Shown: positions 1 to 64,000 of the stretch, in pieces
Layout of the letters: each line of letters opens with the position of its first letter
Position numbering within the stretch: position 1 is the stretch's first letter
The notes under the pieces: model-generated
What the model was told of the DNA's origin: nothing
Databases searched by the model: none
Seen by the model: only the letters and a program-made list of their open reading frames with translations
Program-made: the position numbers and the translations under genes
Assembly: GCA_026417625.1 (NCBI GenBank)
Contig: JAOACW010000006.1
Location: forward strand, 1-64,000
Length of the DNA: 64,000 nucleotides
From: Syntrophales bacterium
Lineage (GTDB): Bacteria; Desulfobacterota; Syntrophia; Syntrophales; UBA8958
Direction of reading: 5' to 3'

Positions 1-152
1 AGGTAGAGAAGCACACCCAGTCCAAAGGAAATCAATATCAGGAAGACAAATAAAATTCTGAAAATCGTTGGATCCTTTTCAAAGTAATCCCCAAGGCCGC
101 CACATACGCCGGCAATTTTTCTGTCCGTGTTGGAAAGGTACAATCGCTTCAT
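1..152 (-). CDS. PspC-domain membrane protein (3' part outside window)
   Basis: Reading the minus strand from the ATG at 152 gives about 50 residues before the window edge. The N-terminus (KRLYLSNTDRKIAGVCGGLG, then DYFEKDP) is the PspC signature, in which a short Arg-rich stretch and the GVCGGLG motif precede a membrane helix; the helix is visible as FRILFVFLILISFG. PspC proteins are small inner-membrane proteins linked to envelope stress. Only the N-terminal half is present, so total length and any C-terminal partner domain are unknown. No good Shine-Dalgarno is seen before this ATG. The family call is strong; a role beyond membrane stress is not inferred. Confidence 0.85.
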   Translation of the reverse strand, partial: MKRLYLSNTDRKIAGVCGGLGDYFEKDPTIFRILFVFLILISFGLGVLLY

Positions 153-251
153 ACAAAGTTATTTATTACGTTTTTCTGAAGGAGAAAAGTGTTTTTTGGA
201 CATTTGTGAATAAAAGTTACAAAAGTAATCTAACTGAAAGGTGCTTTTGAG

Positions 252-425
252 ATGGAGCATGCGTGGCTGTATGCCCAGGTGAAGGCTTACAAGTTGACCT
301 CGGATTTAGTTAGTTTTATCGTTTTCAGGATATCATGTCGTCATTTTCCGGGAAAACTGATTGAGAGAAGTACAAAGATCTATCAAAGAATTACGATACT
401 ACCTGTGGGTGTCCACGAGTGTTGA
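252..425 (+). CDS. possible small protein of 57 residues
   Basis: An ATG at 252 preceded by AGGTG at about 8 bases opens 57 codons ending with TGA at 423-425. The translation (starting MEHAWLYAQVKAYKLTSD, ending ITILPVGVHEC) has a protein-like composition with an amphipathic helical middle and an ERS.KIYQRI segment. I do not recognise a family. It lies alone between the divergent pspC and the tRNA-Gln gene. It could be a chance ORF. Confidence 0.35.
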   Translation: MEHAWLYAQVKAYKLTSDLVSFIVFRISCRHFPGKLIERSTKIYQRITILPVGVHEC

Positions 426-844
426 GGGTGAGAGGAGGTTTGCCTTAATTTTCATTTTAAGTTGATGCCAGGGATAATTTTAGGATTTTTTTAGGTGTGT
501 AGTTAATACAGTAAGTGTAGAGTTTTTCAACCCCAGCCAATACTCTTTGGATTTTTCTGCACTTGGTGAGTCCCTTTGGAGTTATATAATTTGTGAGCCT
601 TGACTTGTTAGACTGTGTGATTAAATTATAAGATAATAATACTCAGGTGCATGTTTTTGACGAGATTTCATTGCCCTCCTTCACCATAACTACCCCCTCC
701 TCCAGTGGCAGCGCTTGCCCCAGATTTTGGAAACGGGTCCGAAAGAAGGGGCAAACGCTGCCATGTTTTGTTTGATGGGTCGATGGTTTTTACTTAAATT
801 GATCTTTTAGGCCTGATGACAAACTTTTAAGAGGAGAAAATATT
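426..844. other. intergenic stretch without a recognised gene
   Basis: About 420 A/T-rich bases between the small ORF and tRNA-Gln. No coding frame with a plausible start is seen. The only clear structure is the 15-base inverted repeat at 707-762, described separately. Confidence 0.6.
707..762. repeat. 15-bp inverted repeat (stem-loop)
   Basis: The arms 707-721 (ggcagcgcttgcccc) and 748-762 (ggggcaaacgctgcc) are complementary at 14 of 15 positions, or 15 if a G-T pair is allowed, around a 26-base loop. The arms are G/C-rich in an A/T-rich gap, so the stem would be stable in RNA. No T-run follows on either side, so it is not a classic terminator. Confidence 0.6.
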
Positions 845-918
845 TGGCTGGGGGAAGAGGATTCGAACCTCTATTCACGGAGTCAGAGTCCGTTGTCCTG
901 CCATTGAACGATCCCCCA
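845..918 (-). tRNA. tRNA-Gln (anticodon CTG)
   Basis: The minus strand folds as a full cloverleaf: acceptor TGGGGGA pairs with TCCCCCA, the anticodon stem ACGGA/TCCGT encloses loop CTCTGAC (anticodon CTG), and the T-loop is TTCGAAT. Discriminator G is followed by CCA, so the 3' CCA is encoded (845-847). The U1-A72 type end and anticodon fit glutamine. Confidence 0.93.
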
Positions 919-921
919 GTG

Positions 922-968
922 TTCTGTTGAAAAGAATTATTTGATTATCAAATCTACCATCAACAGAA
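922..968. repeat. nested inverted repeat between hydrolase gene and tRNA-Gln
   Basis: Outer arms 922-930 (ttctgttga) and 960-968 (tcaacagaa) are perfectly complementary. They enclose a 15-base palindrome at 939-953 (atttgattatcaaat), with almost the same centre. It lies just after the hydrolase stop and just before tRNA-Gln on the minus strand. It could be an RNA hairpin separating the two units or a protein-binding site. Confidence 0.55.
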
Positions 969-985
969 AGTCTCGTCAAGGCATT

Positions 986-1879
986 TTAGTGGAGAGATTC
1001 TATCCAGTTGACAATGGCTGCTGCAACTGTTTCCCAACCTGGTTCGGCTATTAGCATATGGGAGTGGTGAGGGAATTCTATGTAGGTTGAGACATTCCTG
1101 TATCTTTCGTGTATTTTTCTGACTAGGGCAGGAGGGGTTAGTCGATCTTCAGATCCCACAATGGTTAGAGCAGGACACGTGACTTTGTTTTTGTCGACAT
1201 AGGTACTTTTTTTGAAATCTAGGAACCACAAAGCAATTTGAGCAACAACTTTGGGTGATTCGTAGGTAAATTTGCTAAACGCCTTCACCTGATCTTCTCG
1301 AGGTAGTAGGTGCAAAGAGGAGTACACCGCACCCTCGAAGTTTGGTTTAAGTGGTTTATTTAAGGAAATAAGTCGGGGTTTGTTGAGCCAGAGTAATTTG
1401 AAGATAGAGGTTGAGATGTGGAATGTGCCCCATGGAGGTGCAGGGGAAATGAGCACTATAGCTTTTGCCCTGTTTCGCTCAGCTAACATCTGGGCTAAAA
1501 GCCCCCCCATTGAATGGCCTATTATAATGGGTTTTTCGTTTAAAAGTGATAGTGTTTTTTCCACGTCTTCTAGGTAATCCTCTATCGTTGTTTTCACGAG
1601 CCTTTCGTCGGGAGGCTGATCCCACGTTTTATCATGGAATCTTAGGTATGGGGTTAAGCAGATGAAACCCTTTTTCTCAAAGTACGTTTTAAATTTTTCC
1701 CAACACCAAGGACCAACAAACATACCGTGGATCATTACAACTACGGGTCTGGCGGAAACTGAGGGTTTATCTTTGCCGAGTGCGTCACTGAGCAGGTAAT
1801 TGAGGAATAGAAAGGAGAGTAGGAGGGGGTAAAGATGTCGTAATGTGGTTTTTGTTATTGGGTATCCTTTTGTTGACAT
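986..1879 (-). CDS. secreted or membrane-anchored alpha/beta hydrolase
   Basis: This 297-residue alpha/beta-hydrolase-fold enzyme (esterase/lipase type) has an N-terminal hydrophobic segment at about residues 15-33, consistent with a signal peptide or anchor. The oxyanion-hole motif HG is at 51-52, the nucleophile elbow GHSMGG has Ser123, the acid is Asp245 in VGSEDRLTPP, and a His cluster at 271-274 supplies the base. The catalytic set is therefore complete. Substrate is not predictable. It is divergent from the sugar nucleotidyltransferase gene, sharing a short intergenic region. The GHSMGG elbow and a lid-like middle resemble lysophospholipase-like hydrolases, but this is only a fold-level call. 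Confidence 0.85.
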   Translation of the reverse strand: MSTKGYPITKTTLRHLYPLLLSFLFLNYLLSDALGKDKPSVSARPVVVMIHGMFVGPWCWEKFKTYFEKKGFICLTPYLRFHDKTWDQPPDERLVKTTIEDYLEDVEKTLSLLNEKPIIIGHSMGGLLAQMLAERNRAKAIVLISPAPPWGTFHISTSIFKLLWLNKPRLISLNKPLKPNFEGAVYSSLHLLPREDQVKAFSKFTYESPKVVAQIALWFLDFKKSTYVDKNKVTCPALTIVGSEDRLTPPALVRKIHERYRNVSTYIEFPHHSHMLIAEPGWETVAAAIVNWIESLH

Positions 1880-1901
1880 CTCTATATTTAACCACTAAAT
1901 A
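1873..1901 (+). promoter_or_regulatory. sigma-70-type promoter for the 1936-7498 gene row
   Basis: TTGACA at 1873-1878 and TAAATA at 1896-1901 are separated by 17 bases, placing the start of RNA near 1908. The downstream gene has a strong AGGAGG before its ATG at 1936. The -35 overlaps the start of the divergent hydrolase gene. Confidence 0.55.
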
Positions 1902-1935
1902 TCACACGTAGGTGAAAACGGAAAGGAGGATATTC

Positions 1936-3012
1936 ATGTTTGCGGTGATCATGGCTGGTGGAAAAGGTTCCAGATTCTGGCCCCGAAGTAGGAACCGACT
2001 GCCAAAACATCTGCTCGACATATACGGTGACAGAACATTGATTCAGGAAACCGTTGAAAGGGTGCTTCCGCTCGTAGGTAGGGAAAACATACTGGTCATA
2101 ACGAGCATTCAACATGCTGAGGAGTTACGAAAACAACTGCCCAAAATCCCAGAAACGAACATTTTTGTCGAACCTTTGGGTCGTAATACTGCGCCCTGTA
2201 TTGGAGTGGCGGCTTTAATGGTAAAAAGGCTAACAGAGGACGATGTTATGATTGTTCTTCCTTCAGATCATATTGTCAAAAATGTGCATGAGTTTAGACG
2301 GGTGGTGGAAGTGGCTGCCAAAATGGCCACACAGGGAGATTATCTGATTACCATAGGTATAACCCCGACGGGGCCTGAAACCGGTTATGGTTACATTAAG
2401 ATGGGAACTGTAATGACCATAATAGATGACGAACCCATCTTCAGTGTGGAAGCAATGATTGAAAAGCCTTCAATTGAAAGAGCGCGCGTATTAATTAAGG
2501 AAGGTGGTTATTACTGGAACAGTGGGATGTTTGTATGGAGGGTGTCCACTATAATGAGGGCAATAGAGCGATATCTTCCACGGCTGTATGAAGGATTGGC
2601 ACACTTGGAGCGAAACAGGAAGGCGTGGAAGGACATAGAAATTCTTACGGAAGTTTACAGGCGATTTCCTAATATTTCCATAGATTATGGTGTGATGGAG
2701 AAGGCGGAAAACATCCTTCTTCTGAGAGGCAATTTTGGATGGTCCGATGTGGGAAGTTGGGATGCCCTTTATCAGATATCCGAACGGGATGAGAACGGTA
2801 TTGTGACCAGAGATGTAAAAAAGTTGATAGCTATAAATGCGAGAAATTGCTATGCTTATAGCCCTCAAAAGCTCGTGTCTTTTGTTGATGTTGAGGATTT
2901 GATAGTGGTTGATACAGACGATGCCCTTCTTGTTTGTCGTCGTGGATTTTCACAGGATGTAAGAAAAGTTGTGGAAACCCTCGAATTAGAGGGGGAGAGT
3001 GATTTTCTTTGA
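1936..3012 (+). CDS. mannose-1-phosphate guanylyltransferase-like nucleotidyltransferase
   Basis: This enzyme transfers GMP from GTP to mannose-1-phosphate, giving GDP-mannose for surface polysaccharides. The nucleotide-binding loop AGGKGSRFWPRS lies at residues 7-18, FVEPLGRNTAP at 77-87, and LPSDH near 109-112; EKPS and WNSGMF follow. At 358 residues it is the short form without the C-terminal cupin isomerase domain of long ManC proteins. The ATG at 1936 is chosen over the GTG at 1912 because AGGAGG lies 6 bases upstream. It heads a row of same-strand genes. The related glucose-1-phosphate enzymes are less likely given the FVEPLGRNTAP motif. Confidence 0.9.
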   Translation: MFAVIMAGGKGSRFWPRSRNRLPKHLLDIYGDRTLIQETVERVLPLVGRENILVITSIQHAEELRKQLPKIPETNIFVEPLGRNTAPCIGVAALMVKRLTEDDVMIVLPSDHIVKNVHEFRRVVEVAAKMATQGDYLITIGITPTGPETGYGYIKMGTVMTIIDDEPIFSVEAMIEKPSIERARVLIKEGGYYWNSGMFVWRVSTIMRAIERYLPRLYEGLAHLERNRKAWKDIEILTEVYRRFPNISIDYGVMEKAENILLLRGNFGWSDVGSWDALYQISERDENGIVTRDVKKLIAINARNCYAYSPQKLVSFVDVEDLIVVDTDDALLVCRRGFSQDVRKVVETLELEGESDFL

Positions 3013-3028
3013 GTTCGGAGATGTGTGA

Positions 3029-3622
3029 ATGGGTGTAAGATCAACAGGTAAACTAATTTTGGCTTCAGCGTCGCCACGCCGTATAGAACTGCTGAGTCTT
3101 TTAGGTCTTGTATTTGACGTTGTACCCAGTTCTATTGAGGAAACTTATTATTCCCATGAAGCGCCACAAGATTACGTTTTACGTTTGGCAGAAGTGAAGG
3201 CAAGGGTTGTAGCATCAAGATATCCAGAGGCATGGGTTTTAGCAGCGGACACTATCGTTATAATTGATGGTGAAGTTTTGGGTAAACCAAAGAAGCGGGA
3301 TGAAGCTGAAGCGATGTTGAGAAAGCTCAGTGGCCGGACGCATGAGGTGTATACTGGGTTTAATTTGAGTAGCGTAAGGGAAGGTACGAACGTGAGTCGT
3401 TATGTTAGATCGTTGGTTACTTTTAGGAATCTAAGTGATGATGAGATTTTTTGGTACACAAGAACGGATGAACCGTACGATAAGGCTGGTGCGTATGCGG
3501 TGCAAGGGAAGGGAGCCTTTTTTATAAAGGAAATTCAAGGATCTTATACAAATGTCATGGGATTGCCTCTCTGTGAGGTTGTGGAAGTGATGAAAGATAA
3601 GGGGATAATTCAATTTTGCTAA
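3029..3622 (+). CDS. maf: Maf-family nucleotide pyrophosphatase
   Basis: Maf proteins hydrolyse non-canonical or selected nucleoside triphosphates to monophosphates and are tied to septum control. The hallmark SASPRR motif is at residues 13-18, AADTIV carries the catalytic Asp near 72, and GKP.KRDEA follows. The 197-residue length is normal. The start ATG at 3029 has GGAG at 8 bases. It lies 16 bases after the nucleotidyltransferase gene and 13 before the next gene, so co-transcription is likely. Which Maf subclass (dTTP/UTP or other) it belongs to is not decided. Confidence 0.92.
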   Translation: MGVRSTGKLILASASPRRIELLSLLGLVFDVVPSSIEETYYSHEAPQDYVLRLAEVKARVVASRYPEAWVLAADTIVIIDGEVLGKPKKRDEAEAMLRKLSGRTHEVYTGFNLSSVREGTNVSRYVRSLVTFRNLSDDEIFWYTRTDEPYDKAGAYAVQGKGAFFIKEIQGSYTNVMGLPLCEVVEVMKDKGIIQFC

Positions 3623-3635
3623 GCGAGGGGGTTTT

Positions 3636-4331
3636 TTGAAAACCGAGGTCATACAGAAAAATATCCTTATCATAAGGGAAAATATTGCAAGAGCGGCGGA
3701 AAATGTTGGAAGGGATCCTTCTAGTGTGCGCCTCATGGCTGTAACCAAAACGGTAGATGTGGAGAAAATAAAAGTGGCGATTGAAATGGGTGTGGATATT
3801 ATTGGGGAAAATTACGTCCAGGAGGCCAGAAGGAAGATAGAAGTTTTAGGAAAGGGGATTGAATGGCATCTGATAGGGCATCTTCAGACGAACAAGGCGA
3901 AGTATGCGGTTAAATTGTTCGATATGATTCATTCTGTTGACCGGGTTGAGATTGCCGATGAACTTGACAGGAGGGCGGAATTGGCGGGGGTTAAGGTAGA
4001 TGTACTTATAGAGGTGAATCTTAGTGGAGAGGCCACTAAATATGGTGTTTCGGAAGATATGCTCGTACCCCTTGTGAATTATGTGGCTTCAAAGAAAAAC
4101 CTTCGTCTGAAAGGGCTGATGACGATGGCACCTTGGACGGAGGATCCAGAAAATTCTCGTCCTTTTTTTGCGAGGTTGCGTCACCTAAGGGATGAAGTGG
4201 CAAGGATGAACATCCCAGGTGTTTCCATGGAGGAATTATCTATGGGCATGACGGATGATTATCGTGTTGCCGTTGAAGAGGGCGCGACGATTGTGAGGAT
4301 TGGCAGGGCAATTTTTGGTGAAAGAAAGTAA
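3636..4331 (+). CDS. YggS/PLPBP-family pyridoxal phosphate homeostasis protein
   Basis: This is a single-domain PLP-binding TIM-barrel protein that buffers PLP; the family has no known catalytic activity. The PLP lysine is in MAVTKT near residue 37, followed by GENYVQEA, HLIGHLQTNK, EVNLSGE.TKYG and the C-terminal LSMGMT.D and RIGRAIFG. Length 231 matches the family. The start is a TTG at 3636 with GAGGGGG upstream; no ATG lies near. The next gene follows after 10 bases. Confidence 0.93.
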   Translation: MKTEVIQKNILIIRENIARAAENVGRDPSSVRLMAVTKTVDVEKIKVAIEMGVDIIGENYVQEARRKIEVLGKGIEWHLIGHLQTNKAKYAVKLFDMIHSVDRVEIADELDRRAELAGVKVDVLIEVNLSGEATKYGVSEDMLVPLVNYVASKKNLRLKGLMTMAPWTEDPENSRPFFARLRHLRDEVARMNIPGVSMEELSMGMTDDYRVAVEEGATIVRIGRAIFGERK

Positions 4332-4341
4332 AGGAGGAAAG

Positions 4342-4977
4342 ATGTTTTTGAAGCAGATGCAAGTGGGTCATATGGCGGTTTTTGCGTATATTATAGGAGA
4401 TGAAGTTACAGGGGATGCTCTTGTTGTTGATCCAGCAGCGGAAGTTTCTGAAATCGTAGCTGTAGCGCGCAGGAATAATTTGTTAATCAAATACATTGTG
4501 AATACCCATGGTCATGTGGACCACATTTCGGGAAATGATGAAATGAAGAGGTTGACCGGTGCCCAGATTATTATTCATGAGAGAGATGCCGATATGCTAG
4601 TTTCCATACCTGCGCTTTATCTTCGTCTTTTTGGGGCTAAGAAATCCCCTCCGGCAGACTATTTAGTGAGAGAGGGGGATATAATAAAGGTAGGTAGGGT
4701 GGAGTTGCGTGTTATTCATACACCTGGACATTCACCGGGTAGTATGTGTCTTTTAGGAGACGGTTTTGTAATTACTGGTGATACGTTGTTTGTTGGGTCT
4801 GTTGGTCGAACGGATTTGCCAGGTGGGTCTTGGTCACTTCTAAATAGCTCGTTAAAAGAGAAATTGTCAGTTCTGCCTGATGAAACTAAGGTACTACCGG
4901 GACACAATTATGGACCTACACCAACTTCAACAATAGGTTGGGAAAAAAGATTCAATCCTTTTATGAAAACTAATTGA
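4342..4977 (+). CDS. MBL-fold metallohydrolase, glyoxalase II-like
   Basis: This is a 211-residue metallo-beta-lactamase-fold hydrolase. The metal motif THGHVDH (residues 54-60), the later HTPGHSPGS histidine, GDTLF and a C-terminal PGHNYGPTPTSTI segment match small glyoxalase II-like thioester hydrolases found across anaerobes. The start ATG at 4342 follows AAGGAGG at about 6 bases; the frame is open further upstream into the preceding gene, but that start lacks a ribosome site. Substrate is unknown; hydroxyacylglutathione is unlikely to be the natural one in an anaerobe. Confidence 0.88.
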   Translation: MFLKQMQVGHMAVFAYIIGDEVTGDALVVDPAAEVSEIVAVARRNNLLIKYIVNTHGHVDHISGNDEMKRLTGAQIIIHERDADMLVSIPALYLRLFGAKKSPPADYLVREGDIIKVGRVELRVIHTPGHSPGSMCLLGDGFVITGDTLFVGSVGRTDLPGGSWSLLNSSLKEKLSVLPDETKVLPGHNYGPTPTSTIGWEKRFNPFMKTN

Positions 4978-4978
4978 T

Positions 4979-5875
4979 ATGGTGGACTCTATGGATGAAG
5001 TGTTAATGATGACGGATTTCCCACATTTAAAAAAGAAAGGTTCAGGTAAGGTGCGTGATCTCTATGAAGTGGATTCTCATCTTTTGATTGTAGCTACTGA
5101 TCGTATCTCGGCATTTGATGTGGTCATGCCCAACCCCATTCCTGGTAAGGGACGTATACTAACAGAGATGTCGGCTTTCTGGTTTAAAAGGATGGAAGAT
5201 ATTGTAGAGCATCACTTGATAACCACGGATGTGGATCTCTTCCCAAACCCTTGCAGACCATACCGGGAGATTCTCAGAGGTCGTAGTATGCTTGTTAAGA
5301 AAGCAGTTCCGCTGCCTGTGGAATTCATTGTCAGAGGTTACCTCGCTGGTTCCGGCTGGAAAGATTATCTTAGGTACGGTTCCATATCAGGAGTAAAATT
5401 GCCTCCTGGTTTGAAGGAGTCAGCTAAGCTACCTGAACCTATTCTGACGCCAACGACAAAGGCACAGGAAGGTCAGCACGACGTCCCCATCACAAAAGAC
5501 GAGATGGTAGCCATGATTGGTATTGAAATAGCTGAAATTATAGAGAGCAAGGCGTTAGAGATATACAAACGAGCAGCTGCGTATGCAGAAAAGGCAGGCA
5601 TCATCGTGGCCGATACAAAGATGGAATTTGGGCTCTTTGAAGGGCGTGTTATTCTTATTGATGAGTTGCTAACCCCTGATTCGTCTCGTTTTTGGTCAGT
5701 GGAGACTTATGAAGAGGGCCGTCCTCAAGTGAGTTTTGATAAACAATACTTGAGAGATTACCTTCTTTCTCTCTCCTGGGACCAGAGGCCGCCGGCGCCT
5801 GAACTTCCCCTGGAAGTGATCAGGAAGACAGCGGAAAAGTACAGGGAGGTGCTTCATAGGTTGTTGTCGTTGTAG
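4979..5875 (+). CDS. purC: phosphoribosylaminoimidazole-succinocarboxamide synthase
   Basis: PurC joins aspartate to CAIR in an ATP-dependent step of purine synthesis. Diagnostic features are KKGSGKVRDLYEV (residues 19-31), TDRISAFDVVMP, the VEFIVRGYLAGSGWKDY segment and LTPDSSRFW near 236-244. The 298-residue length is typical of the long bacterial form. The first ATG lies 1 base after the previous stop; alternative in-frame ATGs are at 4991 and 5006, and no strong ribosome site decides. It is probably translationally linked to the MBL gene. Confidence 0.96.
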   Translation: MVDSMDEVLMMTDFPHLKKKGSGKVRDLYEVDSHLLIVATDRISAFDVVMPNPIPGKGRILTEMSAFWFKRMEDIVEHHLITTDVDLFPNPCRPYREILRGRSMLVKKAVPLPVEFIVRGYLAGSGWKDYLRYGSISGVKLPPGLKESAKLPEPILTPTTKAQEGQHDVPITKDEMVAMIGIEIAEIIESKALEIYKRAAAYAEKAGIIVADTKMEFGLFEGRVILIDELLTPDSSRFWSVETYEEGRPQVSFDKQYLRDYLLSLSWDQRPPAPELPLEVIRKTAEKYREVLHRLLSL

Positions 5876-5898
5876 TTTTATACTAGAGAGTGGTAACC

Positions 5899-5927
5899 TT
5901 GACACTCTTATTTATGAGTATTAAGTA
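5899..5927 (+). promoter_or_regulatory. putative promoter upstream of the TPR-like gene and dnaJ
   Basis: TTGACA at 5899-5904 is followed after 17 bases by TAAGTA (5922-5927), a weak -10; TATATA lies slightly further down. It sits in the 81-base gap after purC. Confidence 0.4.
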
Positions 5928-5956
5928 TATAAATCCTTCCAAAAAAGCTATTTGTT

Positions 5957-6418
5957 TTGATTTGTGTGAGGGTGTTATTTTCGCGTTTAGTTGGGATTTT
6001 CAAAAAACGCTATAGTAAAGACAGGGTGATGCAGGATCTTCCCGATTATCGGGAGAAACAGAAGATATTATACACGGACAAGGGAAATATTGATCTCTGG
6101 ATAAAATACGGTGATGCTTTTTTTGAAGCAGGGAGGGTATGTGATGCCCTTGATTTCTATCGCCGTGCTGATTATCAACCTGGTTTGAAACGTGTAATGG
6201 AGTCCGCTATCCAGGAAGGAGATGTCATGCTTTTTCAACAGGTATTAGATAGTTTGAGGCGCGAAGGTACGAAGGAGGAGTGGGATAGAATTGCGAGACG
6301 AGCATTTGAGCTTGGAAAGTATTCATTCAGCCGCTATGCCTGCATGAAAACTAACAATACAGAGCTTCTGAGTTTGTTTGAGGTTAAAACAAAAACTCCT
6401 GTGAACAGTGCGCTGTAA
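5957..6418 (+). CDS. hypothetical TPR-like protein
   Basis: This 153-residue soluble protein has no enzyme motif that I recognise. The middle (LWIKYGDAFFEAGRVCDALDFYRRA) matches the helix-turn-helix pattern of a tetratricopeptide repeat, and the rest looks alpha-helical. The TTG at 5957 is the earliest start; GTG codons at 5966 and 5972 and an in-frame ATG near 6029 are alternatives, and none has a good ribosome site. It ends 6 bases before dnaJ, suggesting one transcript and possibly a chaperone-linked role, which is inference only. Confidence 0.7.
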   Translation: MICVRVLFSRLVGIFKKRYSKDRVMQDLPDYREKQKILYTDKGNIDLWIKYGDAFFEAGRVCDALDFYRRADYQPGLKRVMESAIQEGDVMLFQQVLDSLRREGTKEEWDRIARRAFELGKYSFSRYACMKTNNTELLSLFEVKTKTPVNSAL

Positions 6419-6424
6419 ATTATC

Positions 6425-7498
6425 ATGGCCAAACGCTGTTATTACGAAATACTCGGTGTTGATAGGAATGCCTCACTGGAAGAAATAAAGAAGAGTTACC
6501 GTCGCCTGGCAATGCAGTTCCATCCCGATAGAAACCCAGGTGATAAGGAGGCTGAAGAGCGTTTCAAAGAGGCTGCCGAGGCGTATGAGGTTCTTAGCGA
6601 TCCTGAGAAGAGGGAGATTTATGATAGGTATGGTCATGAAGGTTTGAGTAGTACTGGCTATCGAGGATTTTCGGGATTTGAGGATATATTTGCCAGTTTC
6701 AGCGATATATTCAGCGATATTTTTGGTTTTCGTGACACTAAAACCCGTTCTCGTACAGCGGCAAAGGCGGGAGCTGATCTACGTTATGACCTGAAGATCA
6801 CGTTTATGGAAGCGGCTTTTGGTGTTACGAAGGAGATTGAAGTTCAAAAGCTAGAGAAGTGCCGTATTTGTGACGGGACGGGGGCGGCTCCTGGAACTTT
6901 CCCCGATGTATGTCCCCGTTGCCATGGTCGTGGTCAGATAACTCAGACGAGTGGTTTCTTCAGTATAAGTACAACATGTTACTACTGTCATGGGCAGGGA
7001 AGTATAATTGTGAATCCATGTCGGACGTGCAAAGGTACGGGGAAGGAAAGGATTTCTAAAAGGGTTCAAGTACGTGTGCCTCCGGGAGTTGATACGGGTT
7101 CACGCCTCAGGTTACGCGGTGAGGGGGAGAGAGGGGAATACGGCGGGCCGGATGGTGATCTTTATGTGTTCATTCATGTGGAGGATCATGAATTCTTTAA
7201 ACGAATTGATGATGATGTTTACTGCCGTGTGCCTATCACGTTTGTCCAAGCGGCTCTTGGAGGAACAATAGAGGTTCCTACTCTGACAGGTTCGGAGAAG
7301 ATTAAAATTCCTAGGGGGACTCAAAGTGGAAAGATTTTCCGTTTGAAGGGAAAAGGATTTCCCCGTTTGAGAGGTTATGGGCGGGGGGATCAGATTATCG
7401 AAACTTACGTTGTTGTGCCCACTAACCTCACGAAGAGACAGGAAGAACTACTAAGGGAGTTTGCTAGCCTCAGTGAAGAATCACCCTCCAGTTCTTGA
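6425..7498 (+). CDS. dnaJ: DnaJ chaperone
   Basis: This is a full type I DnaJ (Hsp40) of 357 residues that stimulates DnaK ATPase. The J domain occupies about 1-70 with HPD at 33-35; a short Gly/Phe region follows. All four zinc-finger motifs are present ([32 protein letters not shown]), then the C-terminal substrate domains with RLRGEGERG and FRLKGKGFP. The G/F linker is rather short and Phe/Ser/Asp-rich ([14 protein letters not shown]). No dnaK or grpE is in the window. The start ATG lies 6 bases after the TPR-like gene. Confidence 0.95.
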
Positions 7499-7584
7499 TG
7501 TCTCTTTGAAATGATAAGCGTTGTTAACGGTTGGAGTGGTTTGATTGTGATTAAACTCACAGAATGACAAAAGGAGGATATACG

Positions 7585-7983
7585 ATGAGGAGAGGCTTTG
7601 GACTTTTCATAGGCCTGTTTTTTTTGTTGGGGGGTGTTATTGGTTGTGCTGCTGTTGCGGTGGGCACAGGAATAGTAGGTAGTGGTTTGGGGACTTATTA
7701 TTACGTTAAAGGGGAGCTAAGGACCGACTATTACGCTAGCTTCGAAAAAGTGTGGGAGGCTACGGAGAAAACAGTGGCAGTGATGGGAGGTATAGACGTT
7801 GTTCCGGAAAAGAGGATCGGTTATGGTTCTATCAGTTCAACTATAAGTGGTGAAAAAGTGGTATTTAAAGTAAACTATAAAGACAAAAACGTAACCACCG
7901 TCGGAGTTCGCGTTGGTGCTTTTGGGGATGAGAGGGCTGCCAAGAGACTTCACGGAAAAATATCTGATTTCTTGAGGGAGTGA
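7585..7983 (+). CDS. DUF3568-type lipoprotein
   Basis: This 132-residue exported lipoprotein has an N-terminal signal with positive RRG, a hydrophobic stretch and a lipobox VIGC, so Cys is lipidated and the protein is envelope-anchored. A Gly-rich segment (GTGIVGSGLGTYYYVKGEL) and a domain with F.KVWEATEKTV and a C-terminal F.DE.AAKRLH fit the DUF3568 family of unknown function, common in Desulfobacterota. The ATG at 7585 follows AAAGGAGG; an earlier in-frame ATG at 7564 lacks one. The next gene begins 4 bases after the stop. Confidence 0.8.
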   Translation: MRRGFGLFIGLFFLLGGVIGCAAVAVGTGIVGSGLGTYYYVKGELRTDYYASFEKVWEATEKTVAVMGGIDVVPEKRIGYGSISSTISGEKVVFKVNYKDKNVTTVGVRVGAFGDERAAKRLHGKISDFLRE

Positions 7984-7987
7984 TTGT

Positions 7988-8914
7988 TTGCCAAGGGTCT
8001 CTTCTGCTCTCATTAAAGCATCGATCTGTGGTTTACTGCTATTTTTTTCGGCCACCCGCAGTGTTGCATTCACAATTCCCATCTTTGATCTACCCAAGGA
8101 TTTACATTTATGTGGGGAGAGGGTCCCTCTGGAACGACCCGACGTGTGGGAGCAACTTGATCAGGCTTTTATATCTTCCATATACAATACAAGTCAGGTG
8201 ATATTATGGATCAAAAGGGCGAACCGTTACTTTCCTTATGTTGAGAAACGGTTGAAAGAACGAAGTTTGCCTGATGATCTCAAGTATGTACTCGTTGTGG
8301 AGAGTTCTTTTAAGACCTATGCGATTTCATCGGCAAAGGCTGTGGGACCCTGGCAGTTTGTTTTGCCTACAGCTAAAAAGTATGGGCTCCGTGTGGATGC
8401 GTGGATTGACGAGCGTTACAATTTTGAAAAAGCTACCGAAGCGGCACTCAATTATTTAAGCGATCTGTATCAGATGTATGGTAACTGGAGTCTTGCCATT
8501 GCGGCATACAATTGTGGAGAACACAAAGTATCAGATAGGGTTAAGCTCCAGCAAACTACCAGTTTTTATGACACAGATTTACCTCTGGAAACTGAGGCCT
8601 ACATATTTAGAATTTTGGCGGCAAAGATAATACTCACTCATCCTGAGGCTTATGGTTATAGGGTGCCTGTGCATAAAAAATACCCAGTTCAAACCTTCGA
8701 TGAAGTAGAGATAAATTTGTCTCATAAAACGCCGGTAGTTCTTATTGCCCGAGCGGCAGGAACGACTTATAAGATGGTAAAGGAGATGAATCCGGAAATT
8801 CTCAAAGATGAACTTCCTCCAGGTACATTCAAACTTCGGATCCCGAAGGGTAAAGGTCTCCAGTTTCATGACAAGTTGTCCCAAGAGCTCACTAGTAATA
8901 AGTTAAGAAAATAG
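7988..8914 (+). CDS. lytic transglycosylase, MltD-like
   Basis: This secreted murein lyase cleaves the MurNAc-GlcNAc bond. A signal peptide spans about 1-28. The SLT domain shows the catalytic Glu in LVVESSFKTYAISSAKAVGPWQF, where ES and the GPWQF motif are hallmarks, followed by NLSDLY-type helices and AIAAYNCGE. The C-terminal 60 residues (VVLIARAAGTTYKMVKEMNPEI..LRIPKG) resemble a degenerate LysM. Length 308. The start is a TTG at 7988, 4 bases after the lipoprotein stop, so the two envelope genes probably share a transcript. Confidence 0.9.
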   Translation: MPRVSSALIKASICGLLLFFSATRSVAFTIPIFDLPKDLHLCGERVPLERPDVWEQLDQAFISSIYNTSQVILWIKRANRYFPYVEKRLKERSLPDDLKYVLVVESSFKTYAISSAKAVGPWQFVLPTAKKYGLRVDAWIDERYNFEKATEAALNYLSDLYQMYGNWSLAIAAYNCGEHKVSDRVKLQQTTSFYDTDLPLETEAYIFRILAAKIILTHPEAYGYRVPVHKKYPVQTFDEVEINLSHKTPVVLIARAAGTTYKMVKEMNPEILKDELPPGTFKLRIPKGKGLQFHDKLSQELTSNKLRK

Positions 8915-8936
8915 ATTTCATCAGAAAAGTTTTGTT

Positions 8937-9866
8937 GTGGCAAAAATTAAAGTTGGAATCAGTGCCTGTCTTGTTGGGAAGAAAGTTCGTTACGATGGGA
9001 GCCACCATTGGGATACGTACATAACTACCGTTTTGGGTAGGTTTTTTGATTGGGTTCCCGTTTGTCCAGAGGTAGAATATGGATTAACGGTCCCCCGTGA
9101 ACCGATGCGTTTGGAAGGAGATCCAGAATGCCCGCATTTAGTTACAGTCTACACTCGCATTGAACACACGGAGGGGATGAAGCGTTGGGCCGCGGAAAGG
9201 ATAAATGAATTAGCAGAAGAGGATATATGTGGCTTTGTTTTCAAAAGTGGATCACCAAGCTCTGGGCTTAGGAACGTAAAAGTTTACGGTCCTTCAGGTA
9301 GGTATGTTAAGGCAGGCATTGGCGTATTTGCTCGCGTTATTGTGGATAATTTTCGTTTTCTACCCTTAGAGGAAGATATTGGTCTTCATGATCCCGAATC
9401 TGTAGAAGGTTTTATAAGGCGTGTCCAAGTGTATCATCGATGGAAATCTCTACAGGTTGAACGGGGAGAGTTAAAAGAGTTTCACGATAAACACAGACTA
9501 TTGATAATGGCGCACAGTCCGCACCACCTGCATAAGCTGGATGAACTTGTCAATGAACCGGGATTGCACATTGATGAAAAGCTAAACCTCTATTTTCCAA
9601 TCTTAATGGAGGGTTTATCTTTAAAAGCTACAAGGAGAAAACATGGAAAAGTTTTATTAAGTGCTTTCAACCGCCTGAAAATCTTTTTAAACGAGGCGCA
9701 GGCGAAAGATATCCTTTTGTGCATTGAAGGTTACCGAAAGAAATTATATCCTTTGATCGTTCCACGTGCAGTGGTTGCCCATTATGCGAGAATATTCGGT
9801 GTAAATGATCTTCTGACGCAGGTTTACTTTAATGTTTCGGCAGAGGGGGGCGTATATGAATCTTAG
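8937..9866 (+). CDS. DUF523-DUF1722 fusion protein
   Basis: This is a 309-residue two-domain protein. The N-terminal half (ISACLVGKKVRYDG, CPEVEYGLTVPREPMRL, GFVFKSGSPSSGL) is DUF523. The C-terminal half (FHDKHRLLIMAHSP..LHKLDELV) is DUF1722, as in E. coli YbgA. Function is unknown; DUF523 proteins carry conserved Cys (here C10 and C47) and are suspected to act in sulfur or nucleotide chemistry. The start is a GTG at 8937. It overlaps the following acetyltransferase gene by 11 bases. Confidence 0.88.
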   Translation: MAKIKVGISACLVGKKVRYDGSHHWDTYITTVLGRFFDWVPVCPEVEYGLTVPREPMRLEGDPECPHLVTVYTRIEHTEGMKRWAAERINELAEEDICGFVFKSGSPSSGLRNVKVYGPSGRYVKAGIGVFARVIVDNFRFLPLEEDIGLHDPESVEGFIRRVQVYHRWKSLQVERGELKEFHDKHRLLIMAHSPHHLHKLDELVNEPGLHIDEKLNLYFPILMEGLSLKATRRKHGKVLLSAFNRLKIFLNEAQAKDILLCIEGYRKKLYPLIVPRAVVAHYARIFGVNDLLTQVYFNVSAEGGVYES

Positions 9867-10278
9867 GATACAAGAGAACTGTGAAGGTATCAATTGGGAT
9901 GAGGTTAGGGAATGCTTAAAAAGAGCTGGTTTGGGATATCATCGTCCTGAGTCTCATCAAAAAGCCTTTGAAAACAGTTACGCTGTAGTTTTTGTTTTTT
10001 ACGGTGAATCACTCGTGGGATTGGGGAGGGCCATCTCCGATGGTGTATATCAGGCGGCTATTTACGATGTTGCAGTTGTACCGGAATTCCAGGGACGGGG
10101 CATTGGAACAGAGATTATGGAACGGATTTTAAAAAAAATAAGTCATTGTAATGTTATACTCTACGCAAACATAGGCAAAGAAGGGTTCTACACCCGTTGG
10201 GGGTTTCGTCCGTTGAGGACAGCTATGGCGAGATTTTTACGTCCCGAAATTATGGAGCAAAAGGGTTTTATAGGTTAA
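9856..10278 (+). CDS. GNAT-family N-acetyltransferase
   Basis: This 140-residue protein has the acetyl-CoA-binding signature AVVPEFQGRGIGTEIMERI at the centre of the GNAT fold, preceded by the DVAV strand and followed by a YTRWGF segment typical of the fold's end. The ATG at 9856 follows a GAGGGGGG tract at about 8 bases and lies inside the end of the DUF523 gene (11-base overlap), indicating coupled translation. Substrate is unknown. Confidence 0.88.
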   Translation: MNLRIQENCEGINWDEVRECLKRAGLGYHRPESHQKAFENSYAVVFVFYGESLVGLGRAISDGVYQAAIYDVAVVPEFQGRGIGTEIMERILKKISHCNVILYANIGKEGFYTRWGFRPLRTAMARFLRPEIMEQKGFIG

Positions 10279-10289
10279 TGGGAAACTGG

Positions 10290-11129
10290 TTATCGTGTCA
10301 AAAGGACAGCACAGGGGCTGTGGCGAATCACATAGGAAGTAGTGCTACCCCCTAAAAGTTCTCTTAGGCGGTTGTGCCCATAAGCTCCCATAATTAGTAA
10401 TTCCACAGATCCTTCGTGAAGGAAGTTAACGATTTCTTTTTCTTCTTTACCTCTCAGCACAATGGTTTCGTTATCAACATTGAGGTCTTCAAGATACCGC
10501 TCAATCTTTGATGATAGTTCATAAGCCCAACTATCGTTGTTACTAACGATAATTGTGGTTAAAGGCCAGGATCCCTTCTCAGATAAAAATGCAGCAATTT
10601 TAAGGGCATGATCAGCCGGTGGGCTTCCGTCGTATGCGAGGGCTATGCTTTCAATTTCTATAAAATTTTTGGGTGTAACCATCACGGGTTTTCCCGCTTT
10701 GCGCACAACATATTCCGTGGTTGATCCTACAATGCCTCCTATGGTTACGTGAGAGTGTTCCCCCCTTTTGGCCATAACAATTAAGTCTGTAGATTTTGCC
10801 TCTTCAATGATGGTTTCACCAACAATTCCGTATACCTTTTTTGTGACAAATGATAGACCTGAATCGTAGCAGCGATCCTCGAAAGATTTAAGAATGTTAT
10901 CTGCCTTCTTTTCCAGTTCTCTTTCTATGGCAGGAAACAAGTCTGCACAGGGGGGTAGGCCGATAGGTCCTGTAACATCTGTAATTATGGGTCCCTGTAT
11001 CAAACGGAGGTCTAACACATGGATGCCAACTAAGGACGCTTTTAGTTTTTTTGCCACATAAATTCCGTAGTCTATGGCTGTTCTTCCATGTTCAGATCCA
11101 TCGGTAGGAATAAGAATAGTTTTTATCAT
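10290..11129 (-). CDS. tandem universal stress protein
   Basis: This 279-residue cytoplasmic protein has two Usp domains. The first begins KTILIPTDGSEHGRTAIDYGI and ends with G.VGSTTEYVVRKAGKPVMV; the second contains IALAYDGSPPADHALKIA and ends MGAYGHNRLRELLGGSTTSY with PCAVLL. The G-x2-G-x9-GS/T pattern in both suggests ATP binding. It converges with the acetyltransferase gene and overlaps the upstream MORN-repeat gene by 4 bases (ATGA). Confidence 0.92.
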   Translation of the reverse strand: MIKTILIPTDGSEHGRTAIDYGIYVAKKLKASLVGIHVLDLRLIQGPIITDVTGPIGLPPCADLFPAIERELEKKADNILKSFEDRCYDSGLSFVTKKVYGIVGETIIEEAKSTDLIVMAKRGEHSHVTIGGIVGSTTEYVVRKAGKPVMVTPKNFIEIESIALAYDGSPPADHALKIAAFLSEKGSWPLTTIIVSNNDSWAYELSSKIERYLEDLNVDNETIVLRGKEEKEIVNFLHEGSVELLIMGAYGHNRLRELLGGSTTSYVIRHSPCAVLLTR

Positions 11130-11833
11130 TTCCTGGGAATCTCTTTCTGAGGTTCATCCTCTATGTTGAAGTTATTAAGATCCCTGAGAAGGTTGTCTGC
11201 AAGGGCGTTTCGTTCCCTAATCTCCTCCTCATCAGGGTCTTTTGGGTAATTGTTAAGCTCGGTGGCTTTGATTTCGTTTCCCTGTTCATCAAAACAACGA
11301 AATGATCCAACCAGTTTGCCCTTCCGGTATAAAGCTTGCTCTTTTATACGTCCGTTTTTGTAGAAGGCCACGTACTCACCATCTCTGCGATCATTTATGA
11401 AGGACCCCTTTTCTTTAAGCTGGCCATTTTTGTAGTACGATACATAGTCTCCGTGGAATTTGCCATTTACGAAATGTTCTTCCTCTTTTAACTGGCCATT
11501 TTTGTAATAAAGACGGTATGTGCCATCAAGTAAGCCATCCTCGTTGTAATATTCCTCTTCCCTGATCTGTCCATTTTCATAGTAGCTTACATACGGACCA
11601 ACGAGCCTATCATTTTTAAAAAAGCCTTTTTCTCTAAGTTTGCCGTCGGGATAGTAAGATTCAGCCTCACCCTCTTTCAAACCATTGCGAAAGAAAAGTT
11701 TAACCATGATCTGACCGTTTCCGTAATAAGAATTGTACTCACCTTCCCGTTTGCCGTTTAGGGTAAAGAAACGTTCAACGAGTTGCCCTTTCTCGTTGTA
11801 TGTAAGATGTTCTTTCAGTTTGGCTTCTGTAAT
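11126..11833 (-). CDS. MORN/YwqK-type repeat protein, non-canonical start
   Basis: This protein is built of about eight tandem repeats of roughly 23 residues with the pattern YY.NGQ.KEE..F..G...G.Y, the MORN_2/YwqK type, and a charged tail. The first ATG in frame (11707) gives 193 residues, but the repeats continue in frame upstream for another 42 codons, up to a TAG at 11837-11839. AGGAGG sits at 11845-11850, and the only start-like codon after it is ATT at 11831-11833, 11 bases away. The coordinates assume that ATT start (235 residues). It is 4-base-overlapped with the Usp gene. Function is unknown; it may bind membranes or other proteins. Confidence 0.7.
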   Translation of the reverse strand: MTEAKLKEHLTYNEKGQLVERFFTLNGKREGEYNSYYGNGQIMVKLFFRNGLKEGEAESYYPDGKLREKGFFKNDRLVGPYVSYYENGQIREEEYYNEDGLLDGTYRLYYKNGQLKEEEHFVNGKFHGDYVSYYKNGQLKEKGSFINDRRDGEYVAFYKNGRIKEQALYRKGKLVGSFRCFDEQGNEIKATELNNYPKDPDEEEIRERNALADNLLRDLNNFNIEDEPQKEIPRK

Positions 11834-11850
11834 AACCTAGCTAACCTCCT

Positions 11851-13137
11851 TATTTTATTAAGGTTGAATCATTATGACTGTAACTCTTTTGCTTGTCAAT
11901 CTTCATTTTTCCTAAAATGTATAACTACATCGGTTCAGAGAAGGAGATGGATCTCTTAGGCAGAAGAAAGCTATGGTAGATGAGGCGTACACAACCAGTG
12001 AATAACATATTTTCTGCCTCGTCTTGCCAAATTACGAGAAGACCTGTGAGAACCCATGATAGATTAATTATCGCCTTAAAGAGTAACAAGTGCTGATTTT
12101 CTGATGTTTTTGGGTTTCACTGCTATAAGGGTGAATATGTTCTCCATGGATATTTGTCATCGGATGTACACGCAACAGGTGGTATAAAATCAGACATAGT
12201 GAAGGATCTTTAAGGTTCTACCGACGGAATATCCGTTTGGTAAGATGGATAGATTGTCCTATATGATTCAGTGGTTCTGTGTTAATGGGCTTGCCTGTAT
12301 ATTTTTTGCCCGTATGGTCCCATATAGCAGCCCTGAATCAATATGTTTGTTTTTCATGTCGAGTTTAAATTTGTGTTTGATATTATCCCCCCGTGATGCC
12401 ACCTGTGAGGAAGGATTTTTATGGTTTTCCTTTCAGAATTATTTGAAATTGCTTTTTCGCCTTCACCTTTTGGGAAGGGTGACTTTACAGCAGCTTTCAC
12501 CAACCGTTTGGTAGTCATATAGGATTTGTCTTTTACTGTTTTATTCGCTTTCACGTAACCACAAAGTTGCAAAAAGTTGTTGAACAGTTATCACCGTATT
12601 GAAAAAGGGCTGACTCTGAGGGAGAAGACGCATAATATATTGTGAGTGTAAGTGAGAATGATTTTTTAAACTGCTCCGTCTACTGGTGTAAATGCGCGAA
12701 GAGGAGCGGATCGAAGTGCGGGAAAATAAATTTAGAAAAGATTACGGGTTACTATAAAGTCTCGACGGCGAGGTGATGTATCGTGGGCAGTTATCTTGTT
12801 TGATCACAGAAGAAATGATCGATCCTATGGATTACCCAAGTTGTCTCTTAGGGATAGATCGTCATCTTGGTTTAATATGGTCGAATTCCCACCTGTTCGG
12901 ATCCTCTTTAAGTCGGAGAATGTACTTGCCTACGTTTCAGGTTTAATTACAGGTACTGAGATCTTTTGAAGCAGCTGGAGGGTGAAAGTGAAATGTTCTT
13001 TGCGGTGAGAGGCATGGAACCTTGCCGCAATTTGTTTTTTTGGTGTCCCATCATTTGCACTTTTTGTTGATTTTGTGCGAAGTAATGTCCTTCTAGTGTT
13101 GTATGGGTGGGATTTTATTATAAAGATGGGCAACTTA
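11851..13137. other. 1.3-kb stretch with no supportable gene
   Basis: Six-frame inspection shows only short open frames (89, 72 and 67 codons at most) with no ribosome sites and no recognisable protein pattern. There are frequent stops in all frames, no RNA gene fold that I recognise, no terminal inverted repeats and no transposase remnant. It may be decayed sequence. Confidence 0.6.
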
Positions 13138-13827
13138 TCACAAATGTCTTTTCAATAGTACGTAAGTTGCACCTGCGCCTCCATCACAAGAACGGGCACT
13201 TGCAAAGGCGAATACCCATTTTTTCCAAGGCCCACTGGTAAGCCATTCGACTACCTTTCTTTTCAGTATGGGTTCACCCGGTGATGAAAGTCCGCGTCCG
13301 TGAATGATAAGAACACCGAATTCGCCCCTTTTTATTACGCTGCGCATGAAGTTGTCGAATGCTTCTTTAGCTCTGTTCACCGTTAGACCATGGAGGTCAA
13401 TGTGGGATTTTATGGAAAACTCACCCATGTGAAGGCGCCTTGCGTATTCTGCATGAACGTTTTTCCCGGTACCTTCTATATATTCAGGTGTTAAGGAAAC
13501 AATAAAACCTTCACCTGTTTCCACTAATCTTTTTAGCTTTTCCATAACCTCTTTGCTCTCGTCCTTTTTTACCAAGAGTGGTGGACATTTTCGTTGGGTG
13601 ATGACAATCTTTTCTTTGTCCCGTGTTATTGGTTTTACATCAACCATGGCGTTACGAAATATTTCAGCTTCCTGTTGTTGATCGGAGACCTCAATATCTT
13701 CCCTGTGTGTTAATGCGGGATCCGTCTGGGATGTTCGCCTTATAATTGGAAGTGGGAGTTTGGCGAAAGGTTTGAACAGGAGCTGGTTGTCATCCCGAAT
13801 ATTACCGCGAGAACAATGCCTCTTCAT
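13138..13827 (-). CDS. Smr-domain protein
   Basis: This 229-residue protein has a C-terminal Smr domain, the small MutS-related nuclease domain. It shows the family's DLHG motif (HIDLHGLTVNRA, about residues 142-153), the LIIHGRG motif and the terminal GGAGATYVLL segment. Smr domains nick or resolve DNA or cleave RNA. The N-terminal 110 residues are basic and contain no domain that I recognise. It starts 3 bases after the stop of the Cas6-like gene, so both are very likely on one transcript. Confidence 0.9.
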   Translation of the reverse strand: MKRHCSRGNIRDDNQLLFKPFAKLPLPIIRRTSQTDPALTHREDIEVSDQQQEAEIFRNAMVDVKPITRDKEKIVITQRKCPPLLVKKDESKEVMEKLKRLVETGEGFIVSLTPEYIEGTGKNVHAEYARRLHMGEFSIKSHIDLHGLTVNRAKEAFDNFMRSVIKRGEFGVLIIHGRGLSSPGEPILKRKVVEWLTSGPWKKWVFAFASARSCDGGAGATYVLLKRHL

Positions 13828-13830
13828 GTT

Positions 13831-14742
13831 TTAGTCCCTCCCGAGCAGTTCCATTTTTCCCATACCAATATGGGTGTAATTGCCTATGTGTGTCTTCGTG
13901 CCGCATTCCAAGAGGGGTATAAAAAGAGCCGGAACGTGACCGTAAGTAATTACTCCTACGATGCCCCTTTCTTTGCCTGTGCCGAGAGGTTGGTGAGCAA
14001 AATGTAAATCACTAGATATAGTAAAGGCTCGTCGGGCAGCAGCGCGGAGGTTGCTCAGGTCTAATGGAATTTCTCCGGTCCCGAAGGTTCTAAATAGAGA
14101 TCCTAGTCTTTTAAACACAACGGCTATCAGTTTTTCAAATGGTAATTCCCTTTTTATTTCATTTGTAAAGAGAGGTGTTCTGAATTTTACTGCGACTCTA
14201 TTGAAAGATGTTTCGCGGACTTGTTGGAAAGAGCGAAGAAATTCCTTTTTTAGATCAATCCATATGTCGCCTTCGATGTTTTTTCCCTTGAGGAGCACGT
14301 CAGAGGCACAACTTTCGTATTGCACATCGACCACCACAAAGCGAGCTTTATCTCCATTTGGATTTTTACCTGCACCTATGTATCCCATCTCTTCCACTAC
14401 CTTAGCGAAGTGGGTGAATGATTCATTTGCTTTTCCGAATAGTATCAGTTTTATGAAAAATAGTGATTCTTTTGAGATAATGCCGTTCGGTGTTTCTGGA
14501 GGTTCTAGAACAAACGGTAGGGGATCTTCATTGAAACGTTTTTTGCTGCGGTTTTCTTGAACAAATTGAGGGAAGAGACAGCGTCTATTTATGGAGCAGA
14601 TTTTGCAGTTTTTTTCTCTTGTGGCGCATACCACCTTTTTCAGAGCTGGTATGAATATTCTTATGAACTCGTAGCCAGGCCATGTACGAAAGTGAGCCTC
14701 GTCGATAAACCGGCATTTGAAAAGGTAACTTCCGTATAGCAT
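13831..14742 (-). CDS. orphan Cas6-like RAMP endoribonuclease
   Basis: This 303-residue protein resembles the CRISPR pre-crRNA processing RAMP proteins of the Cas6 family. The pattern is an N-terminal basic helix, then PFVLEPP (about 76-82), then FIKLILFGKANESFTHFAKVVEEMGYIGAG, and a C-terminal GIVGVITYGHVPALFIPLLECG..THIGNYTHIGMGKMEL, where the Gly-rich end is the Cas6 signature. Cysteines 39, 46, 49 and 55 form C-x6-C-x2-C-x5-C, the spacing of the endonuclease III iron-sulfur loop. No cas genes or repeats lie in the window. It sits in an operon with DUF2784 and Smr genes. Family call fairly sure; activity unknown. Confidence 0.8.
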   Translation of the reverse strand: MLYGSYLFKCRFIDEAHFRTWPGYEFIRIFIPALKKVVCATREKNCKICSINRRCLFPQFVQENRSKKRFNEDPLPFVLEPPETPNGIISKESLFFIKLILFGKANESFTHFAKVVEEMGYIGAGKNPNGDKARFVVVDVQYESCASDVLLKGKNIEGDIWIDLKKEFLRSFQQVRETSFNRVAVKFRTPLFTNEIKRELPFEKLIAVVFKRLGSLFRTFGTGEIPLDLSNLRAAARRAFTISSDLHFAHQPLGTGKERGIVGVITYGHVPALFIPLLECGTKTHIGNYTHIGMGKMELLGRD

Positions 14743-14747
14743 AGCAT

Positions 14748-15146
14748 TCAGGGTTTTTGCTCTGTTTTTAGAATTTTTTTTCGGAATACGATGAAGTAGA
14801 GAATGACATTAATGATGGCTGCTGCGCTGCCTAGCAGTATTTGGTGGAACCTTGTAAGTCCAGTGGGGTATATGATGGAAGTGAGATAATGGTTTATAAA
14901 GTCAGTGTTGTATGTGTTAAGTCCTGCTTTATACCTGAGCGTGTTTTCCCACACGGTTAACGGACAAATCCATCCTGTAAGTTCAACGGTGACGCCCCAG
15001 ATCAGCGCTGGAATGTGCAGCCATATCCACCAACGGCTGTATAGAGCGAGTAAGCTTCCCAGGAGTACAAATAAGATGTATAGTGCATGTAAGACGAGTA
15101 AAGTATTCGCAAGGAACGTGTATAATGAAACTGTGTAAGCATCCAT
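14748..15146 (-). CDS. DUF2784 membrane protein
   Basis: This 132-residue protein has four likely membrane helices (about residues 5-35, 40-62, 85-95 weak and 100-122). The N-terminal helix with LLVLHALYILFVLLG and the middle IWLHIPALIWGVTVELTGWICPLTVWEN are the DUF2784 signature. Function is unknown. It is the first gene of the operon and ends 5 bases before the Cas6-like gene. Confidence 0.85.
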   Translation of the reverse strand: MDAYTVSLYTFLANTLLVLHALYILFVLLGSLLALYSRWWIWLHIPALIWGVTVELTGWICPLTVWENTLRYKAGLNTYNTDFINHYLTSIIYPTGLTRFHQILLGSAAAIINVILYFIVFRKKILKTEQKP

Positions 15147-15270
15147 ACATCTGCCTTATGTGTACTTCTTATGTATTTACAAAATAATACATTGCAAAGG
15201 AAGTCAAAGCAACACATAAATATAAATAGGTTAAATCAGTGGCGATGAGTATTGAGGTGAATTAGGTTTA

Positions 15271-15903
15271 ATGAATCTATTCGATTACTGGGGAATTTTT
15301 GCAAATATTTACGATGAGGGTGCGGATTACGTTGTAGGAAAGGAGCTTAGACTTTCGATTTATCAAAGGTTATCTCAGCGAAGGGAATTGGGAGTTGTGC
15401 TTGATCTGGGTTGTGGAACTGGTTACTATACTTCAGCGATTGTCAATAATAGTGAATTCGTGGTAGCATCAGATCTTTCTTTCCCCATGCTCCAGGTGGC
15501 GAGGAAGCGTTTTAACGAGGGGGAAGGGATTTTTTTCTGCATATTGAATGCTTCTAGAACCCCTTTTAAAGATTCTCAGTTTGACACAGTTATAGCTGCA
15601 AATTTGTTGAATACAGTTCAGAATCCCATAGAGGTCTTAAATGAATGTTACCGCATTCTTCGGCCTGGGGGATGGTTCATAGTAATTGTGTATACAGATT
15701 TTGGAATGGTGCTTTCAGCGAGAGTTGAGACGGCCTTACGTTATATGAATGTGTTTGGTCTTCCACCTCCATGGGGTTTGAGAAACTTTAAGCCTGAAGT
15801 ATTAGAAGGAATGGTTAAAGCTTCAGGTTTTCTGGTGGATGATTTAGTGCTCCTGGGAAAAGGGCCATTTGGGATTTTTGTAGAGGCGAGAAAACATGTT
15901 TGA
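15271..15903 (+). CDS. class I SAM-dependent methyltransferase
   Basis: This 210-residue cytoplasmic enzyme has a methyltransferase-11 type fold. Motif I is VLDLGCGTGYY (about residues 49-59), the acidic residue after strand 2 is ASDLS, FDTVIAANLLNTV is motif II and LRPGGWFIVIV is motif III. Substrate is not predictable. A weak GGTTTA precedes the ATG at 15271. It stands alone upstream of the dehydrogenase gene. Confidence 0.9.
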   Translation: MNLFDYWGIFANIYDEGADYVVGKELRLSIYQRLSQRRELGVVLDLGCGTGYYTSAIVNNSEFVVASDLSFPMLQVARKRFNEGEGIFFCILNASRTPFKDSQFDTVIAANLLNTVQNPIEVLNECYRILRPGGWFIVIVYTDFGMVLSARVETALRYMNVFGLPPPWGLRNFKPEVLEGMVKASGFLVDDLVLLGKGPFGIFVEARKHV

Positions 15904-15950
15904 TTTACTTTGAAGAAGATGTATGGAGCTTAAGTGTAAATCATAATTAT

Positions 15951-15979
15951 TTGACCTCGTAACTCTTTTTAGTTATGGA
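15951..15979 (+). promoter_or_regulatory. promoter placing +1 on the start codon at 15986
   Basis: TTGACC at 15951-15956 and TATGGA at 15974-15979 are 17 bases apart. The ATG of the dehydrogenase begins 6 bases after the -10, so RNA would start at or next to the start codon. No ribosome site precedes the ATG. Confidence 0.5.
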
Positions 15980-15985
15980 AGGCCC

Positions 15986-17188
15986 ATGATTTTTCAACCG
16001 GATACGAGCAGGGTTGCCATAATAGGTCCAGGAAGATTGGGGACGGCTTTTGCGTATAAGTTTGGGAGGGATAACAAAAGGGTAACTGTCTATTATCCTG
16101 GTGCCGAAGTTTGTCGGGCAATTAACAGGGAACGTCTTAATCCTAAACATCTGACCCAAGATCTTGCCAGAATATTGGGAGGAATGGATAAAGTTCCCCG
16201 CCTATCTCCCAAAGTGCAAGCTACAAATGATTTGGAAAGAGTGATCGAAGACAACGATCTTGTAATATTAGCTGTGACTATGGACAGGTTGCCAGAGGTG
16301 CTGAATTACATAAGACCTATATTGGCAAGGAAGATCGGAGTTACATGTTTTATATCACCTATAAAAGGGTTGGCTTCTGATGAAATAACGAGGGAGCTCA
16401 TCACCCCATCACAGTTGATTCACCATTACCTTGGTGACATGCGATCAAAGTATGAGCTCGTCTGTATTGGTGGACCTTTCTTTGATATCGATATCGCTTT
16501 GGGTCGTCCTGTGTGTGTGACAGTGGCTGGAAAGAGATCTGTTGCAATGATGATTCGCGAGGAACTGATACGTTTCAATCGTCGTGAACTGAGTTCCTAC
16601 TATAATTTTGATGTTGTTGGTGTGGAAGCGTGTGGTTCACTTAAGAACATCGTCGCTAATATAAAGGGTTTGTCAGATTGCCTGGATCTGGGTGATTCTA
16701 TTCCAGGGACAATATTTGCAAGGGCGGGGGTAGAGATAAGATCTCTTTCCATGATTTTGGGAGGAAGTTTCCAGGCTTTCCAGAGTCAAGCAGGTGTAGG
16801 TGATATGTATGTTACCGTTTCATCATTCGCGAGCAAGAATTACAGGTACGGTAGGTTTTTCTATGAACTTTACAATGGGAATCCCATTGAAACTCACCTG
16901 AAGGTACTGGAGAGGATTGATGGTACGCCGGAGGGTCCCAATACTATCAGGAACGTACATAGATTTCTCGAAAAGAAAAACATGTACAGTCCCCTTTTTA
17001 AGTGTGCTTATAGGTTGTTTAATGAGGGTGGAAATAAGAGGGACATGAGAGAAATGATCATTGAAGCTTGCCAGTTTGACAGAAGAGTTAAAGAGTTTGT
17101 GGGGCCTTTTTCCCGGTTGATGTACCGTTTAATGCCGAATTTCTGGTATCGGAGGGACAAGGGGTTCTTGGCCCATTTAAAAACGTGA
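15986..17188 (+). CDS. NAD-dependent glycerol-3-phosphate dehydrogenase-like protein
   Basis: This 400-residue protein has the GpsA fold. The Rossmann motif is IIGPGRLGTAFA (about 13-24, with GxGxxG-like GPGRLG), VILAVTMDRLPEVL is the second strand, FISPIKGLA the K-loop, and VEACGSLKNIVANIKGLSDCLDLGDSIP holds the catalytic Lys region (GSLKN). SQAGVGDMYVTVSS matches the family G.GDL.VT motif. It is longer than canonical GpsA (about 335), with a C-terminal extension of about 60 residues. It may be a diverged paralogue; the substrate is uncertain. No ribosome site is seen, and the transcript may be leaderless. Confidence 0.78.
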   Translation: MIFQPDTSRVAIIGPGRLGTAFAYKFGRDNKRVTVYYPGAEVCRAINRERLNPKHLTQDLARILGGMDKVPRLSPKVQATNDLERVIEDNDLVILAVTMDRLPEVLNYIRPILARKIGVTCFISPIKGLASDEITRELITPSQLIHHYLGDMRSKYELVCIGGPFFDIDIALGRPVCVTVAGKRSVAMMIREELIRFNRRELSSYYNFDVVGVEACGSLKNIVANIKGLSDCLDLGDSIPGTIFARAGVEIRSLSMILGGSFQAFQSQAGVGDMYVTVSSFASKNYRYGRFFYELYNGNPIETHLKVLERIDGTPEGPNTIRNVHRFLEKKNMYSPLFKCAYRLFNEGGNKRDMREMIIEACQFDRRVKEFVGPFSRLMYRLMPNFWYRRDKGFLAHLKT

Positions 17189-17203
17189 TCATTTAAAAAA
17201 GAC

Positions 17204-17234
17204 TTGACACATCTTTTTTTTTCTGTGCTAAAGT
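17204..17234 (+). promoter_or_regulatory. promoter of the trp leader
   Basis: TTGACA (17204-17209) and an extended -10, TGC-TAAAGT (TG at 17226-17227, TAAAGT at 17229-17234), with a 19-base spacer. The expected +1 falls about 7 bases after the -10, on the ATG of the leader peptide at 17241. Confidence 0.6.
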
Positions 17235-17240
17235 GGTTTT

Positions 17241-17312
17241 ATGTCAAAAATGTATTCTACGGGTTTCAGCTTTAAACGCTGGTGGTGGCGGGTAGATAAA
17301 GTCTGCCCATAG
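17241..17312 (+). CDS. trp leader peptide with three tandem Trp codons
   Basis: The 23-codon ORF reads MSKMYSTGFSFKR-WWW-RVDKVCP and ends with TAG at 17310-17312. Codons 14-16 (17280-17288) are TGG TGG TGG. It lies directly before an alternating hairpin array and a T-tailed terminator in front of trpB2, the classic design of a ribosome-sensed tryptophan attenuator. The ATG has no ribosome site, and the promoter puts +1 at about the ATG. A second in-frame ATG is at 17250. Confidence 0.85.
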   Translation: MSKMYSTGFSFKRWWWRVDKVCP

Positions 17313-17410
17313 CCAAAGAGTATCTAAAAAAGGTCATGGGCAGGCGAGGGAAGCCTCCCGTGACCACTGGAGGTTTAAAGGCCATGGGAGGTTCCCATGG
17401 TTTTTCTTTT
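17301..17410 (+). promoter_or_regulatory. tryptophan attenuator (alternating hairpins and terminator)
   Basis: Five segments can pair in competing ways. A (17301-17310) pairs with B (17336-17345): 8 perfect bp plus two. B (17332-17345) pairs with C (17353-17365): 13 bp with one bulge. C (17352-17362) pairs with D (17383-17393): 11 bp with two G-U. D (17382-17389, ccatggga) pairs with E (17393-17400, tcccatgg), followed by TTTTTCTTTT: the terminator. A ribosome at the leader stop masks A, favouring B:C and then the terminator. A ribosome stalled on the Trp codons leaves A free for A:B, freeing C for C:D, the antiterminator. Pairings were found by eye. Confidence 0.8.
17382..17410 (+). terminator. 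attenuator terminator hairpin
   Basis: An 8-bp stem (17382-17389 with 17393-17400) with a 3-base loop is followed directly by TTTTTCTTTT (17401-17410). It lies 33 bases before trpB2. Confidence 0.85.
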
Positions 17411-17442
17411 ATTAATTAAATTGGTGGAAGGAGAGAAAGAAA

Positions 17443-18804
17443 ATGGAACAGACAAAAGTTACACTGGCAGATTCAGAGATCCCCAGGCAATGGTACAACA
17501 TACTTCCTGATCTTCCCACCCCTTTGAGACCTCCCTTACATCCCGTGACAGGTGAACCTGTTAAGGCAGAGGATCTAGCAGCTGTTTTCCCCATGAATCT
17601 TATTGAACAGGAAGTGAGTAACCAAAGGTGGATAGATATACCTGAAGAGGTTCTTGGAAAATACCTGATTTGGCGACCAACACCACTTTACAGGGCGCGG
17701 AATTTCGAAAAGCTTTTGGATGCACCTGTGAGAATTTACTACAAACACGAAGGTTTAAGCCCCGCAGGTTCCCATAAGCCAAACACTGCGATAGCTCAGG
17801 CGTACTACAATAAAGTGTTTGGCATTAAACGACTTTCAACGGAGACTGGTGCCGGTCAATGGGGCAGTGCCCTGAGTATGGCTTGCAGTATGTTTGGTTT
17901 GGAGTGCAGGGTTTTCATGGTTAGAGTGAGTTATGATCAGAAACCATATCGAAGAATTATGATGGAGACCTGGGGGGCGGAGTGTATACCAAGTCCCAGT
18001 GAGCTAACCATGGCGGGTAGAAAGGTTCTTGCAGAGAATCCCAACTCACCCGGAAGTCTTGGTATTGCCATAAGTGAAGCAATCGAAGATGCTTTGACGC
18101 ATGAAAATGCCCGATACTCTCTTGGAAGTGTTCTGAATCATGTTTTGCTCCACCAAACGATCATTGGTCTGGAAGCTCAAAAGCAGTTGAGGGCTATTGG
18201 AGAGTATCCTGATGTGGTTTTGGGATGTGCTGGAGGGGGGAGTAATTTTGCGGGGATTGCTCTGCCGTTTGTCAGGGAAAAAATAGAGGGAAAGGATGTG
18301 AGGATCGTCGGTGCGGAACCGACTTCCTGTCCCACGATGACCCGCGGACCTTTCGCCTATGATTTTGGTGATCTAGCGAAGATGACCCCTCTACTTCCCA
18401 TGCATACACTGGGCCACGATTTTGTGCCCCCACCCATTCATGCTGGAGGATTACGTTATCACGGGATGGCTCCTATAATAAGCCATCTCATTGAGGAAAA
18501 ACTGATTGAAGCACGGGCTTTTGATCAGATTGAAACATTCGAGGCAGGCGTCAAATGGGCCAGAGCGGAGGGATTCATTCCAGCCCCAGAAACAAATCAT
18601 GTGATAGCCGCTGTTGTGGAAGAGGCTCGAAGGGCCAAAGAGGAAGGGAAGGAGAAGGTCATTCTGTTCAACTGGAGTGGTCATGGTTTGGTAGATTTAG
18701 CCGCGTATGAAGCTTATCTAGCTGGAAGACTTCAGCCTTATGATCTCCCAGAAGAGGAAATTGAAAGGGCGCTTAAAGCAATTGCCGATCTGCCAAAACC
18801 GTAA
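17443..18804 (+). CDS. trpB: tryptophan synthase beta-like protein (TrpB2)
   Basis: This PLP enzyme condenses indole with serine to give tryptophan. At 453 residues with an N-terminal extension and internal insertions it is the long TrpB2 form. The PLP lysine is Lys112 in [17 protein letters not shown] (about 127-134) and [11 protein letters not shown] follow. No trpA or other trp gene is in the window, as is usual for TrpB2, which may work alone to salvage indole. It is preceded by its own tryptophan attenuator, good evidence that the real product is tied to tryptophan supply. GGAAGGAGAG precedes the ATG, and a terminator follows the stop. Confidence 0.95.
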
Positions 18805-18826
18805 TTTATTAATAGGCCAAGGTGGT

Positions 18827-18865
18827 GGACCGTCATGGGGAAACCCTTGACGGTCCAATGTTTTT
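18827..18865 (+). terminator. rho-independent terminator after trpB2
   Basis: A perfect 9-bp stem (18827-18835 ggaccgtca with 18848-18856 tgacggtcc), with a further short GGG/CCC stem inside, is followed by TTTTT at 18861-18865. Confidence 0.85.
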
Positions 18866-18883
18866 GTCCTACGCTTTATTTTA

Positions 18884-19162
18884 ATGAAGGAGTTTCATGT
18901 GTTCGACAATCTGGAAACAAGATGTCCCCGTTTGGGGCATGTAGTTAAGTTTTGCTATTGTCGTCAGGAGGGGGGGATGCTACCTTGCACCCGGGTGATT
19001 CAATGTTGGCAGGGTATTTTCCCGGTTACGAATTACCTGGAAAATTTAATGGACAGAGAAAAACTCGAAGTTTTTCTAAACGTCAGACCTAAAGAAAAAA
19101 TTGTCAGTATTTTGGAGATTGTGGAAAGTGTAAGGAAAAGATACAATGACGAAAAGGGATAA
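18884..19162 (+). CDS. small Cys-rich hypothetical protein
   Basis: This 92-residue protein has five Cys in CPRLGH..KFCYCR..LPCTRVIQCW, a pattern suggesting a metal or Fe-S site. I believe similar small proteins with a CPRLGH start exist in other Desulfobacterota, but I cannot name a family. The C-terminal half is helical. GAAGGAG lies upstream. Its end overlaps the start of rarA by 17 bases (19146-19162), so the two are translationally linked; function is unknown. Confidence 0.75.
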   Translation: MKEFHVFDNLETRCPRLGHVVKFCYCRQEGGMLPCTRVIQCWQGIFPVTNYLENLMDREKLEVFLNVRPKEKIVSILEIVESVRKRYNDEKG

Positions 19163-20483
19163 TGAGAAGAAGGATAGTTTAGTGAGTCCCCTTGCCGATA
19201 GGATGCGACCAAGGACACTTTCGGAATTTGTCGGTCAGGTTCACCTCGTCGGAGAGGAAGCTATCCTGCGTAAAGCCATTGCAGAGAAACACATTTTTTC
19301 CATGATTTTTTGGGGTCCTCCAGGTTCGGGGAAAACCACGCTGGCCTACTTGTTAGCAAAGGAGTTCGATGCTGAATTTTTGAGTTTCTCTGCGGTTCTT
19401 TCCGGTATGAGGGACATAAGAAATGTCGTGGAAACAGCGGAGCGAATAAAGCAGGAGCAGAAAAGGAAAACCATTCTTTTTGTTGATGAAATTCATCGCT
19501 TCAATAAAGTTCAGCAAGATGCTTTTCTTCCCCATGTTGAAAGGGGTCTTATCACTCTCGTGGGAGCTACAACAGAAAATCCTTCCTTTGAAGTAATAGC
19601 TCCCTTACTTTCACGGTGTCGTGTGCTTGTTCTTTATCCATTAACGGAGGAAGAGTTAAAACTGATAGTTTGTAGGGCTTTGGCGGATCGAGAGAGGGGA
19701 TTGGGCAATCAACATTTGAGTATAGATGAGGAAGCCCTTCGTTTTTTGGTGGTCCAGTCGGCGGGCGATGCTAGGGTGGCACTCAACGTGCTTGAAACCG
19801 CTGCCTCGCTGGCCAAGGATGGAATTATAAGCCTCTCCTGTGTGGAAAGAGCCCTTCAAAAAAGGGCGCTTCTTTACGATAAGTGCGGAGAGGAGCATTA
19901 TAATCTAATATCGGCTTTCCACAAGAGTCTCCGGGGAAGTGATCCCGATGCGGCTCTCTACTGGTTGGTGAGGATGCTCGAAGCAGGTGAAGACCCTTTT
20001 TACATAGCTAGGAGAATGGTCCGCTTTGCCTCTGAGGATGTGGGTAACGCAGACCCTCGGGCGCTAACGGTTGCCATTGACGCCATGGAAGCTTTCCGGT
20101 TTCTCGGACATCCCGAGGGAGAATTGGCCCTTGCTCAGGCAGCTGTATACCTTGCCACTGCTCCGAAGAGTAACGCGGTGTATATAGCGTATGAGAGAGC
20201 AAAAAACTTTGTCAAGAGGACCGGCTATTTGTCTGTACCGCACCATTTACGTAACGCCCCTACACTTCTGCTTAAGCAACTTGGCTACGGTGAGGGTTAC
20301 ATGTATCCTCATGATTATGAAGAGGCATGTGTGCCTCAGGATTACCTTCCCGAGGGAATAGATTCGAAAGAACTTCCCTTTTATGTACCGACCGATCGTG
20401 GATACGAGAAGATCATTAAGGAGAGGCTTGTCTATTGGCGGGAATTAAAATCAAAGCTTAGAAGACTGAAGAAGATAAAATAG
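19146..20483 (+). CDS. rarA: replication-associated recombination protein RarA (MgsA)
   Basis: This is an AAA+ ATPase of 445 residues acting at stalled replication forks. Residues 1-30 contain the [15 protein letters not shown] clamp-loader-like start. Walker A is [10 protein letters not shown] (about 58-67), Walker B is [12 protein letters not shown], and sensor 1 is [11 protein letters not shown]. The C-terminal tetramerisation domain contains [21 protein letters not shown] and [21 protein letters not shown]. The ATG at 19146 lies inside the preceding Cys-rich gene. A G/C-rich hairpin follows the stop. Confidence 0.95.
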
Positions 20484-20488
20484 AAGAC

Positions 20489-20513
20489 GGGGGAGATGTT
20501 TAACATCCCCCCT
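20489..20513 (+). terminator. G/C-rich hairpin after rarA
   Basis: The sequence ggggga-gatg-tttaa-catc-ccccc folds with one bulged A. No strong T-run follows, so it is a weak terminator candidate or an mRNA 3' end hairpin. Confidence 0.4.
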
Positions 20514-20742
20514 CCAGGAGGTAAAGATTGGAAAATCAGTTGGCATATTGCTTTCTCTTACTTCCAATTGCATTTTCTGTGCCTGAAACCCCAATTCAGA
20601 ACCATTTGAAATTTTAGTTTTTTTGATTTTGCTCCATGTGTAGTATTCAAATACAGGTAATAAATGTCGAAAGAGATCACACTTTTGTCGGAAGTGTTAA
20701 ATCGTTCGCTGTACTGAAAAAGAAAGTTGGTCTTTGTCGATT

Positions 20743-22524
20743 ATGGATACAATTAGGATTAACCATGGAAAAAGATTGAGTAAAAGACCCTTTCTTCCTC
20801 CTTTTGCTGTGGCAGTGGTATTTCTGGTTTTCATCGGCCTTATTGTAGTTATGGGTGTGATGAACATTCAACGGATAGACAAAGCCCTTACTGAATTTGT
20901 GGAAGAAAGGGCGCTCAGCATAGCTGGTATTGTACAGAATCTAGCTCAGGAGAATCTTAATAACCTCGTTCAGGCTTCCAGGATCGAACGGGAGAGTTCT
21001 ACTCCACGGAAAGGTGTGGATGTTTTCTCCCCAAAACAACTGTTAGTTACGGCTCTTTTTAACATTGGACGGGAAGTGGATAATCATTGGAGAAAGGAGA
21101 AGCTTGATGAGGGTTACCTAAACCGGTATGCCAGTGAAAGGGGTATTTTTTTGATTGCTATATTCGATCGGAAGGGTAGAGTTGTCATTCAGAGCAGAGA
21201 GTTGTCGAAAGAGTATCTCAAAGGTGCCCACCCCACTTTGGTGGAATCGGGTAAACTTAGCATGACGCTGATTGAATACTTAGGGGCAACTCAGAGGATA
21301 GGGTTTGTTGCTCTCAAGCGGAAAGATGGAAGTGGGACAGTGGTTATCGCCCTTGATCCAGAGGGTTTAAGGTTCTGGGGCATAAAGGTATCAGTTGAGA
21401 AAGCTATTTCTGAATTGGGGGAAAGTTCAGGTCAGGGACTTTACTATTTTGTGGTTATTGATCAGAAGGGAAAATTAATCAGTGCATCGGGAAGTGTGCC
21501 GGGACCCTGGCATCCTGAGGACCTTCAGGTAAGCGAAGTGATGGCAGGGTTACGTAGGATTGATAGCAGGAAGGTAATCTACCTCGGCAAGCCAATTTTT
21601 GATGTGGTAGTTCCCCTATACCTAAATGGACAGATTGCCGGAGTTGTGCGAATGGGTCTGGATAGGGAGGATACAGAAAAGATACTGGAGGATAATAAGA
21701 AAAACATCTTTGCCAATATGGGGATCATCACGCTAATAGCTTTTGTTTCTCTCTGGTTTCTCTATCATACTCAGAACAAGCACCTGGAGAGCATTGTGGC
21801 GATGGAGCGACAACTGGAGAAGGCAGAACGCCTTTCAGCTTTAGGTCAGCTTGCTGCTGGTTTGGCACATGAGATACGCAATCCTTTGAACGCAATAAGT
21901 ATGGCGACACAGAGGTTGAAGAGGGAGTTTATGGGTGGAGATGAATTAAAAAACAAAGAGATTCAAGAATTGCTCTTCGTTGTACGGGATGAAATAAGAC
22001 GCTTGAATGGTATAGTTGAAGAGTTTCTTAGTTTTTCTAGGAGTCGGCGTTTGGAGTTCAGAGAGTTTCCGTTAGCTGAGCTTTTGCAGAAGATAGTGAA
22101 TCTTATGAGTGAGGAAGCGGCGGTTAGAGGTATTGTATTGAAAACCAAATGGGAGGATGATTTTTACATACCAATGGATGTTGATAAATTGCAACAAGCT
22201 TTTCTGAATTTCATAAAAAATTCTATCGAATCTATGAGTGATGGGGGAGAGGTTTCTCTTGAAATTGCACGGGAAAGGAAAGGATGGGTGACGGTCCGAA
22301 TAGCTGACACAGGTTGTGGTATAAGTCCGGAAGAGTTAGAAAAGATTTTCAGTCCTGAGTATACTACTAAGGATAAGGGTTTCGGATTAGGTCTTTGTCT
22401 TGCTCATGAGATAGTTCGTGGGCATGGGGGTGAAATTCGGGTGACAAGTGAGAAGGGTAAAGGATCTATCTTTGAGATACACTTGCCTGAAGAAAAGGTC
22501 AATTTAACAGCATCCAGTGGCTGA
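20743..22524 (+). CDS. membrane-bound sensor histidine kinase
   Basis: This 593-residue kinase has a first membrane helix at about 20-43, a periplasmic sensing region of about 280 residues (Cache-like, with YLNRYASERGIFLIAIFDRKGRVV) and a second helix at about 323-343. The HisKA domain has the phospho-acceptor His376 in LAAGLAHEIRNPL. The HATPase domain shows NFIKNSIES, DTGCGISPEE, and the F/G2 box TTKDKGFGLGLCLAHEI. The ATG at 20743 is chosen over a TTG at 20734. It lies 12 bases before a sigma-54 activator gene, its evident partner. The ligand is not predictable. Confidence 0.93.
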   Translation: MDTIRINHGKRLSKRPFLPPFAVAVVFLVFIGLIVVMGVMNIQRIDKALTEFVEERALSIAGIVQNLAQENLNNLVQASRIERESSTPRKGVDVFSPKQLLVTALFNIGREVDNHWRKEKLDEGYLNRYASERGIFLIAIFDRKGRVVIQSRELSKEYLKGAHPTLVESGKLSMTLIEYLGATQRIGFVALKRKDGSGTVVIALDPEGLRFWGIKVSVEKAISELGESSGQGLYYFVVIDQKGKLISASGSVPGPWHPEDLQVSEVMAGLRRIDSRKVIYLGKPIFDVVVPLYLNGQIAGVVRMGLDREDTEKILEDNKKNIFANMGIITLIAFVSLWFLYHTQNKHLESIVAMERQLEKAERLSALGQLAAGLAHEIRNPLNAISMATQRLKREFMGGDELKNKEIQELLFVVRDEIRRLNGIVEEFLSFSRSRRLEFREFPLAELLQKIVNLMSEEAAVRGIVLKTKWEDDFYIPMDVDKLQQAFLNFIKNSIESMSDGGEVSLEIARERKGWVTVRIADTGCGISPEELEKIFSPEYTTKDKGFGLGLCLAHEIVRGHGGEIRVTSEKGKGSIFEIHLPEEKVNLTASSG

Positions 22525-22536
22525 GGATGGTTTGTT

Positions 22537-23904
22537 ATGAAGAATCTTGACATTTTAATCGTGGAAGATGGTAAATCGCAGAGACAGATGCTACGAGATT
22601 TCCTTAGCAGAGAAGGATATAGAGTCAGGGAAGCTGAGAACGGTGAGGCTGGAATTGATGCTGTGCGGACCGGGTACTTCGATGTAGTTCTTTTGGACTA
22701 CAAAATGCCCGGTATGGATGGCATGGAGGTCTTAAAAAGGGTAAAGGAAATAAATCCTGAGGTAGACGTGGTGATTATAACTGCTTATGGCACTGTGGAG
22801 ACAGCGGTGGAAGCTATGAAAGCAGGTGCTGTGGATTATATAACGAAGCCTATCGATTTTGATGAACTTCTTATCGTTTTGGAGCGTTTAGCAGAGAGGC
22901 GGACGCTTATAAGAGAGAATGAAATTTTGAAAAAGGAGCTTCAGGAGAAACGGGTTACTACAGATCAGATAATTACCCGCAACCCCAGAATGGAAGCTCT
23001 TATAAACCTAGCAGGGAGAATAGCAGCCAGTAAGACTACTGTTCTTATTCAGGGTGAAAGTGGAACGGGGAAGGAGCTATTCGCGCGTTTGATTCACCAT
23101 CTGAGCCCTAGGTCCAGCAAGCCGATGTTTGTCGTTAACTGTGCGGCTCTGCATGAGAATCTGCTGGAAAGTGAGCTTTTTGGGCATGAGAGGGGTGCTT
23201 TTACAGGCGCGATATCGAGGCGCATTGGTCGTTTCGAGGAAGCTAATGGAAGCACGATATTTCTAGACGAGGTAGCTGAGTTGACGCCATCGGTTCAGGT
23301 CAAACTACTTCGTTTTCTGCAGACGCGTGAATTTCAAAGGTTAGGGGGAAATGCCGTTATATACTCTGATGTTAGAATAATCAGTGCAACGAATTGCAAT
23401 CTGGAGGAAATGGTTAAAGAAGGAAGGTTCAGGGAGGATTTGTATTACCGGTTAAACGTTGTTCAGTTTAACATACCCCCCCTCAGGGAGAGGAAGGAAG
23501 ACATACCTCTGCTAATCGATTATTTCATAAAGCGCTATGCATGGGAAAATCGAAAAAACGTGGTGGGAATCAGTGCAGAGGCACAGGATCTTCTCATAAA
23601 GTATGATTATCCTGGTAACGTGAGAGAATTAGAGAACATTATCGAACGCGCTGTGGTAATAACGAGGGATCCTGTGATTTCCGTTGAGGATCTACCTTTT
23701 AGTGAGGAGATGATCTTCGGTGGAGAAGCAGCAAAAAGGTCGGAAAGTTTTTTGCGTAATTCTTTGGAGGATCTGGAGAGACGCTTGATTCTGGACGCCA
23801 TGGAGAAGACAAATTATCATCAAACAAGGGCGGCGGAAATTCTTGGCATAAGTGAGCGGATGCTTCGTTATAAACTGAAAAAATACGGTTTAAAAGGTTC
23901 TTAA
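22537..23904 (+). CDS. sigma-54-dependent response regulator (NtrC type)
   Basis: This 455-residue activator of sigma-54 RNA polymerase has a receiver domain at 1-115 with phospho-acceptor Asp54 (LLDYKMPGMDG) and Lys in ITKPID. The AAA+ domain has Walker A GESGTGKE, the sigma-54 contact loop GAFTGA and Walker B TIFLDEVAEL. A Fis-type helix-turn-helix lies at the C-terminus (YHQTRAAEILGISERMLRYKLKKYGL). It is driven by the kinase encoded just upstream. Target promoters were not found in the window. Its last 15 bases overlap the convergent oxidoreductase gene. Confidence 0.95.
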   Translation: MKNLDILIVEDGKSQRQMLRDFLSREGYRVREAENGEAGIDAVRTGYFDVVLLDYKMPGMDGMEVLKRVKEINPEVDVVIITAYGTVETAVEAMKAGAVDYITKPIDFDELLIVLERLAERRTLIRENEILKKELQEKRVTTDQIITRNPRMEALINLAGRIAASKTTVLIQGESGTGKELFARLIHHLSPRSSKPMFVVNCAALHENLLESELFGHERGAFTGAISRRIGRFEEANGSTIFLDEVAELTPSVQVKLLRFLQTREFQRLGGNAVIYSDVRIISATNCNLEEMVKEGRFREDLYYRLNVVQFNIPPLRERKEDIPLLIDYFIKRYAWENRKNVVGISAEAQDLLIKYDYPGNVRELENIIERAVVITRDPVISVEDLPFSEEMIFGGEAAKRSESFLRNSLEDLERRLILDAMEKTNYHQTRAAEILGISERMLRYKLKKYGLKGS

Positions 23905-25254
23905 GGTTTGATTTTTTATGCGGTTGGCAATGGCTCTGGCAGCTAGTATACCGCTTGCCGAAGCCTGAAGTAGTCCTCTTGTTATCCCTGCTCCGTCACC
24001 TGCGAGGAAGAGGTTCTTTATCCTTGTTTCCATTTCCTTTGAAACCTCTATGCGGTTGGAATAGAATTTTACTTCCACACCGTAGAGAAGCGTGTGCCTG
24101 GAAAACACGCCAGGTACGAGTTTGTCCATTGCCTGAAGCATTTCAATTATACTTTGTAGATGCCTGTAAGGTAGTACAAAACTCAGGTCACCGGGTGTAG
24201 CAGTTTTAAGCGTTGGTCTTGTCAAACAGCGGTCTATCCTGGTCTGTGTTGATCTTCTTCCTGCAAGGAGATCACCTAGACGCTGTACTATTACGCCTCC
24301 GCCTAATAGATTCGCAAGGCCCGCTATGTAGCGTCCATAGGCAATGGGATCTCGGAAGGGTTCCGTAAAGTTACTGCTTACCAGTATGGCAAAATTGCTG
24401 TTTTCAGCTTTTTTTTCCGCATAACTGTGTCCATTTACGGTAACGATGCCGTTGTTCTCTTCTGTGACAACTTCACCATAAGGATTCATGCAGAAGGTTC
24501 TCACTTTGTCATCGAAGGTTTTCGAGTAATAGATGAGTTTTGGTTCGTATATTGTGTCAGTGATACGCTTCAAGATCGCAGCGGGAACTTCCACCCGGAT
24601 GCCTATATCCACTGGGCTTATTGTCATTTTGAGACCCAATTTCTGTGCTTCATTCTTCATCCAATTTGCCCCTACCCTTCCAGGGGCAACCACAACAAAA
24701 CGTCCTGTTACCACTTCGCCATTTGAAAGCTTAACGCCTTTTATTCTGCCGTTTTCGGGTAAAAGTTCTCTGATCTGCGATTCCATTCTAATTTCCACTT
24801 TATCGTCGAGGTAATGGCGGATGTTCTTCAGAACCAGTCTACAATTTTCCGTGCCGATATGTCTTATTGTAGTAGGGATAAAATCTAAACCTGCCATGTT
24901 GGCCTGATCGCTTATTTCTTCCAAGTCTGTGGGTGAACCGCGGAATGTCCTTTCTGGGGCTCCGTAATTGACGTATATCTTGTCCGTTTTGTCGAGAAGT
25001 TCCATTAAATCCTTTTCCGGAACGTAATCTGATAAGTACCCCCCTACCTGTGTAGAGATGTTCAGTTTTCCATCGCTGAATGCACCAGCCCCACCCCACC
25101 CACAAAGCACATCTTTTGGATCGGTCCGGGCTCTTTTCTCTAAGTCCTTTCCCTGATCAAAGAGAATGATATTCTCAATCCCTTCTTCGACGAGTGTAAG
25201 GGCGGAAAATATCCCCGCGGGTCCACAGCCTACTATTATGACATTGTAGTCCAT
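23890..25254 (-). CDS. FAD-dependent dehydrogenase (COG2509-like)
   Basis: This 454-residue cytoplasmic flavoprotein has the N-terminal FAD motif VIIVGCGPAGIFSALTL (about 5-21), then CGWGGAGAFSDGKLN (about 50-64), typical of the NAD(FAD)-utilising dehydrogenase group. GRFVVVAPGRVGANWM is a second dinucleotide-binding part, and the C-terminal LFLAGDGAGITRGLLQASASGILAA closes the FAD site. Substrate and electron partner are unknown. It converges with and overlaps the response regulator gene by 15 bases. Confidence 0.9.
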   Translation of the reverse strand: MDYNVIIVGCGPAGIFSALTLVEEGIENIILFDQGKDLEKRARTDPKDVLCGWGGAGAFSDGKLNISTQVGGYLSDYVPEKDLMELLDKTDKIYVNYGAPERTFRGSPTDLEEISDQANMAGLDFIPTTIRHIGTENCRLVLKNIRHYLDDKVEIRMESQIRELLPENGRIKGVKLSNGEVVTGRFVVVAPGRVGANWMKNEAQKLGLKMTISPVDIGIRVEVPAAILKRITDTIYEPKLIYYSKTFDDKVRTFCMNPYGEVVTEENNGIVTVNGHSYAEKKAENSNFAILVSSNFTEPFRDPIAYGRYIAGLANLLGGGVIVQRLGDLLAGRRSTQTRIDRCLTRPTLKTATPGDLSFVLPYRHLQSIIEMLQAMDKLVPGVFSRHTLLYGVEVKFYSNRIEVSKEMETRIKNLFLAGDGAGITRGLLQASASGILAARAIANRIKNQTLRTF

Positions 25255-25332
25255 TTAATTACCGTCCCCTAATGGTTTTGTTGCAGAAAATCTCATATTT
25301 CTATGTGATTATCAAGTTCTAGGTTTTTTACT

Positions 25333-25362
25333 TTGACAAAAGAATTTTGTTTGGCGTAAAAA
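25333..25362 (+). promoter_or_regulatory. putative promoter for the TIM-barrel isomerase gene
   Basis: TTGACA (25333-25338) and TAAAAA (25357-25362) are 18 bases apart. The gene start at 25392 has GAGGTG about 8 bases upstream. Confidence 0.45.
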
Positions 25363-25391
25363 CCCTTTTAAATTCATATGAGGTGTATGAA

Positions 25392-26198
25392 ATGAAATAC
25401 GGGGCGACCAACCATCCTTTCCATCCCGTAACCAATGAGATACGATTTATTGCCTCTATGGGCTTTGATTATTTGGAACTTTGCTTGGATCCACCTAATT
25501 GCATTCCGGAAAAATTGTTTGATGATTGGAGAGAAATCAAGAATGTGCTGGACGGTGAGGGTCTTCAGCTTCCGGTTGTTCATCTTCCCACGTTTGTATG
25601 GCTCGCCGATATGTATCCGTCAATACGGGAGGCTTCATTGATGGAGATTTATAAAGCCCTGGACTTTACTAGGGAAATAGGTGTTCGGAAGGCTGTGCTT
25701 CATCCAGGGTACATCACAGGTTTACTCTCTTTCTCGCCAAATGTGGGGAAGATGTATGCACTTGAATCCTTGGATTTAATCATTAGGCGAGCTGAGGAGC
25801 TGGGTATCGTAATCTGTCTGGAAAATCTTTTCCCGAAGTTGGGGAATTTCCATCGGCCGGAGGAGTTTTCAGCAGTGCTTACAAAGTACCCGTCACTTAT
25901 GGTGACGCTTGATCTAGGCCATGCCAGTTTACGTGCACCAAAAGAGCAGATTCAGTCATTTGTTTCCGCGGTGATGGGTAGAATTGGTCATGTGCATGTG
26001 GCCGACAATAACGGTCGCGATGATGAGCATTTGCCCATCGGTGTAGGGCGGGTGGATCTAGTTGGGGGATTGCGTGCCATTAAAGCTACAGGTTATGATG
26101 ATACTTTAACGCTTGAAGTTTTTGCACCGGATAGGGAGTACCTAGGTATCTCTTTGCGAAAGGTTAAGAGTCTCTGGGAACAACTGTCGGTCTCCTGA
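25392..26198 (+). CDS. sugar phosphate isomerase/epimerase-family TIM barrel
   Basis: This 268-residue protein belongs to the AP-endonuclease-2/xylose isomerase-like TIM-barrel family. The metal-binding residues appear in the expected order: VLHPGYITG, ICLENLFPK (Glu), TLDLGHASL (Asp, His), GHVHVADNNG and TLEVF (Glu). The true reaction may be an isomerase, epimerase, dehydratase or AP endonuclease. The ATG at 25392 has GAGGTG at a good distance; the upstream TTG is not favoured. The 3' end overlaps the convergent nitrilase-family gene by 57 bases. Confidence 0.85.
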   Translation: MKYGATNHPFHPVTNEIRFIASMGFDYLELCLDPPNCIPEKLFDDWREIKNVLDGEGLQLPVVHLPTFVWLADMYPSIREASLMEIYKALDFTREIGVRKAVLHPGYITGLLSFSPNVGKMYALESLDLIIRRAEELGIVICLENLFPKLGNFHRPEEFSAVLTKYPSLMVTLDLGHASLRAPKEQIQSFVSAVMGRIGHVHVADNNGRDDEHLPIGVGRVDLVGGLRAIKATGYDDTLTLEVFAPDREYLGISLRKVKSLWEQLSVS

Positions 26199-27008
26199 GT
26201 ACTGCGTGTAAACCTCGGGCCTTATACTCTTAAGAAAGGGCATTCTGGAACGAATTTCATCTACCTTGTTGAGGTCGATCGTTGTTGTTATGAATGTTTC
26301 AAATTCATCTCTGCTCTCAAATACGGTTTCTCCGAAGGGATCAATAATGGCAGAATGCCCGAAGAATGTTGCTTTTACACCGCCAAGCGTTTTTGTTCCA
26401 ACCTGGTTTACCCCGACGACGTACATTTGATTTTCTATTGCCCTGGCTCGCAGAAGGATCTGCCAGTGCTCGAGTCGGGGATGGGGAAATGCTGCAGGTA
26501 TGAGACACAGTTTAGCCCCCGACAGGGCGTAAATACGGAACATCTCAGGAAAGCGAAGATCGTAACACACGGCAAGACCAATCTTCCCCCACGGAGAGTG
26601 GGCGGTTACGAGTTTGTTTCCAGGAGTGAGGTATTTATCCTCACCAGCCAGAGGAAACAGATGCACTTTATGATAGACGCCTGCTGTCTTTCCACGGTTA
26701 TCGAAGAGGTAAAAGGTGTTTGTCATGCCACCTGATTCATGTCTGCTGAGCAAAGATCCCCCGATCCAAATGTTGTTTTGTTTTGCAAGTTCCCCAATGC
26801 GGTCCACCATCTTTTGATGAGTGTCAACGAGGTCTTTTAAACTTTCCCAGTCAAAACCTGTGGTCCATAGTTCGGGAAAACAGATGAGTTGAACTCCTTT
26901 TTCTGAAGCTTTTCTTACGTATTCCTCGGCTTTACTCAGATTGGCAGAAGGAGAGCCACTTATGACATCCATCTGTACCAAGGCGATGGTGAGAGTTGAG
27001 TTGTCCAT
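26142..27008 (-). CDS. carbon-nitrogen hydrolase (nitrilase superfamily)
   Basis: This 288-residue amidase has the full triad: Glu in CFPELWTTG, Lys in YHKVHLFPLAGE and Cys in GLAVCYDLRFPEM. These, with AFPHPRLEHWQILLRARAIENQ, resemble omega-amidase/Nit2-type enzymes. The preferred start is the ATG at 27008; an in-frame TTG lies at 27026. It converges with the TIM-barrel gene with a 57-base overlap of coding sequence, and lies 26 bases after the ferritin-like gene, likely sharing its promoter. Confidence 0.9.
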   Translation of the reverse strand: MDNSTLTIALVQMDVISGSPSANLSKAEEYVRKASEKGVQLICFPELWTTGFDWESLKDLVDTHQKMVDRIGELAKQNNIWIGGSLLSRHESGGMTNTFYLFDNRGKTAGVYHKVHLFPLAGEDKYLTPGNKLVTAHSPWGKIGLAVCYDLRFPEMFRIYALSGAKLCLIPAAFPHPRLEHWQILLRARAIENQMYVVGVNQVGTKTLGGVKATFFGHSAIIDPFGETVFESRDEFETFITTTIDLNKVDEIRSRMPFLKSIRPEVYTQYSGDRQLFPETLNLSQRDT

Positions 27009-27034
27009 TGTCACAGAAAATGCCAATCTTGTCT

Positions 27035-27493
27035 CTAGCGGGAGACCACTAGTTTTAATAAACTGTTGTAATGTTGTCTTTCCTCTTCTATTATGGCATC
27101 TACTATGTGATGTTCGTGTTGTGGGACGAGCCTTTTAATTTCGTGATAGAAGAGTATGGAATCTAGTTCCCTTCGTAGGGCAAATTCTACAGCATCCGCT
27201 ACGTTTTTGGGCACTTCATCTACCTTTTTGAAAACTATGTTGCCGTCGATAAAGTTGTGAAGATATGCATCGTACTCACCATCGTAAGTTTCAGGAGGGT
27301 TTACCTTTTCCATTGCGGCAAAGATCTTTCTAAATATTTTTTGATGATTTTTTTCTTCGTCCGCTAATCGGGCAAACAGCTTCTTAGTTTCTTCATCATT
27401 GGTCAGCTGGATAGCATAGCGGTAGAAGTTTTCCCCATTTTCTTCGATGCGAATGGCAAACTCTAAAATATCACTTCCCCTGAAAGTAGACAT
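27035..27493 (-). CDS. ferritin-like (rubrerythrin-type) diiron protein
   Basis: This 152-residue four-helix protein has di-iron ligands typical of rubrerythrin-like domains: ILEFAIRIEENGENFYRYA (Glu), LADEEKNHQKIF (EExxH), EFALRRELDSILFYHEI (Glu) and IIEEERQHYNSLL (EExxH-like). No rubredoxin domain is present. Such proteins act in peroxide reduction or iron handling in anaerobes. AAGGAGGAGA precedes the ATG at 27493. Confidence 0.9.
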   Translation of the reverse strand: MSTFRGSDILEFAIRIEENGENFYRYAIQLTNDEETKKLFARLADEEKNHQKIFRKIFAAMEKVNPPETYDGEYDAYLHNFIDGNIVFKKVDEVPKNVADAVEFALRRELDSILFYHEIKRLVPQHEHHIVDAIIEEERQHYNSLLKLVVSR

Positions 27494-27584
27494 CTCTTCT
27501 CCTCCTTGGGTTTTATTACACAACGAGGATATACAGTAAAATTGTATGTAGATACAAGCTTTTTGTCGTAGATAGAGAGCTATT

Positions 27585-29030
27585 TCACTTTGGTCGTTTC
27601 TTTACGTATACTTTCACCGAAACTGAAGAGGGGGATCCATCTACGAGGGACACATGGGGAGGTAGCTTGAGAGGAACGTTGAGTACTACAGTTTCCGTAA
27701 TTTTCGCAAGATCTATAGGTGTGGTGGTAATTTTTAAGTTCCGTTCTCTCATAAACCTCGGCATGATGACCCTAACGTGGGATGGATCGACCTTTATAGA
27801 TGTTATTTTGACTCCTCTCGGGGGAGAATTTTTTTTGGCCACCTCAACACGTGCTGTATCGGTTATGAGTCGGGAGGCGGTAATTTTAATAGAGCTAGGC
27901 GATATGGTAACAATGGAAAGATTGGATGGTAGCCTTACGATGTCTTTGGATAGACCTATTACGTTGGTACCTTCCTTGAGGTGGGATAGATCTAAACTCA
28001 CTTTTAGATGTTCCGGCGTGAGTAATTGAAAGGCCTGAGGTGGTCCCATAAGTCCTATCTTAACCTCCGAAGCCGGAGGTTCTTCAAGGACGAACTGCGG
28101 AGGGATATTTACAAAGTTGAGATATAATGTGTAATCTTTGAAAATGGTCTCTTTCTGATAACCGAAGAGGACCCAGAGGAAAGATGCCAAAACAAGCGCT
28201 ATGAATTTTTCTTTTATGTTCTGTTTCCACAGGGTATCTGCAAAAGGTTTACGATGAACGAATTTCTCAATCAGATGGGACTCTATTATTTGCTTTAGAT
28301 CTGTAAGATTTGTAATTTCTTCTAACGTCTCACCCCGGGCAATAGATATGGTACCCTTTTTTTCTGAGACTACTATACAGAGGGCGTCTGTTCTCTCTGC
28401 TAACCCAAGGGCTGCTGTATGACGGAGACCGAGATTTTTGCTTTGTTCACCCTGGCTGGCTAGGGGTAAATGACATCCAAAGGTGCTTACCCTATCCCCC
28501 TCGATTATAACGGCGCCGTCATGGCCGCTGGAGTGAGGATCGAAGATACTCTCCAATAGAGAGTGACTTACGAGTCCATTCAGTGGAATCCCTCCGCTTA
28601 TGTGGCGTCCCAGGGGGTCGTTCCCACTTATGACGATCAAAGCTCCAACGTTCTTTTCTGCCATGTTGCTTACAGCAGAGGTGATTGCCTCAGCCACAGT
28701 GGCATATGGGGTAGTTTGGCTTATCTTTTTACCCATCTGGCCAATAAGACCCAGACGTTCGAAGAATCGCTTAAGATCCTCCTGGAATATGACGACAAGG
28801 ACGAATAAAAAGATAGCAAAGAAACCCTGAAATATTAGGGTTGTGAGGTACAATTGCAAAAAACGGGCGATTCCGTAAATTAAGGCAACAACACTTATAC
28901 CGATAAGTACCAGCCGGGTGGGTCTCTGTTTGAACCATGAGAGCAAAATGGATATAAGAGCCGCCACGATAATTATATCAACGATATCCTGAATACGAAT
29001 ATTGCGCAGTATGTACGCTATGTTAGACAT
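27585..29030 (-). CDS. cdaA: diadenylate cyclase fused to YbbR-type region (CdaA-CdaR fusion)
   Basis: The N-terminal 1-260 is CdaA: three membrane helices within about 12-82 and a DAC domain making c-di-AMP from two ATP, with the catalytic DGA (171-173) and RHT (203-205) motifs and SGGIPLNG. Residues about 276-292 form a further membrane helix, and 300-481 hold two or three YbbR-like repeats (ASEVKIGLMGP, TARVEVAKK, VVLNVPLKLPPHVSLVDGSP), the extracytoplasmic fold of the CdaR regulator that is usually a separate gene. Whether the YbbR part regulates the cyclase here is inference. Confidence 0.9.
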   Translation of the reverse strand: MSNIAYILRNIRIQDIVDIIIVAALISILLSWFKQRPTRLVLIGISVVALIYGIARFLQLYLTTLIFQGFFAIFLFVLVVIFQEDLKRFFERLGLIGQMGKKISQTTPYATVAEAITSAVSNMAEKNVGALIVISGNDPLGRHISGGIPLNGLVSHSLLESIFDPHSSGHDGAVIIEGDRVSTFGCHLPLASQGEQSKNLGLRHTAALGLAERTDALCIVVSEKKGTISIARGETLEEITNLTDLKQIIESHLIEKFVHRKPFADTLWKQNIKEKFIALVLASFLWVLFGYQKETIFKDYTLYLNFVNIPPQFVLEEPPASEVKIGLMGPPQAFQLLTPEHLKVSLDLSHLKEGTNVIGLSKDIVRLPSNLSIVTISPSSIKITASRLITDTARVEVAKKNSPPRGVKITSIKVDPSHVRVIMPRFMRERNLKITTTPIDLAKITETVVLNVPLKLPPHVSLVDGSPSSVSVKVYVKKRPK

Positions 29031-29049
29031 TTCAAATTAAGCAATAACC

Positions 29050-29078
29050 TTGATTTTGTGTAAATTGGTCATTATAGT
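29050..29078 (+). promoter_or_regulatory. promoter placing +1 on the TonB-like start codon
   Basis: TTGATT (29050-29055) and TATAGT (29073-29078) are 17 bases apart. The ATG at 29085 begins 6 bases after the -10, and no ribosome site is present between. Confidence 0.55.
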
Positions 29079-29084
29079 TTTTTT

Positions 29085-29603
29085 ATGTACAACAAAACGT
29101 TAACAATTGCATTATCTCTTTCTCTCATTATTCATCTTTCTATACTTGGTGTTTCCTTTTTTGAAAGTAAGCCTGCTACAAAAGTTCTGGAGCGGAGCTC
29201 GATATTTGTAAATTTGTATGATGAAGGGGGACATGGAGCTGTGGTGGAAGGACATGACTCCAAAGATGTTTCGATATTGAATGCTGATGTTTCAATTGCT
29301 TTATTACCGAGTGATGTAAGTTATCGGGACTACATTTTGTCCGTGAAGAGACGTATAGAAGAGAGGTGGCTTTATTCAGGCTCTGCTTTCACACATGGCG
29401 AAAAGGGAGTGACCACTATTCGTTTTTCCATTTCATCTTCAGGAGATCTTGTAGATTACACTATCGTTTCATCCTCTGGTTTTCCCGTTCTGGATAGGAC
29501 TGCTTTAGACGTAATTTGTTCTGCAGCCCCCTTTGGTCCATTCCCATCACATATTAAGATTTCCCAAATTAACGTTGTTGCGGAGTTTTATTATGGAATC
29601 TAG
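29085..29603 (+). CDS. TonB-like protein
   Basis: This 172-residue protein has one N-terminal membrane helix (about residues 6-26) and a C-terminal TonB fold (IEERWLYSGSA..GVTTIRFSISSSGDLVDYTIVSSSGFPVLDRTALDVICSAAPFGPFP), matching TonB/TolA C-terminal domains that contact outer-membrane receptors. It lacks the usual Pro-rich spacer, so it may be a TolA-like or short TonB variant. ExbB/ExbD are not in the window. It converges with the downstream beta-CASP gene, 6 bases apart. No ribosome site is seen. Confidence 0.85.
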   Translation: MYNKTLTIALSLSLIIHLSILGVSFFESKPATKVLERSSIFVNLYDEGGHGAVVEGHDSKDVSILNADVSIALLPSDVSYRDYILSVKRRIEERWLYSGSAFTHGEKGVTTIRFSISSSGDLVDYTIVSSSGFPVLDRTALDVICSAAPFGPFPSHIKISQINVVAEFYYGI

Positions 29604-29608
29604 TGACA

Positions 29609-31231
29609 TTATCGTAATGACTCACCTTTTGATTCTCCTGTGTAAAGTGCAATCAAACTTTCCAATCTCACGATCTGTTCTCTGAGGTCATTTTGTTCAT
29701 CAAGACTCAGGGATTCTAATTGTTTTCTTTTCATTCGGAGCATTTCGACATAAGTAGCTAAATCTCTTAGGATTTTGTCCCAATCTACAGGAGGTATTAA
29801 GGCTGCTTCTTTCATTAGTTTGGGTGTTTCCCCTTTTACAAGTAACCACTCCTCTAATCGGTCTGGGATATACACTGGATAGTTGAACCTATCTCTGATA
29901 AGGTCCGCAAGTGCCTTCTGAGCTTGGTATTCACCGTGGATAAGAAACACTTGGAGGTTAGGTGATCGAAAGTGGCTCAGCCATTCGAGTAGTTGGCTCT
30001 GACCAGCATGGGCGGAGAAACCATTTATTGTGAAGATTTTTGCTTTAACTGCAATTTCCTCTCCAAAGATTCTTACCTTGCGGGCTCCATCTACTAGACG
30101 ACGACCGATTGTGCCTTGGGCCTGGTAACCTACGAAGACTACACTTGCCCCTTCACGCCACAAATTGTGGCGAAGATGGTGTTTAATTCTACCTGCATCA
30201 GCCATGCCACTTGCTGATATTACGATGGAGGGTTTGTTTACACTGTTGATCTTTATGGATTCCTCTGTGGTTTTTGTAAATCTCAGCTGGGGTAGATGTA
30301 GGGGATCCTGTTTAACTTTGAGGATATTTTGGGCATCTTCGTCGAAATACTGAGTATATTGGTGGAATATCTCAGTGACCTTTATGGCGAGAGGGCTGTC
30401 AACGTAAACCATCATGTCTTCAGGCAAACGTCCATCCCGGTGGAGAAGGTGGAGACAATATATTATTTCTTGGGTTCTCTCCACGGCAAAGGCAGGGATA
30501 ATAACCTTTTCTCCGTTTTTATAACTGTAATCGATAGCTTCGGCTAGTTCTTCTAGACTTTCCTGTTCGTTTTTATGGTCTCTGTTTCCGTATGTGGATT
30601 CCATGAACAAAAAGTCTCCTTTTTCCGGTGTGTAGGGGTCCTTAACTATAAGCTGTGCTGTTCTTCCGATGTCACCGGAGAATATTAGTTTTGTCGGGTT
30701 TGTGTTTCCTGTCATTTGGATTTCGACTAAGGCGGAGCCCAGTATATGACCGGAGTCCCTGAAGGTTACTTCTACACCGGGGTTGGGGTTGAAAGGATGG
30801 TCGTACTCCACATCTCTGATAAGTGTTATCGCTTTTTCTACATCGCCCTGGGTATATAGTGGCTCAACTTTTTCCTCCCCATGACGTTGTCTTTTTCGGT
30901 TTTTCCACTGGGTTTCTATTTCCTGGATGTGTGCGCTGTCGAGAAGCATAAGGTACATAAGATCCTTCGTGGGTGGAGTGCAGTAGACCGGTCCATTATA
31001 TCCTTCGGACACGAGGCGGGGTAATAGCCCTGTGTGATACAGGTGAGCGTGGGTTACAAGAATGAAGTCTATTTCTTTAGGTTTATAAAGTTTGGTTTCA
31101 CGGTTTCTAATATCGGCATCGCTGCCTCCTTGGTGAAGTCCACAATCGACGGCAAATCTTCCTTCGTGGTATTCGATCATGAAACAAGACCCAGTAACTT
31201 CTCTTGCTGCTCCTAGAAAGTGAACTTTCAT
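29609..31231 (-). CDS. beta-CASP MBL-fold RNA-processing-type protein with altered metal motif
   Basis: This 540-residue protein is close to the COG1236/Ysh1-like beta-CASP nucleases. It has SGDIGR (metal Asp), SPLAIKVTEIF, SGMADAGRIKHHLRHNLW, INGFSAHAGQSQLLEW and a helical C-terminus. The catalytic motif normally HxHxDH reads HAHLYH at residues 61-66, with Tyr65 in place of Asp, so one metal ligand is lost unless the base is a sequencing error. It may be inactive, weakly active or retuned. It is a single gene, convergent with the TonB-like gene. Confidence 0.88.
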   Translation of the reverse strand: MKVHFLGAAREVTGSCFMIEYHEGRFAVDCGLHQGGSDADIRNRETKLYKPKEIDFILVTHAHLYHTGLLPRLVSEGYNGPVYCTPPTKDLMYLMLLDSAHIQEIETQWKNRKRQRHGEEKVEPLYTQGDVEKAITLIRDVEYDHPFNPNPGVEVTFRDSGHILGSALVEIQMTGNTNPTKLIFSGDIGRTAQLIVKDPYTPEKGDFLFMESTYGNRDHKNEQESLEELAEAIDYSYKNGEKVIIPAFAVERTQEIIYCLHLLHRDGRLPEDMMVYVDSPLAIKVTEIFHQYTQYFDEDAQNILKVKQDPLHLPQLRFTKTTEESIKINSVNKPSIVISASGMADAGRIKHHLRHNLWREGASVVFVGYQAQGTIGRRLVDGARKVRIFGEEIAVKAKIFTINGFSAHAGQSQLLEWLSHFRSPNLQVFLIHGEYQAQKALADLIRDRFNYPVYIPDRLEEWLLVKGETPKLMKEAALIPPVDWDKILRDLATYVEMLRMKRKQLESLSLDEQNDLREQIVRLESLIALYTGESKGESLR

Positions 31232-31368
31232 CCTTGACCTCCAAAATAGTGATCTTTCCCATATGACATACAGTGGATAAAAAGCAACTGTGGATGTGGT
31301 CTAATCAGGTGTTTACAAGGACATTATCGGTATTAATTTATTTATTGAGGTGCGGAGGTAAATGCTGG

Positions 31369-32286
31369 ATGCGTGACGAGGTTGTTGTTGCTTTTGAGAA
31401 TGTGAGCAAGGTGTTCGGTAAAACGATAGCAGTTGATGGTGTTACTTTTACCGTAAGCAAAGGGGAGTGTTTTGGTATTTTGGGACCGAACGGTGCCGGC
31501 AAAACCTCTACAATTAGGATGATATACGGTTTATCACCTCTCAGCGGAGGCTCTTTAAAGGTATTCGGTATGGATGTCACGAGAGATATCCGTTCTGTAA
31601 AAAGGAGATTAGGAGTATGTCAGCAGGAAACGACTCTGGATCCAGACCTTACTGTGCTTGATAACCTTATAGTTTTTGCCCGTTACTTTGGTATTCCGAA
31701 GCGTGATGCTGTTCCTAGGGCAGAGGAATTATTGCATTTTATGGGTTTGGAGAGCAAGAGTCATGTGAAGGTGGGAGAGTTATCCGGGGGTATGATCCGG
31801 AGGTTGATGTTGGCGAGAGCCCTGATCAATGATCCGGAACTTCTCATTCTCGACGAACCGACGATTGGTCTCGATCCTCAGTCGAGAAATCAGGTTTGGG
31901 ATAAGTTAATGGATTTAAGACTCAACGGGTTAACGATCCTTTTGACGACCCATTACATGGAGGAAGCGGCTAAACTATGTGACCGCATTATAATAATGGA
32001 TAGAGGTAAGATTCTGGTCGAGGGAAGTCCTGAATTACTTGTAAAAGAATACATTGGTACTCACGTGCTGGAGATCACCGATGCTCCTTATGTGTTGAGA
32101 GATTATCTACATCATTCGAGTGTACCCTATGAAGAGTTTGGTCATCGTCTGGTTGTCTACGGGAAAAATTTGGAGCGTATATACGGAGAGATCAGTGGAA
32201 TTGTTCGTGGAAACGGTTGTGTGCTCCGCATGGCCAATCTTGAGGATGTTTTTTTGAAAATGACGGGTAGGAGTTTGAAAGATTGA
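31369..32286 (+). CDS. ABC-2 type exporter ATP-binding subunit
   Basis: This 305-residue ATPase has Walker A GPNGAGKTS, signature LSGGMIRRLMLARAL, Walker B LLILDEPTIGLDPQ and H-loop TTHYMEEA. The arrangement matches NodI/DrrA-type ABC-2 exporters. The ATG at 31369, with GGAGG about 11 bases upstream, is preferred to the upstream ATG at 31273, which would add 32 residues lacking homology. The stop overlaps the permease start by 4 bases. The substrate is unknown; lipid or polysaccharide-linked export is possible. Confidence 0.9.
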   Translation: MRDEVVVAFENVSKVFGKTIAVDGVTFTVSKGECFGILGPNGAGKTSTIRMIYGLSPLSGGSLKVFGMDVTRDIRSVKRRLGVCQQETTLDPDLTVLDNLIVFARYFGIPKRDAVPRAEELLHFMGLESKSHVKVGELSGGMIRRLMLARALINDPELLILDEPTIGLDPQSRNQVWDKLMDLRLNGLTILLTTHYMEEAAKLCDRIIIMDRGKILVEGSPELLVKEYIGTHVLEITDAPYVLRDYLHHSSVPYEEFGHRLVVYGKNLERIYGEISGIVRGNGCVLRMANLEDVFLKMTGRSLKD

Positions 32287-33050
32287 TCGCGGGAGTTTTC
32301 AGGGTTTGGTTACGTAACTGGGAAGTTCACAAGGCAACCTGGAAGATCAATTTTTTGGTGCCTCTCTTGGAACCCATTTTTTATCTGGTGGCATTTGGTG
32401 TAGGATTAAACGCTCTTGTTGGAGAAGTGAACCTTTATGGCCAGAAAGTGTCGTACTTTACCTTTGTCGCTACGGCTATCCTAGGTATAAACATTATGAA
32501 CTATGCTTTTTTCGAAAACACCTATTCGTCTTTTGTTCGCATGTATTACCAGAAAACCTTTGATGCCATGATTGCAACACCCCTAACTCCTGAAGAAATT
32601 ATCACAGGAGAAATTGTTTGGGGAGCAACCAAGTCGCTTATGGCAACAGTGGTCGTTATGTTCGTACTGAGCCTGTTTGATCTTATCCGTTATCCCCATG
32701 GGCTTATGGTTATTCCCCTTGCGGTTATTGGCGGTTTGGCATTTGGTAGTATAGGTATGTTTTTCACTGCGTTTGTTCGACACATCGATTCTTTCAACTT
32801 GCCTTACTTTTTGTTCATTACCCCGATGTATCTATTCAGTGGTACTTTTTTTCCCTTAGATGTTTTGCCTTTGTGGATGCAGATTTTGGCTTTTTTCCTA
32901 CCTCTCACGCATCTGGTTAACATGATAAGGGAGTTCTGTTATGGGAGTCTGGGTAGTGGTGTGCTATTAGGTATTGGTTATTTTTCCCTCTGTATACTTG
33001 TTTTTTATGCCTTTGCCCTACGAAAGATGAAGAATCGATTGCTACGGTAA
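32283..33050 (+). CDS. ABC-2 type exporter permease
   Basis: This 255-residue NodJ-like inner-membrane permease has about six membrane helices, with FVATAILGINIMNYAFFENTYSSFVRM and LFIITPMYLFSGTFFPLDVLP being ABC-2 signature stretches. The TTG at 32283 overlaps the ATPase stop (TTGA) and is likely the start through coupling. It forms a two-gene transporter with the preceding ATPase. Confidence 0.9.
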   Translation: MIAGVFRVWLRNWEVHKATWKINFLVPLLEPIFYLVAFGVGLNALVGEVNLYGQKVSYFTFVATAILGINIMNYAFFENTYSSFVRMYYQKTFDAMIATPLTPEEIITGEIVWGATKSLMATVVVMFVLSLFDLIRYPHGLMVIPLAVIGGLAFGSIGMFFTAFVRHIDSFNLPYFLFITPMYLFSGTFFPLDVLPLWMQILAFFLPLTHLVNMIREFCYGSLGSGVLLGIGYFSLCILVFYAFALRKMKNRLLR

Positions 33051-33058
33051 AATGTCAA

Positions 33059-34363
33059 CTACCTTGAAGAGTCAATGTACTCTACGATCTTTTCTGCTAT
33101 TGTTTTGACTATGTGCTCGAATTTTGTTTCGTCTTTTTCTAGCAATGTCATTCTGAATCCCCTAAGAGAGGTAAAAAAGGAGGTTAATGGCACAACGCAG
33201 ATCCCCGTGGAAGCTAGTAAATAGTAAACAAATCGTTTGTCCTGTTCAATTTTCTGACTAACAAGGGAGTTCACAAAATCTTTGATTTCTGGATGTTCAA
33301 TGGGCAGTGTCTGTCTATCATTGAGGAACGCTTCGTTGAATACTACTGTCATGTAAAACGCACCGTTTGGTTTGTTGACTATAATACCGGGCACATCTTT
33401 AAGTATATTGTACGCTATATTGGAGAGCCTTTCGTAGTGCTTGACCCTTTCTTGGAGGTATTTGTTGTATTCGGGGTGTTGCATAATTTTGGGAATGGAA
33501 ATCTGCGGGAGCGTGGTTGAGCATACCTCTGCCATTTTTTGCTTCAGTATTATGTCTATATAACGGTCAAAAGTTTCGTCCCTTTTTGCGTTATAAACTT
33601 CTATCCATCCACATCGAGCTCCAGGCCATGGGAATTCCTTGGATATACCTTTCATGCTGAAGCCAGGGACATCCTCAATGACGTCTGAGAGAGGTAACGT
33701 TTCTTTCCCATTGTAAACCATATTTATGTATGTCTCATCAAATATCAGAAAAAGATCGTATTCTTTTGCTATGCGCACTATTTCCCTCAAGATTTCAGGA
33801 GGATACACAAAACCTGTGGGATTGTCAGGGTTAATTACGAGAATACCAACTATTGAATGATGACTTTTCACCTTTTGTTCCAATTCCCTGAGGTCTGGGG
33901 ACCAGTTGCTGTATGGATTCATTCGATAAGTGTTAGGTGGAAAGGATGCGTGTAGTACCTCCGCAAGAAAATGGGTAGAATATGTTGGTTCCGGAACTAT
34001 TATACGGGCGTCCACGCGTATTGCGCTGTATATTCTTGCAATAGCATCGCCGAGGCCGTTGAAGAATATTATGTCGTCTCTTGTGATTTGAACCTTTCCC
34101 CGTCTATTGACCATTTCCACAAGGAAATCTCGGGTTTCGTCAACACCTTGTGTGGGTGAGTAGGCGAAGGATTTGTCGTCTTTTATTATGTCGATGATTA
34201 TCTCTTTCATCCAGTCTGGTATACGTTCGCCTTTGAGTACGGGATCGCCTATATTTTCCCAGTGGACTTCTATCCCATACTCTTCCATTTTTTTTGCAAT
34301 ATTCACTATATTTCTAATTTCGTATGTAAGACCTGTTCCAGCTCGCGCTATATCGAAACGCAT
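33059..34363 (-). CDS. class I/II pyridoxal-phosphate aminotransferase
   Basis: This 434-residue enzyme has the AAT fold. FFNGLGDAIARI is the PLP phosphate region, INPDNPTGFVYP the Asn motif, IFDETYINMVYN the Asp, GISKEFPWPGARCGW the Schiff-base Lys, and GFRMTLL the carboxylate Arg. It belongs to a group with an N-terminal extension; the substrate is uncertain (LL-DAP or alanine/aspartate type). It lies in its own unit and converges with the permease gene 9 bases away. Confidence 0.9.
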   Translation of the reverse strand: MRFDIARAGTGLTYEIRNIVNIAKKMEEYGIEVHWENIGDPVLKGERIPDWMKEIIIDIIKDDKSFAYSPTQGVDETRDFLVEMVNRRGKVQITRDDIIFFNGLGDAIARIYSAIRVDARIIVPEPTYSTHFLAEVLHASFPPNTYRMNPYSNWSPDLRELEQKVKSHHSIVGILVINPDNPTGFVYPPEILREIVRIAKEYDLFLIFDETYINMVYNGKETLPLSDVIEDVPGFSMKGISKEFPWPGARCGWIEVYNAKRDETFDRYIDIILKQKMAEVCSTTLPQISIPKIMQHPEYNKYLQERVKHYERLSNIAYNILKDVPGIIVNKPNGAFYMTVVFNEAFLNDRQTLPIEHPEIKDFVNSLVSQKIEQDKRFVYYLLASTGICVVPLTSFFTSLRGFRMTLLEKDETKFEHIVKTIAEKIVEYIDSSR

Positions 34364-34457
34364 TTTTTTGACTTAACCCTCCGTATTGCGTAGTTTAAAT
34401 GTGCTTCATTTATTATAATCTTACTTAAATATCCAGAGTTTTTTGAATTTTCAAGTA

Positions 34458-34486
34458 TTGACGGGTAAAAGCGAATCTCTTATAGG
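34458..34486 (+). promoter_or_regulatory. promoter immediately upstream of RNase D start
   Basis: TTGACG (34458-34463) and TATAGG (34481-34486) are 17 bases apart. The expected +1 is about 34493, within one or two bases of the TTG at 34494. Confidence 0.5.
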
Positions 34487-34493
34487 TTGAAAA

Positions 34494-35369
34494 TTGAGAT
34501 TGGATTTAAAGAGACTGAGCGTGAAATGGTTTTTGGTGAAGAGTGAAAATGATGTTCTAATTTTTCTTGAGGAAATCACAAAGCACCCAGCCGTTGGTAT
34601 TGATACTGAGTACGACTCTTTTCGTTATTTTCGGGAAAAACTCTGCCTTATACAGATAAGTACCGGTGAAAAGACATTTATATTTGATCCTCTTGGTGAT
34701 TTAGATCTTTCCTTTCTCGGTGATATATTTTATAAAAAGGGCATTGTTAAGGTCGTGCACGCAGGTGACAATGATATTCGTTACCTGAAACGGGATTACA
34801 ATTTCAAGTTTACCAGCATATTTGATACATACCATGCAGCTTCAATTCTTGGTTATAGGAACCTTTCGCTCGAGCGGTTGGTTCAAGAGGTTTTGGGTTA
34901 CGAAATAAAGAAGAACAGAAGAATACAGAGATCCCGTTGGGACCTAAGACCTCTCAAGCATCACCAAATAGAGTACGCTGTTCAGGATACTGTTTTTCTT
35001 CTTCCTCTTTATGAGAGGTTAAGTGAGATCCTCGTGGAAAAGAAGTTGTTTAAGAAGGCACAGAATGTTTTCGCGGCGATTAGTGATGCAGAATGGCAGG
35101 AAAAGAGATTTTCAGCAAGAGGGTATAATTGCGTACGGGGTTTTGATAAACTTGATGTTGCTGGCAGGGAGAAATTAGAAAAACTATACAGATGGCGTTT
35201 TTACAAGGCGAAGGAGACTAACAAGGCTATTTTTATGGTTATGACCGATTCGGAGCTATTGCGGCTTGCTCAGAATGACTGTAAAAGTTTACATTCCCTT
35301 TGCAGCATTCTTCCACGCCGGAAAGTTTCCATGTACGGTACTGAGTTGCTAGGTCTTCTAAAAGGTTAA
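34494..35369 (+). CDS. rnd: ribonuclease D
   Basis: This 3'-5' exoribonuclease of 291 residues has a DEDD fold. The Exo I motif is IDTEYDSFRYF, Exo II is VHAGDNDIRYL and Exo III is YAVQDTVFLLPLYE, giving the DEDDy set. An HRDC-like domain occupies about 215-285 with LYRWRFYKAKETNKAIFMV. It is shorter than E. coli Rnd (375), having one HRDC unit. The start may be TTG 34494, which would be leaderless, or GTG 34521, which has an AGAG upstream. Its last 4 bases overlap the convergent TRAP permease gene. Confidence 0.92.
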   Translation: MRLDLKRLSVKWFLVKSENDVLIFLEEITKHPAVGIDTEYDSFRYFREKLCLIQISTGEKTFIFDPLGDLDLSFLGDIFYKKGIVKVVHAGDNDIRYLKRDYNFKFTSIFDTYHAASILGYRNLSLERLVQEVLGYEIKKNRRIQRSRWDLRPLKHHQIEYAVQDTVFLLPLYERLSEILVEKKLFKKAQNVFAAISDAEWQEKRFSARGYNCVRGFDKLDVAGREKLEKLYRWRFYKAKETNKAIFMVMTDSELLRLAQNDCKSLHSLCSILPRRKVSMYGTELLGLLKG

Positions 35370-36667
35370 CGCATCATAGAGGGTAGGTAAAGGGCAATCT
35401 GAGGAAAAATAATAAGAAGAACTGTCAAGATAAGCTGGGCTGTAAGCATTATACATGCACCTCTGAATATAATACCCAGAGGTACATCTCTCGCGACACT
35501 TGCCACTACGTATACGTTGATACCTACGGGTGGTGTTAGAACTCCCATTTCGGTTACTACAACGATTATAACGCCGAACCAGATAGGATCGTATCCGAGG
35601 GTTGTGATAATAGGAAAGAATAGTGGAACGGTGAGCATGATCATAGCCAAGGAGTCCATAAGGCATCCCATGATGAGGTATATAAATATTATTGCACCAA
35701 CGATCATCCAAGGTGGCAATGGTAGATGGGCAACCCATTCTCCTATCTTCATGGGTATAGTTGTAACAGCCAAAAAGTGACCAAAAATGGTTGCCCCTGC
35801 TACGATTACTAAAATCATACAGGAGATTCTTGTGGTTTCTTCGAGAGCTACAAGCAGTTTTTCCCACGTGATGTTTTTTCTTAGCGTTGCAGATAAAAGA
35901 GTGGTAAAGGCACCCACTGCGGCTGCTTCTGTGGGTGTGAAAAATCCCAGGAACAATCCTCCCATAACGATAAGAAAGATAACAAGTGTTTCCAGTAAGC
36001 CTTTTAATTGGGCTATACGTACTTTCCAGCTAACCGGGGGTGCCTGCATACACATGTCGGGTTGAAGGCGAGTCCAGATGACTATCACAAAAATGAAAAG
36101 CAGCGAGAGAAGGATTCCAGGCAGTATACCCGCCATGAATAGTTTTCCCACTGACTGTTCTGTCATAATTCCGTATATGATGAAAATTGTACTAGGTGGA
36201 ATGAGAATCCCCAGACTGCCACCAGCAGCAACGACACCAGTGGCAAGTGCTGCATCGTATCTATACTTTTTCATCTGGGGCAATGCGACGGACGCCATCG
36301 TTGCAGCTGTAGCACTTGTGGATCCACAAATGGCTGAAAAACCGGCACAAGCTCCGATAGTTGCGATTGCCAGACCTCCTCGGAGATGTCCTAGAAAGGC
36401 GTGAGCTGTTTGAAAAAGTCTGCTACTTATTCCTGCGTGATGGGCAACCTGTCCCATCAGTATAAAAAGTGGTACTACAGTAATGTTGTAAGAGCTAAAA
36501 ACTGAAAAGAAATCTCTCACTGCCATACCGAGCGCTGCGTCCTTTCCTACGATCAGGGAGAAGCCAGCTATACCTACAATGGCCATAACAAATCCCACGG
36601 GAATTCTGAGTAGCATGAGGACAATGAGCGCCGCAATGCCAGTTAAGCCTATTTCTACAGGTGTCAC
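35366..36667 (-). CDS. dctM: TRAP transporter large permease (DctM type)
   Basis: This 433-residue inner-membrane protein has about 11-12 helices, forming the ion-coupled channel of a TRAP uptake system for organic acids. Typical stretches are GLTGIAALIVLMLLRIPVGFVMAIVG, LFILMGQVAHHAGIS, FSAICGSTSATAATMASVALP and LIPPSTIFIIYGIMTEQSVGKLFMAG. The start overlaps the small permease gene by 4 bases. It is last in the operon dctP-dctQ-dctM. Confidence 0.95.
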   Translation of the reverse strand: MTPVEIGLTGIAALIVLMLLRIPVGFVMAIVGIAGFSLIVGKDAALGMAVRDFFSVFSSYNITVVPLFILMGQVAHHAGISSRLFQTAHAFLGHLRGGLAIATIGACAGFSAICGSTSATAATMASVALPQMKKYRYDAALATGVVAAGGSLGILIPPSTIFIIYGIMTEQSVGKLFMAGILPGILLSLLFIFVIVIWTRLQPDMCMQAPPVSWKVRIAQLKGLLETLVIFLIVMGGLFLGFFTPTEAAAVGAFTTLLSATLRKNITWEKLLVALEETTRISCMILVIVAGATIFGHFLAVTTIPMKIGEWVAHLPLPPWMIVGAIIFIYLIMGCLMDSLAMIMLTVPLFFPIITTLGYDPIWFGVIIVVVTEMGVLTPPVGINVYVVASVARDVPLGIIFRGACIMLTAQLILTVLLIIFPQIALYLPSMMR

Positions 36668-37146
36668 TTGAGGAGCCTCCGAAATGACCGCAGACTTTCT
36701 TGAAGAAAGACTAATGTTGTCATTGCAAACCCCGCTGCAATACCAAAGACCATTGGCGAAATGGGTATTCCTAAAGTTAACGATACTTCCTGGCTATTTT
36801 TGAGTTCCATTGCATAGATAAAACATTCTTTTGCCAGAAGTGTGAAGAGAACTGTAGATAGAAGTGCATTAATTCCCTCAAGGAAGATCTGTAATCTCTG
36901 GGGAAGTCGGGAAACAAATATTTCCACAGTGATATGTCCTTTTTCGATGGAGGTATAAGACAGGGAGAAGGAAGCCATAAATGCGCCGGCAAACCCAGCG
37001 AGTTCATAAGCGCCGGGTATTGGTCGATTGAATAGACGAAGCAGAACATCGGCGCACGTGATTATCATCATAAAAAGTACTGCTAAGCAGCCGAGGTAAT
37101 TCACCCAGATTGACACGATTCTCGTTCCCCTAGAAAAACGATGCAC
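36664..37146 (-). CDS. dctQ: TRAP transporter small permease (DctQ type)
   Basis: This 160-residue protein has four membrane helices, with the family features DVLLRLFNRPIPGAYELAG and AFMASFSLSYTSIEKGHITVEI. It partners DctM in the membrane. The start is a GTG at 37146 with GGGAG about 7 bases upstream. Overlap of 4 bases with dctM suggests coupled translation. Confidence 0.92.
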   Translation of the reverse strand: MHRFSRGTRIVSIWVNYLGCLAVLFMMIITCADVLLRLFNRPIPGAYELAGFAGAFMASFSLSYTSIEKGHITVEIFVSRLPQRLQIFLEGINALLSTVLFTLLAKECFIYAMELKNSQEVSLTLGIPISPMVFGIAAGFAMTTLVFLQESLRSFRRLLK

Positions 37147-37183
37147 TTCCCTGTCTCCCTGTCTTTATAATTCCGGGTCTGAT

Positions 37184-38194
37184 TTATTTCTTTTTACTAA
37201 ATTTTTTTATTAGGGTTTCCGTTTCTCTCACCGCTTTTGCACCAGGTAATCCCTTTGTTTCAGCACCCTTGATGTACTCATTGATTACGCTCTTTACAGC
37301 ATTCTGCCAGCGCTTACCTTCAGTGCTTGATAGAGGTATTATCTTGTTTCCTAGGTTGAGACTGTATTCCTTCCCTTCTCTATCTAGGTTGTCCCATGTT
37401 TGCCCATGTACATCTATCCAACGGGAACTCACCTCCTCAAAGATCTTTTGGATATCTTGAGGCAGAGCATCCCATTTTTTCTTGTTCATTACTACAAACA
37501 TGGTTGTTGTGTAACCGACTATAGGGCAGTCCGTTGTGTATTTTATCACTTCTGCCTGTTTCCAACCTTTCAGCACTTCGATGGGGCCAAAAGTTCCGTC
37601 TACAATACCCTTTTGTAAGGCTTCGTATGTTGATCCTTGTGGCATCGCCACCGGAACTGCGCCAAGAGCACTCACGATTTTGGCACTTAACCCCGTTGAG
37701 CGGATCTTCATGCCTTTCAAATCTTCAAGCCTGTGGACAGGTTTGTTTGTGTGGAGAAGCCCAGGTCCATGGGCGTGTAAATAAAGAACCTTTACGTCCT
37801 GTAGCTCTTTAGGTTGGAATTTTTTGTAAAACTCGTTGGCGACACGCGTCGCCACCAGACCGTTTGGGTATCCGAGTGGCAGGTCAAGAACTTCCAAAAG
37901 AGGGAACCTCCCCCTTGTGTAGGCGAAACAGGACATGCCAATATCGGAGATTCCTTTAACTACACCGTCGTATACCTGATCTGCAGGTGTAAGTGTTCCA
38001 CCGGCGAATATGTTTATTTTTACTCTATCACCAGAGAGTCTTTCGATTTCCTTTGCCCAAGCTTCAGCTGCTTTTGTATGTCCGTGGGTAGGGGGGAAAA
38101 AGATACTGTATGAGAGGGTTATGGTAGCCCATGAGAAACTAGTGAATGTCAACAACAAAAGAGAAAACGTTAACGTAAAGAAGATTTTCTTCAT
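37184..38194 (-). CDS. dctP: TRAP transporter substrate-binding protein (DctP type)
   Basis: This 336-residue periplasmic binding protein has a signal peptide of about 23 residues. The DctP fold is shown by [34 protein letters not shown], the middle [11 protein letters not shown] carrying the substrate-binding Arg, and [16 protein letters not shown]4-dicarboxylates or related 2-oxo acids are likely but not shown. It heads the operon, as usual for TRAP genes, 37 bases before dctQ. AGGAGGATAG precedes the ATG. Confidence 0.94.
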
Positions 38195-38288
38195 CTCTAT
38201 CCTCCTAACTTTTTTAAAAGGGCGAACTTATACGAATGTTTACTTGCTTTGCCTCCTTTAACTGTTTACGGAACTTTCTACCGAACTT

Positions 38289-38322
38289 GCCTGCTGGTCC
38301 ATTTCGGAAATGGACAGCAGGC
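38289..38322. repeat. strong stem-loop upstream of the TRAP operon
   Basis: Arms 38289-38295 (gcctgct) and 38297-38304 (gtccattt) pair with 38308-38315 (aaatggac) and 38316-38322 (agcaggc), leaving a single bulged G at 38296 and a 3-base loop. No T-run follows on either side. It sits between the coiled-coil protein gene and dctP, both minus strand, so it may end one transcript or shape the leader of the other. Confidence 0.6.
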
Positions 38323-38426
38323 ATCAATACATATACGTACTGGACATGAATGCAGAGATGTGCAGGTTAATTGGAGTTGAATTTCTCATCATGACAAATA
38401 TTTCGTAAAGAATTTTGCTTCACCTG

Positions 38427-38810
38427 TCAAGGGTTATTTGAACTTAATTTCTTAGTTTCTTCCCTTAGACGCTCTAATTCTTCACGGTACCTCTCCGCTT
38501 CCGCTTTTATGGTTTCAATTTCTTCCCTGGCTTTTTCCAGTTTCTCTTCCTGTTTTCTTCTCTCTTCCCTTATCTGTTCCTGGAGGTCATCGTAACCTAC
38601 GTAGATGGCAAGAATGCCCCCTAAAATCATCATCACCGGTAATGCTCCTTTGATTATAGTTATGAAGTCGCCCCACCAGATAACCATTCCTATGATCCCC
38701 AATACGGTTGCTATAAAACCTCCTACAATGAGAGGCATGAAAGGAACCTCCTCTGTTTTGGGATTCAAAATTTTCGCTAAGAACATAACAAAATCTTTGT
38801 TTGCCGACAA
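38427..38810 (-). CDS. membrane protein with C-terminal coiled coil
   Basis: This 127-residue protein has two membrane helices (about 25-45 and 52-72) followed by a long charged coiled coil (about 75-122, rich in E, R and K with heptads). I do not recognise a family. GGAGG-like sequence precedes the start. It shares the intergenic region with the divergent his operon. A structural or scaffold role is possible but not shown. Confidence 0.75.
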   Translation of the reverse strand: MSANKDFVMFLAKILNPKTEEVPFMPLIVGGFIATVLGIIGMVIWWGDFITIIKGALPVMMILGGILAIYVGYDDLQEQIREERRKQEEKLEKAREEIETIKAEAERYREELERLREETKKLSSNNP

Positions 38811-38833
38811 TGATAAAAGTTTTGAAAAAAAGC

Positions 38834-38862
38834 TTGATAAAAACTTTTTATTCTTTTAAAGT
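38834..38862 (+). promoter_or_regulatory. promoter of the his-dnaG-rpoD gene row
   Basis: TTGATA (38834-38839) and TAAAGT (38857-38862) are 17 bases apart, in the gap before hisI. Predicted +1 near 38869 leaves a leader of only 12-18 bases. Confidence 0.5.
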
Positions 38863-38886
38863 ATTACATTTAACGGGTGATTGAAT

Positions 38887-39291
38887 ATGTCAATTTATGG
38901 TGATGTTCCTAAATTTTCTGGACCTGATACGCTGATCCCAGTTGTAGTGCAGGATGCCAAAACATCTGAAGTACTTATGTTAGCCTATATGAATGAGGAA
39001 GCGTGGAAGATTACCCAGAGAACACTCCGAGCCACTTTCTGGAGTCGTTCCCGTAAGAAATTATGGACGAAAGGAGAAACTTCCGGTAACTATCAAATAG
39101 TTAAGGAGATCAGGTTAGACTGTGATGCTGATGCAATTTTACTAAAAGTGGAGCAACTGGGTGGTGCGGCATGTCATACGGGATATCGGAGTTGCTTTCA
39201 CAGAAAGTGGAATGGGGAGAGATGGGTGATTGAGGAGGAAAAGGTTTTCGACCCGGAGAAGGTTTACGGTCAAGATTCTGAATCAAAGTGA
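38887..39291 (+). CDS. hisI: phosphoribosyl-AMP cyclohydrolase
   Basis: This is the third enzyme of histidine synthesis; it opens the purine ring of PR-AMP. The 134-residue single-domain form has [30 protein letters not shown] and the zinc/magnesium residues in RLDCDADAI and [12 protein letters not shown]. No HisE is fused. The ATG at 38887 is preferred; a TTG lies 6 bases earlier. It heads the his cluster. Confidence 0.95.
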
Positions 39292-39313
39292 GCTTGAAAT
39301 CAATGGTTTACTT

Positions 39314-40192
39314 ATGGAGCAGAAGATACTTAAATTGGGTATTCCTAAGGGGAGTTTAGAAACTGCGACAGTTGATCTTTTCCGGAAGGCGGGGTGGGTA
39401 ATTTCTTACGATAGTAGAAGTTACTTTCCCGAGGTTGACGACGAGGAGCTTAGTTGCACCCTTGTGAGGGCTCAGGAGATGTCCCGTTACGTGGAGAATG
39501 GGACTTTGGACGCTGGACTTACGGGAAAGGATTGGATCCTGGAGAACGGCTCGGATGTGGTGGTCGTGGAGGACCTGGTTTATTCGAAAACTTCCAGAAG
39601 GCAGGCCAGATGGGTGGTGGTGGTACGTGAGGATTCTGAAATAAGGAGTATAGAGGATCTGGCGGGCAAAAAAATCTGCACGGAGCTTGTTAATTTTACT
39701 AGGAGGTACTTTGCCGAGAGAAATATTCCTGTGAATGTAGAGTTCTCGTGGGGAGCCACAGAGGCAAAAGTGGCCGAAGGGCTAGTGGATGCTATCGTGG
39801 AAGTGACAGAAACAGGGTCAACGATTAGGGCAAATAAGTTGAGAATTGTTCACGAGATTATGAAAACGAACACTCAACTCATAGCCAATAAACGATCCTG
39901 GAATGATCCCTGGAAGAGGAAAAAGATAGAACAGATCAGGATGCTTCTTGTGGGTTCGCTTATGGCAATGGGCAAGGTAGGGCTTAAAATGAATGTGGCG
40001 AAAGAAAATCTAGGACGGGTTGTATTACTCCTTCCCTCTCTGAGAGCCCCTACTATTTCTAGTCTCTATACAGAAGGATGGTATGCGGTGGAAACCGTTG
40101 TAGATGCTGCTATAGTTCGAGATCTTATTCCATTACTCAGAGAAGCAGGTGCGGAAGGGATCATTGAGTATACTCTGAACAAAGTCGTTTGA
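39314..40192 (+). CDS. hisG: ATP phosphoribosyltransferase, long form
   Basis: This is the first enzyme of histidine synthesis (ATP + PRPP). Its 292 residues include a C-terminal regulatory domain ([23 protein letters not shown]), so it is the long homo-oligomeric form that does not need His[20 protein letters not shown] opens the catalytic domain; [10 protein letters not shown] and [17 protein letters not shown] are family motifs. The ATG at 39314 is chosen because the upstream frame overlaps hisI with unrelated sequence. Confidence 0.95.
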
Positions 40193-40209
40193 AGAGAGGT
40201 TAAGCACTC

Positions 40210-40794
40210 TTGCGGATAGCTAAAATAAGTCGCAAAACAAAAGAAACAACGGTTTCGGTGGAAGTGAATCTAGATGGATCGGGGAAGGTGGAAATTGATA
40301 CTCCAATACCGTTCCTGAATCATATGCTTACCCTTTTTGCCTTTCACGGCCTTTTTGACTTAAAGGTGAATGGTGAAGGGGATACGATGGTGGATGACCA
40401 TCACCTCGTTGAGGATATAGGTATATGTTTGGGGTCAGCATTCAAAGAGGCTCTTGGTAAAAAGGAGAATATTGAACGATACGGTTTTTCCGTAGTTCCG
40501 ATGGATGAAACTTTGTGCAGTGTAGCGGTGGATGTTTCGGGGCGTCCGTGTCTAGTGTATCGTGTGAAGTTGGGAAAGGAGAGAGTGGGATCTTTTGACC
40601 CCGGATTGGTAAGGGAGTTCTTAAAGGCTTTTTCTGACCATTGTGCAATTACAATGCATGTGAATCTGGCATATGGCAGAAATAACCATCATATGCTGGA
40701 AGCGGTGTTCAAAGCTTTTGCTAGAGCTATGCGCGAGGCAGTTGCTCGACAGAGACGCATTAAAGGTGTAATGTCCACAAAGGGTTCTCTTTAG
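40210..40794 (+). CDS. hisB: imidazoleglycerol-phosphate dehydratase
   Basis: This 194-residue monofunctional HisB makes imidazole acetol-phosphate. His/Glu metal motifs appear: DHHLVEDIGI and the symmetric NNHHMLEAVFKA, plus PIPFLNHMLTLFAFHG. No phosphatase domain is fused. The start is a TTG at 40210; no ATG lies near. It is 17 bases downstream of hisG. Confidence 0.95.
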   Translation: MRIAKISRKTKETTVSVEVNLDGSGKVEIDTPIPFLNHMLTLFAFHGLFDLKVNGEGDTMVDDHHLVEDIGICLGSAFKEALGKKENIERYGFSVVPMDETLCSVAVDVSGRPCLVYRVKLGKERVGSFDPGLVREFLKAFSDHCAITMHVNLAYGRNNHHMLEAVFKAFARAMREAVARQRRIKGVMSTKGSL

Positions 40795-40807
40795 GTTTTA
40801 ATTTTGG

Positions 40808-41482
40808 ATGCAGCGAGATCATTTCATAATTTTCTTGTTTTGCCTTTCGGTTGTTGGTGTGGTTTCCTGTTCGCATTTCTCTGGTGTGATGCCCTCCTCT
40901 AAGGAAGAGACTTATCTTAGGCGAGTTGCTGTTTTGCCTTTCAAGGATTTAACGCTGGAAATGGTTGGTTCTAATGTTGTACAGAAAGGTGTGCCCTTGA
41001 GTAGTTTTATTAAAGAGGAATCTCCGGATTCGCCTGCAGGAGTTGTTCAGCAATTGGTGTTTGAGCGCCTGAGAGAAATGGCGGGGCTCGATCTCATTTC
41101 ACCGGATAGGGCGGGTGGTATCGTTGAACAAGTTGTGTCCACTTCGCTGAAAGCCACACTCAAAGATGCAGTTATAGCTATTGGTAAAGAGTTGGAGGCA
41201 GATGCTGTTCTTGTGGGTTATGTTTACCGTTTTAGAGAGAGAAAAGGTTTTGATTATTCGGTGGAAAAACCGGCATCAGTGGCCTTTGAGCTTCAACTTT
41301 TTGATTGTAGGAATGGTAGCATCATATGGAAGAGTGGTTTTGACAAGACCCAGACCTCTCTGTTTGAAGATATTATGCAAGTTAGGCGTTTCATAAGGGA
41401 TAAGGGTAGATGGGTGACCGTCCGTGAATTATCATCGGAGGGGGTTGAGGAAGTACTAAAAAAGTTTCCCTTAAAACCATGA
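40808..41482 (+). CDS. CsgG-like envelope lipoprotein inside the his cluster
   Basis: This 224-residue protein has a signal peptide and lipobox VVSC near residue 22, so it is an envelope lipoprotein. The rest (RRVAVLPFKDLT, VFERLREMAGLDLISPDRAGGIV, AIGKELEADAVLVGYVYRFRERKG, LQLFDCRNGSIIWK) matches the CsgG/TolB-N-like fold of small lipoproteins common in Desulfobacterota. Function unknown. It sits between hisB and hisA, with a 4-base overlap into hisA, so it is probably cotranscribed though unrelated to histidine synthesis. Confidence 0.85.
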   Translation: MQRDHFIIFLFCLSVVGVVSCSHFSGVMPSSKEETYLRRVAVLPFKDLTLEMVGSNVVQKGVPLSSFIKEESPDSPAGVVQQLVFERLREMAGLDLISPDRAGGIVEQVVSTSLKATLKDAVIAIGKELEADAVLVGYVYRFRERKGFDYSVEKPASVAFELQLFDCRNGSIIWKSGFDKTQTSLFEDIMQVRRFIRDKGRWVTVRELSSEGVEEVLKKFPLKP

Positions 41483-42213
41483 TTGTAATACCGGCTATTG
41501 ACATTAAAGATGGACGGTGTGTTCGTTTGAAGCAGGGAGATTTTGCACATGTGACGGTGTACAGTGAAGATCCTGTGGGTGTGGCGATTCACTGGGTTGA
41601 GAAAGGTGCCGAACGATTGCACGTCGTTGATCTCGACGGTTCTCTCCAGGGACTTCCCGTCAACAAAGATGTGATAAAGCGTATAGTAAAAGCTGTCAAA
41701 GTCCCTGTGCAGGTTGGTGGTGGGATTCGTAATTTAGACATTATTGATGAATACATAGGTTCGGGTGTAAGATGGGTTATTTTGGGAAGTGCTGCTCTTC
41801 AGAACATGGATTTTGTTCGCGAAGCATGTAGTTGTTTTCCCGGTCGCATCATTTTGGGGGTAGATGCACGAGATGGTTATGTCGCCATATCGGGGTGGAA
41901 GGAGGTCACCGGTATTACACCCCTTGAATTGGTGAAACGGTTCGAGCGTTTTGCTGTGGCAGCAGTGATATACACAGATATTTTGCGGGATGGGATGAGA
42001 ACTGGTGTCAATGTTGAAGCTACGCGAGCATTAGCGCAAGCGACTAATCTACCCATCATTGCATCGGGTGGCGTTTCGGGTTTGGAGGATATTGAACATC
42101 TTTTACCCCTTGAAAGGGATGGTGTTATTGGGGTAATCACAGGGAAGGCTCTGTATGCAGGGGATTTGGATTTAAAAGAGGCGATTAAAATGGCTAAACA
42201 ATTCAAGGGTTGA
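41479..42213 (+). CDS. hisA: ProFAR isomerase
   Basis: This is the fourth step of histidine synthesis, a TIM barrel of 244 residues. The catalytic Asp is in PAIDIKDGRCVRL (residue 8), the second in IYTDILRDGM, and phosphate loops are VGGGIRN and ASGGVSGLEDIE. Start ATG overlaps the stop of the lipoprotein gene (ATGA). hisH and hisF are not in the window. Confidence 0.95.
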   Translation: MIVIPAIDIKDGRCVRLKQGDFAHVTVYSEDPVGVAIHWVEKGAERLHVVDLDGSLQGLPVNKDVIKRIVKAVKVPVQVGGGIRNLDIIDEYIGSGVRWVILGSAALQNMDFVREACSCFPGRIILGVDARDGYVAISGWKEVTGITPLELVKRFERFAVAAVIYTDILRDGMRTGVNVEATRALAQATNLPIIASGGVSGLEDIEHLLPLERDGVIGVITGKALYAGDLDLKEAIKMAKQFKG

Positions 42214-42226
42214 AGGAGGTAGCGTG

Positions 42227-42571
42227 ATGCAGGACTGTATTTTCTGTAGAATTGTGAGGAATGAGATACCTTCCTCGCGTGTTTATGAGGATGAGAAAGT
42301 ATTGGCGTTTGATGATATCCATCCTGTGGCGCCAGTGCATGTAATTCTAATTCCCAAAGAGCATATACCCACCCTAATGGATGTGGGGCAGGAGCACATG
42401 CCAATAATGGCTGCAATGATTAATGCGATTCAAGAAGTTGCATGCCGGAAGGGAGTAGATGAGAGGGGGTTTCGAACGGTTATAAACTGTAAATCAGAAG
42501 GGGGACAGGTAATTTTACATCTACATGTTCACATTATAGGTGGACGTAGGTTACAGGATGGCATGGGCTGA
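42227..42571 (+). CDS. HIT-family hydrolase (HinT-like)
   Basis: This 114-residue nucleotide-binding protein has the HIT motif HLHVHIIGG at the C-terminus, the N-terminal CIFCRIVRNEIPSSRVYED, and the central LAFDDIHPVAPVHVILIPK. HinT proteins hydrolyse purine phosphoramidates. The ATG at 42227 lies 7 bases after GGAGG; a GTG directly precedes it. Confidence 0.95.
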   Translation: MQDCIFCRIVRNEIPSSRVYEDEKVLAFDDIHPVAPVHVILIPKEHIPTLMDVGQEHMPIMAAMINAIQEVACRKGVDERGFRTVINCKSEGGQVILHLHVHIIGGRRLQDGMG

Positions 42572-42628
42572 AACCTAACGCTGTTGACAATATACTTTTC
42601 GCAACTAAAATAATTAAAAGGTGTATGT

Positions 42629-43075
42629 ATGAGTGTCAAGGAGCAGATAGAAAAGGAGACAATAAGTGCGGCTAAAAACAGGGATGCGGTTAGACTTTCC
42701 ACACTTCGTATGATCAAAGCAGCCATTCATAATAAAGAAATTGATTTGCGCCGTGAGTTAAACGACGGAGAAGTTTTCCAGGTGCTTGGTTCTTTGGTTA
42801 AACAGCGGAAAGATGCCATAGAACAGTTTGAGAAAGGCGGTCGAAATGATTTGGCTGACAAAGAAAGGCAGGAGTTATCCATTATTCAGTCCTTTATGCC
42901 TGCGCAGATGTCGGAGGCGGAGTTGAGAGAGGCTATTGAAAAGGCCATTTTGGATACGGGGGCGAAAGGACCAAAGGATATGGGTAAGGTAATGAAGGTG
43001 CTTATGCCTGTTGTGAGTGGAAGGGTGGATGGTAAAACGGTTAGTGAAATGGTAAAAGCAATGTTGACCACTTAG
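42629..43075 (+). CDS. GatB/YqeY-domain protein
   Basis: This 148-residue YqeY-type protein has the tRNA-binding GatB C-terminal fold. Typical stretches are LSTLRMIKAAIHNKEID, EQFEKGGRNDLADKE and GAKGPKDMGKVMKVLMPVVSGRVDGKTVSEMVK. Its place directly before dnaG is that of the classic rpsU-yqeY-dnaG-rpoD row. No rpsU is seen. AAAAGGTG lies upstream. Confidence 0.93.
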   Translation: MSVKEQIEKETISAAKNRDAVRLSTLRMIKAAIHNKEIDLRRELNDGEVFQVLGSLVKQRKDAIEQFEKGGRNDLADKERQELSIIQSFMPAQMSEAELREAIEKAILDTGAKGPKDMGKVMKVLMPVVSGRVDGKTVSEMVKAMLTT

Positions 43076-43102
43076 AATAATCTACACCAAAAAGGTGAAG
43101 AT

Positions 43103-44890
43103 TTGAAGGGGCGAATCCCCGATAGCATTTTGGAAGAGGTAAGGAACAGGGTAAACATAGAGGATGTTGTATCCCCTTATGTTACTCTGAAAAAAGCAGG
43201 AAAGAATCTCGTAGGACTGTGTCCGTTTCACAGGGAGAATAAACCCTCTTTTACAGTAAATCCTGAAAAACAGATATTTTACTGTTTTGGCTGCGGAGAA
43301 GGCGGTGATGCTATAAATTTTTTAATGAGAGTAAACGGTGTATCATTCACAGAAGCCATTCGAGAATTGGCACGGATCACAGGTGTGGTGTTACCTGACG
43401 CACGGATATCAACTCTGTATCGTGAGGGTGTAGAATCAAAAAAGGAGGTTCTTTTGAGGGTCAATGCCCTAGCAGAAGGATTTTACGTCAAGATGCTTTT
43501 CTCGAATAGTGGGAGTGAGGCTAGACGTTACTTAAAAGGACGGGGGATAACAGAGGAAGCGGTAAAAGCTTTTGGTTTAGGTTACAGCCCTGATACATGG
43601 GGAAGTCTTAGAGACTTCATGAAGACAAGGGAGATTCCCCTTTCCTTTGTGGAAGAGGCTGGTTTGATATTGAGGAGTGAAAAACTAGGTTATTACGATA
43701 GATTTCGTGGCAGAGTGATGTTTCCCATAAAAGGTGCAGCGGGGAAAACGCTGGCTTTTGGAGGGAGGATTATAAAGGAGGGTGATCCCAAATATCTCAA
43801 TTCTCCTGAAACTCTCATTTATAGAAAAGGTGAAGTTCTGTATGGTTTTTGGGCAAATAGGGAAGATATCCGTAAAGAAGGTTTTGCCATTGTGGTTGAG
43901 GGATATTTGGATCTTCTTTCTCTGTGGTGTGCTGGTGTGAGAAATGTGGTGTCAACTCTGGGTACAGCTTTAACACCTCATCAGGTTTACCTGCTTCAGC
44001 GTTATACACCGGAAGTGGCTCTTGTTTTTGATTCTGATGAGGCAGGGCGTAGGGCATTGTCCCGAGGCATAGGTATTTTAATGTCAAAAGGGATTAAATG
44101 TCGAGCTATCACCCTTCCCGATGGGTATGATCCTGATGAGTTTGTTCGCCACTTTGGGCCAAGCGAATTTACTGGTCTTATCAGTAAGGCGAAACCCGCT
44201 ATGGAGTATTATTTGGAGACGAGTGTGGGGTCTACTTACACCACTCAGGAGTTCATGGGGCGTTTGAGGGAGGCAATACGATTTGTAGCTGAGATGGAGA
44301 ATCCTCTGGATAGAAGGATTTTTGTACGGCGCATCGCAGAATATGTTGGTATTGATGAGAATTTGCTTGCAGATGAGGTGGATGTTCTACTTAGAAGCAA
44401 GTTTGAAGGTAAAGCTGAAGAGGGTGAGAGTTTCGCGTCTCTTCCTGTCAGATTGGAGATAGATCTCATAAAGGTGATTGTCGAGCATCCGGATAAAGTA
44501 GAATACATAACTAAGACGGGTGCGGTCCGGTACTTTGAGAATGACGAGCTGAGAGAGCTTGTGAGATATTTGGAGGATCAAAAGGCAAAGGGTTACAGTG
44601 TTTCTGTCAGTGATGTCCTCTATAGAATTTACGATGAGAACTTGCGTAGTATGTGTATAAAAAGGTTGATGGAACCTTTACTTTGCGATGGTGAAAAATT
44701 AGACAGATTAATTGCAGATGTGATTGTAAAGCTAAAGAGTAAGTGGTATCGCAAGCAGCATCAACAGCTAAGAATCGCTATAGCTAGAGCTGAGGAATCC
44801 GGAGACGAAGAGCGGTGTAGGGAGCTTCTTTTAAAGAAACAGTCTCTAATTGAGGAAGAGAAGACTATAAAAGAATCGTTGGGAAGGTAA
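43103..44890 (+). CDS. dnaG: DNA primase
   Basis: This 595-residue replication primase has the N-terminal zinc domain CPFHRENKPSF..NPEKQIFYCFGCGEGGDAINF, the TOPRIM domain (VVEGYLDLLSL; FDSDEAGRRA) and a C-terminal helicase-binding region. The catalytic Glu in VEGYLD and the DSD motif are both present. The start is a TTG at 43103. It ends 3 bases before rpoD. Confidence 0.97.
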   Translation: MKGRIPDSILEEVRNRVNIEDVVSPYVTLKKAGKNLVGLCPFHRENKPSFTVNPEKQIFYCFGCGEGGDAINFLMRVNGVSFTEAIRELARITGVVLPDARISTLYREGVESKKEVLLRVNALAEGFYVKMLFSNSGSEARRYLKGRGITEEAVKAFGLGYSPDTWGSLRDFMKTREIPLSFVEEAGLILRSEKLGYYDRFRGRVMFPIKGAAGKTLAFGGRIIKEGDPKYLNSPETLIYRKGEVLYGFWANREDIRKEGFAIVVEGYLDLLSLWCAGVRNVVSTLGTALTPHQVYLLQRYTPEVALVFDSDEAGRRALSRGIGILMSKGIKCRAITLPDGYDPDEFVRHFGPSEFTGLISKAKPAMEYYLETSVGSTYTTQEFMGRLREAIRFVAEMENPLDRRIFVRRIAEYVGIDENLLADEVDVLLRSKFEGKAEEGESFASLPVRLEIDLIKVIVEHPDKVEYITKTGAVRYFENDELRELVRYLEDQKAKGYSVSVSDVLYRIYDENLRSMCIKRLMEPLLCDGEKLDRLIADVIVKLKSKWYRKQHQQLRIAIARAEESGDEERCRELLLKKQSLIEEEKTIKESLGR

Positions 44891-44893
44891 CAT

Positions 44894-46603
44894 ATGCGTA
44901 AAGAAGAACACTCCGAGGAGCTAAAAAAGCTAATATCTTTGGGGGAAGAAAAAGGTTTTTTAACGTACGATGATATAAACGATTTTTTGCCTGCGGATGA
45001 TCCTATATCCCCGGATCAGATGGATGACATTATTTCCCTTTTCGGAGAGAAAGATATAGAGATCATCGACGGGGATAAGGGAGAGAGGCTTGTTGTAAAG
45101 AAGGTCTCAGATGATCTGCTCTCCTCGAAAGATGAGGAGGAGGAGGATATCCTGGGTTTGCTTCCCCTTACTGGTAGGGCTGGGGATCCGGTGAAGATGT
45201 ATCTCCGAGAAATGGGTATGGTTTCGCTCCTCAGTCGTGAAGGAGAAGTGGAGATAGCCAAGCAGATAGAGGAAGGTGTTCGCGAGGTTATGGATTCAGT
45301 ATTCAGTGTTTCTTTGTGCGTTAGAGGTGTTATAGACATTGGTGAGCGCTTGCGGACTGGTGAGCTCAGGATCAGAGGAGTGGTGGAGAATCTGGAGGAC
45401 GACGAAGGTTTTGTTGAGGAGGAGATCCATCGTGAGAGAGTGCTAAAGCTTATCGATAAGGTCAAGGTACTTCACGAGAAAAATGAAGCGTTAAGGAAAA
45501 AGTTGCAAGACAGAAGACTTGGAAAGAATGAGCGCCAAGAGCTAAGGAAGGAACTAGAACGAAACACAAAAACAATTGTGCGTCACTGCCGTAAAGTAAA
45601 GTTCAGTAAGAAACAGATTGAGCGTTTTGTGACTGCGTTGAAAAAGTTGCGTGATGAAGTTGAATCGGCGGAAAAGGAGATTCAAAGCTGGAAAGATAAT
45701 ATTGGTTTATCGCTGACTAAAATGGCGTATGTGTGGAATGTGATAAGGGTGGAACCTCATAAAGCGGAAAAGGTAGCAGAGGAATTAGGTACATCACTGG
45801 AAAGGCTTATGGCTGCGGAAAAAGCTGTAAAGGAAGCTAACAAAAAGCTCAAACAGATTAGGGAACATACAGGCATGCCTGCGGTGACATTTAAAAAGGT
45901 TGTAACAACAGTGATTAACGGCGAGGCTAAAGCGGAACAGGCTAAGAAAAGACTCGTGGAAGCCAATCTGAGACTTGTGGTGAGTATTGCTAAAAAGTAT
46001 ACGAATAGGGGGCTCCAGTTCTTAGATTTGATTCAGGAAGGTAATATAGGTTTAATGAAGGCTGTGGACAAGTTTGAGTATCAAAGGGGCTATAAGTTTT
46101 CCACTTATGCGACCTGGTGGATACGTCAGGCAATAACTAGGGCAATTGCTGATCAGGCCCGCACGATCCGGATACCCGTGCATATGATTGAAACTATAAA
46201 CAAATTAATAAGGACTTCCAGATACCTCGTCCAGGAGCTGGGGAGGGAACCAACTCCGGAGGAGATTGCAAGTAAAATGGAATTTCCCCTGGATAAAGTA
46301 AGGAAAGTGCTCAAAATCGCAAAGGAACCAATATCGCTGGAGACACCTATAGGTGAAGAAGAGGATAGTCATCTCGGAGATTTTATTGAGGACAAGAAGA
46401 TACTCTCGCCTTCGGATGCTACAATTAGTATGGATCTGGCTGAGCAAACAAGAAAGATTCTGGCCACTCTAACCCCCAGGGAGGAGAAGGTGCTCAGGAT
46501 GCGCTTTGGCATAAGTGAAAGGGTAGATTTCGACGAGGAAGAGTCCGAAGAACATAAAGATCGCGATGTAAGTTCCAATGTAAGACCCACGAGGAAAAGA
46601 TAG
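44894..46603 (+). CDS. rpoD: RNA polymerase primary sigma factor
   Basis: This 569-residue sigma-70 has region 1.1 near residues 9-45, region 1.2 ([27 protein letters not shown]), a variable non-conserved region, and then regions 2-4: [56 protein letters not shown] and [14 protein letters not shown]. Region 4.2 near the end is short, so the C-terminus ([23 protein letters not shown]) departs from the usual HTLEEVG..F.VTRERIRQIE pattern. That usual recognition helix is absent from the visible frame: a truncation or frameshift should be considered. Confidence 0.9.
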
Positions 46604-46616
46604 TTTATTTTGCTTA

Positions 46617-46646
46617 TTGACAAGTGAATATATAGGGTATTAAAAT
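46617..46646 (+). promoter_or_regulatory. promoter of the CAU tRNA gene
   Basis: TTGACA (46617-46622) and TAAAAT (46641-46646) are 18 bases apart. The tRNA begins at 46662, about 9 bases after the predicted +1. Confidence 0.65.
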
Positions 46647-46661
46647 GAATTTATATGTGAA

Positions 46662-46734
46662 GGGCCCATAGCTCAATTGGTAGAGCCACCGGCTCATAAC
46701 CGGAAGGTCCCTGGTTCGAATCCAGGTGGGCCCA
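46662..46734 (+). tRNA. tRNA with CAT anticodon (Ile2 or elongator Met)
   Basis: The acceptor gggccca/tgggccc, D-stem gctc/gagc, anticodon loop ctcataa and T-stem cctgg/ccagg are all present. C4-G69 and C5-G68 pairs resemble the isoleucine isoacceptor whose C34 is changed to lysidine, but elongator Met is not excluded. The outermost anticodon pair 27-43 is A-A. CCA is not encoded: the discriminator A is followed by TCA. Confidence 0.9.
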
Positions 46735-46844
46735 TCATGATCTGAGTGGATCAAGGGAGGTGACCCGTATATTTATCAACTGGGGAGGTAGACAGGACGA
46801 GGATAGCTCGTGTGTTATGAATAAGTGTGCGGGCCTTTCCTGCC

Positions 46845-46875
46845 AAAAAATGCACCAATAAACGGTGCATTTTTT
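46845..46875 (+). terminator. terminator after the tRNA
   Basis: A 12-bp stem (46845-46856 aaaaaatgcacc with 46864-46875 ggtgcatttttt), with a 7-base loop, ends in a T-run and would act on both strands. Confidence 0.85.
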
Positions 46876-46909
46876 GTTTCATCTGATTTTTGTTCGGGGG
46901 ATGTGAACA

Positions 46910-47635
46910 TTGGGTGCAAAGTTGAACTTACTCATAGAATTACAGAAAATTGACACAGCTATTGTGCAAGCTAATCTCAAGAAGAAGGAACTTCCCTCTG
47001 CGATAGCGAAATTGGACGAGCAGTACAGAGAGGAAGAAAAGCAGCTAAAAGGGCATAGGTCCTATTTGGACGAGCTGTTTAAAAAGCATCGTTCTCTTGA
47101 GGAGGAGCTGAAAAGGGGGATGGAAAACCTCAGGCGTACTAAGGCACGGTTGTTCGAAGTGAAGACAAACAAAGAATATCAAGCTATGTTGAAGGAGATA
47201 GAAACGATTGAGAAAAAGAATGAACAGTTGGAAGAGGATATAATTCTTCTTCTCGATGAGATAGACGAAAAGAAGAAGTTTCTTAAAGAGAGGGAATCGC
47301 GGTTTGCACAACACAAAGAAATTTATGAGAGAAAAAGAGCTGAGTTGGTTAGAGAGATGGATTCCATTGGTGATGAATTAAGGACGTATAGAGAACAAGG
47401 GGATGCTCTGAGGAAGCAGCTTAGTTCAGAGATCCTTAGGAAGTATGATCAATTAAGGGCTTTAAACAACGGTATTGCCGTTGTTTCAGTCTGGAAAGAG
47501 ATCTGCGGTGGTTGTCATATGAATATCCCTCCCCAACTTTACAACGATCTTATGACAAACAAGGATGAAATTTTTTTCTGTCCCCATTGCAATCGGATAA
47601 TTTTCTGGTACAATCATAACGAAAAGGGTATCTGA
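46910..47635 (+). CDS. C4-type zinc ribbon protein with coiled coil (DUF164-like)
   Basis: This 241-residue protein has a long charged coiled coil (about 15-190) ending in a zinc ribbon, CGGCHMNIPPQLYNDL and FFCPHCNRIIFW, the signature of the DUF164/CT398 family. Such proteins are thought to link transcription or secretion machinery; the role is not settled. The start is TTG at 46910. The stop TGA (47633-47635) forms part of the first stem of the adjacent RNase P RNA, so the two genes abut. Confidence 0.9.
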   Translation: MGAKLNLLIELQKIDTAIVQANLKKKELPSAIAKLDEQYREEEKQLKGHRSYLDELFKKHRSLEEELKRGMENLRRTKARLFEVKTNKEYQAMLKEIETIEKKNEQLEEDIILLLDEIDEKKKFLKERESRFAQHKEIYERKRAELVREMDSIGDELRTYREQGDALRKQLSSEILRKYDQLRALNNGIAVVSVWKEICGGCHMNIPPQLYNDLMTNKDEIFFCPHCNRIIFWYNHNEKGI

Positions 47636-48003
47636 GCAGATCGGATGGTCGCTCCTCCATTTCACGGGAGGGGAGGAAAGTCCGAGCTCCGCAGGGCAGG
47701 ATGGTCGCTAACGGCGACTGGGGGTGACCTCAGGAAAGTGCCACAGAAAATATACCGCCCAGCATTAGCGGGGTAAGGGTGAAAAGGTGAGGTAAGAGCT
47801 CACCGCTTCTCTGGTGACAGGGAAGGCACGGCAAACCCCATCCGGAGCAAGACCAAATAGGAGAACGCTTGAGGATGGCCCGTCCGATGTTCTCGGGTAG
47901 GTCGCTTGAGGCGGCGGGTAACCGTCGTCCCAGAGAAATGATCATCACCCCGGCGGGTTTATCTTTCCGCCGGGGTACAGAACTCGGCTTACAGATCGGC
48001 TCA
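47633..48003 (+). ncRNA. rnpB: RNase P RNA (class A)
   Basis: The catalytic RNA that trims 5' leaders of tRNA. Conserved core blocks are present: gaggaaagtccgagctcc near 47679, the cacggcaaacccc segment, aggagaacgcttgag, and acagaactcggcttacag near the 3' end. P1 is formed by 47633-47642 with 47994-48003 (nearly perfect). The 371-base length is typical. A T-rich tract follows. Confidence 0.95.
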
Positions 48004-48020
48004 GGTACTCTTTTCTTTTT

Positions 48021-50435
48021 TCAAGATATTCCGAGGGCTTTCTCTGTTTCTAATATATCCAGTGTGGTTTTGATCACAGTGTCGGAATTCAGAGATATGC
48101 TGGTGATACCGCATTCTACTAAGAAACGGGCAAATTCAGGATAATCACTAGGAGCCTGGCCACAGATACCGATTTTTTTACCCATTTTGTTTGCTTTAGT
48201 GATAGCTTCTTTTACAAGTATAAGAACTGCCGGATCTCGTTCGTCAAATAAGTGGGTAATTAGGTAAGAATCTCGGTCTAGACCTAAGGTCAACTGGGTA
48301 AGATCGTTGGATCCTATTGAAAACCCGTCAAAAATCTTTCCAAATTCTTCGATAAGAATAACATTACTGGGAATCTCCACCATCATGTAAATTTCTAAAC
48401 CTTTTTCACCCTGCACGAGGCCATTTTTTGCCATTATGTCGATTACCTTTTTCCCCTCTTCTACAGTTCGACAAAAGGGGATCATGAGTTTTACATTTGT
48501 GAGCCCCATCTCTTCCCGGACCTTCTTCATCGCTGCGCATTCGAGAACAAATGCGTCTCGGTATCGTTCGTCGTAGTAACGGGAGGCCCCTCTAAATCCG
48601 ATCATGGGATTTTCTTCCTGAGGTTCGAAATACGAACCACCTATCAAATTTGCGTACTCGTTACTTTTAAAATCGCTCATGCGTACAATCACATCGTTGG
48701 GCCAGAATGCCGCAGCTATTTTAGCTACACCTTGAGCAAGTCTGTCCACAAAGAAATCAGCTTTGTTCGCATAACCATATGTAAGTTCCTCGATTTTTTG
48801 CCTGATTTCTGGATCAGTGACTCTGTCAAATTGAATAAGGGCCATGGGGTGTACGCTTATATGCTGGTTTATGATAAATTCAAGACGGGCTAATCCTACA
48901 CCGTCATTGGGAATGGAGGCTAGGTTGAAGGCGATCTCTGGGTTACCCACATTCATCATGATTTTTGTTTTGGGTCTTTCTAGATTCTTTGCATTGATCC
49001 TCTGAATTTCGTATTTCAATATCCCTTCGTAAACATAACCTATTTCACCTTCTGCACATGACACAGTGACCTCTTTTACATTCTGTAGGACTGAGGTGGC
49101 ATTTTCTGTTCCCACAATACATGGGACACCGAGTTCGCGGCTCACGATTGCGGCGTGACACGTTCTTCCTCCTTTGTTTGTCACAATGGCCGCTGCCATT
49201 TTCATAATGGGTTCCCAGTCAGGGTCTGTCATGTCCGTGACAAGTACTTCACCTTTTTTAAATCTTTTAATTTCAGAGACATCTTCAATGACATTGACTG
49301 GTCCAGCACCTATCTTTGTACCCACAGCTGTTCCTGTGACAAGGGGTGGTTTTTTCTCAAGTAGCACGTAAGTTTCTAATATACTGCCATCCTTTTGTGA
49401 CTGAACTGTTTCGGGCCGAGCTTGCAGGATGAACAGTTCTCCAGTTCTTCCATCCTTTCCCCATTCTATGTCCATTGGTTTGAAGTAACCCGCTTTGCTA
49501 GAGTAGTGTTCTTCAATTATCACTGCCCAGTGGGCTAAGTTTAGTATTTCATCATCAGTTAGACAGAAACGACGACGATCTTCAATAGGAGTTTCTACAA
49601 GAACGGTAGCTTCCCCTTCTTGGTGGGTCTCGGCATAAACCAGTTTTCTTTCTTTTGTCCCCAGTTTTTTCTGAATTATAGGTCGAAATCCCTGTTTTAG
49701 GGTAGGTTTGAACACGTAGAACTCATCAGGATTAACGTTTCCCTGAACTACAGTTTCGCCCAGACCCCACGAACCTGTGATCAATATCGCATCTCTGAAT
49801 CCCGATTCTGTGTCGATAGTGAAAATAACCCCCGAGGCACCGAGGTCTGACCTCACCATCTTTTGAACACCTATGGACAGGGCCACGGAGAGATGATCGA
49901 ATCCCTTGTCGACCCTATAAGATATCGCCCGATCCGTAAAGAGGGAAGCAAAGCAACGTTTACATGCGTCTAAAAGGTCTTTCTCTCCCCTGACATTAAG
50001 ATAAGTCTCCTGTTGACCAGCAAAACTGGCGTCAGGAAGATCCTCAGCTGTTGCTGAACTTCTCACGGCAACGTCGGTATTCTCCCCATATCTGGCACAG
50101 AGTTCTCGGTAGGCATCGACAATAGCTTCTCTCAAATCATTGGGCAATTCGGTTCCGTATATGAGGTCTCTTATCTTTTTACCGCGTTCTTTTAGGTTTT
50201 CTATATCGTGGGTATCGAGATCAGCGAGAATCTCTTTTATTTTTTCAGTGAGACCTGCGGACTGAAGAAGGTAGCGGTAAGCATGGGCCGTTATGGCATA
50301 ACCATCAGGTATATTTACCCCTTTTGGCCCCAGTTCCCGTTTCATCTCCCCCAAGGAGGCATTTTTACCTCCCACCTGAGGTAGATCACTCATCTGAACT
50401 TCATCGAACCATAGTATAAATTTATTCTCTGACAT
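48021..50435 (-). CDS. ppsA: phosphoenolpyruvate synthase
   Basis: Converts pyruvate, ATP and water to PEP, AMP and phosphate. The 804-residue protein has an N-terminal ATP-grasp domain (VRSSATAEDLPDASFAGQQETYLNV, QARPETVQS), the swivelling domain with the phospho-His in GGRTCHAAIVSRELG, and the C-terminal PEP-binding TIM barrel (GICGQAPSDYPEFARFLVECGI). The ATG at 50435 is chosen for GGAGGACAG upstream; the frame remains open to 50513. It lies downstream of the Cache gene. Confidence 0.96.
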   Translation of the reverse strand: MSENKFILWFDEVQMSDLPQVGGKNASLGEMKRELGPKGVNIPDGYAITAHAYRYLLQSAGLTEKIKEILADLDTHDIENLKERGKKIRDLIYGTELPNDLREAIVDAYRELCARYGENTDVAVRSSATAEDLPDASFAGQQETYLNVRGEKDLLDACKRCFASLFTDRAISYRVDKGFDHLSVALSIGVQKMVRSDLGASGVIFTIDTESGFRDAILITGSWGLGETVVQGNVNPDEFYVFKPTLKQGFRPIIQKKLGTKERKLVYAETHQEGEATVLVETPIEDRRRFCLTDDEILNLAHWAVIIEEHYSSKAGYFKPMDIEWGKDGRTGELFILQARPETVQSQKDGSILETYVLLEKKPPLVTGTAVGTKIGAGPVNVIEDVSEIKRFKKGEVLVTDMTDPDWEPIMKMAAAIVTNKGGRTCHAAIVSRELGVPCIVGTENATSVLQNVKEVTVSCAEGEIGYVYEGILKYEIQRINAKNLERPKTKIMMNVGNPEIAFNLASIPNDGVGLARLEFIINQHISVHPMALIQFDRVTDPEIRQKIEELTYGYANKADFFVDRLAQGVAKIAAAFWPNDVIVRMSDFKSNEYANLIGGSYFEPQEENPMIGFRGASRYYDERYRDAFVLECAAMKKVREEMGLTNVKLMIPFCRTVEEGKKVIDIMAKNGLVQGEKGLEIYMMVEIPSNVILIEEFGKIFDGFSIGSNDLTQLTLGLDRDSYLITHLFDERDPAVLILVKEAITKANKMGKKIGICGQAPSDYPEFARFLVECGITSISLNSDTVIKTTLDILETEKALGIS

Positions 50436-50542
50436 TTTACTGTCCTCCTGGTTTATGGAGAAATTACCCTCAATTGAGATTTTGTCCATAACAATTTTGC
50501 TCTGGGGTGTCAATCACAAGGTATGTTAGAATAAGAACAAAA

Positions 50543-50570
50543 AAAACTGGAGACTGTAGTCTCCAGTTTT
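50543..50570 (-). terminator. terminator of the Cache protein gene
   Basis: Arms 50543-50555 and 50558-50570 are complementary (aaaactggagact / agtctccagtttt), read on the minus strand with a T-run from the A tract at 50541-50546 and 50538-50546. It would end transcription of the 50590-51906 gene. Confidence 0.8.
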
Positions 50571-50589
50571 TCCAATTTTTTTTAGTTAG

Positions 50590-51906
50590 TTACTTTTCCT
50601 CTTCTTCCTCATCGTCGTAAAAAGGACCTTCTCCTTCCGCTCCTTCAGGCACCGGAGTTTCTATTGAGCGGGTAATTCCTCGGGCGAGAAGTGCTGCAAT
50701 ACCGAAAAGGATGACTATAGATATGATGAGAATAACAATTATAGTTGTAGTCCAGGCTCTGCTCTCCTTTTCGATATTTTTGGCAGTTTGAATTGCGAGT
50801 TCGTTGAATTTGTCCACATCCACACCCATTGCGATCCATCCAAAGCCAGCTGGGGGAGGGTAATCCGCTGTGAAGAATTTAATGGGTGCATACGCGACAA
50901 ATTTCGTGTGCCCTGCGAATTTGTACATTTTAATACCCGCTTTTCCTGATAAGGCATCACTGGCTACCTGTGGGATATTCGGGTCAAGATAACCCATCAG
51001 CTTCAGGTTTAGAACTTCCATCCCCTTTTTGGTAAGCTCTTCCTGGTTTTCCTTTGTCAAAGGTGGCACAGGTGTCCCATCTTTAAGCAAACCTCGAATG
51101 TGAAAATCGTTGGGGTGAGATATCATGAACCCCTCACTGTCTACCATGTAGGCGTAATTACCTGTTGATGCATCAGCCTCAAAAACTGGCGTTGATGATG
51201 TCGGTACGATGTGATCCGTGAATGCAGCTAAGTGGCGATAATCTAATGCAAGTTGTACTACACCCTGAAACCCTTCACGACCATAAATAGGTGTGGCAAA
51301 TCGAATGACGCCTGAGAACCTTTTGCCTTTCTCGAATTCACCTCGGGTAACATACCATCCTGTTACGGGAGAAACATAAACCTCACCTTTGTTTAGATTT
51401 TTGGCTTTAGCGAAGTACGTTTCCGATTTATATGTTGTATTTGCGGGATTGCTTACATTTACAAGTTTTGATGTAGGAACAATCTGGCCATTCACAATTT
51501 TGATCATCTCGTTTCCATTTTTGTCAATCAGCGACATCTCAGTGTAAAGGGGAATGGAGACCTGTTTTAGCTTCCCGTCTTCTTTAACCCAGATATGCCG
51601 GCGATTCTCCTGGACAAATTTTTGAAACGCGGAGTCTGTAGCCGGAATAATGGTAGCAATCAACAGATCCTTTTTACGTTCGTTGAGGAAATTGGCAACT
51701 TCATCCGCAAGATTAATGGCGCGTATTTTGATTTCCTCCTGTGCTTTCTGATCCAAAACTGTAACAGCCTTTTCTCGTACAGCCACTCCCAATTTGAAGA
51801 TACCGTTTGCAATAAGTATAGCAACTAGTGATAAGGGGATCACAATGAGGAGGAAGAATACGCGAGCAACCGTGAAAATCTGCCTTTCTTTTTTAGTTTT
51901 TGTCAT
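50590..51906 (-). CDS. membrane Cache-domain protein without output domain
   Basis: This 438-residue protein has a membrane helix at about 15-35, a large periplasmic dCache-type domain (about 50-390, with YMVDSEGFMISHPND and VSPVTGWYVTRG) and a second helix at about 398-418, then only about 20 acidic residues (EGEGPFYDDEEEEE). Methyl-accepting, kinase and cyclase domains are all absent. It may signal to a partner through the acidic tail. TATAGT and GGGGGAAA precede its start. Confidence 0.85.
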   Translation of the reverse strand: MTKTKKERQIFTVARVFFLLIVIPLSLVAILIANGIFKLGVAVREKAVTVLDQKAQEEIKIRAINLADEVANFLNERKKDLLIATIIPATDSAFQKFVQENRRHIWVKEDGKLKQVSIPLYTEMSLIDKNGNEMIKIVNGQIVPTSKLVNVSNPANTTYKSETYFAKAKNLNKGEVYVSPVTGWYVTRGEFEKGKRFSGVIRFATPIYGREGFQGVVQLALDYRHLAAFTDHIVPTSSTPVFEADASTGNYAYMVDSEGFMISHPNDFHIRGLLKDGTPVPPLTKENQEELTKKGMEVLNLKLMGYLDPNIPQVASDALSGKAGIKMYKFAGHTKFVAYAPIKFFTADYPPPAGFGWIAMGVDVDKFNELAIQTAKNIEKESRAWTTTIIVILIISIVILFGIAALLARGITRSIETPVPEGAEGEGPFYDDEEEEEK

Positions 51907-51941
51907 GCCATTTCCCCCTAACTATATTCTTTTAGATTAAC

Positions 51942-51955
51942 CGCTTAATTAAGCG
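51942..51955. repeat. 14-bp perfect palindrome between atpE and the Cache gene
   Basis: cgcttaattaagcg is its own reverse complement. It lies in the short gap upstream of the Cache gene start and just after the atpE stop, and may be an operator or a hairpin. Confidence 0.45.
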
Positions 51956-51970
51956 TATACCACTCACGAC

Positions 51971-52351
51971 TTAGCCAAGAAAATACTTCATGTAGGGGTT
52001 GGCATAAAGTAGAATTAGAGCGACGACAAGTGCGTAAATGGCAATTGATTCGGCCATAGCCATTCCGACGAGCATTACGGTCATGATCTTTCCCTGTACC
52101 CCAGGATTGCGGCCTACAGCCTGACAGGCTCCACTAGCAGCATTTCCAATCCCCAGACCTGCACCAACAGCACCAACACCTATGGCAAATCCGGCGCCAA
52201 TCATTGCACCAATGGCGAAAAGCACTTTAGCATAAGACTCTCCCGCAACTGGTAATGCCTCTCCTGCGGCGTAAACGAGTGGAGAAGCTAGCATAGAAGC
52301 CATAGCGGCAAATAGTGTGGTAAAGAATGTTCTCCCAACCTTCCTAAGCAT
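51971..52351 (-). CDS. atpE: F-type ATP synthase subunit c
   Basis: This c-ring proteolipid of the F-type ATP synthase has 126 residues, longer than usual by an N-terminal signal-like segment ([24 protein letters not shown]). The hairpin is [22 protein letters not shown] and [30 protein letters not shown], with the conserved ion-carrying Glu101. The Na+-type Gln of helix 1 is not seen, so proton coupling is likely. AAAGGAGATTTGAGAG precedes the ATG. No other atp gene is in the window. Confidence 0.93.
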
Positions 52352-52704
52352 CTCTCAAATCTCCTTTCTTTAATTTTTTTATTGAGCTCTAAGTTGTGCC
52401 TTTCTCCGTTAACATAAAATGTAGGATGGAGAAAGGGAAATGTTAAGTAAACCGAGTGTCAGATGACAGCAATACTTGTGCCAATGAAACGTATCATCCT
52501 CAAGATACACTTATGATACGGTAGATATTAACAAAAATGAAGAGCATGTGTGTGGGGTGGGTTTCTTTACGATTGAAAATTTTTTTAAAGGGGGATTTAT
52601 TTATTGAACAAAAGTTGGAATGATTTTCTACATGGTGGTTTCTCCTTGAAAAAAGGCTAAGGGATTTGTAGTATTTTCTTACAGTTTCTCGGAAGGAGTT
52701 TTTA
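52352..52704. other. intergenic stretch without recognised feature
   Basis: About 350 A/T-rich bases between divergent atpE and the small membrane protein gene. It presumably holds promoters for both. No RNA gene or clear repeat was recognised. Confidence 0.5.
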
Positions 52705-52887
52705 GTGCAGGAAATTTTAACAGCTGTTACGTATCTTGTGGTTTGGCTTGTTTGTCAGAAGGTAATAGGAATTGAAAGTGGTCTTACGAAGCTAATGATA
52801 TCCCTTACTGCAGCAGTAGGTGTATATGTTTTTATTGCTTGGATAACGTATCGCCGTAACAAAGGGGGGAGGATGTCCGATGATTGA
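52705..52887 (+). CDS. small membrane protein upstream of histidine kinase
   Basis: This 60-residue protein starts with GTG at 52705, 7 bases after GGAAGGAG. Two hydrophobic stretches (about 4-24 and 30-48) suggest two membrane helices. I do not recognise a family. Its last 8 bases overlap the start of the histidine kinase gene, which suggests translational coupling and perhaps a role in sensing. Confidence 0.65.
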   Translation: MQEILTAVTYLVVWLVCQKVIGIESGLTKLMISLTAAVGVYVFIAWITYRRNKGGRMSDD

Positions 52888-54880
52888 AAATCCTCTGATA
52901 GTCAAGAGTGTTATTGAGGGTCTTCCAATACCCACTTTTGTGATTGGCAAAGATCATAGGGTAATTTTCTGGAACAGGGCATGTGAGGAACTAACAGGTT
53001 TTCATGCACGAGACATAATAGGAACGGATCATCATTACATGCCATTTTATGAGAGTAAAAGGCCCCTTATTGCGGATCTTATAGTTGACCAGGATTTTAA
53101 GGCTCTAGAGAGGTATTACGGCACCAAACAAGGGAGGCCTTCTGATATAGTGAAAGGTGCGTATGAGGCGAGGGATTTCTTCTTGAACTTAGGTGGAAGG
53201 AGTCGCCATCTCTATTTTCTCGCCGCTCCTATATACGATGAAAAAGGAGAGATAATAGGAGCAATTGAAACACTTCAGGATGTAACCAAGGAACGAGAGC
53301 TGGAACTAAGCCTTAAGGAATACGCCAGCAATCTACAGAAGGAGCTAGAAAGGAACATCACACTGCAGAAAACCCTTGAAGGGGTTATAGAAGGGAGTCC
53401 GATTCCAGCTTTTGTTATTAATAAGAGTCACAGAATAATATTCTGGAACAAGGCCTGTGAGGAACTTACGGGTTATTCAGCGAAGGAGATGTTGGGTACC
53501 GATCTGCAGTATAAGCCTTTCTATGGAGAGAAGAGGCCTGTTATAGCTGATCTCATTGTTGATAGCGATTTTGAGGCTCTTGACAAATACTACGGAAAGA
53601 AAAAGGTTCAGCGTTCGGCGATCATACCGGGGGCTTATGAGGCCTGGGATTACTATGAAAATCTTGGGGGAAAAAGTCGTCATCTCTATTTTCTCGCCGC
53701 TCCGATATATGACGAGGCGGGAGACATAATTGCGGCAATAGAGACACTACAGGACATCACAAGACAGCGTGAATTGGAGCAGCGTCTGATGGAATATGCT
53801 GAAAGTCTTCAAAACGAGCTTACAGAAAACATAAATCTCCGCAAAGAAATAGAGGGACTTTACCACTACATCCAGTCAATACTTGATAGTTCACCTGATA
53901 CACTCTTCGAATTGAATGAGGATGGGATCATCACGTATGTTAGTAGAGGCAGAGAGAACGGGACGGGTCCAGAGGGAATAGTGGGAAAGCATTTTTCTGA
54001 ATATGCACCCAAACACAAGAATTTTTTAATGGCACGCTGGGAGGAGATAAAGAAGGGAAACTACAAACCCTATGAAATAGAGAGTACGGATCGTACCGGT
54101 CAGAAAAGAACCTATCTTCTAACGCCTAGACCCGTGAAGGGTCGGAACCGCTATGTTATAGCTCAGCGTGATATAACAGAATTCAAAGAATTGGAGCGGA
54201 AGGTTTATGAAGCTGAGAAACTTGCTGCTATAGGTCAGCTTTCTGCAGGAATTGCTCATGAGATTCGCAACCCTCTTTCATCAATTAAAATGAGCCTCCA
54301 GATACTGGAGAAGAGATTGAGGCCCACGGGCAATGATTTAAAGAGGTTTCAAATTGCCCTCAGAGAAGTCGAACATTTGGAGAACCTAGTTAATGATGTG
54401 CTTATCTACGCGAGACCTGGGGATCCCAAGAAACGCCCCTCAGATATACGGCGGATAGTGGAAAACGCTCTCGAGATGGTAGAAAAGGCTATTTTGGACA
54501 AAGAGATTAGTGTGGTCAAGGAGATTCCAGAGGGTTTACCACCGGTTGATGTTGATGATGCGATGATGCAGCGGGCGTTTCTTAATATAATGCGCAATGC
54601 CATTGAGGCTATGGAAAATAGAGGGATATTGTTAATAAAGGCGACGTTGAGGGATGATAAGTCACTACAAGTGGAGTTCCACGATACTGGTTGTGGAATC
54701 TCTGAAGAGGATTTGACCCATGTTTTCAATCCATTCTTCACAAAGAAGCGTTATGGAACTGGTCTGGGGATGGCTCATGTGAAGCGAATTATAGATCTTC
54801 ACGAGGGTAATATTGATATAAGGAGCAAGTTGGGTGAGGGGACATGTGTGATGGTAACGTTGAAGACGGCGGATAAATAG
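52880..54880 (+). CDS. PAS-PAS-PAS histidine kinase
   Basis: This 666-residue soluble kinase has two tandem copies of one PAS unit (about 1-140 and 155-300, each with FWN.ACEELTG, DLIVD.DF.AL..YYG and SRHLYFLAAPIYDE) and a third PAS at about 335-440 (SSPDTLFELNEDGIITYVS). The HisKA domain has His460 in SAGIAHEIRNPL; HATPase has NIMRNAIEAME, DTGCGI and FFTKKRYGTGLGMAHVKRI. It is followed by a sigma-54 activator, presumably its partner. No membrane helices, so the signal is likely internal. Confidence 0.93.
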   Translation: MIENPLIVKSVIEGLPIPTFVIGKDHRVIFWNRACEELTGFHARDIIGTDHHYMPFYESKRPLIADLIVDQDFKALERYYGTKQGRPSDIVKGAYEARDFFLNLGGRSRHLYFLAAPIYDEKGEIIGAIETLQDVTKERELELSLKEYASNLQKELERNITLQKTLEGVIEGSPIPAFVINKSHRIIFWNKACEELTGYSAKEMLGTDLQYKPFYGEKRPVIADLIVDSDFEALDKYYGKKKVQRSAIIPGAYEAWDYYENLGGKSRHLYFLAAPIYDEAGDIIAAIETLQDITRQRELEQRLMEYAESLQNELTENINLRKEIEGLYHYIQSILDSSPDTLFELNEDGIITYVSRGRENGTGPEGIVGKHFSEYAPKHKNFLMARWEEIKKGNYKPYEIESTDRTGQKRTYLLTPRPVKGRNRYVIAQRDITEFKELERKVYEAEKLAAIGQLSAGIAHEIRNPLSSIKMSLQILEKRLRPTGNDLKRFQIALREVEHLENLVNDVLIYARPGDPKKRPSDIRRIVENALEMVEKAILDKEISVVKEIPEGLPPVDVDDAMMQRAFLNIMRNAIEAMENRGILLIKATLRDDKSLQVEFHDTGCGISEEDLTHVFNPFFTKKRYGTGLGMAHVKRIIDLHEGNIDIRSKLGEGTCVMVTLKTADK

Positions 54881-54901
54881 ATCACCCTTTAGGAACGAAG
54901 T

Positions 54902-56275
54902 ATGGCTAAGATTCTCATAATTGACGATGATAAATCGATTGCCGAGACCTTGGAACTCTATCTTACCGAGGAAGGGCATGAGGTGTATGCCGCTTATACA
55001 GGAACGGATGGTTTGAATGCCTTTGTTCAACATAATCCAGACATTGTTATTCTGGATATTCGTTTGCCTGATATAGATGGATTTACAGTGTTAGAGGACC
55101 TTAAAGAAGAGGAAGAGAATGTTAAGGTAATAATGATCACTGCTTTCCACGATATGGAAACGACAATCCGAGCTATGAAAAGCGGTGCGTTCGACTACAT
55201 CCATAAGCCTATAAATATAGATGAACTGGAAGTGGCTATTGATAAGGCGCTTAAAAGTTTGGAGATGGAGAGAAAAATTAGGGGGCTTTTGAATGAACCA
55301 TCTCGCAGTTTTAAAGTGGGAGATATGATTGGTAATACCAGGGAGATGAAAGAGATATTTAAAACGATAGGTGTTATATCTCAAAATAGGGCTACCGTGC
55401 TTATTGAAGGCGAAAGTGGTACAGGTAAAGAACTCATCGCAAAAGTGATCCATTACAACACTTCACCTGATGAACCGTTTATAGCGGTTAATTGTTCTGC
55501 TATAGTGGAGACCCTTCTGGAATCAGAACTCTTCGGTCATGAGAAGGGTTCTTTCACAGGTGCAATAACTCGCAAGTTGGGTAAATTCGAGCTCGCTCGT
55601 TACGGGACGGTTTTTCTGGACGAGATAAGTGAAATGTCCTTAAATTTACAAGCTAAACTTCTTAGGGTTCTCCAGGAGATGGAATTCGAGAGGGTGGGTG
55701 GTAAGGATAGAATAAAGGTTCATGCTCGTATAATTGCTGCAACCAATAAAGATCTAAAGCAGCTTGTTAAGGAGGGAAAGTTCAGAGACGATTTGTATTA
55801 CCGGTTGAATATTGTCACCATAAAAATTCCTCCTCTAAGAGAGCGTCGGGAAGATATACCTCTACTCGTTGATTATCTGATTGCTAAGATAAACAGGGAT
55901 CTTCACAAGCGGATAATAGGTGTTTCCGATGAAATGATGGATATATTTATGAAATATCACTGGCCGGGAAACGTTCGTGAATTGGAGAATCTTTTGGTTA
56001 GGGCTGCTGTGGTGGCAAAGGGACAGGTTTTAGTACGGGAGGATTTTCCCGAGTTACCTCTGGAAACAAAAGGAGAAACAACTCGTAAGGTTGAGGAGGA
56101 TATATTCGAGGAACCTGGAAAATTGCTGACACTCGAGGAGGTGGAGGAAAGGTACATAAGGAAGATAATTAAAGAGCACCCTGACAAGAATAAGGGGGAA
56201 ATATGTGAGATTTTAGGTATCTCGCGGCCAACGCTGGAGAGGAAATTGGAAAAGTACGGAATTGAGATTCCCTGA
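54902..56275 (+). CDS. sigma-54-dependent response regulator (NtrC type)
   Basis: This 457-residue activator has a receiver domain with phospho-acceptor Asp52 (VILDIRLPDIDG) and HKPINI. The AAA+ domain has GESGTGKEL, the GSFTGAI loop and FLDEISEM; the C-terminal Fis-like helix-turn-helix ends GEICEILGISRPTLERKLEKYGIEIP. The loop reads GSFTGA rather than GAFTGA, a known acceptable variant. It is encoded 21 bases after its likely kinase, and a GTPase gene follows with overlapping ends. Confidence 0.95.
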   Translation: MAKILIIDDDKSIAETLELYLTEEGHEVYAAYTGTDGLNAFVQHNPDIVILDIRLPDIDGFTVLEDLKEEEENVKVIMITAFHDMETTIRAMKSGAFDYIHKPINIDELEVAIDKALKSLEMERKIRGLLNEPSRSFKVGDMIGNTREMKEIFKTIGVISQNRATVLIEGESGTGKELIAKVIHYNTSPDEPFIAVNCSAIVETLLESELFGHEKGSFTGAITRKLGKFELARYGTVFLDEISEMSLNLQAKLLRVLQEMEFERVGGKDRIKVHARIIAATNKDLKQLVKEGKFRDDLYYRLNIVTIKIPPLRERREDIPLLVDYLIAKINRDLHKRIIGVSDEMMDIFMKYHWPGNVRELENLLVRAAVVAKGQVLVREDFPELPLETKGETTRKVEEDIFEEPGKLLTLEEVEERYIRKIIKEHPDKNKGEICEILGISRPTLERKLEKYGIEIP

Positions 56276-56291
56276 AGAATGTGTTTTTTCC

Positions 56292-56870
56292 ATGGTTCGT
56301 GCATCTTTCATTAAATCGGCGGTTAAAAGTGAGGATTATCCAAAGAATAACTTACCTGAAGTAGCTTTTGCGGGACGTTCCAATGTAGGCAAATCTTCGC
56401 TCATAAATTCGCTTCTCGGGCAAAAAAATCTCGCACATATAAGCTCCACACCTGGTTGTACGAGGGCGATCAACTTTTTCCTCGTAGAGAATCGATGGGT
56501 TTTCGTTGACCTACCTGGGTACGGTTACGCTAGAGTCGCTGCTAAAATTCGCAGTGAATGGGGTCCAATGGTGGAAACCTATTTAAAAACCCGCGATAAT
56601 CTACGGCTCGTTGTTCTTCTCGTAGATATTCGTCGCAACCCGGAGAAGGAGGAATTTGATCTCATTGAGTGGTTAAAGATGTACAGTCGCCCCTTTATAG
56701 TGGTTTTGACTAAAGCCGATAAAGTGACGAGGATGGAGGTGGAGCGGAGGCAAAGGGAGATTGCAAGTATCCTCAGTGATCTTGGTAATGGTAAGTTGTT
56801 TGTTTACTCTTCACGAACGGGAGAGGGTAAGAAAAAAATTGTTCAGGCGATCAACCAGCATTTAAAATAA
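56292..56870 (+). CDS. engB: ribosome biogenesis GTP-binding protein EngB (YihA/YsxC)
   Basis: This 192-residue GTPase for large-subunit assembly has G1 AGRSNVGKSSL, G2 STPGCTRAINFF with Thr, G3 DLPGYGYA, G4 TKADKV and G5 SSRTGEGK. The start at ATG 56292 is chosen; an earlier in-frame TTG at 56262 overlaps the response regulator. It is followed by pyrF 11 bases later. Confidence 0.95.
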   Translation: MVRASFIKSAVKSEDYPKNNLPEVAFAGRSNVGKSSLINSLLGQKNLAHISSTPGCTRAINFFLVENRWVFVDLPGYGYARVAAKIRSEWGPMVETYLKTRDNLRLVVLLVDIRRNPEKEEFDLIEWLKMYSRPFIVVLTKADKVTRMEVERRQREIASILSDLGNGKLFVYSSRTGEGKKKIVQAINQHLK

Positions 56871-56881
56871 AGGAGGGGAAT

Positions 56882-57616
56882 GTGACCGATAGAAAATTGC
56901 TTTCCCAAAAACCCATACCTCCAGGTGAACGGCTTATAGTGGCTTTGGATGTGCCATCGGCGGAGGATGCTAAGTCTTTAGTTGAATATCTGGGTGAGAA
57001 TGTACATTTTTACAAACTGGGTCTCGAATTATTCATGGCGGGTGGATATTTCGAACTACTTAAATGGATAAAAGATAGGGGAAAGAAAGTTTTTGTGGAT
57101 CTCAAATTCTTCGATGTGCCCCAAACGGTAAGATCGGCGGTGGCGCGCCTTCGGGGGAGAGGAGTGTATTTCACCACAGTTCACGGAAACGATGGGATTC
57201 TTAAGGCGGCTGTGGAGGAAGCCGAGGGGGAAATCCACATACTTGCCGTTACAGTGCTCACCAGTTTGGATGAAGGTGACATAAGAGATTTAGGTTTTGA
57301 TTGCTCTGTGGAAGATCTGGTTTTATCGAGGGCGAGGAGAGCAATTGAGATAGGATGCGCGGGTGTGATTTCCTCGGGTTTGGAGGTTAGGCGTTTGAGG
57401 CAGGAGTTGGGAGAGGGTTTTGTGGTTGTTACCCCGGGTATCCGCCCAGTTAAAAACGTAGATGACCAGAAACGGACAGTGGATGTCCGCGAGGCCTTTC
57501 TAAACGGTGCGGACTACATTGTTGTGGGTAGGCCTATTCGGGAAGCTCCTGACCCACGAGAAGCTGTAATTTCCATTCAAAAAACTATAAAGGAACTGTT
57601 CTGCGGGAAATTGTAA
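56882..57616 (+). CDS. pyrF: orotidine 5'-phosphate decarboxylase
   Basis: This is the last step of UMP synthesis. The 244-residue TIM-barrel enzyme has IVALDVPSAEDA (residues 20-31), the catalytic DLKFFDVPQTV with Lys-Asp, VTPGIRPV, and the phosphate-binding VVGRPIREA. The start is GTG at 56882, with AAAGGAGGGG upstream. It converges with the downstream lipoprotein gene, 6 bases apart. Confidence 0.95.
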   Translation: MTDRKLLSQKPIPPGERLIVALDVPSAEDAKSLVEYLGENVHFYKLGLELFMAGGYFELLKWIKDRGKKVFVDLKFFDVPQTVRSAVARLRGRGVYFTTVHGNDGILKAAVEEAEGEIHILAVTVLTSLDEGDIRDLGFDCSVEDLVLSRARRAIEIGCAGVISSGLEVRRLRQELGEGFVVVTPGIRPVKNVDDQKRTVDVREAFLNGADYIVVGRPIREAPDPREAVISIQKTIKELFCGKL

Positions 57617-57622
57617 GAGAAT

Positions 57623-58162
57623 TTATTTACGCATTAAGTAACGTCTTATGTAACCAAACGTTTCCTCCAAACCAACCTTCCATTTTCCCTCTTCCTTATA
57701 GAGTTTTAGATTGGCGGGGTGTTCTGACTTGTGATAGAGGATATCCACCTCTGCGTAGTCTTTTTTGATCTTATTGATTTTCCAAGTGCTCTGCACGAGG
57801 ACCATATCTGGGTTGAATGCGTTTAGAAATCCATTCCAGTAAGCTTTTGCTAGTGGGCCACCTTTGGCAAAATCATCCTCCGTTTCCTCTTCCTTCAGGT
57901 AAATTTTATCCTTGGCTGCGAATGAGATAACACTTTTTACAATCTCACTTTTAGATTTTGCTGTTAGCCCCTCCCAGACAACTACATACTTTTTTTCCTT
58001 CATGGCGGTGAAGAACTTTTCCACTGTCTCGTAAAGTATATTTTCCTCGGATACGTCGGGGTATGAGGTTGGAATATTTTGGTTGCCTGTGCAGTGTGTA
58101 ATAAGCAAAACGGATAAAAAACAGAGATATGCTCTATAACTAAGGTTAGGTAATCGATACAT
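57623..58162 (-). CDS. hypothetical lipoprotein
   Basis: This 179-residue exported protein has a signal peptide ending in a lipobox-like ITHC near residue 24. The body (ETVEKFFTAMKEKKYVVVWEGLT and WKINKIKKDYAEVDILYH..ANLKLYKEEGKWKV) resembles NTF2-like/DUF4878-type small envelope proteins. It follows the small Ala/Gly-rich protein gene and ends the polysaccharide-export gene row. Specific function is unknown. Confidence 0.75.
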   Translation of the reverse strand: MYRLPNLSYRAYLCFLSVLLITHCTGNQNIPTSYPDVSEENILYETVEKFFTAMKEKKYVVVWEGLTAKSKSEIVKSVISFAAKDKIYLKEEETEDDFAKGGPLAKAYWNGFLNAFNPDMVLVQSTWKINKIKKDYAEVDILYHKSEHPANLKLYKEEGKWKVGLEETFGYIRRYLMRK

Positions 58163-58172
58163 AAACAGTTAG

Positions 58173-58210
58173 AAGAACCCCTTTCGCCAGAAAGTGGCAA
58201 AGAGGTTCTT
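58173..58210. terminator. stem-loop between Ala/Gly-rich gene and lipoprotein gene
   Basis: Arms 58173-58189 and 58195-58210 pair as aagaacc/ggttctt, cttt/aaag and gcca/tggc, with one mismatch and one bulge. A T-run exists only in the plus direction, so on the minus strand it may act as a partial terminator or mRNA stabiliser. Confidence 0.5.
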
Positions 58211-58230
58211 TTTCGACTGTTGGTTAAATT

Positions 58231-58539
58231 TTAATGGTGTGCTGTAGAAGTTCCCGAACTTGACGCTTCTGCAACTGTCGCAATTACTGCCGCAGCTGCC
58301 ACTGTAGCCACAGCAATTGTACCAATGCTTATACCCGCAATAGTTGCAGTTCCTGCTGCTGCTCCAGCACCTGCAGCTGCTGCTCCCGCGCCCACAGCTG
58401 CTCCTGCACCCGTTCCAGCACCTGCTGCTGCTCCTGCACCTACCTGTGCCTGAGCAAATACTCCAGTAGATAAGAGCATTCCGATGAGGGTGAGTACACT
58501 GATCACTGCAATTTTTTTACTGTACAGCTTACGCATCAT
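58231..58539 (-). CDS. small secreted Ala/Gly-rich protein (YjbE/GfcA-like)
   Basis: This 102-residue protein has a signal peptide (about 1-29, ending FAQA) and a mature part of nearly pure Gly-Ala repeats (VGAGAAAGAGTGAGAAVG), a hydrophobic stretch and an SSSGTST tail. Low-complexity small exported proteins of this kind head the yjbEFGH and group-4-capsule operons beside YjbH-type proteins, as it does here on the minus strand. Role likely structural or linked to polysaccharide secretion. GGAGGGA precedes its ATG. Confidence 0.8.
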   Translation of the reverse strand: MMRKLYSKKIAVISVLTLIGMLLSTGVFAQAQVGAGAAAGAGTGAGAAVGAGAAAAGAGAAAGTATIAGISIGTIAVATVAAAAVIATVAEASSSGTSTAHH

Positions 58540-58573
58540 TGAGTAAATCCCTCCTTCCCATCAAGGTACTTTA

Positions 58574-58601
58574 TTTTTAGCATGCCAAATTTTTTTGTCA
58601 A
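58574..58601 (-). promoter_or_regulatory. putative promoter for the Ala/Gly-rich protein gene
   Basis: On the minus strand TTGACA (58601-58596) and TAAAAA (58579-58574) are 16 bases apart, just after the stop of the YjbH-type gene, giving that small gene a possible promoter of its own. Confidence 0.5.
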
Positions 58602-58607
58602 TGTTTT

Positions 58608-60716
58608 TTAGTCCAGACCCTGTTTTTTTGTTATGAGATCCTTTTCGAGGTAAACTTTTGTGTTCCGCTGAACTATGTCAAATAAGTCATGAAAGTGTAT
58701 TATGTCCTGGGCTACATCCCTGGTCCAGGGTGAGAATTTGAAATCGTAAGATGTTTTGGAATCGGAGCCTTTGAATAAACGAAGGGGTATGACGATACCT
58801 ATACCTTTGTCGTGGTAACCCCTATTGAACTTATCTGTAAATAGGGAGGTGTCTGTTATACTGTACCAAATGCTTAAAATAATACCATTTATAAACTTAG
58901 AGACAGAAAACACCACGCCTCTATCTCCTGCAAGAAACTGTCCTGCTTTTATATCAAGAGAACTCTCAAGTTCGGGTACGTTTAGCCTCGTTTTCAGAAA
59001 TGCTGTGTTGTACCATGATTTGTAGTCTTCTTTTTTGTAAGAGAAGACGCTATCAGGTTCTCTTTTCTTAACACAGGTGGTGTTAAGTCCAACAAGGAGA
59101 CGTCCATTTAGGAATGGTCGCATCGCCTCTACATCAACCCCACCGTACTGCAGTTCCAGGTAGCCTGCTGATATCCTACCGTAGATCTCCATTGGAAATT
59201 TCTCCATTTTCTCTAACATCAATAATCCCATGTTGAGTTTCTCCTTCTTGTACAGCCATAGGTCTGAGCGCACCGCCTGTGGCATAGGAGGGTTGGCAGA
59301 TGAGATGTTGTTGAGAGGATAGCCCTCTAAACCGGCTATTATTGATGTACCTCTTCGAGGATTAATACTTATCCAGCCTAGTGCACCGAGACGGTATTTA
59401 AAAAAACCCGACGGGTCGTTGAGCAAAGTCTGGAATGACGGTTTAATTCCCCAATCCCACCATTTTGGATTTGTTTTCTTCGCCTCGAGGTTTTTGTGGA
59501 TGGTTGTATCAATGTGGGAAAGGTAGAGGAATTCCCCCGTAGTTAAATGCTCCTGTATGTACTCTTTCAGATCGTATAGGGTGGTTTCGAATTTCACTAT
59601 TGGGATATCGTTATCGGAGAGAATTAGGTGTATCTGTTTAACGGTGGTGTCTTCTTTTAATACTTCGTGTATTGCTCGAAGTGCCATGCCAATTGCCCGA
59701 GGAGTGTAGTAGTACTTGTCGTTCTGTGTTTCAATCCAGAGATCACTTCCGTCGATGATAATGCTGATGCCGCTGAACCCCGATTTTTCCAGGGCTTCCA
59801 CTATTCTGTACTTGAGGGGCATATGGCGTGCTTGAGGTCTTTCTTTGTAAGGAACATCGTAGAGGGGGACCATAGGCGGACCCAATTCAAAGTTTACTGA
59901 TACGTTTACGCCGAACTGTTCACCTCGCTGATAAGAAAAATCTGTTTCCAACCATTGCCAGGGTTTAACACGTATGCCGAAGTTGAATGGCGATGGTACA
60001 GGTTTGGGAAAATGTATCTTCTGTCCCGGGTCCTGTGTTTGTTTTTCATATCTTATAGGACTGTATTCAGCCATCAAAATGAGCCACGGGGTTAAAGCGA
60101 ATTGAATGCCACCGAAGAACTGGCTATCGGATATAAATTCCCGAGGATTTTGGATTATTTCCATTTTGATCGTTTCTCCTGAGGGTGAAAGGGGTTTTTT
60201 GCCGAAGCGACCATTGCCAAAACCTAGTGTAAAATCGAGAGGATAGATCTGTTTCGATGCAACGACATACTGGGCTGAGAATATACGGGTTCCATGAGGA
60301 TCCATGATACCTACAGCGATCGCGGGTAGATATTTTTTCTCACGTAACAGGCGAAACTTGATGTCCGCCACCTTGTCTTTGTAGTTGCCATAATTTCTCC
60401 ATGTGGGATCACCAGGGTTGACGGGAACGTCGAGGATTTCCGTGAATCTTCCGTCTATTTCTATTCCCTTTAGAGGACTGAAGGCACCGTAGAAGTTTCT
60501 GTAAGGAGGAATGTGAGTAAATCCTAAACGAGCGTGATTTTCCTCAAGAAAACGGGCCGTGGGAGTTTCCATAATGCCAGTTCCACCGTAGTTTGCTGGT
60601 GTTATAAACTCTGTATCCTTTGCTTTTACTGGTGAGCCAATGATGTTGCACGCTATAAGAAAAAAAAATGCGACTACGAACCTCTTTATGTCTCCAGCAA
60701 GCAAATCACCCCTCAT
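58608..60716 (-). CDS. YjbH/GfcD-type outer-membrane polysaccharide-export protein
   Basis: This 702-residue secreted protein has a signal peptide (about 8-32) and a large beta-rich body. Its start, TPANYGGTGIMETPTARFLEENHARLGFTH, is the YjbH/GfcD/WbfB signature. The middle (VPYKERPQARHMPLKYRIVEALEKSGFSGISIIIDGSDLWIE) and the C-terminal strands (GAGQ..VFSVSKFINGIILSIWYS) fit a family predicted to form an outer-membrane barrel with Wza-like partners for exopolysaccharide or capsule secretion. It lies between the Ala/Gly-rich gene and the 181-residue protein gene. Confidence 0.88.
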   Translation of the reverse strand: MRGDLLAGDIKRFVVAFFFLIACNIIGSPVKAKDTEFITPANYGGTGIMETPTARFLEENHARLGFTHIPPYRNFYGAFSPLKGIEIDGRFTEILDVPVNPGDPTWRNYGNYKDKVADIKFRLLREKKYLPAIAVGIMDPHGTRIFSAQYVVASKQIYPLDFTLGFGNGRFGKKPLSPSGETIKMEIIQNPREFISDSQFFGGIQFALTPWLILMAEYSPIRYEKQTQDPGQKIHFPKPVPSPFNFGIRVKPWQWLETDFSYQRGEQFGVNVSVNFELGPPMVPLYDVPYKERPQARHMPLKYRIVEALEKSGFSGISIIIDGSDLWIETQNDKYYYTPRAIGMALRAIHEVLKEDTTVKQIHLILSDNDIPIVKFETTLYDLKEYIQEHLTTGEFLYLSHIDTTIHKNLEAKKTNPKWWDWGIKPSFQTLLNDPSGFFKYRLGALGWISINPRRGTSIIAGLEGYPLNNISSANPPMPQAVRSDLWLYKKEKLNMGLLMLEKMEKFPMEIYGRISAGYLELQYGGVDVEAMRPFLNGRLLVGLNTTCVKKREPDSVFSYKKEDYKSWYNTAFLKTRLNVPELESSLDIKAGQFLAGDRGVVFSVSKFINGIILSIWYSITDTSLFTDKFNRGYHDKGIGIVIPLRLFKGSDSKTSYDFKFSPWTRDVAQDIIHFHDLFDIVQRNTKVYLEKDLITKKQGLD

Positions 60717-60739
60717 CTCCAGTCTCGCAGGAAAGGGTT

Positions 60740-61285
60740 TTACTGGAGTCCATTGGCTTCTCTATATGCGGCCACAAATCTGTCAACTAGAACGAAAGCA
60801 TCATGCTGGATGTGGTGAATGTTGCCAATATTTGCCAGTCCAGTTACGTTTAGACTCCACGTTGTCACAGCGGTTTGCAATTTGGGATTGGCGGTAAGAA
60901 AGGCGAGTTGTCTCAATTCGAGTTTGATGTCGTAGGCGTACCAGTATTTTTCTGTTTCGTGGGTGTTAATGTTTAGGTAAAGAAACGGGCGCCCTGGTAT
61001 TTTAAGCCATTCATCCCCTTCCAAGACCTTAATTCCTGCTTGATTCAGTCGATTTGTTATACGCCTTTTGAGAAATTCCTCTGATATGCCGGCCTTTTTT
61101 GCATATTTTTGTATGTTTGGTTGTAGGTCTTCTATGAATAGGGCCACACTCTTAATGTTTTGGAGTGTCTTTCTGCTTAAGGGCGTATCATCACTCTGAC
61201 CGGCTTCAGGTGTTAGGTAAAAAATTAGAACAAGTATAACAGCAGTTACGATTTTATTCCTCTTGCTCATTTTTTTCCCTGCCAT
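60740..61285 (-). CDS. secreted hypothetical protein of the export cluster
   Basis: This 181-residue protein has an N-terminal signal (about 10-28). The mature part has strands and helices but no motif that I can name; ITNRLNQAGIKVLE..EWLKIPGRPFLYLNINTHE and the C-terminal FVLVDRFVAAYREANG suggest a small mixed domain. Two ATGs compete for the start (61285 and 61270). It lies 10 bases from the SLBB gene end and 23 from the YjbH-type gene, so it belongs to the export operon. Confidence 0.75.
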   Translation of the reverse strand: MAGKKMSKRNKIVTAVILVLIFYLTPEAGQSDDTPLSRKTLQNIKSVALFIEDLQPNIQKYAKKAGISEEFLKRRITNRLNQAGIKVLEGDEWLKIPGRPFLYLNINTHETEKYWYAYDIKLELRQLAFLTANPKLQTAVTTWSLNVTGLANIGNIHHIQHDAFVLVDRFVAAYREANGLQ

Positions 61286-61295
61286 TTCTAAATAC

Positions 61296-64000
61296 TCAGA
61301 ACAGTTTTATAATCGTTGCGGCGGTAACAGCGGTGTTCATAAGTATTTGGGTTATGTCTCTAATTTCTCTAAGCCAGGCGATTGTTGTTATTTTTTCGGG
61401 AACTACGATGACGTCCCCAGGTTCAATTTGAGGGAACCTCTCTCTTCCAAAAGCAGTGAATTCCCAACGTTCTTTCCCTTCATCCCAGCTTATGATAGTG
61501 TCTTTAAGTTTGCGGGCGCTTCCATCAACCTTCAGTACAAATACGTTGTCTTCGTCGGCAAAAGTGGAGAATCCCCCCGAGGCCTTAATGTAGTCGATAT
61601 AAGACCACCGGCTGTTATAAACGTGGGTACCTTCAGACATGACAGCACCAATTACATTGACCACACTACTCTTCTGGGGAATGTAGAGCGTATCCCCGTC
61701 TTCCAGTTCGATGTCGTAGATGCTTCCCTTGAGCAAACGTGGATGGGCAAGGTGGATGGTCATTCTTCCTGTTGCTTTAAGTGACCTCATGTGATCGATC
61801 AGGCGTTGCTTCATTTGCATTTCCTGTGATTTTGCCTGGGCTTCTTCCGCTGTCAGTGAAGAAGCTATATACGTTGACGCCCCCGCTAGAAGTTCCCTTT
61901 CCATTCTCTTCGTCATATCTTCCAGGCTCTTCTGCTGTAGCTTGCGGACAGATTCCCGGGTAAAGTAAGCAGCCCTCAGATATGCCGTGGGAAGGTACCC
62001 TCCTGCCCTCTCGATGACTGAGGATAGACGCTCACCTTTTTGGATTGCGTATTTGCCCGGGAATCGGAACTCTCCCATAAGTGTCACGTACATGGTGGGA
62101 CCCCAGTTGGGTATACGTTTTACTAACAGATAGTCCCGGGGTTTCAGAAGGACGTTGTGCTCCGGGTCACCTGATAGGGCTTTCCGCAGGTTTATTACAC
62201 GTCTTTCTGTGCGCATGGTATTTTGTTCGTCTATGAACGAAGAGAAAAGCTCAGCTTCGTCGAGGTAAGCAGATTCCAGAGTATTCCCTGCCTTGAATAC
62301 TAGGTCTTTTACATACATATTTTCTGTGTATTGGTACTTTCCCGGTTTTGTAACTTCTCCATCGATTGTTACGAATTTATGTACTTCGTGTTCATAGATG
62401 GAGTGAATGGTTATCTTGTCCTCCTTTTCAAGAGGTATGTTGTGTTCTGGATCACCGGCCAAAGCTTTTTCTACGCTGAAGAAAAGTGTGTGGAGTTTTC
62501 CCGATGCATCCTTTCTTACTATTTGTGCCTTTTTGAGATAAGCCTCATTCGTAAGACCGCCGGATGCAAGAATGGCATCTCTCACCCGCATGTTATCCTC
62601 GAGCTTCAAACGGCAGGAGGGTCTCATCAAATTCTCGAATTCCAAAATCTTCGTTGCGTAGCTGCTCTCACCCGCGTTTTGTAGGGCAATTCTTAGTTGA
62701 AGTAATTTACCCGCGGGGGGCACCTTACCAGCATTAATTGTGGAATTTATTTCCCCTACCATTGCTGCGAGATCATTCATACCCCGGTTGGAGAGGTCCT
62801 TTTCCATTGACTGAAAGTAAAGTTGGGCGTTTTTTAGGGTTGTAAGAAATCCCGGAGTGCGGTTTTCAAGAACGTCACTACTCTCAGCATGACATTCTCC
62901 CCGTATTTCCCCTTCGACGGTAACATATGGTTTTTCCTCAAAGAACCATTTACTGAAAACATAGATCTCATCTTGAGGCATTAGTTCTATGTTGTGATTT
63001 TCATCTTTCGAAAAAAGAAGTGCTTTCAGATTAACAGGGACTAAAGTAGAATTCATTAGTGGTGGTTCTAATCGCTTTATCAGAGCGTAATCTAGATATG
63101 TTTCTGGCAGTAGTTCCTCAATTTTTACTACATCTCCGATTTTCATCCCTTTTTTGTATTCGTATTTCCCTGGACGTTTAACGTTGCCGTTCAAAGTAAC
63201 TATGTTAACGTCCATCTCTACAATGGGGAATACTTTTACGAGATCTCCATCCTGAAGTATAAAATTTTTGGCCTTTTCGAGGTTTTTGTCGTCAATGTCT
63301 ACTACTATCTGTTTTTCGTTTTTGACGATGCGTTCAACCTGGATCTGCCTTGTGTAAGCTGAAGGTATTATTCCCCCAGCGATATCGACTAGGTACTTTA
63401 AGTCGTGCTGCGTGGATAGTTCGTATATGGCTGGTCTTTTGACATGGCCGGCAATACCGACCAGTGGTCCTGTTACGGGAACAAAGATCACATCCCCTGC
63501 CATGAGTGTTACGTCCTTTGATTTGTCTCCTCTGAGGAAAAGGTCGTAGAGGTCAAGAGTTGTAATAGTTTCCCCTTTCCTTCGGAGTTGTATTTTGCGC
63601 ATTGAACCGATCTCTGTGGGTCCGCCTGCCAAGAGGAGAGCGTCTGTGATCGTTGCAAAGGAACCGATTGTATAAGCACCCGGTCGTCTAACATCACCGA
63701 GAACGAATATGGGTATTGTTTTGAGGGCACCCAGTGTTACATCAACATTTGTACCAACGATCTGTTCGGCTTGCTTTATGATCTGTTTGGACATCTCTTC
63801 GAAGGTCATTCCAGCCACGTAGAGTGGCCCAATTTGAGGAATGGTAATCTTCCCATCCCTGTCTACAATCAAGTTGTACTGAGCGTTTACACGGCCCCAA
63901 AGGAGTAATCTTACTTCATCTCCTGGCCCAATAACGTATTTCAGTGGTACCGGTATGTCAGAACGATCTGTCACAAGGCGAACTGCTGCCGTTTTGAAGA
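61296..64000 (-). CDS. multi-SLBB polysaccharide export protein (Wza/GfcE-like), 5' end outside window
   Basis: About 900 visible residues of a periplasmic/outer-membrane export protein. It opens with a polysaccharide-export domain (YVIGPGDEVRLLLWGRV..QYNLIVDRDGKITIPQIGPLYVAGMTFEEM), then at least six SLBB-like domains (for example VLGDVRRPGAYTIGS, LNGNVKRPGKYEYK, IDGEVTKPGKYQYT, LMGEFRFPGKYAIQ), a coiled-coil-like insertion, and a C-terminal membrane helix (IAWLREIRDITQILMNTAVTAATIIKLF). The first Met seen (63974) is unlikely to be the start because the frame stays open to the window edge. Wza-type proteins secrete capsule or exopolysaccharide through the outer membrane. Confidence 0.9.
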   Translation of the reverse strand, partial: FKTAAVRLVTDRSDIPVPLKYVIGPGDEVRLLLWGRVNAQYNLIVDRDGKITIPQIGPLYVAGMTFEEMSKQIIKQAEQIVGTNVDVTLGALKTIPIFVLGDVRRPGAYTIGSFATITDALLLAGGPTEIGSMRKIQLRRKGETITTLDLYDLFLRGDKSKDVTLMAGDVIFVPVTGPLVGIAGHVKRPAIYELSTQHDLKYLVDIAGGIIPSAYTRQIQVERIVKNEKQIVVDIDDKNLEKAKNFILQDGDLVKVFPIVEMDVNIVTLNGNVKRPGKYEYKKGMKIGDVVKIEELLPETYLDYALIKRLEPPLMNSTLVPVNLKALLFSKDENHNIELMPQDEIYVFSKWFFEEKPYVTVEGEIRGECHAESSDVLENRTPGFLTTLKNAQLYFQSMEKDLSNRGMNDLAAMVGEINSTINAGKVPPAGKLLQLRIALQNAGESSYATKILEFENLMRPSCRLKLEDNMRVRDAILASGGLTNEAYLKKAQIVRKDASGKLHTLFFSVEKALAGDPEHNIPLEKEDKITIHSIYEHEVHKFVTIDGEVTKPGKYQYTENMYVKDLVFKAGNTLESAYLDEAELFSSFIDEQNTMRTERRVINLRKALSGDPEHNVLLKPRDYLLVKRIPNWGPTMYVTLMGEFRFPGKYAIQKGERLSSVIERAGGYLPTAYLRAAYFTRESVRKLQQKSLEDMTKRMERELLAGASTYIASSLTAEEAQAKSQEMQMKQRLIDHMRSLKATGRMTIHLAHPRLLKGSIYDIELEDGDTLYIPQKSSVVNVIGAVMSEGTHVYNSRWSYIDYIKASGGFSTFADEDNVFVLKVDGSARKLKDTIISWDEGKERWEFTAFGRERFPQIEPGDVIVVPEKITTIAWLREIRDITQILMNTAVTAATIIKLF

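Follow-up and report, generated by a model that had tools for sequence, protein, structure and literature searches.

A putative six-segment tryptophan attenuator of the his type precedes a stand-alone trpB2 gene in Syntrophales

The trp leader of Escherichia coli comprises four segments (PMC1183508). The his leader of enterobacteria has six, with AB, CD and EF set against BC and DE, and its attenuation is stronger without a translating ribosome (PMC10989985, PMC1183508); according to one model, the added his-leader hairpin reduces basal readthrough in an operon that has no repressor (PMC1183508). Among Actinobacteria, predicted attenuators of trp operons include that of trpB2A in Corynebacterium diphtheriae and were described as classical, with one antiterminator and one terminator (PMC1262725). 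Here, we analyzed the leader of a lone trpB2 gene on a contig of a Syntrophales bacterium (the window being the whole 64,000-nt stretch of this contig under analysis). Very probably, this leader brings about ribosome-mediated transcription attenuation: it would sense charged tRNA-Trp and control trpB2 via a six-segment relay. The basis for this reading comprises its parts, their conservation and the pairings predicted under masked ribosome footprints.

The locus shares features with all three systems. Like the his leader of E. coli and Salmonella, it has six segments in the same alternation (A:B, C:D and E:F against B:C and D:E), an additional hairpin lying after the first one and ahead of the terminator, and predicted termination when untranslated. 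The his leader, however, carries seven His codons and precedes an operon, whereas here three Trp codons precede one gene, and no sequence relation between the two was found in the Rfam his leader search. With the E. coli trp leader, it has in common consecutive Trp codons, a short peptide and, here as a prediction, antitermination on stalling, but segments I to IV of that leader contrast with six conserved segments here, which sets the locus apart from the classical four-segment trp attenuator; E. coli also has TrpR, which was not found in the source genome. In C. diphtheriae, a Trp leader peptide and a terminator likewise lie upstream of a gene named trpB2, which there shares an operon with trpA and here stands alone (PMC1262725). 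Rfam gave no match at gathering threshold in this part of the window or at the other loci scanned, including the trp leader and his leader families, and the sole match at E ≤ 1 was an unrelated sRNA at 19.7 bits. In the open-access literature, we found no such leaders described for Deltaproteobacteria, Geobacter or tandem terminators, which is weak evidence of novelty. No Rfam family corresponds to the element, which we regard as a new family that belongs to an established class, ribosome-mediated transcription attenuation, and that is conserved across the order; a lone trpB2 is an unusual target of attenuation, and a his-type architecture is here applied to tryptophan.

The features are compiled in Table 1. 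As the original prediction had stated, trpB2 is preceded by a T-tailed terminator and, before it, by a 23-residue leader in which three TGG codons follow one another; this short ORF thus repeats the codon of the amino acid that the gene's own product makes. The ORF runs from an ATG at 17241 to a TAG at 17310–17312. Between it and trpB2 lies an intrinsic terminator of hairpin and T tract (17377–17410; called at 17377–17405 by a terminator scan). The pairings A:B, B:C, C:D and D:E, likewise foreseen, are all present and mutually exclusive, and E:F forms the terminator. In the window, GGGTAGA (17290–17296) is also able to pair with segment B. The leader region folds 4.35 s.d. below dinucleotide shuffles (z = −4.35; lower than all 200). 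Upstream, a promoter-like TTGACA and an extended −10-like TGTGCTAAAGT are separated by 19 nt, a spacer because of which the pair was missed by a consensus promoter scan. This pair would place the transcription start at ~17241, so that translation may truly begin at the second ATG (17250, giving 20 residues) or the leader may itself be leaderless; no strong Shine–Dalgarno sequence was seen ahead of the start in the window. A TGTGYTA motif ~70 nt upstream of the Trp codons is repeated in many relatives.

Table 1 Coordinates of the trpB2 leader, its gene and the trpE-operon leader of the same genome. Positions are those of the window unless a locus is named.
Feature	Positions	Strand	Basis or remark
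Promoter-like TTGACA	17204–17209	+	Read from sequence
Extended −10-like TGTGCTAAAGT	17224–17234	+	Read from sequence
Leader ORF, 23 codons, MSKMYSTGFSFKRWWWRVDKVCP, stop	17241–17312	+	Sequence; frame conservation
TGG TGG TGG, three consecutive Trp codons	17280–17288	+	Sequence
Segment A, GGCGGGT	17287–17293	+	Pairs with B; overlaps the last Trp codon
Segment B, GTCTGCCCAT	17301–17310	+	Ends at the leader stop codon
Segment C, AGGTCATGGGCAGG	17331–17344	+	Partner is B or D
Segment D, GCCTCCCGTGACCA	17353–17366	+	Partner is C or E
Segment E, GCCATGGGAGG	17381–17391	+	5′ arm of terminator and 3′ arm of antiterminator
Segment F	17393–17401	+	3′ arm of terminator
T tract of intrinsic terminator, TTTTTCTTTT	17401–17410	+	Sequence
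trpB2, stand-alone tryptophan synthase beta-like enzyme, 453 aa	17443–18804	+	NCBIfam
trpE-operon leader	L116:5510–5690 (G000:C3, ~105509–105689); WWW leader L116:5510–5569		R1 match

The product of trpB2 scored above cut-off with NF009057 (745.7 bits) and TIGR01415 (672.5 bits) and under cut-off with the trpB1 model TIGR00263 (155 bits). The gene passes the curated TrpB2 score and is sited outside the trp operon with its trpB1. The source genome (~1.79 Mb, 32 contigs), with Syntrophales metagenome-assembled genomes as its closest named relatives, carries a complete trpEGDCFBA cluster, including trpB1 and trpA, on another contig behind aro genes. A stand-alone TrpB2 is usually guessed to scavenge indole. 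The leader provides regulatory evidence for a role of TrpB2 in tryptophan supply, with the enzyme expected to be made when charged tRNA-Trp runs low; trpB2 would act alongside a trp operon that has its own Trp leader.

For comparative analysis, 80 trpB2 loci were taken from a one-genome-per-species scan and 30 more from 60 relatives. At 43 distinct trpB2 loci, TGGTGGTGG occurred in an upstream ORF, and a T-tailed hairpin came after that ORF. We aligned 41 leaders from Syntrophales and other Desulfobacterota using MAFFT with no structural guide. The Trp-codon run served as the selection criterion for these leaders; its invariance is by construction and was not counted as evidence. The Trp frame is opened by an ATG in 38 of the 41 relatives, as compared to 0 and 6 for the other two frames, and the leader stop falls within −6 to +24 nt of the start of B in all 41 (15 and 10 in the other frames). 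Counted from the first base of the final Trp codon, B starts 15 nt downstream in most of the 41 loci and 12–18 nt downstream in all; a ribosome extends about this far (~15 nt) downstream.

The two alternative structures have both been retained. A:B is paired in 98% of alignment cells, in the 41-leader alignment as well as in 27 further loci described below; the corresponding values for the 41 leaders are 94% for B:C, 82% for C:D, 83% for D:E and 92% for E:F. In the terminated set (A:B, C:D and E:F), 89.2% of cells are paired and covariation scores 0.214 (shuffled, 0.163; slid partners, ≤0.093); in the antiterminated set (B:C and D:E), the figures are 88.3% and 0.159 (shuffled, 0.137; slid, ≤0.083). 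At one pair of B:C, both sides changed in 13 loci. Segments B, C, D and E vary little because each serves two partners, and many of their changes pass through G-U. A covariance model, R1, was built on the terminated set and gathered the 27 loci outside the 41-leader alignment. In these, 91.9% of cells of the terminated set were paired with a covariation of 0.340 and 87.9% of those of the antiterminated set with 0.245, both scores exceeding all 500 shuffles and all slid controls; the antiterminated pairs are absent from R1, the model that aligned these loci. Since shuffles ignore kinship, and conserved pairing partly reflects shared ancestry, the claim of conserved structures rests on shuffles and slid controls combined. 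The compensatory changes that the original prediction would have expected among related leaders were thus seen in both structures, and the mutually exclusive antiterminator is conserved with compensation. Fold energy, conservation of frame and stop, and retention of both alternative structures exclude a chance origin of the leader.

Ribosome positions were modelled by equilibrium folding of each leader, in which the nucleotides covered by the ribosome were barred from pairing. In these calculations, the position of the ribosome decides in silico which structure forms. For transcripts ending after E, medians over 41 loci with a ribosome at the last Trp codon were 0.74 for B:C and 0.78 for D:E; with a ribosome at the stop codon, C:D was at 0.69 and D:E at 0; and with no ribosome, A:B reached 0.67, C:D 0.63 and D:E 0. 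D:E was higher in the stalled state than at the stop in 30 of the 41 loci and lower in one, and ~10 loci gave no clear contrast between stall and stop. The picture was the same across five footprint sizes. For the window transcript extended to the end of F, stalling gave D:E at 0.72–0.79 and E:F at 0.09–0.17, and E:F rose to 0.96 both with the ribosome at the stop and without a ribosome. Scrambling C raised median D:E to 0.39–0.40 at the stop and without a ribosome, and the difference between states was largely gone; D is thus kept from E by C:D. Some predictions for the window were less simple. With the ribosome stalled and F not yet transcribed, a mixed state appeared that combined B:E with C:D pairing. 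Without a ribosome, B:C and long-range base pairs between the leader and D were favoured, yet E:F still formed.

The role of timing differs between the window and most relatives. Once F was transcribed, equilibrium folding of most relatives still preferred E:F when a ribosome was stalled (median 0.89), and D:E was retained only in the window and a few other loci. D:E must therefore win kinetically in most relatives, where we infer that the antiterminator is the structure that forms first. To win by forming first is usual for antiterminators of attenuators.

Together, anatomy, conservation and masked folding support the originally proposed tryptophan-sensing, ribosome-mediated attenuator before a stand-alone trpB2, and most likely transcription of the gene would depend on a ribosome stalling for want of tryptophan. 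As modelled, a ribosome short of tryptophan would stall on the UGG codons and mask A; B:C could then form and leave D free to pair with E, and D:E would block the terminator E:F, so that RNA polymerase would read into trpB2. A ribosome that reaches the stop codon would permit C:D and E:F to form, and an untranslated leader would allow all of A:B, C:D and E:F; in both situations, transcription would end. The middle hairpin C:D would act as a relay that holds D off E unless a ribosome is stalled, and it should keep basal readthrough low. Translation of the leader, folding in pace with transcription and the response to tryptophan are inferred from sequence comparison and equilibrium folding.

The original prediction had read the same pairings as a five-segment chain, in which an extra step inverts the logic and both a stalled ribosome and absent translation give readthrough. 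The pairings A:B, B:C, C:D and D:E do exist, and the constrained folding it called for bore out the contrast of stall and stop in the 41 loci and in the window, with readthrough predicted for the stalled ribosome and termination for the ribosome at the stop. E, however, pairs with F too, a fifth pairing that makes six segments. Two segments, or one hairpin, are thereby added to the classical four, and because six is an even number the classical logic is preserved; an odd number would invert it. Moreover, the leader without a ribosome was predicted to terminate, both by E:F in the window and by the median D:E of 0 across the 41 loci; in most loci, A:B leaves C available, C:D then forms and E:F comes next. 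Readthrough in the untranslated state is not supported, and the inverted chain is very improbable. A looser arrangement would make the choice between B:C and C:D irrelevant. In that case, the outcome of D:E versus E:F would be set mainly by transcription speed, and C:D would serve only as a pause hairpin that keeps ribosome and polymerase in step. Such a hairpin causes a pause in the known trp and his leaders (PMC1183508), and timing must matter, since for most loci equilibrium folding favours E:F even on stalling. We nevertheless regard this arrangement as unlikely, as B:C is conserved as well as the other pairings, including the both-side changes noted above, and as scrambling C largely abolishes the difference between states.

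Other explanations dispense with the leader peptide as a sensor. A same-strand gene upstream ends at 17188, ~190 nt before the terminator, which could in principle be the ordinary intrinsic terminator of that gene and the WWW ORF a chance occurrence; the retention of frame, stop position and alternative pairings over the 41 and the 27 loci, along with the promoter-like motif between the upstream gene and the leader, leaves this account scarcely credible. In other phyla, trp genes are controlled by T-boxes and TRAP, and a riboswitch, a T-box or a protein-bound, TRAP-like leader might be considered here as well. No Rfam family was found at threshold at this locus or in eleven other loci scanned, though, and conserved in-frame Trp codons with a stop beside B are the mark of ribosome sensing, so that we give this possibility almost no weight.

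The element is widespread among relatives. For 44 of 53 trpB2 genes in genomes searched for gene and element alike, an R1 match lies on the same strand 28–329 nt upstream (median 68); in the other nine relatives with trpB2, the R1 search detected no element. R1 matched 151 of 155 genomes of the order at E ≤ 0.01, and those matches that were checked preceded trpB2 when strong and trpE or other amino acid genes when weaker. Among 395 sampled genomes of the phylum, 72 matched at E ≤ 1e-6, the strong ones again preceding trpB2. The model and the leader set provide a resource for a family absent from Rfam. Directly upstream of trpB2 at two loci (L008 and L038), the leader is deleted and just a damaged terminator persists beside the upstream gene or promoter, an apparent decay of the element. 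At another (L006, 85% protein identity), neither leader nor terminator was seen upstream of trpB2. At L043, ~150–50 nt upstream of trpB2, a WW leader (VEWWATLRPARC) is present and C:D is the sole T-tailed hairpin; this leader looks like a four-segment version.

TrpR scored above cut-off in 6 of 60 relatives, with none above it in the other 54. The six genomes (G011, G016, G031, G034, G048 and G056) passed the Pfam cut-off, and in five of them the gene lies within a few hundred bases of trpB1. A strict rule by which six segments occur only where TrpR is absent was rejected: G011, G016 and G056 have both TrpR and the trpB2 element. The family provides a natural test of the idea that, in the absence of a repressor, an additional hairpin reduces basal readthrough (PMC1183508).

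The trpEGDCFBA operon of the source genome has its own WWW leader (MKCVELIQRESSWWWCSEK, stop) and two T-tailed hairpins before trpE. It resembles the trpB2 leader in its WWW peptide and T-tailed hairpins and was likewise found with R1. In this leader, C:D itself is T-tailed and is followed by the second T-tailed hairpin, and, unlike for the trpB2 leader, D:E is not predicted (0.03). Two T-tailed hairpins with near-identical, exchangeable arms occur in 19 of 20 weaker R1 matches from the order (L181–L200) versus 2 of 41 trpB2 leaders. The contrast suggests that the relay hairpin of the trpB2 leader may once have been a terminator. Of 16 tandem-terminator leaders, about half were predicted to form D:E on stalling, and the first hairpin formed even in the stalled state; in some, a single stalled ribosome is predicted to undo the second terminator via D:E. 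A domino reading for all of these leaders is only partly supported by that proportion. A possible, rather tentative scenario is that the relay arose in Desulfobacterota from two near-identical terminator hairpins with arms able to exchange partners, the first of which lost its T tract before trpB2 and turned into a pure relay, and that attenuation by Trp, Phe, mixed aromatic and Ile/Val leaders forms a network throughout the clade that takes the place of repressors. If this holds, the his-leader design arose independently, by convergence.

Further candidate leaders with other codon runs were observed in the source genome, in which the DAHP synthase, binding-protein and acetolactate synthase genes mentioned below were named from sequence. 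A leader with mixed Tyr, Phe and Trp codons (MDRPQLISTRYFWFGYFYVGRSAHCAPRFLT, stop; L176, G000:C3:97032–97140) precedes a DAHP synthase-like gene and is a candidate attenuator sensing three aromatic amino acids; L195 and L198 have similar leaders. A leader with Ile and Val codons (MAMGTPSCGIVNVVVVRRGTAAR, stop) and a T-tailed hairpin precedes an acetolactate synthase-like gene (L177, G000:C1:129812–129906). Leaders rich in Phe codons, such as FGFCFFFSF, and tandem hairpins lie before a periplasmic binding protein gene (L175, G000:C9:48164–48298; L185, L193 and L197). The one in the source genome precedes an ABC substrate-binding protein, PF13458 was confirmed by Pfam on a relative, and the protein is a candidate Phe-controlled transporter. 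Lastly, leaders with three or four Trp codons were found at L181, L183 and L192 (also L186 and L188). Wherever the gene downstream of leaders of this type was read, it belonged to PF13557 (Phenol_MetA_deg), which suggests that this family, whose function is poorly understood, may serve Trp or indole uptake in these genomes.
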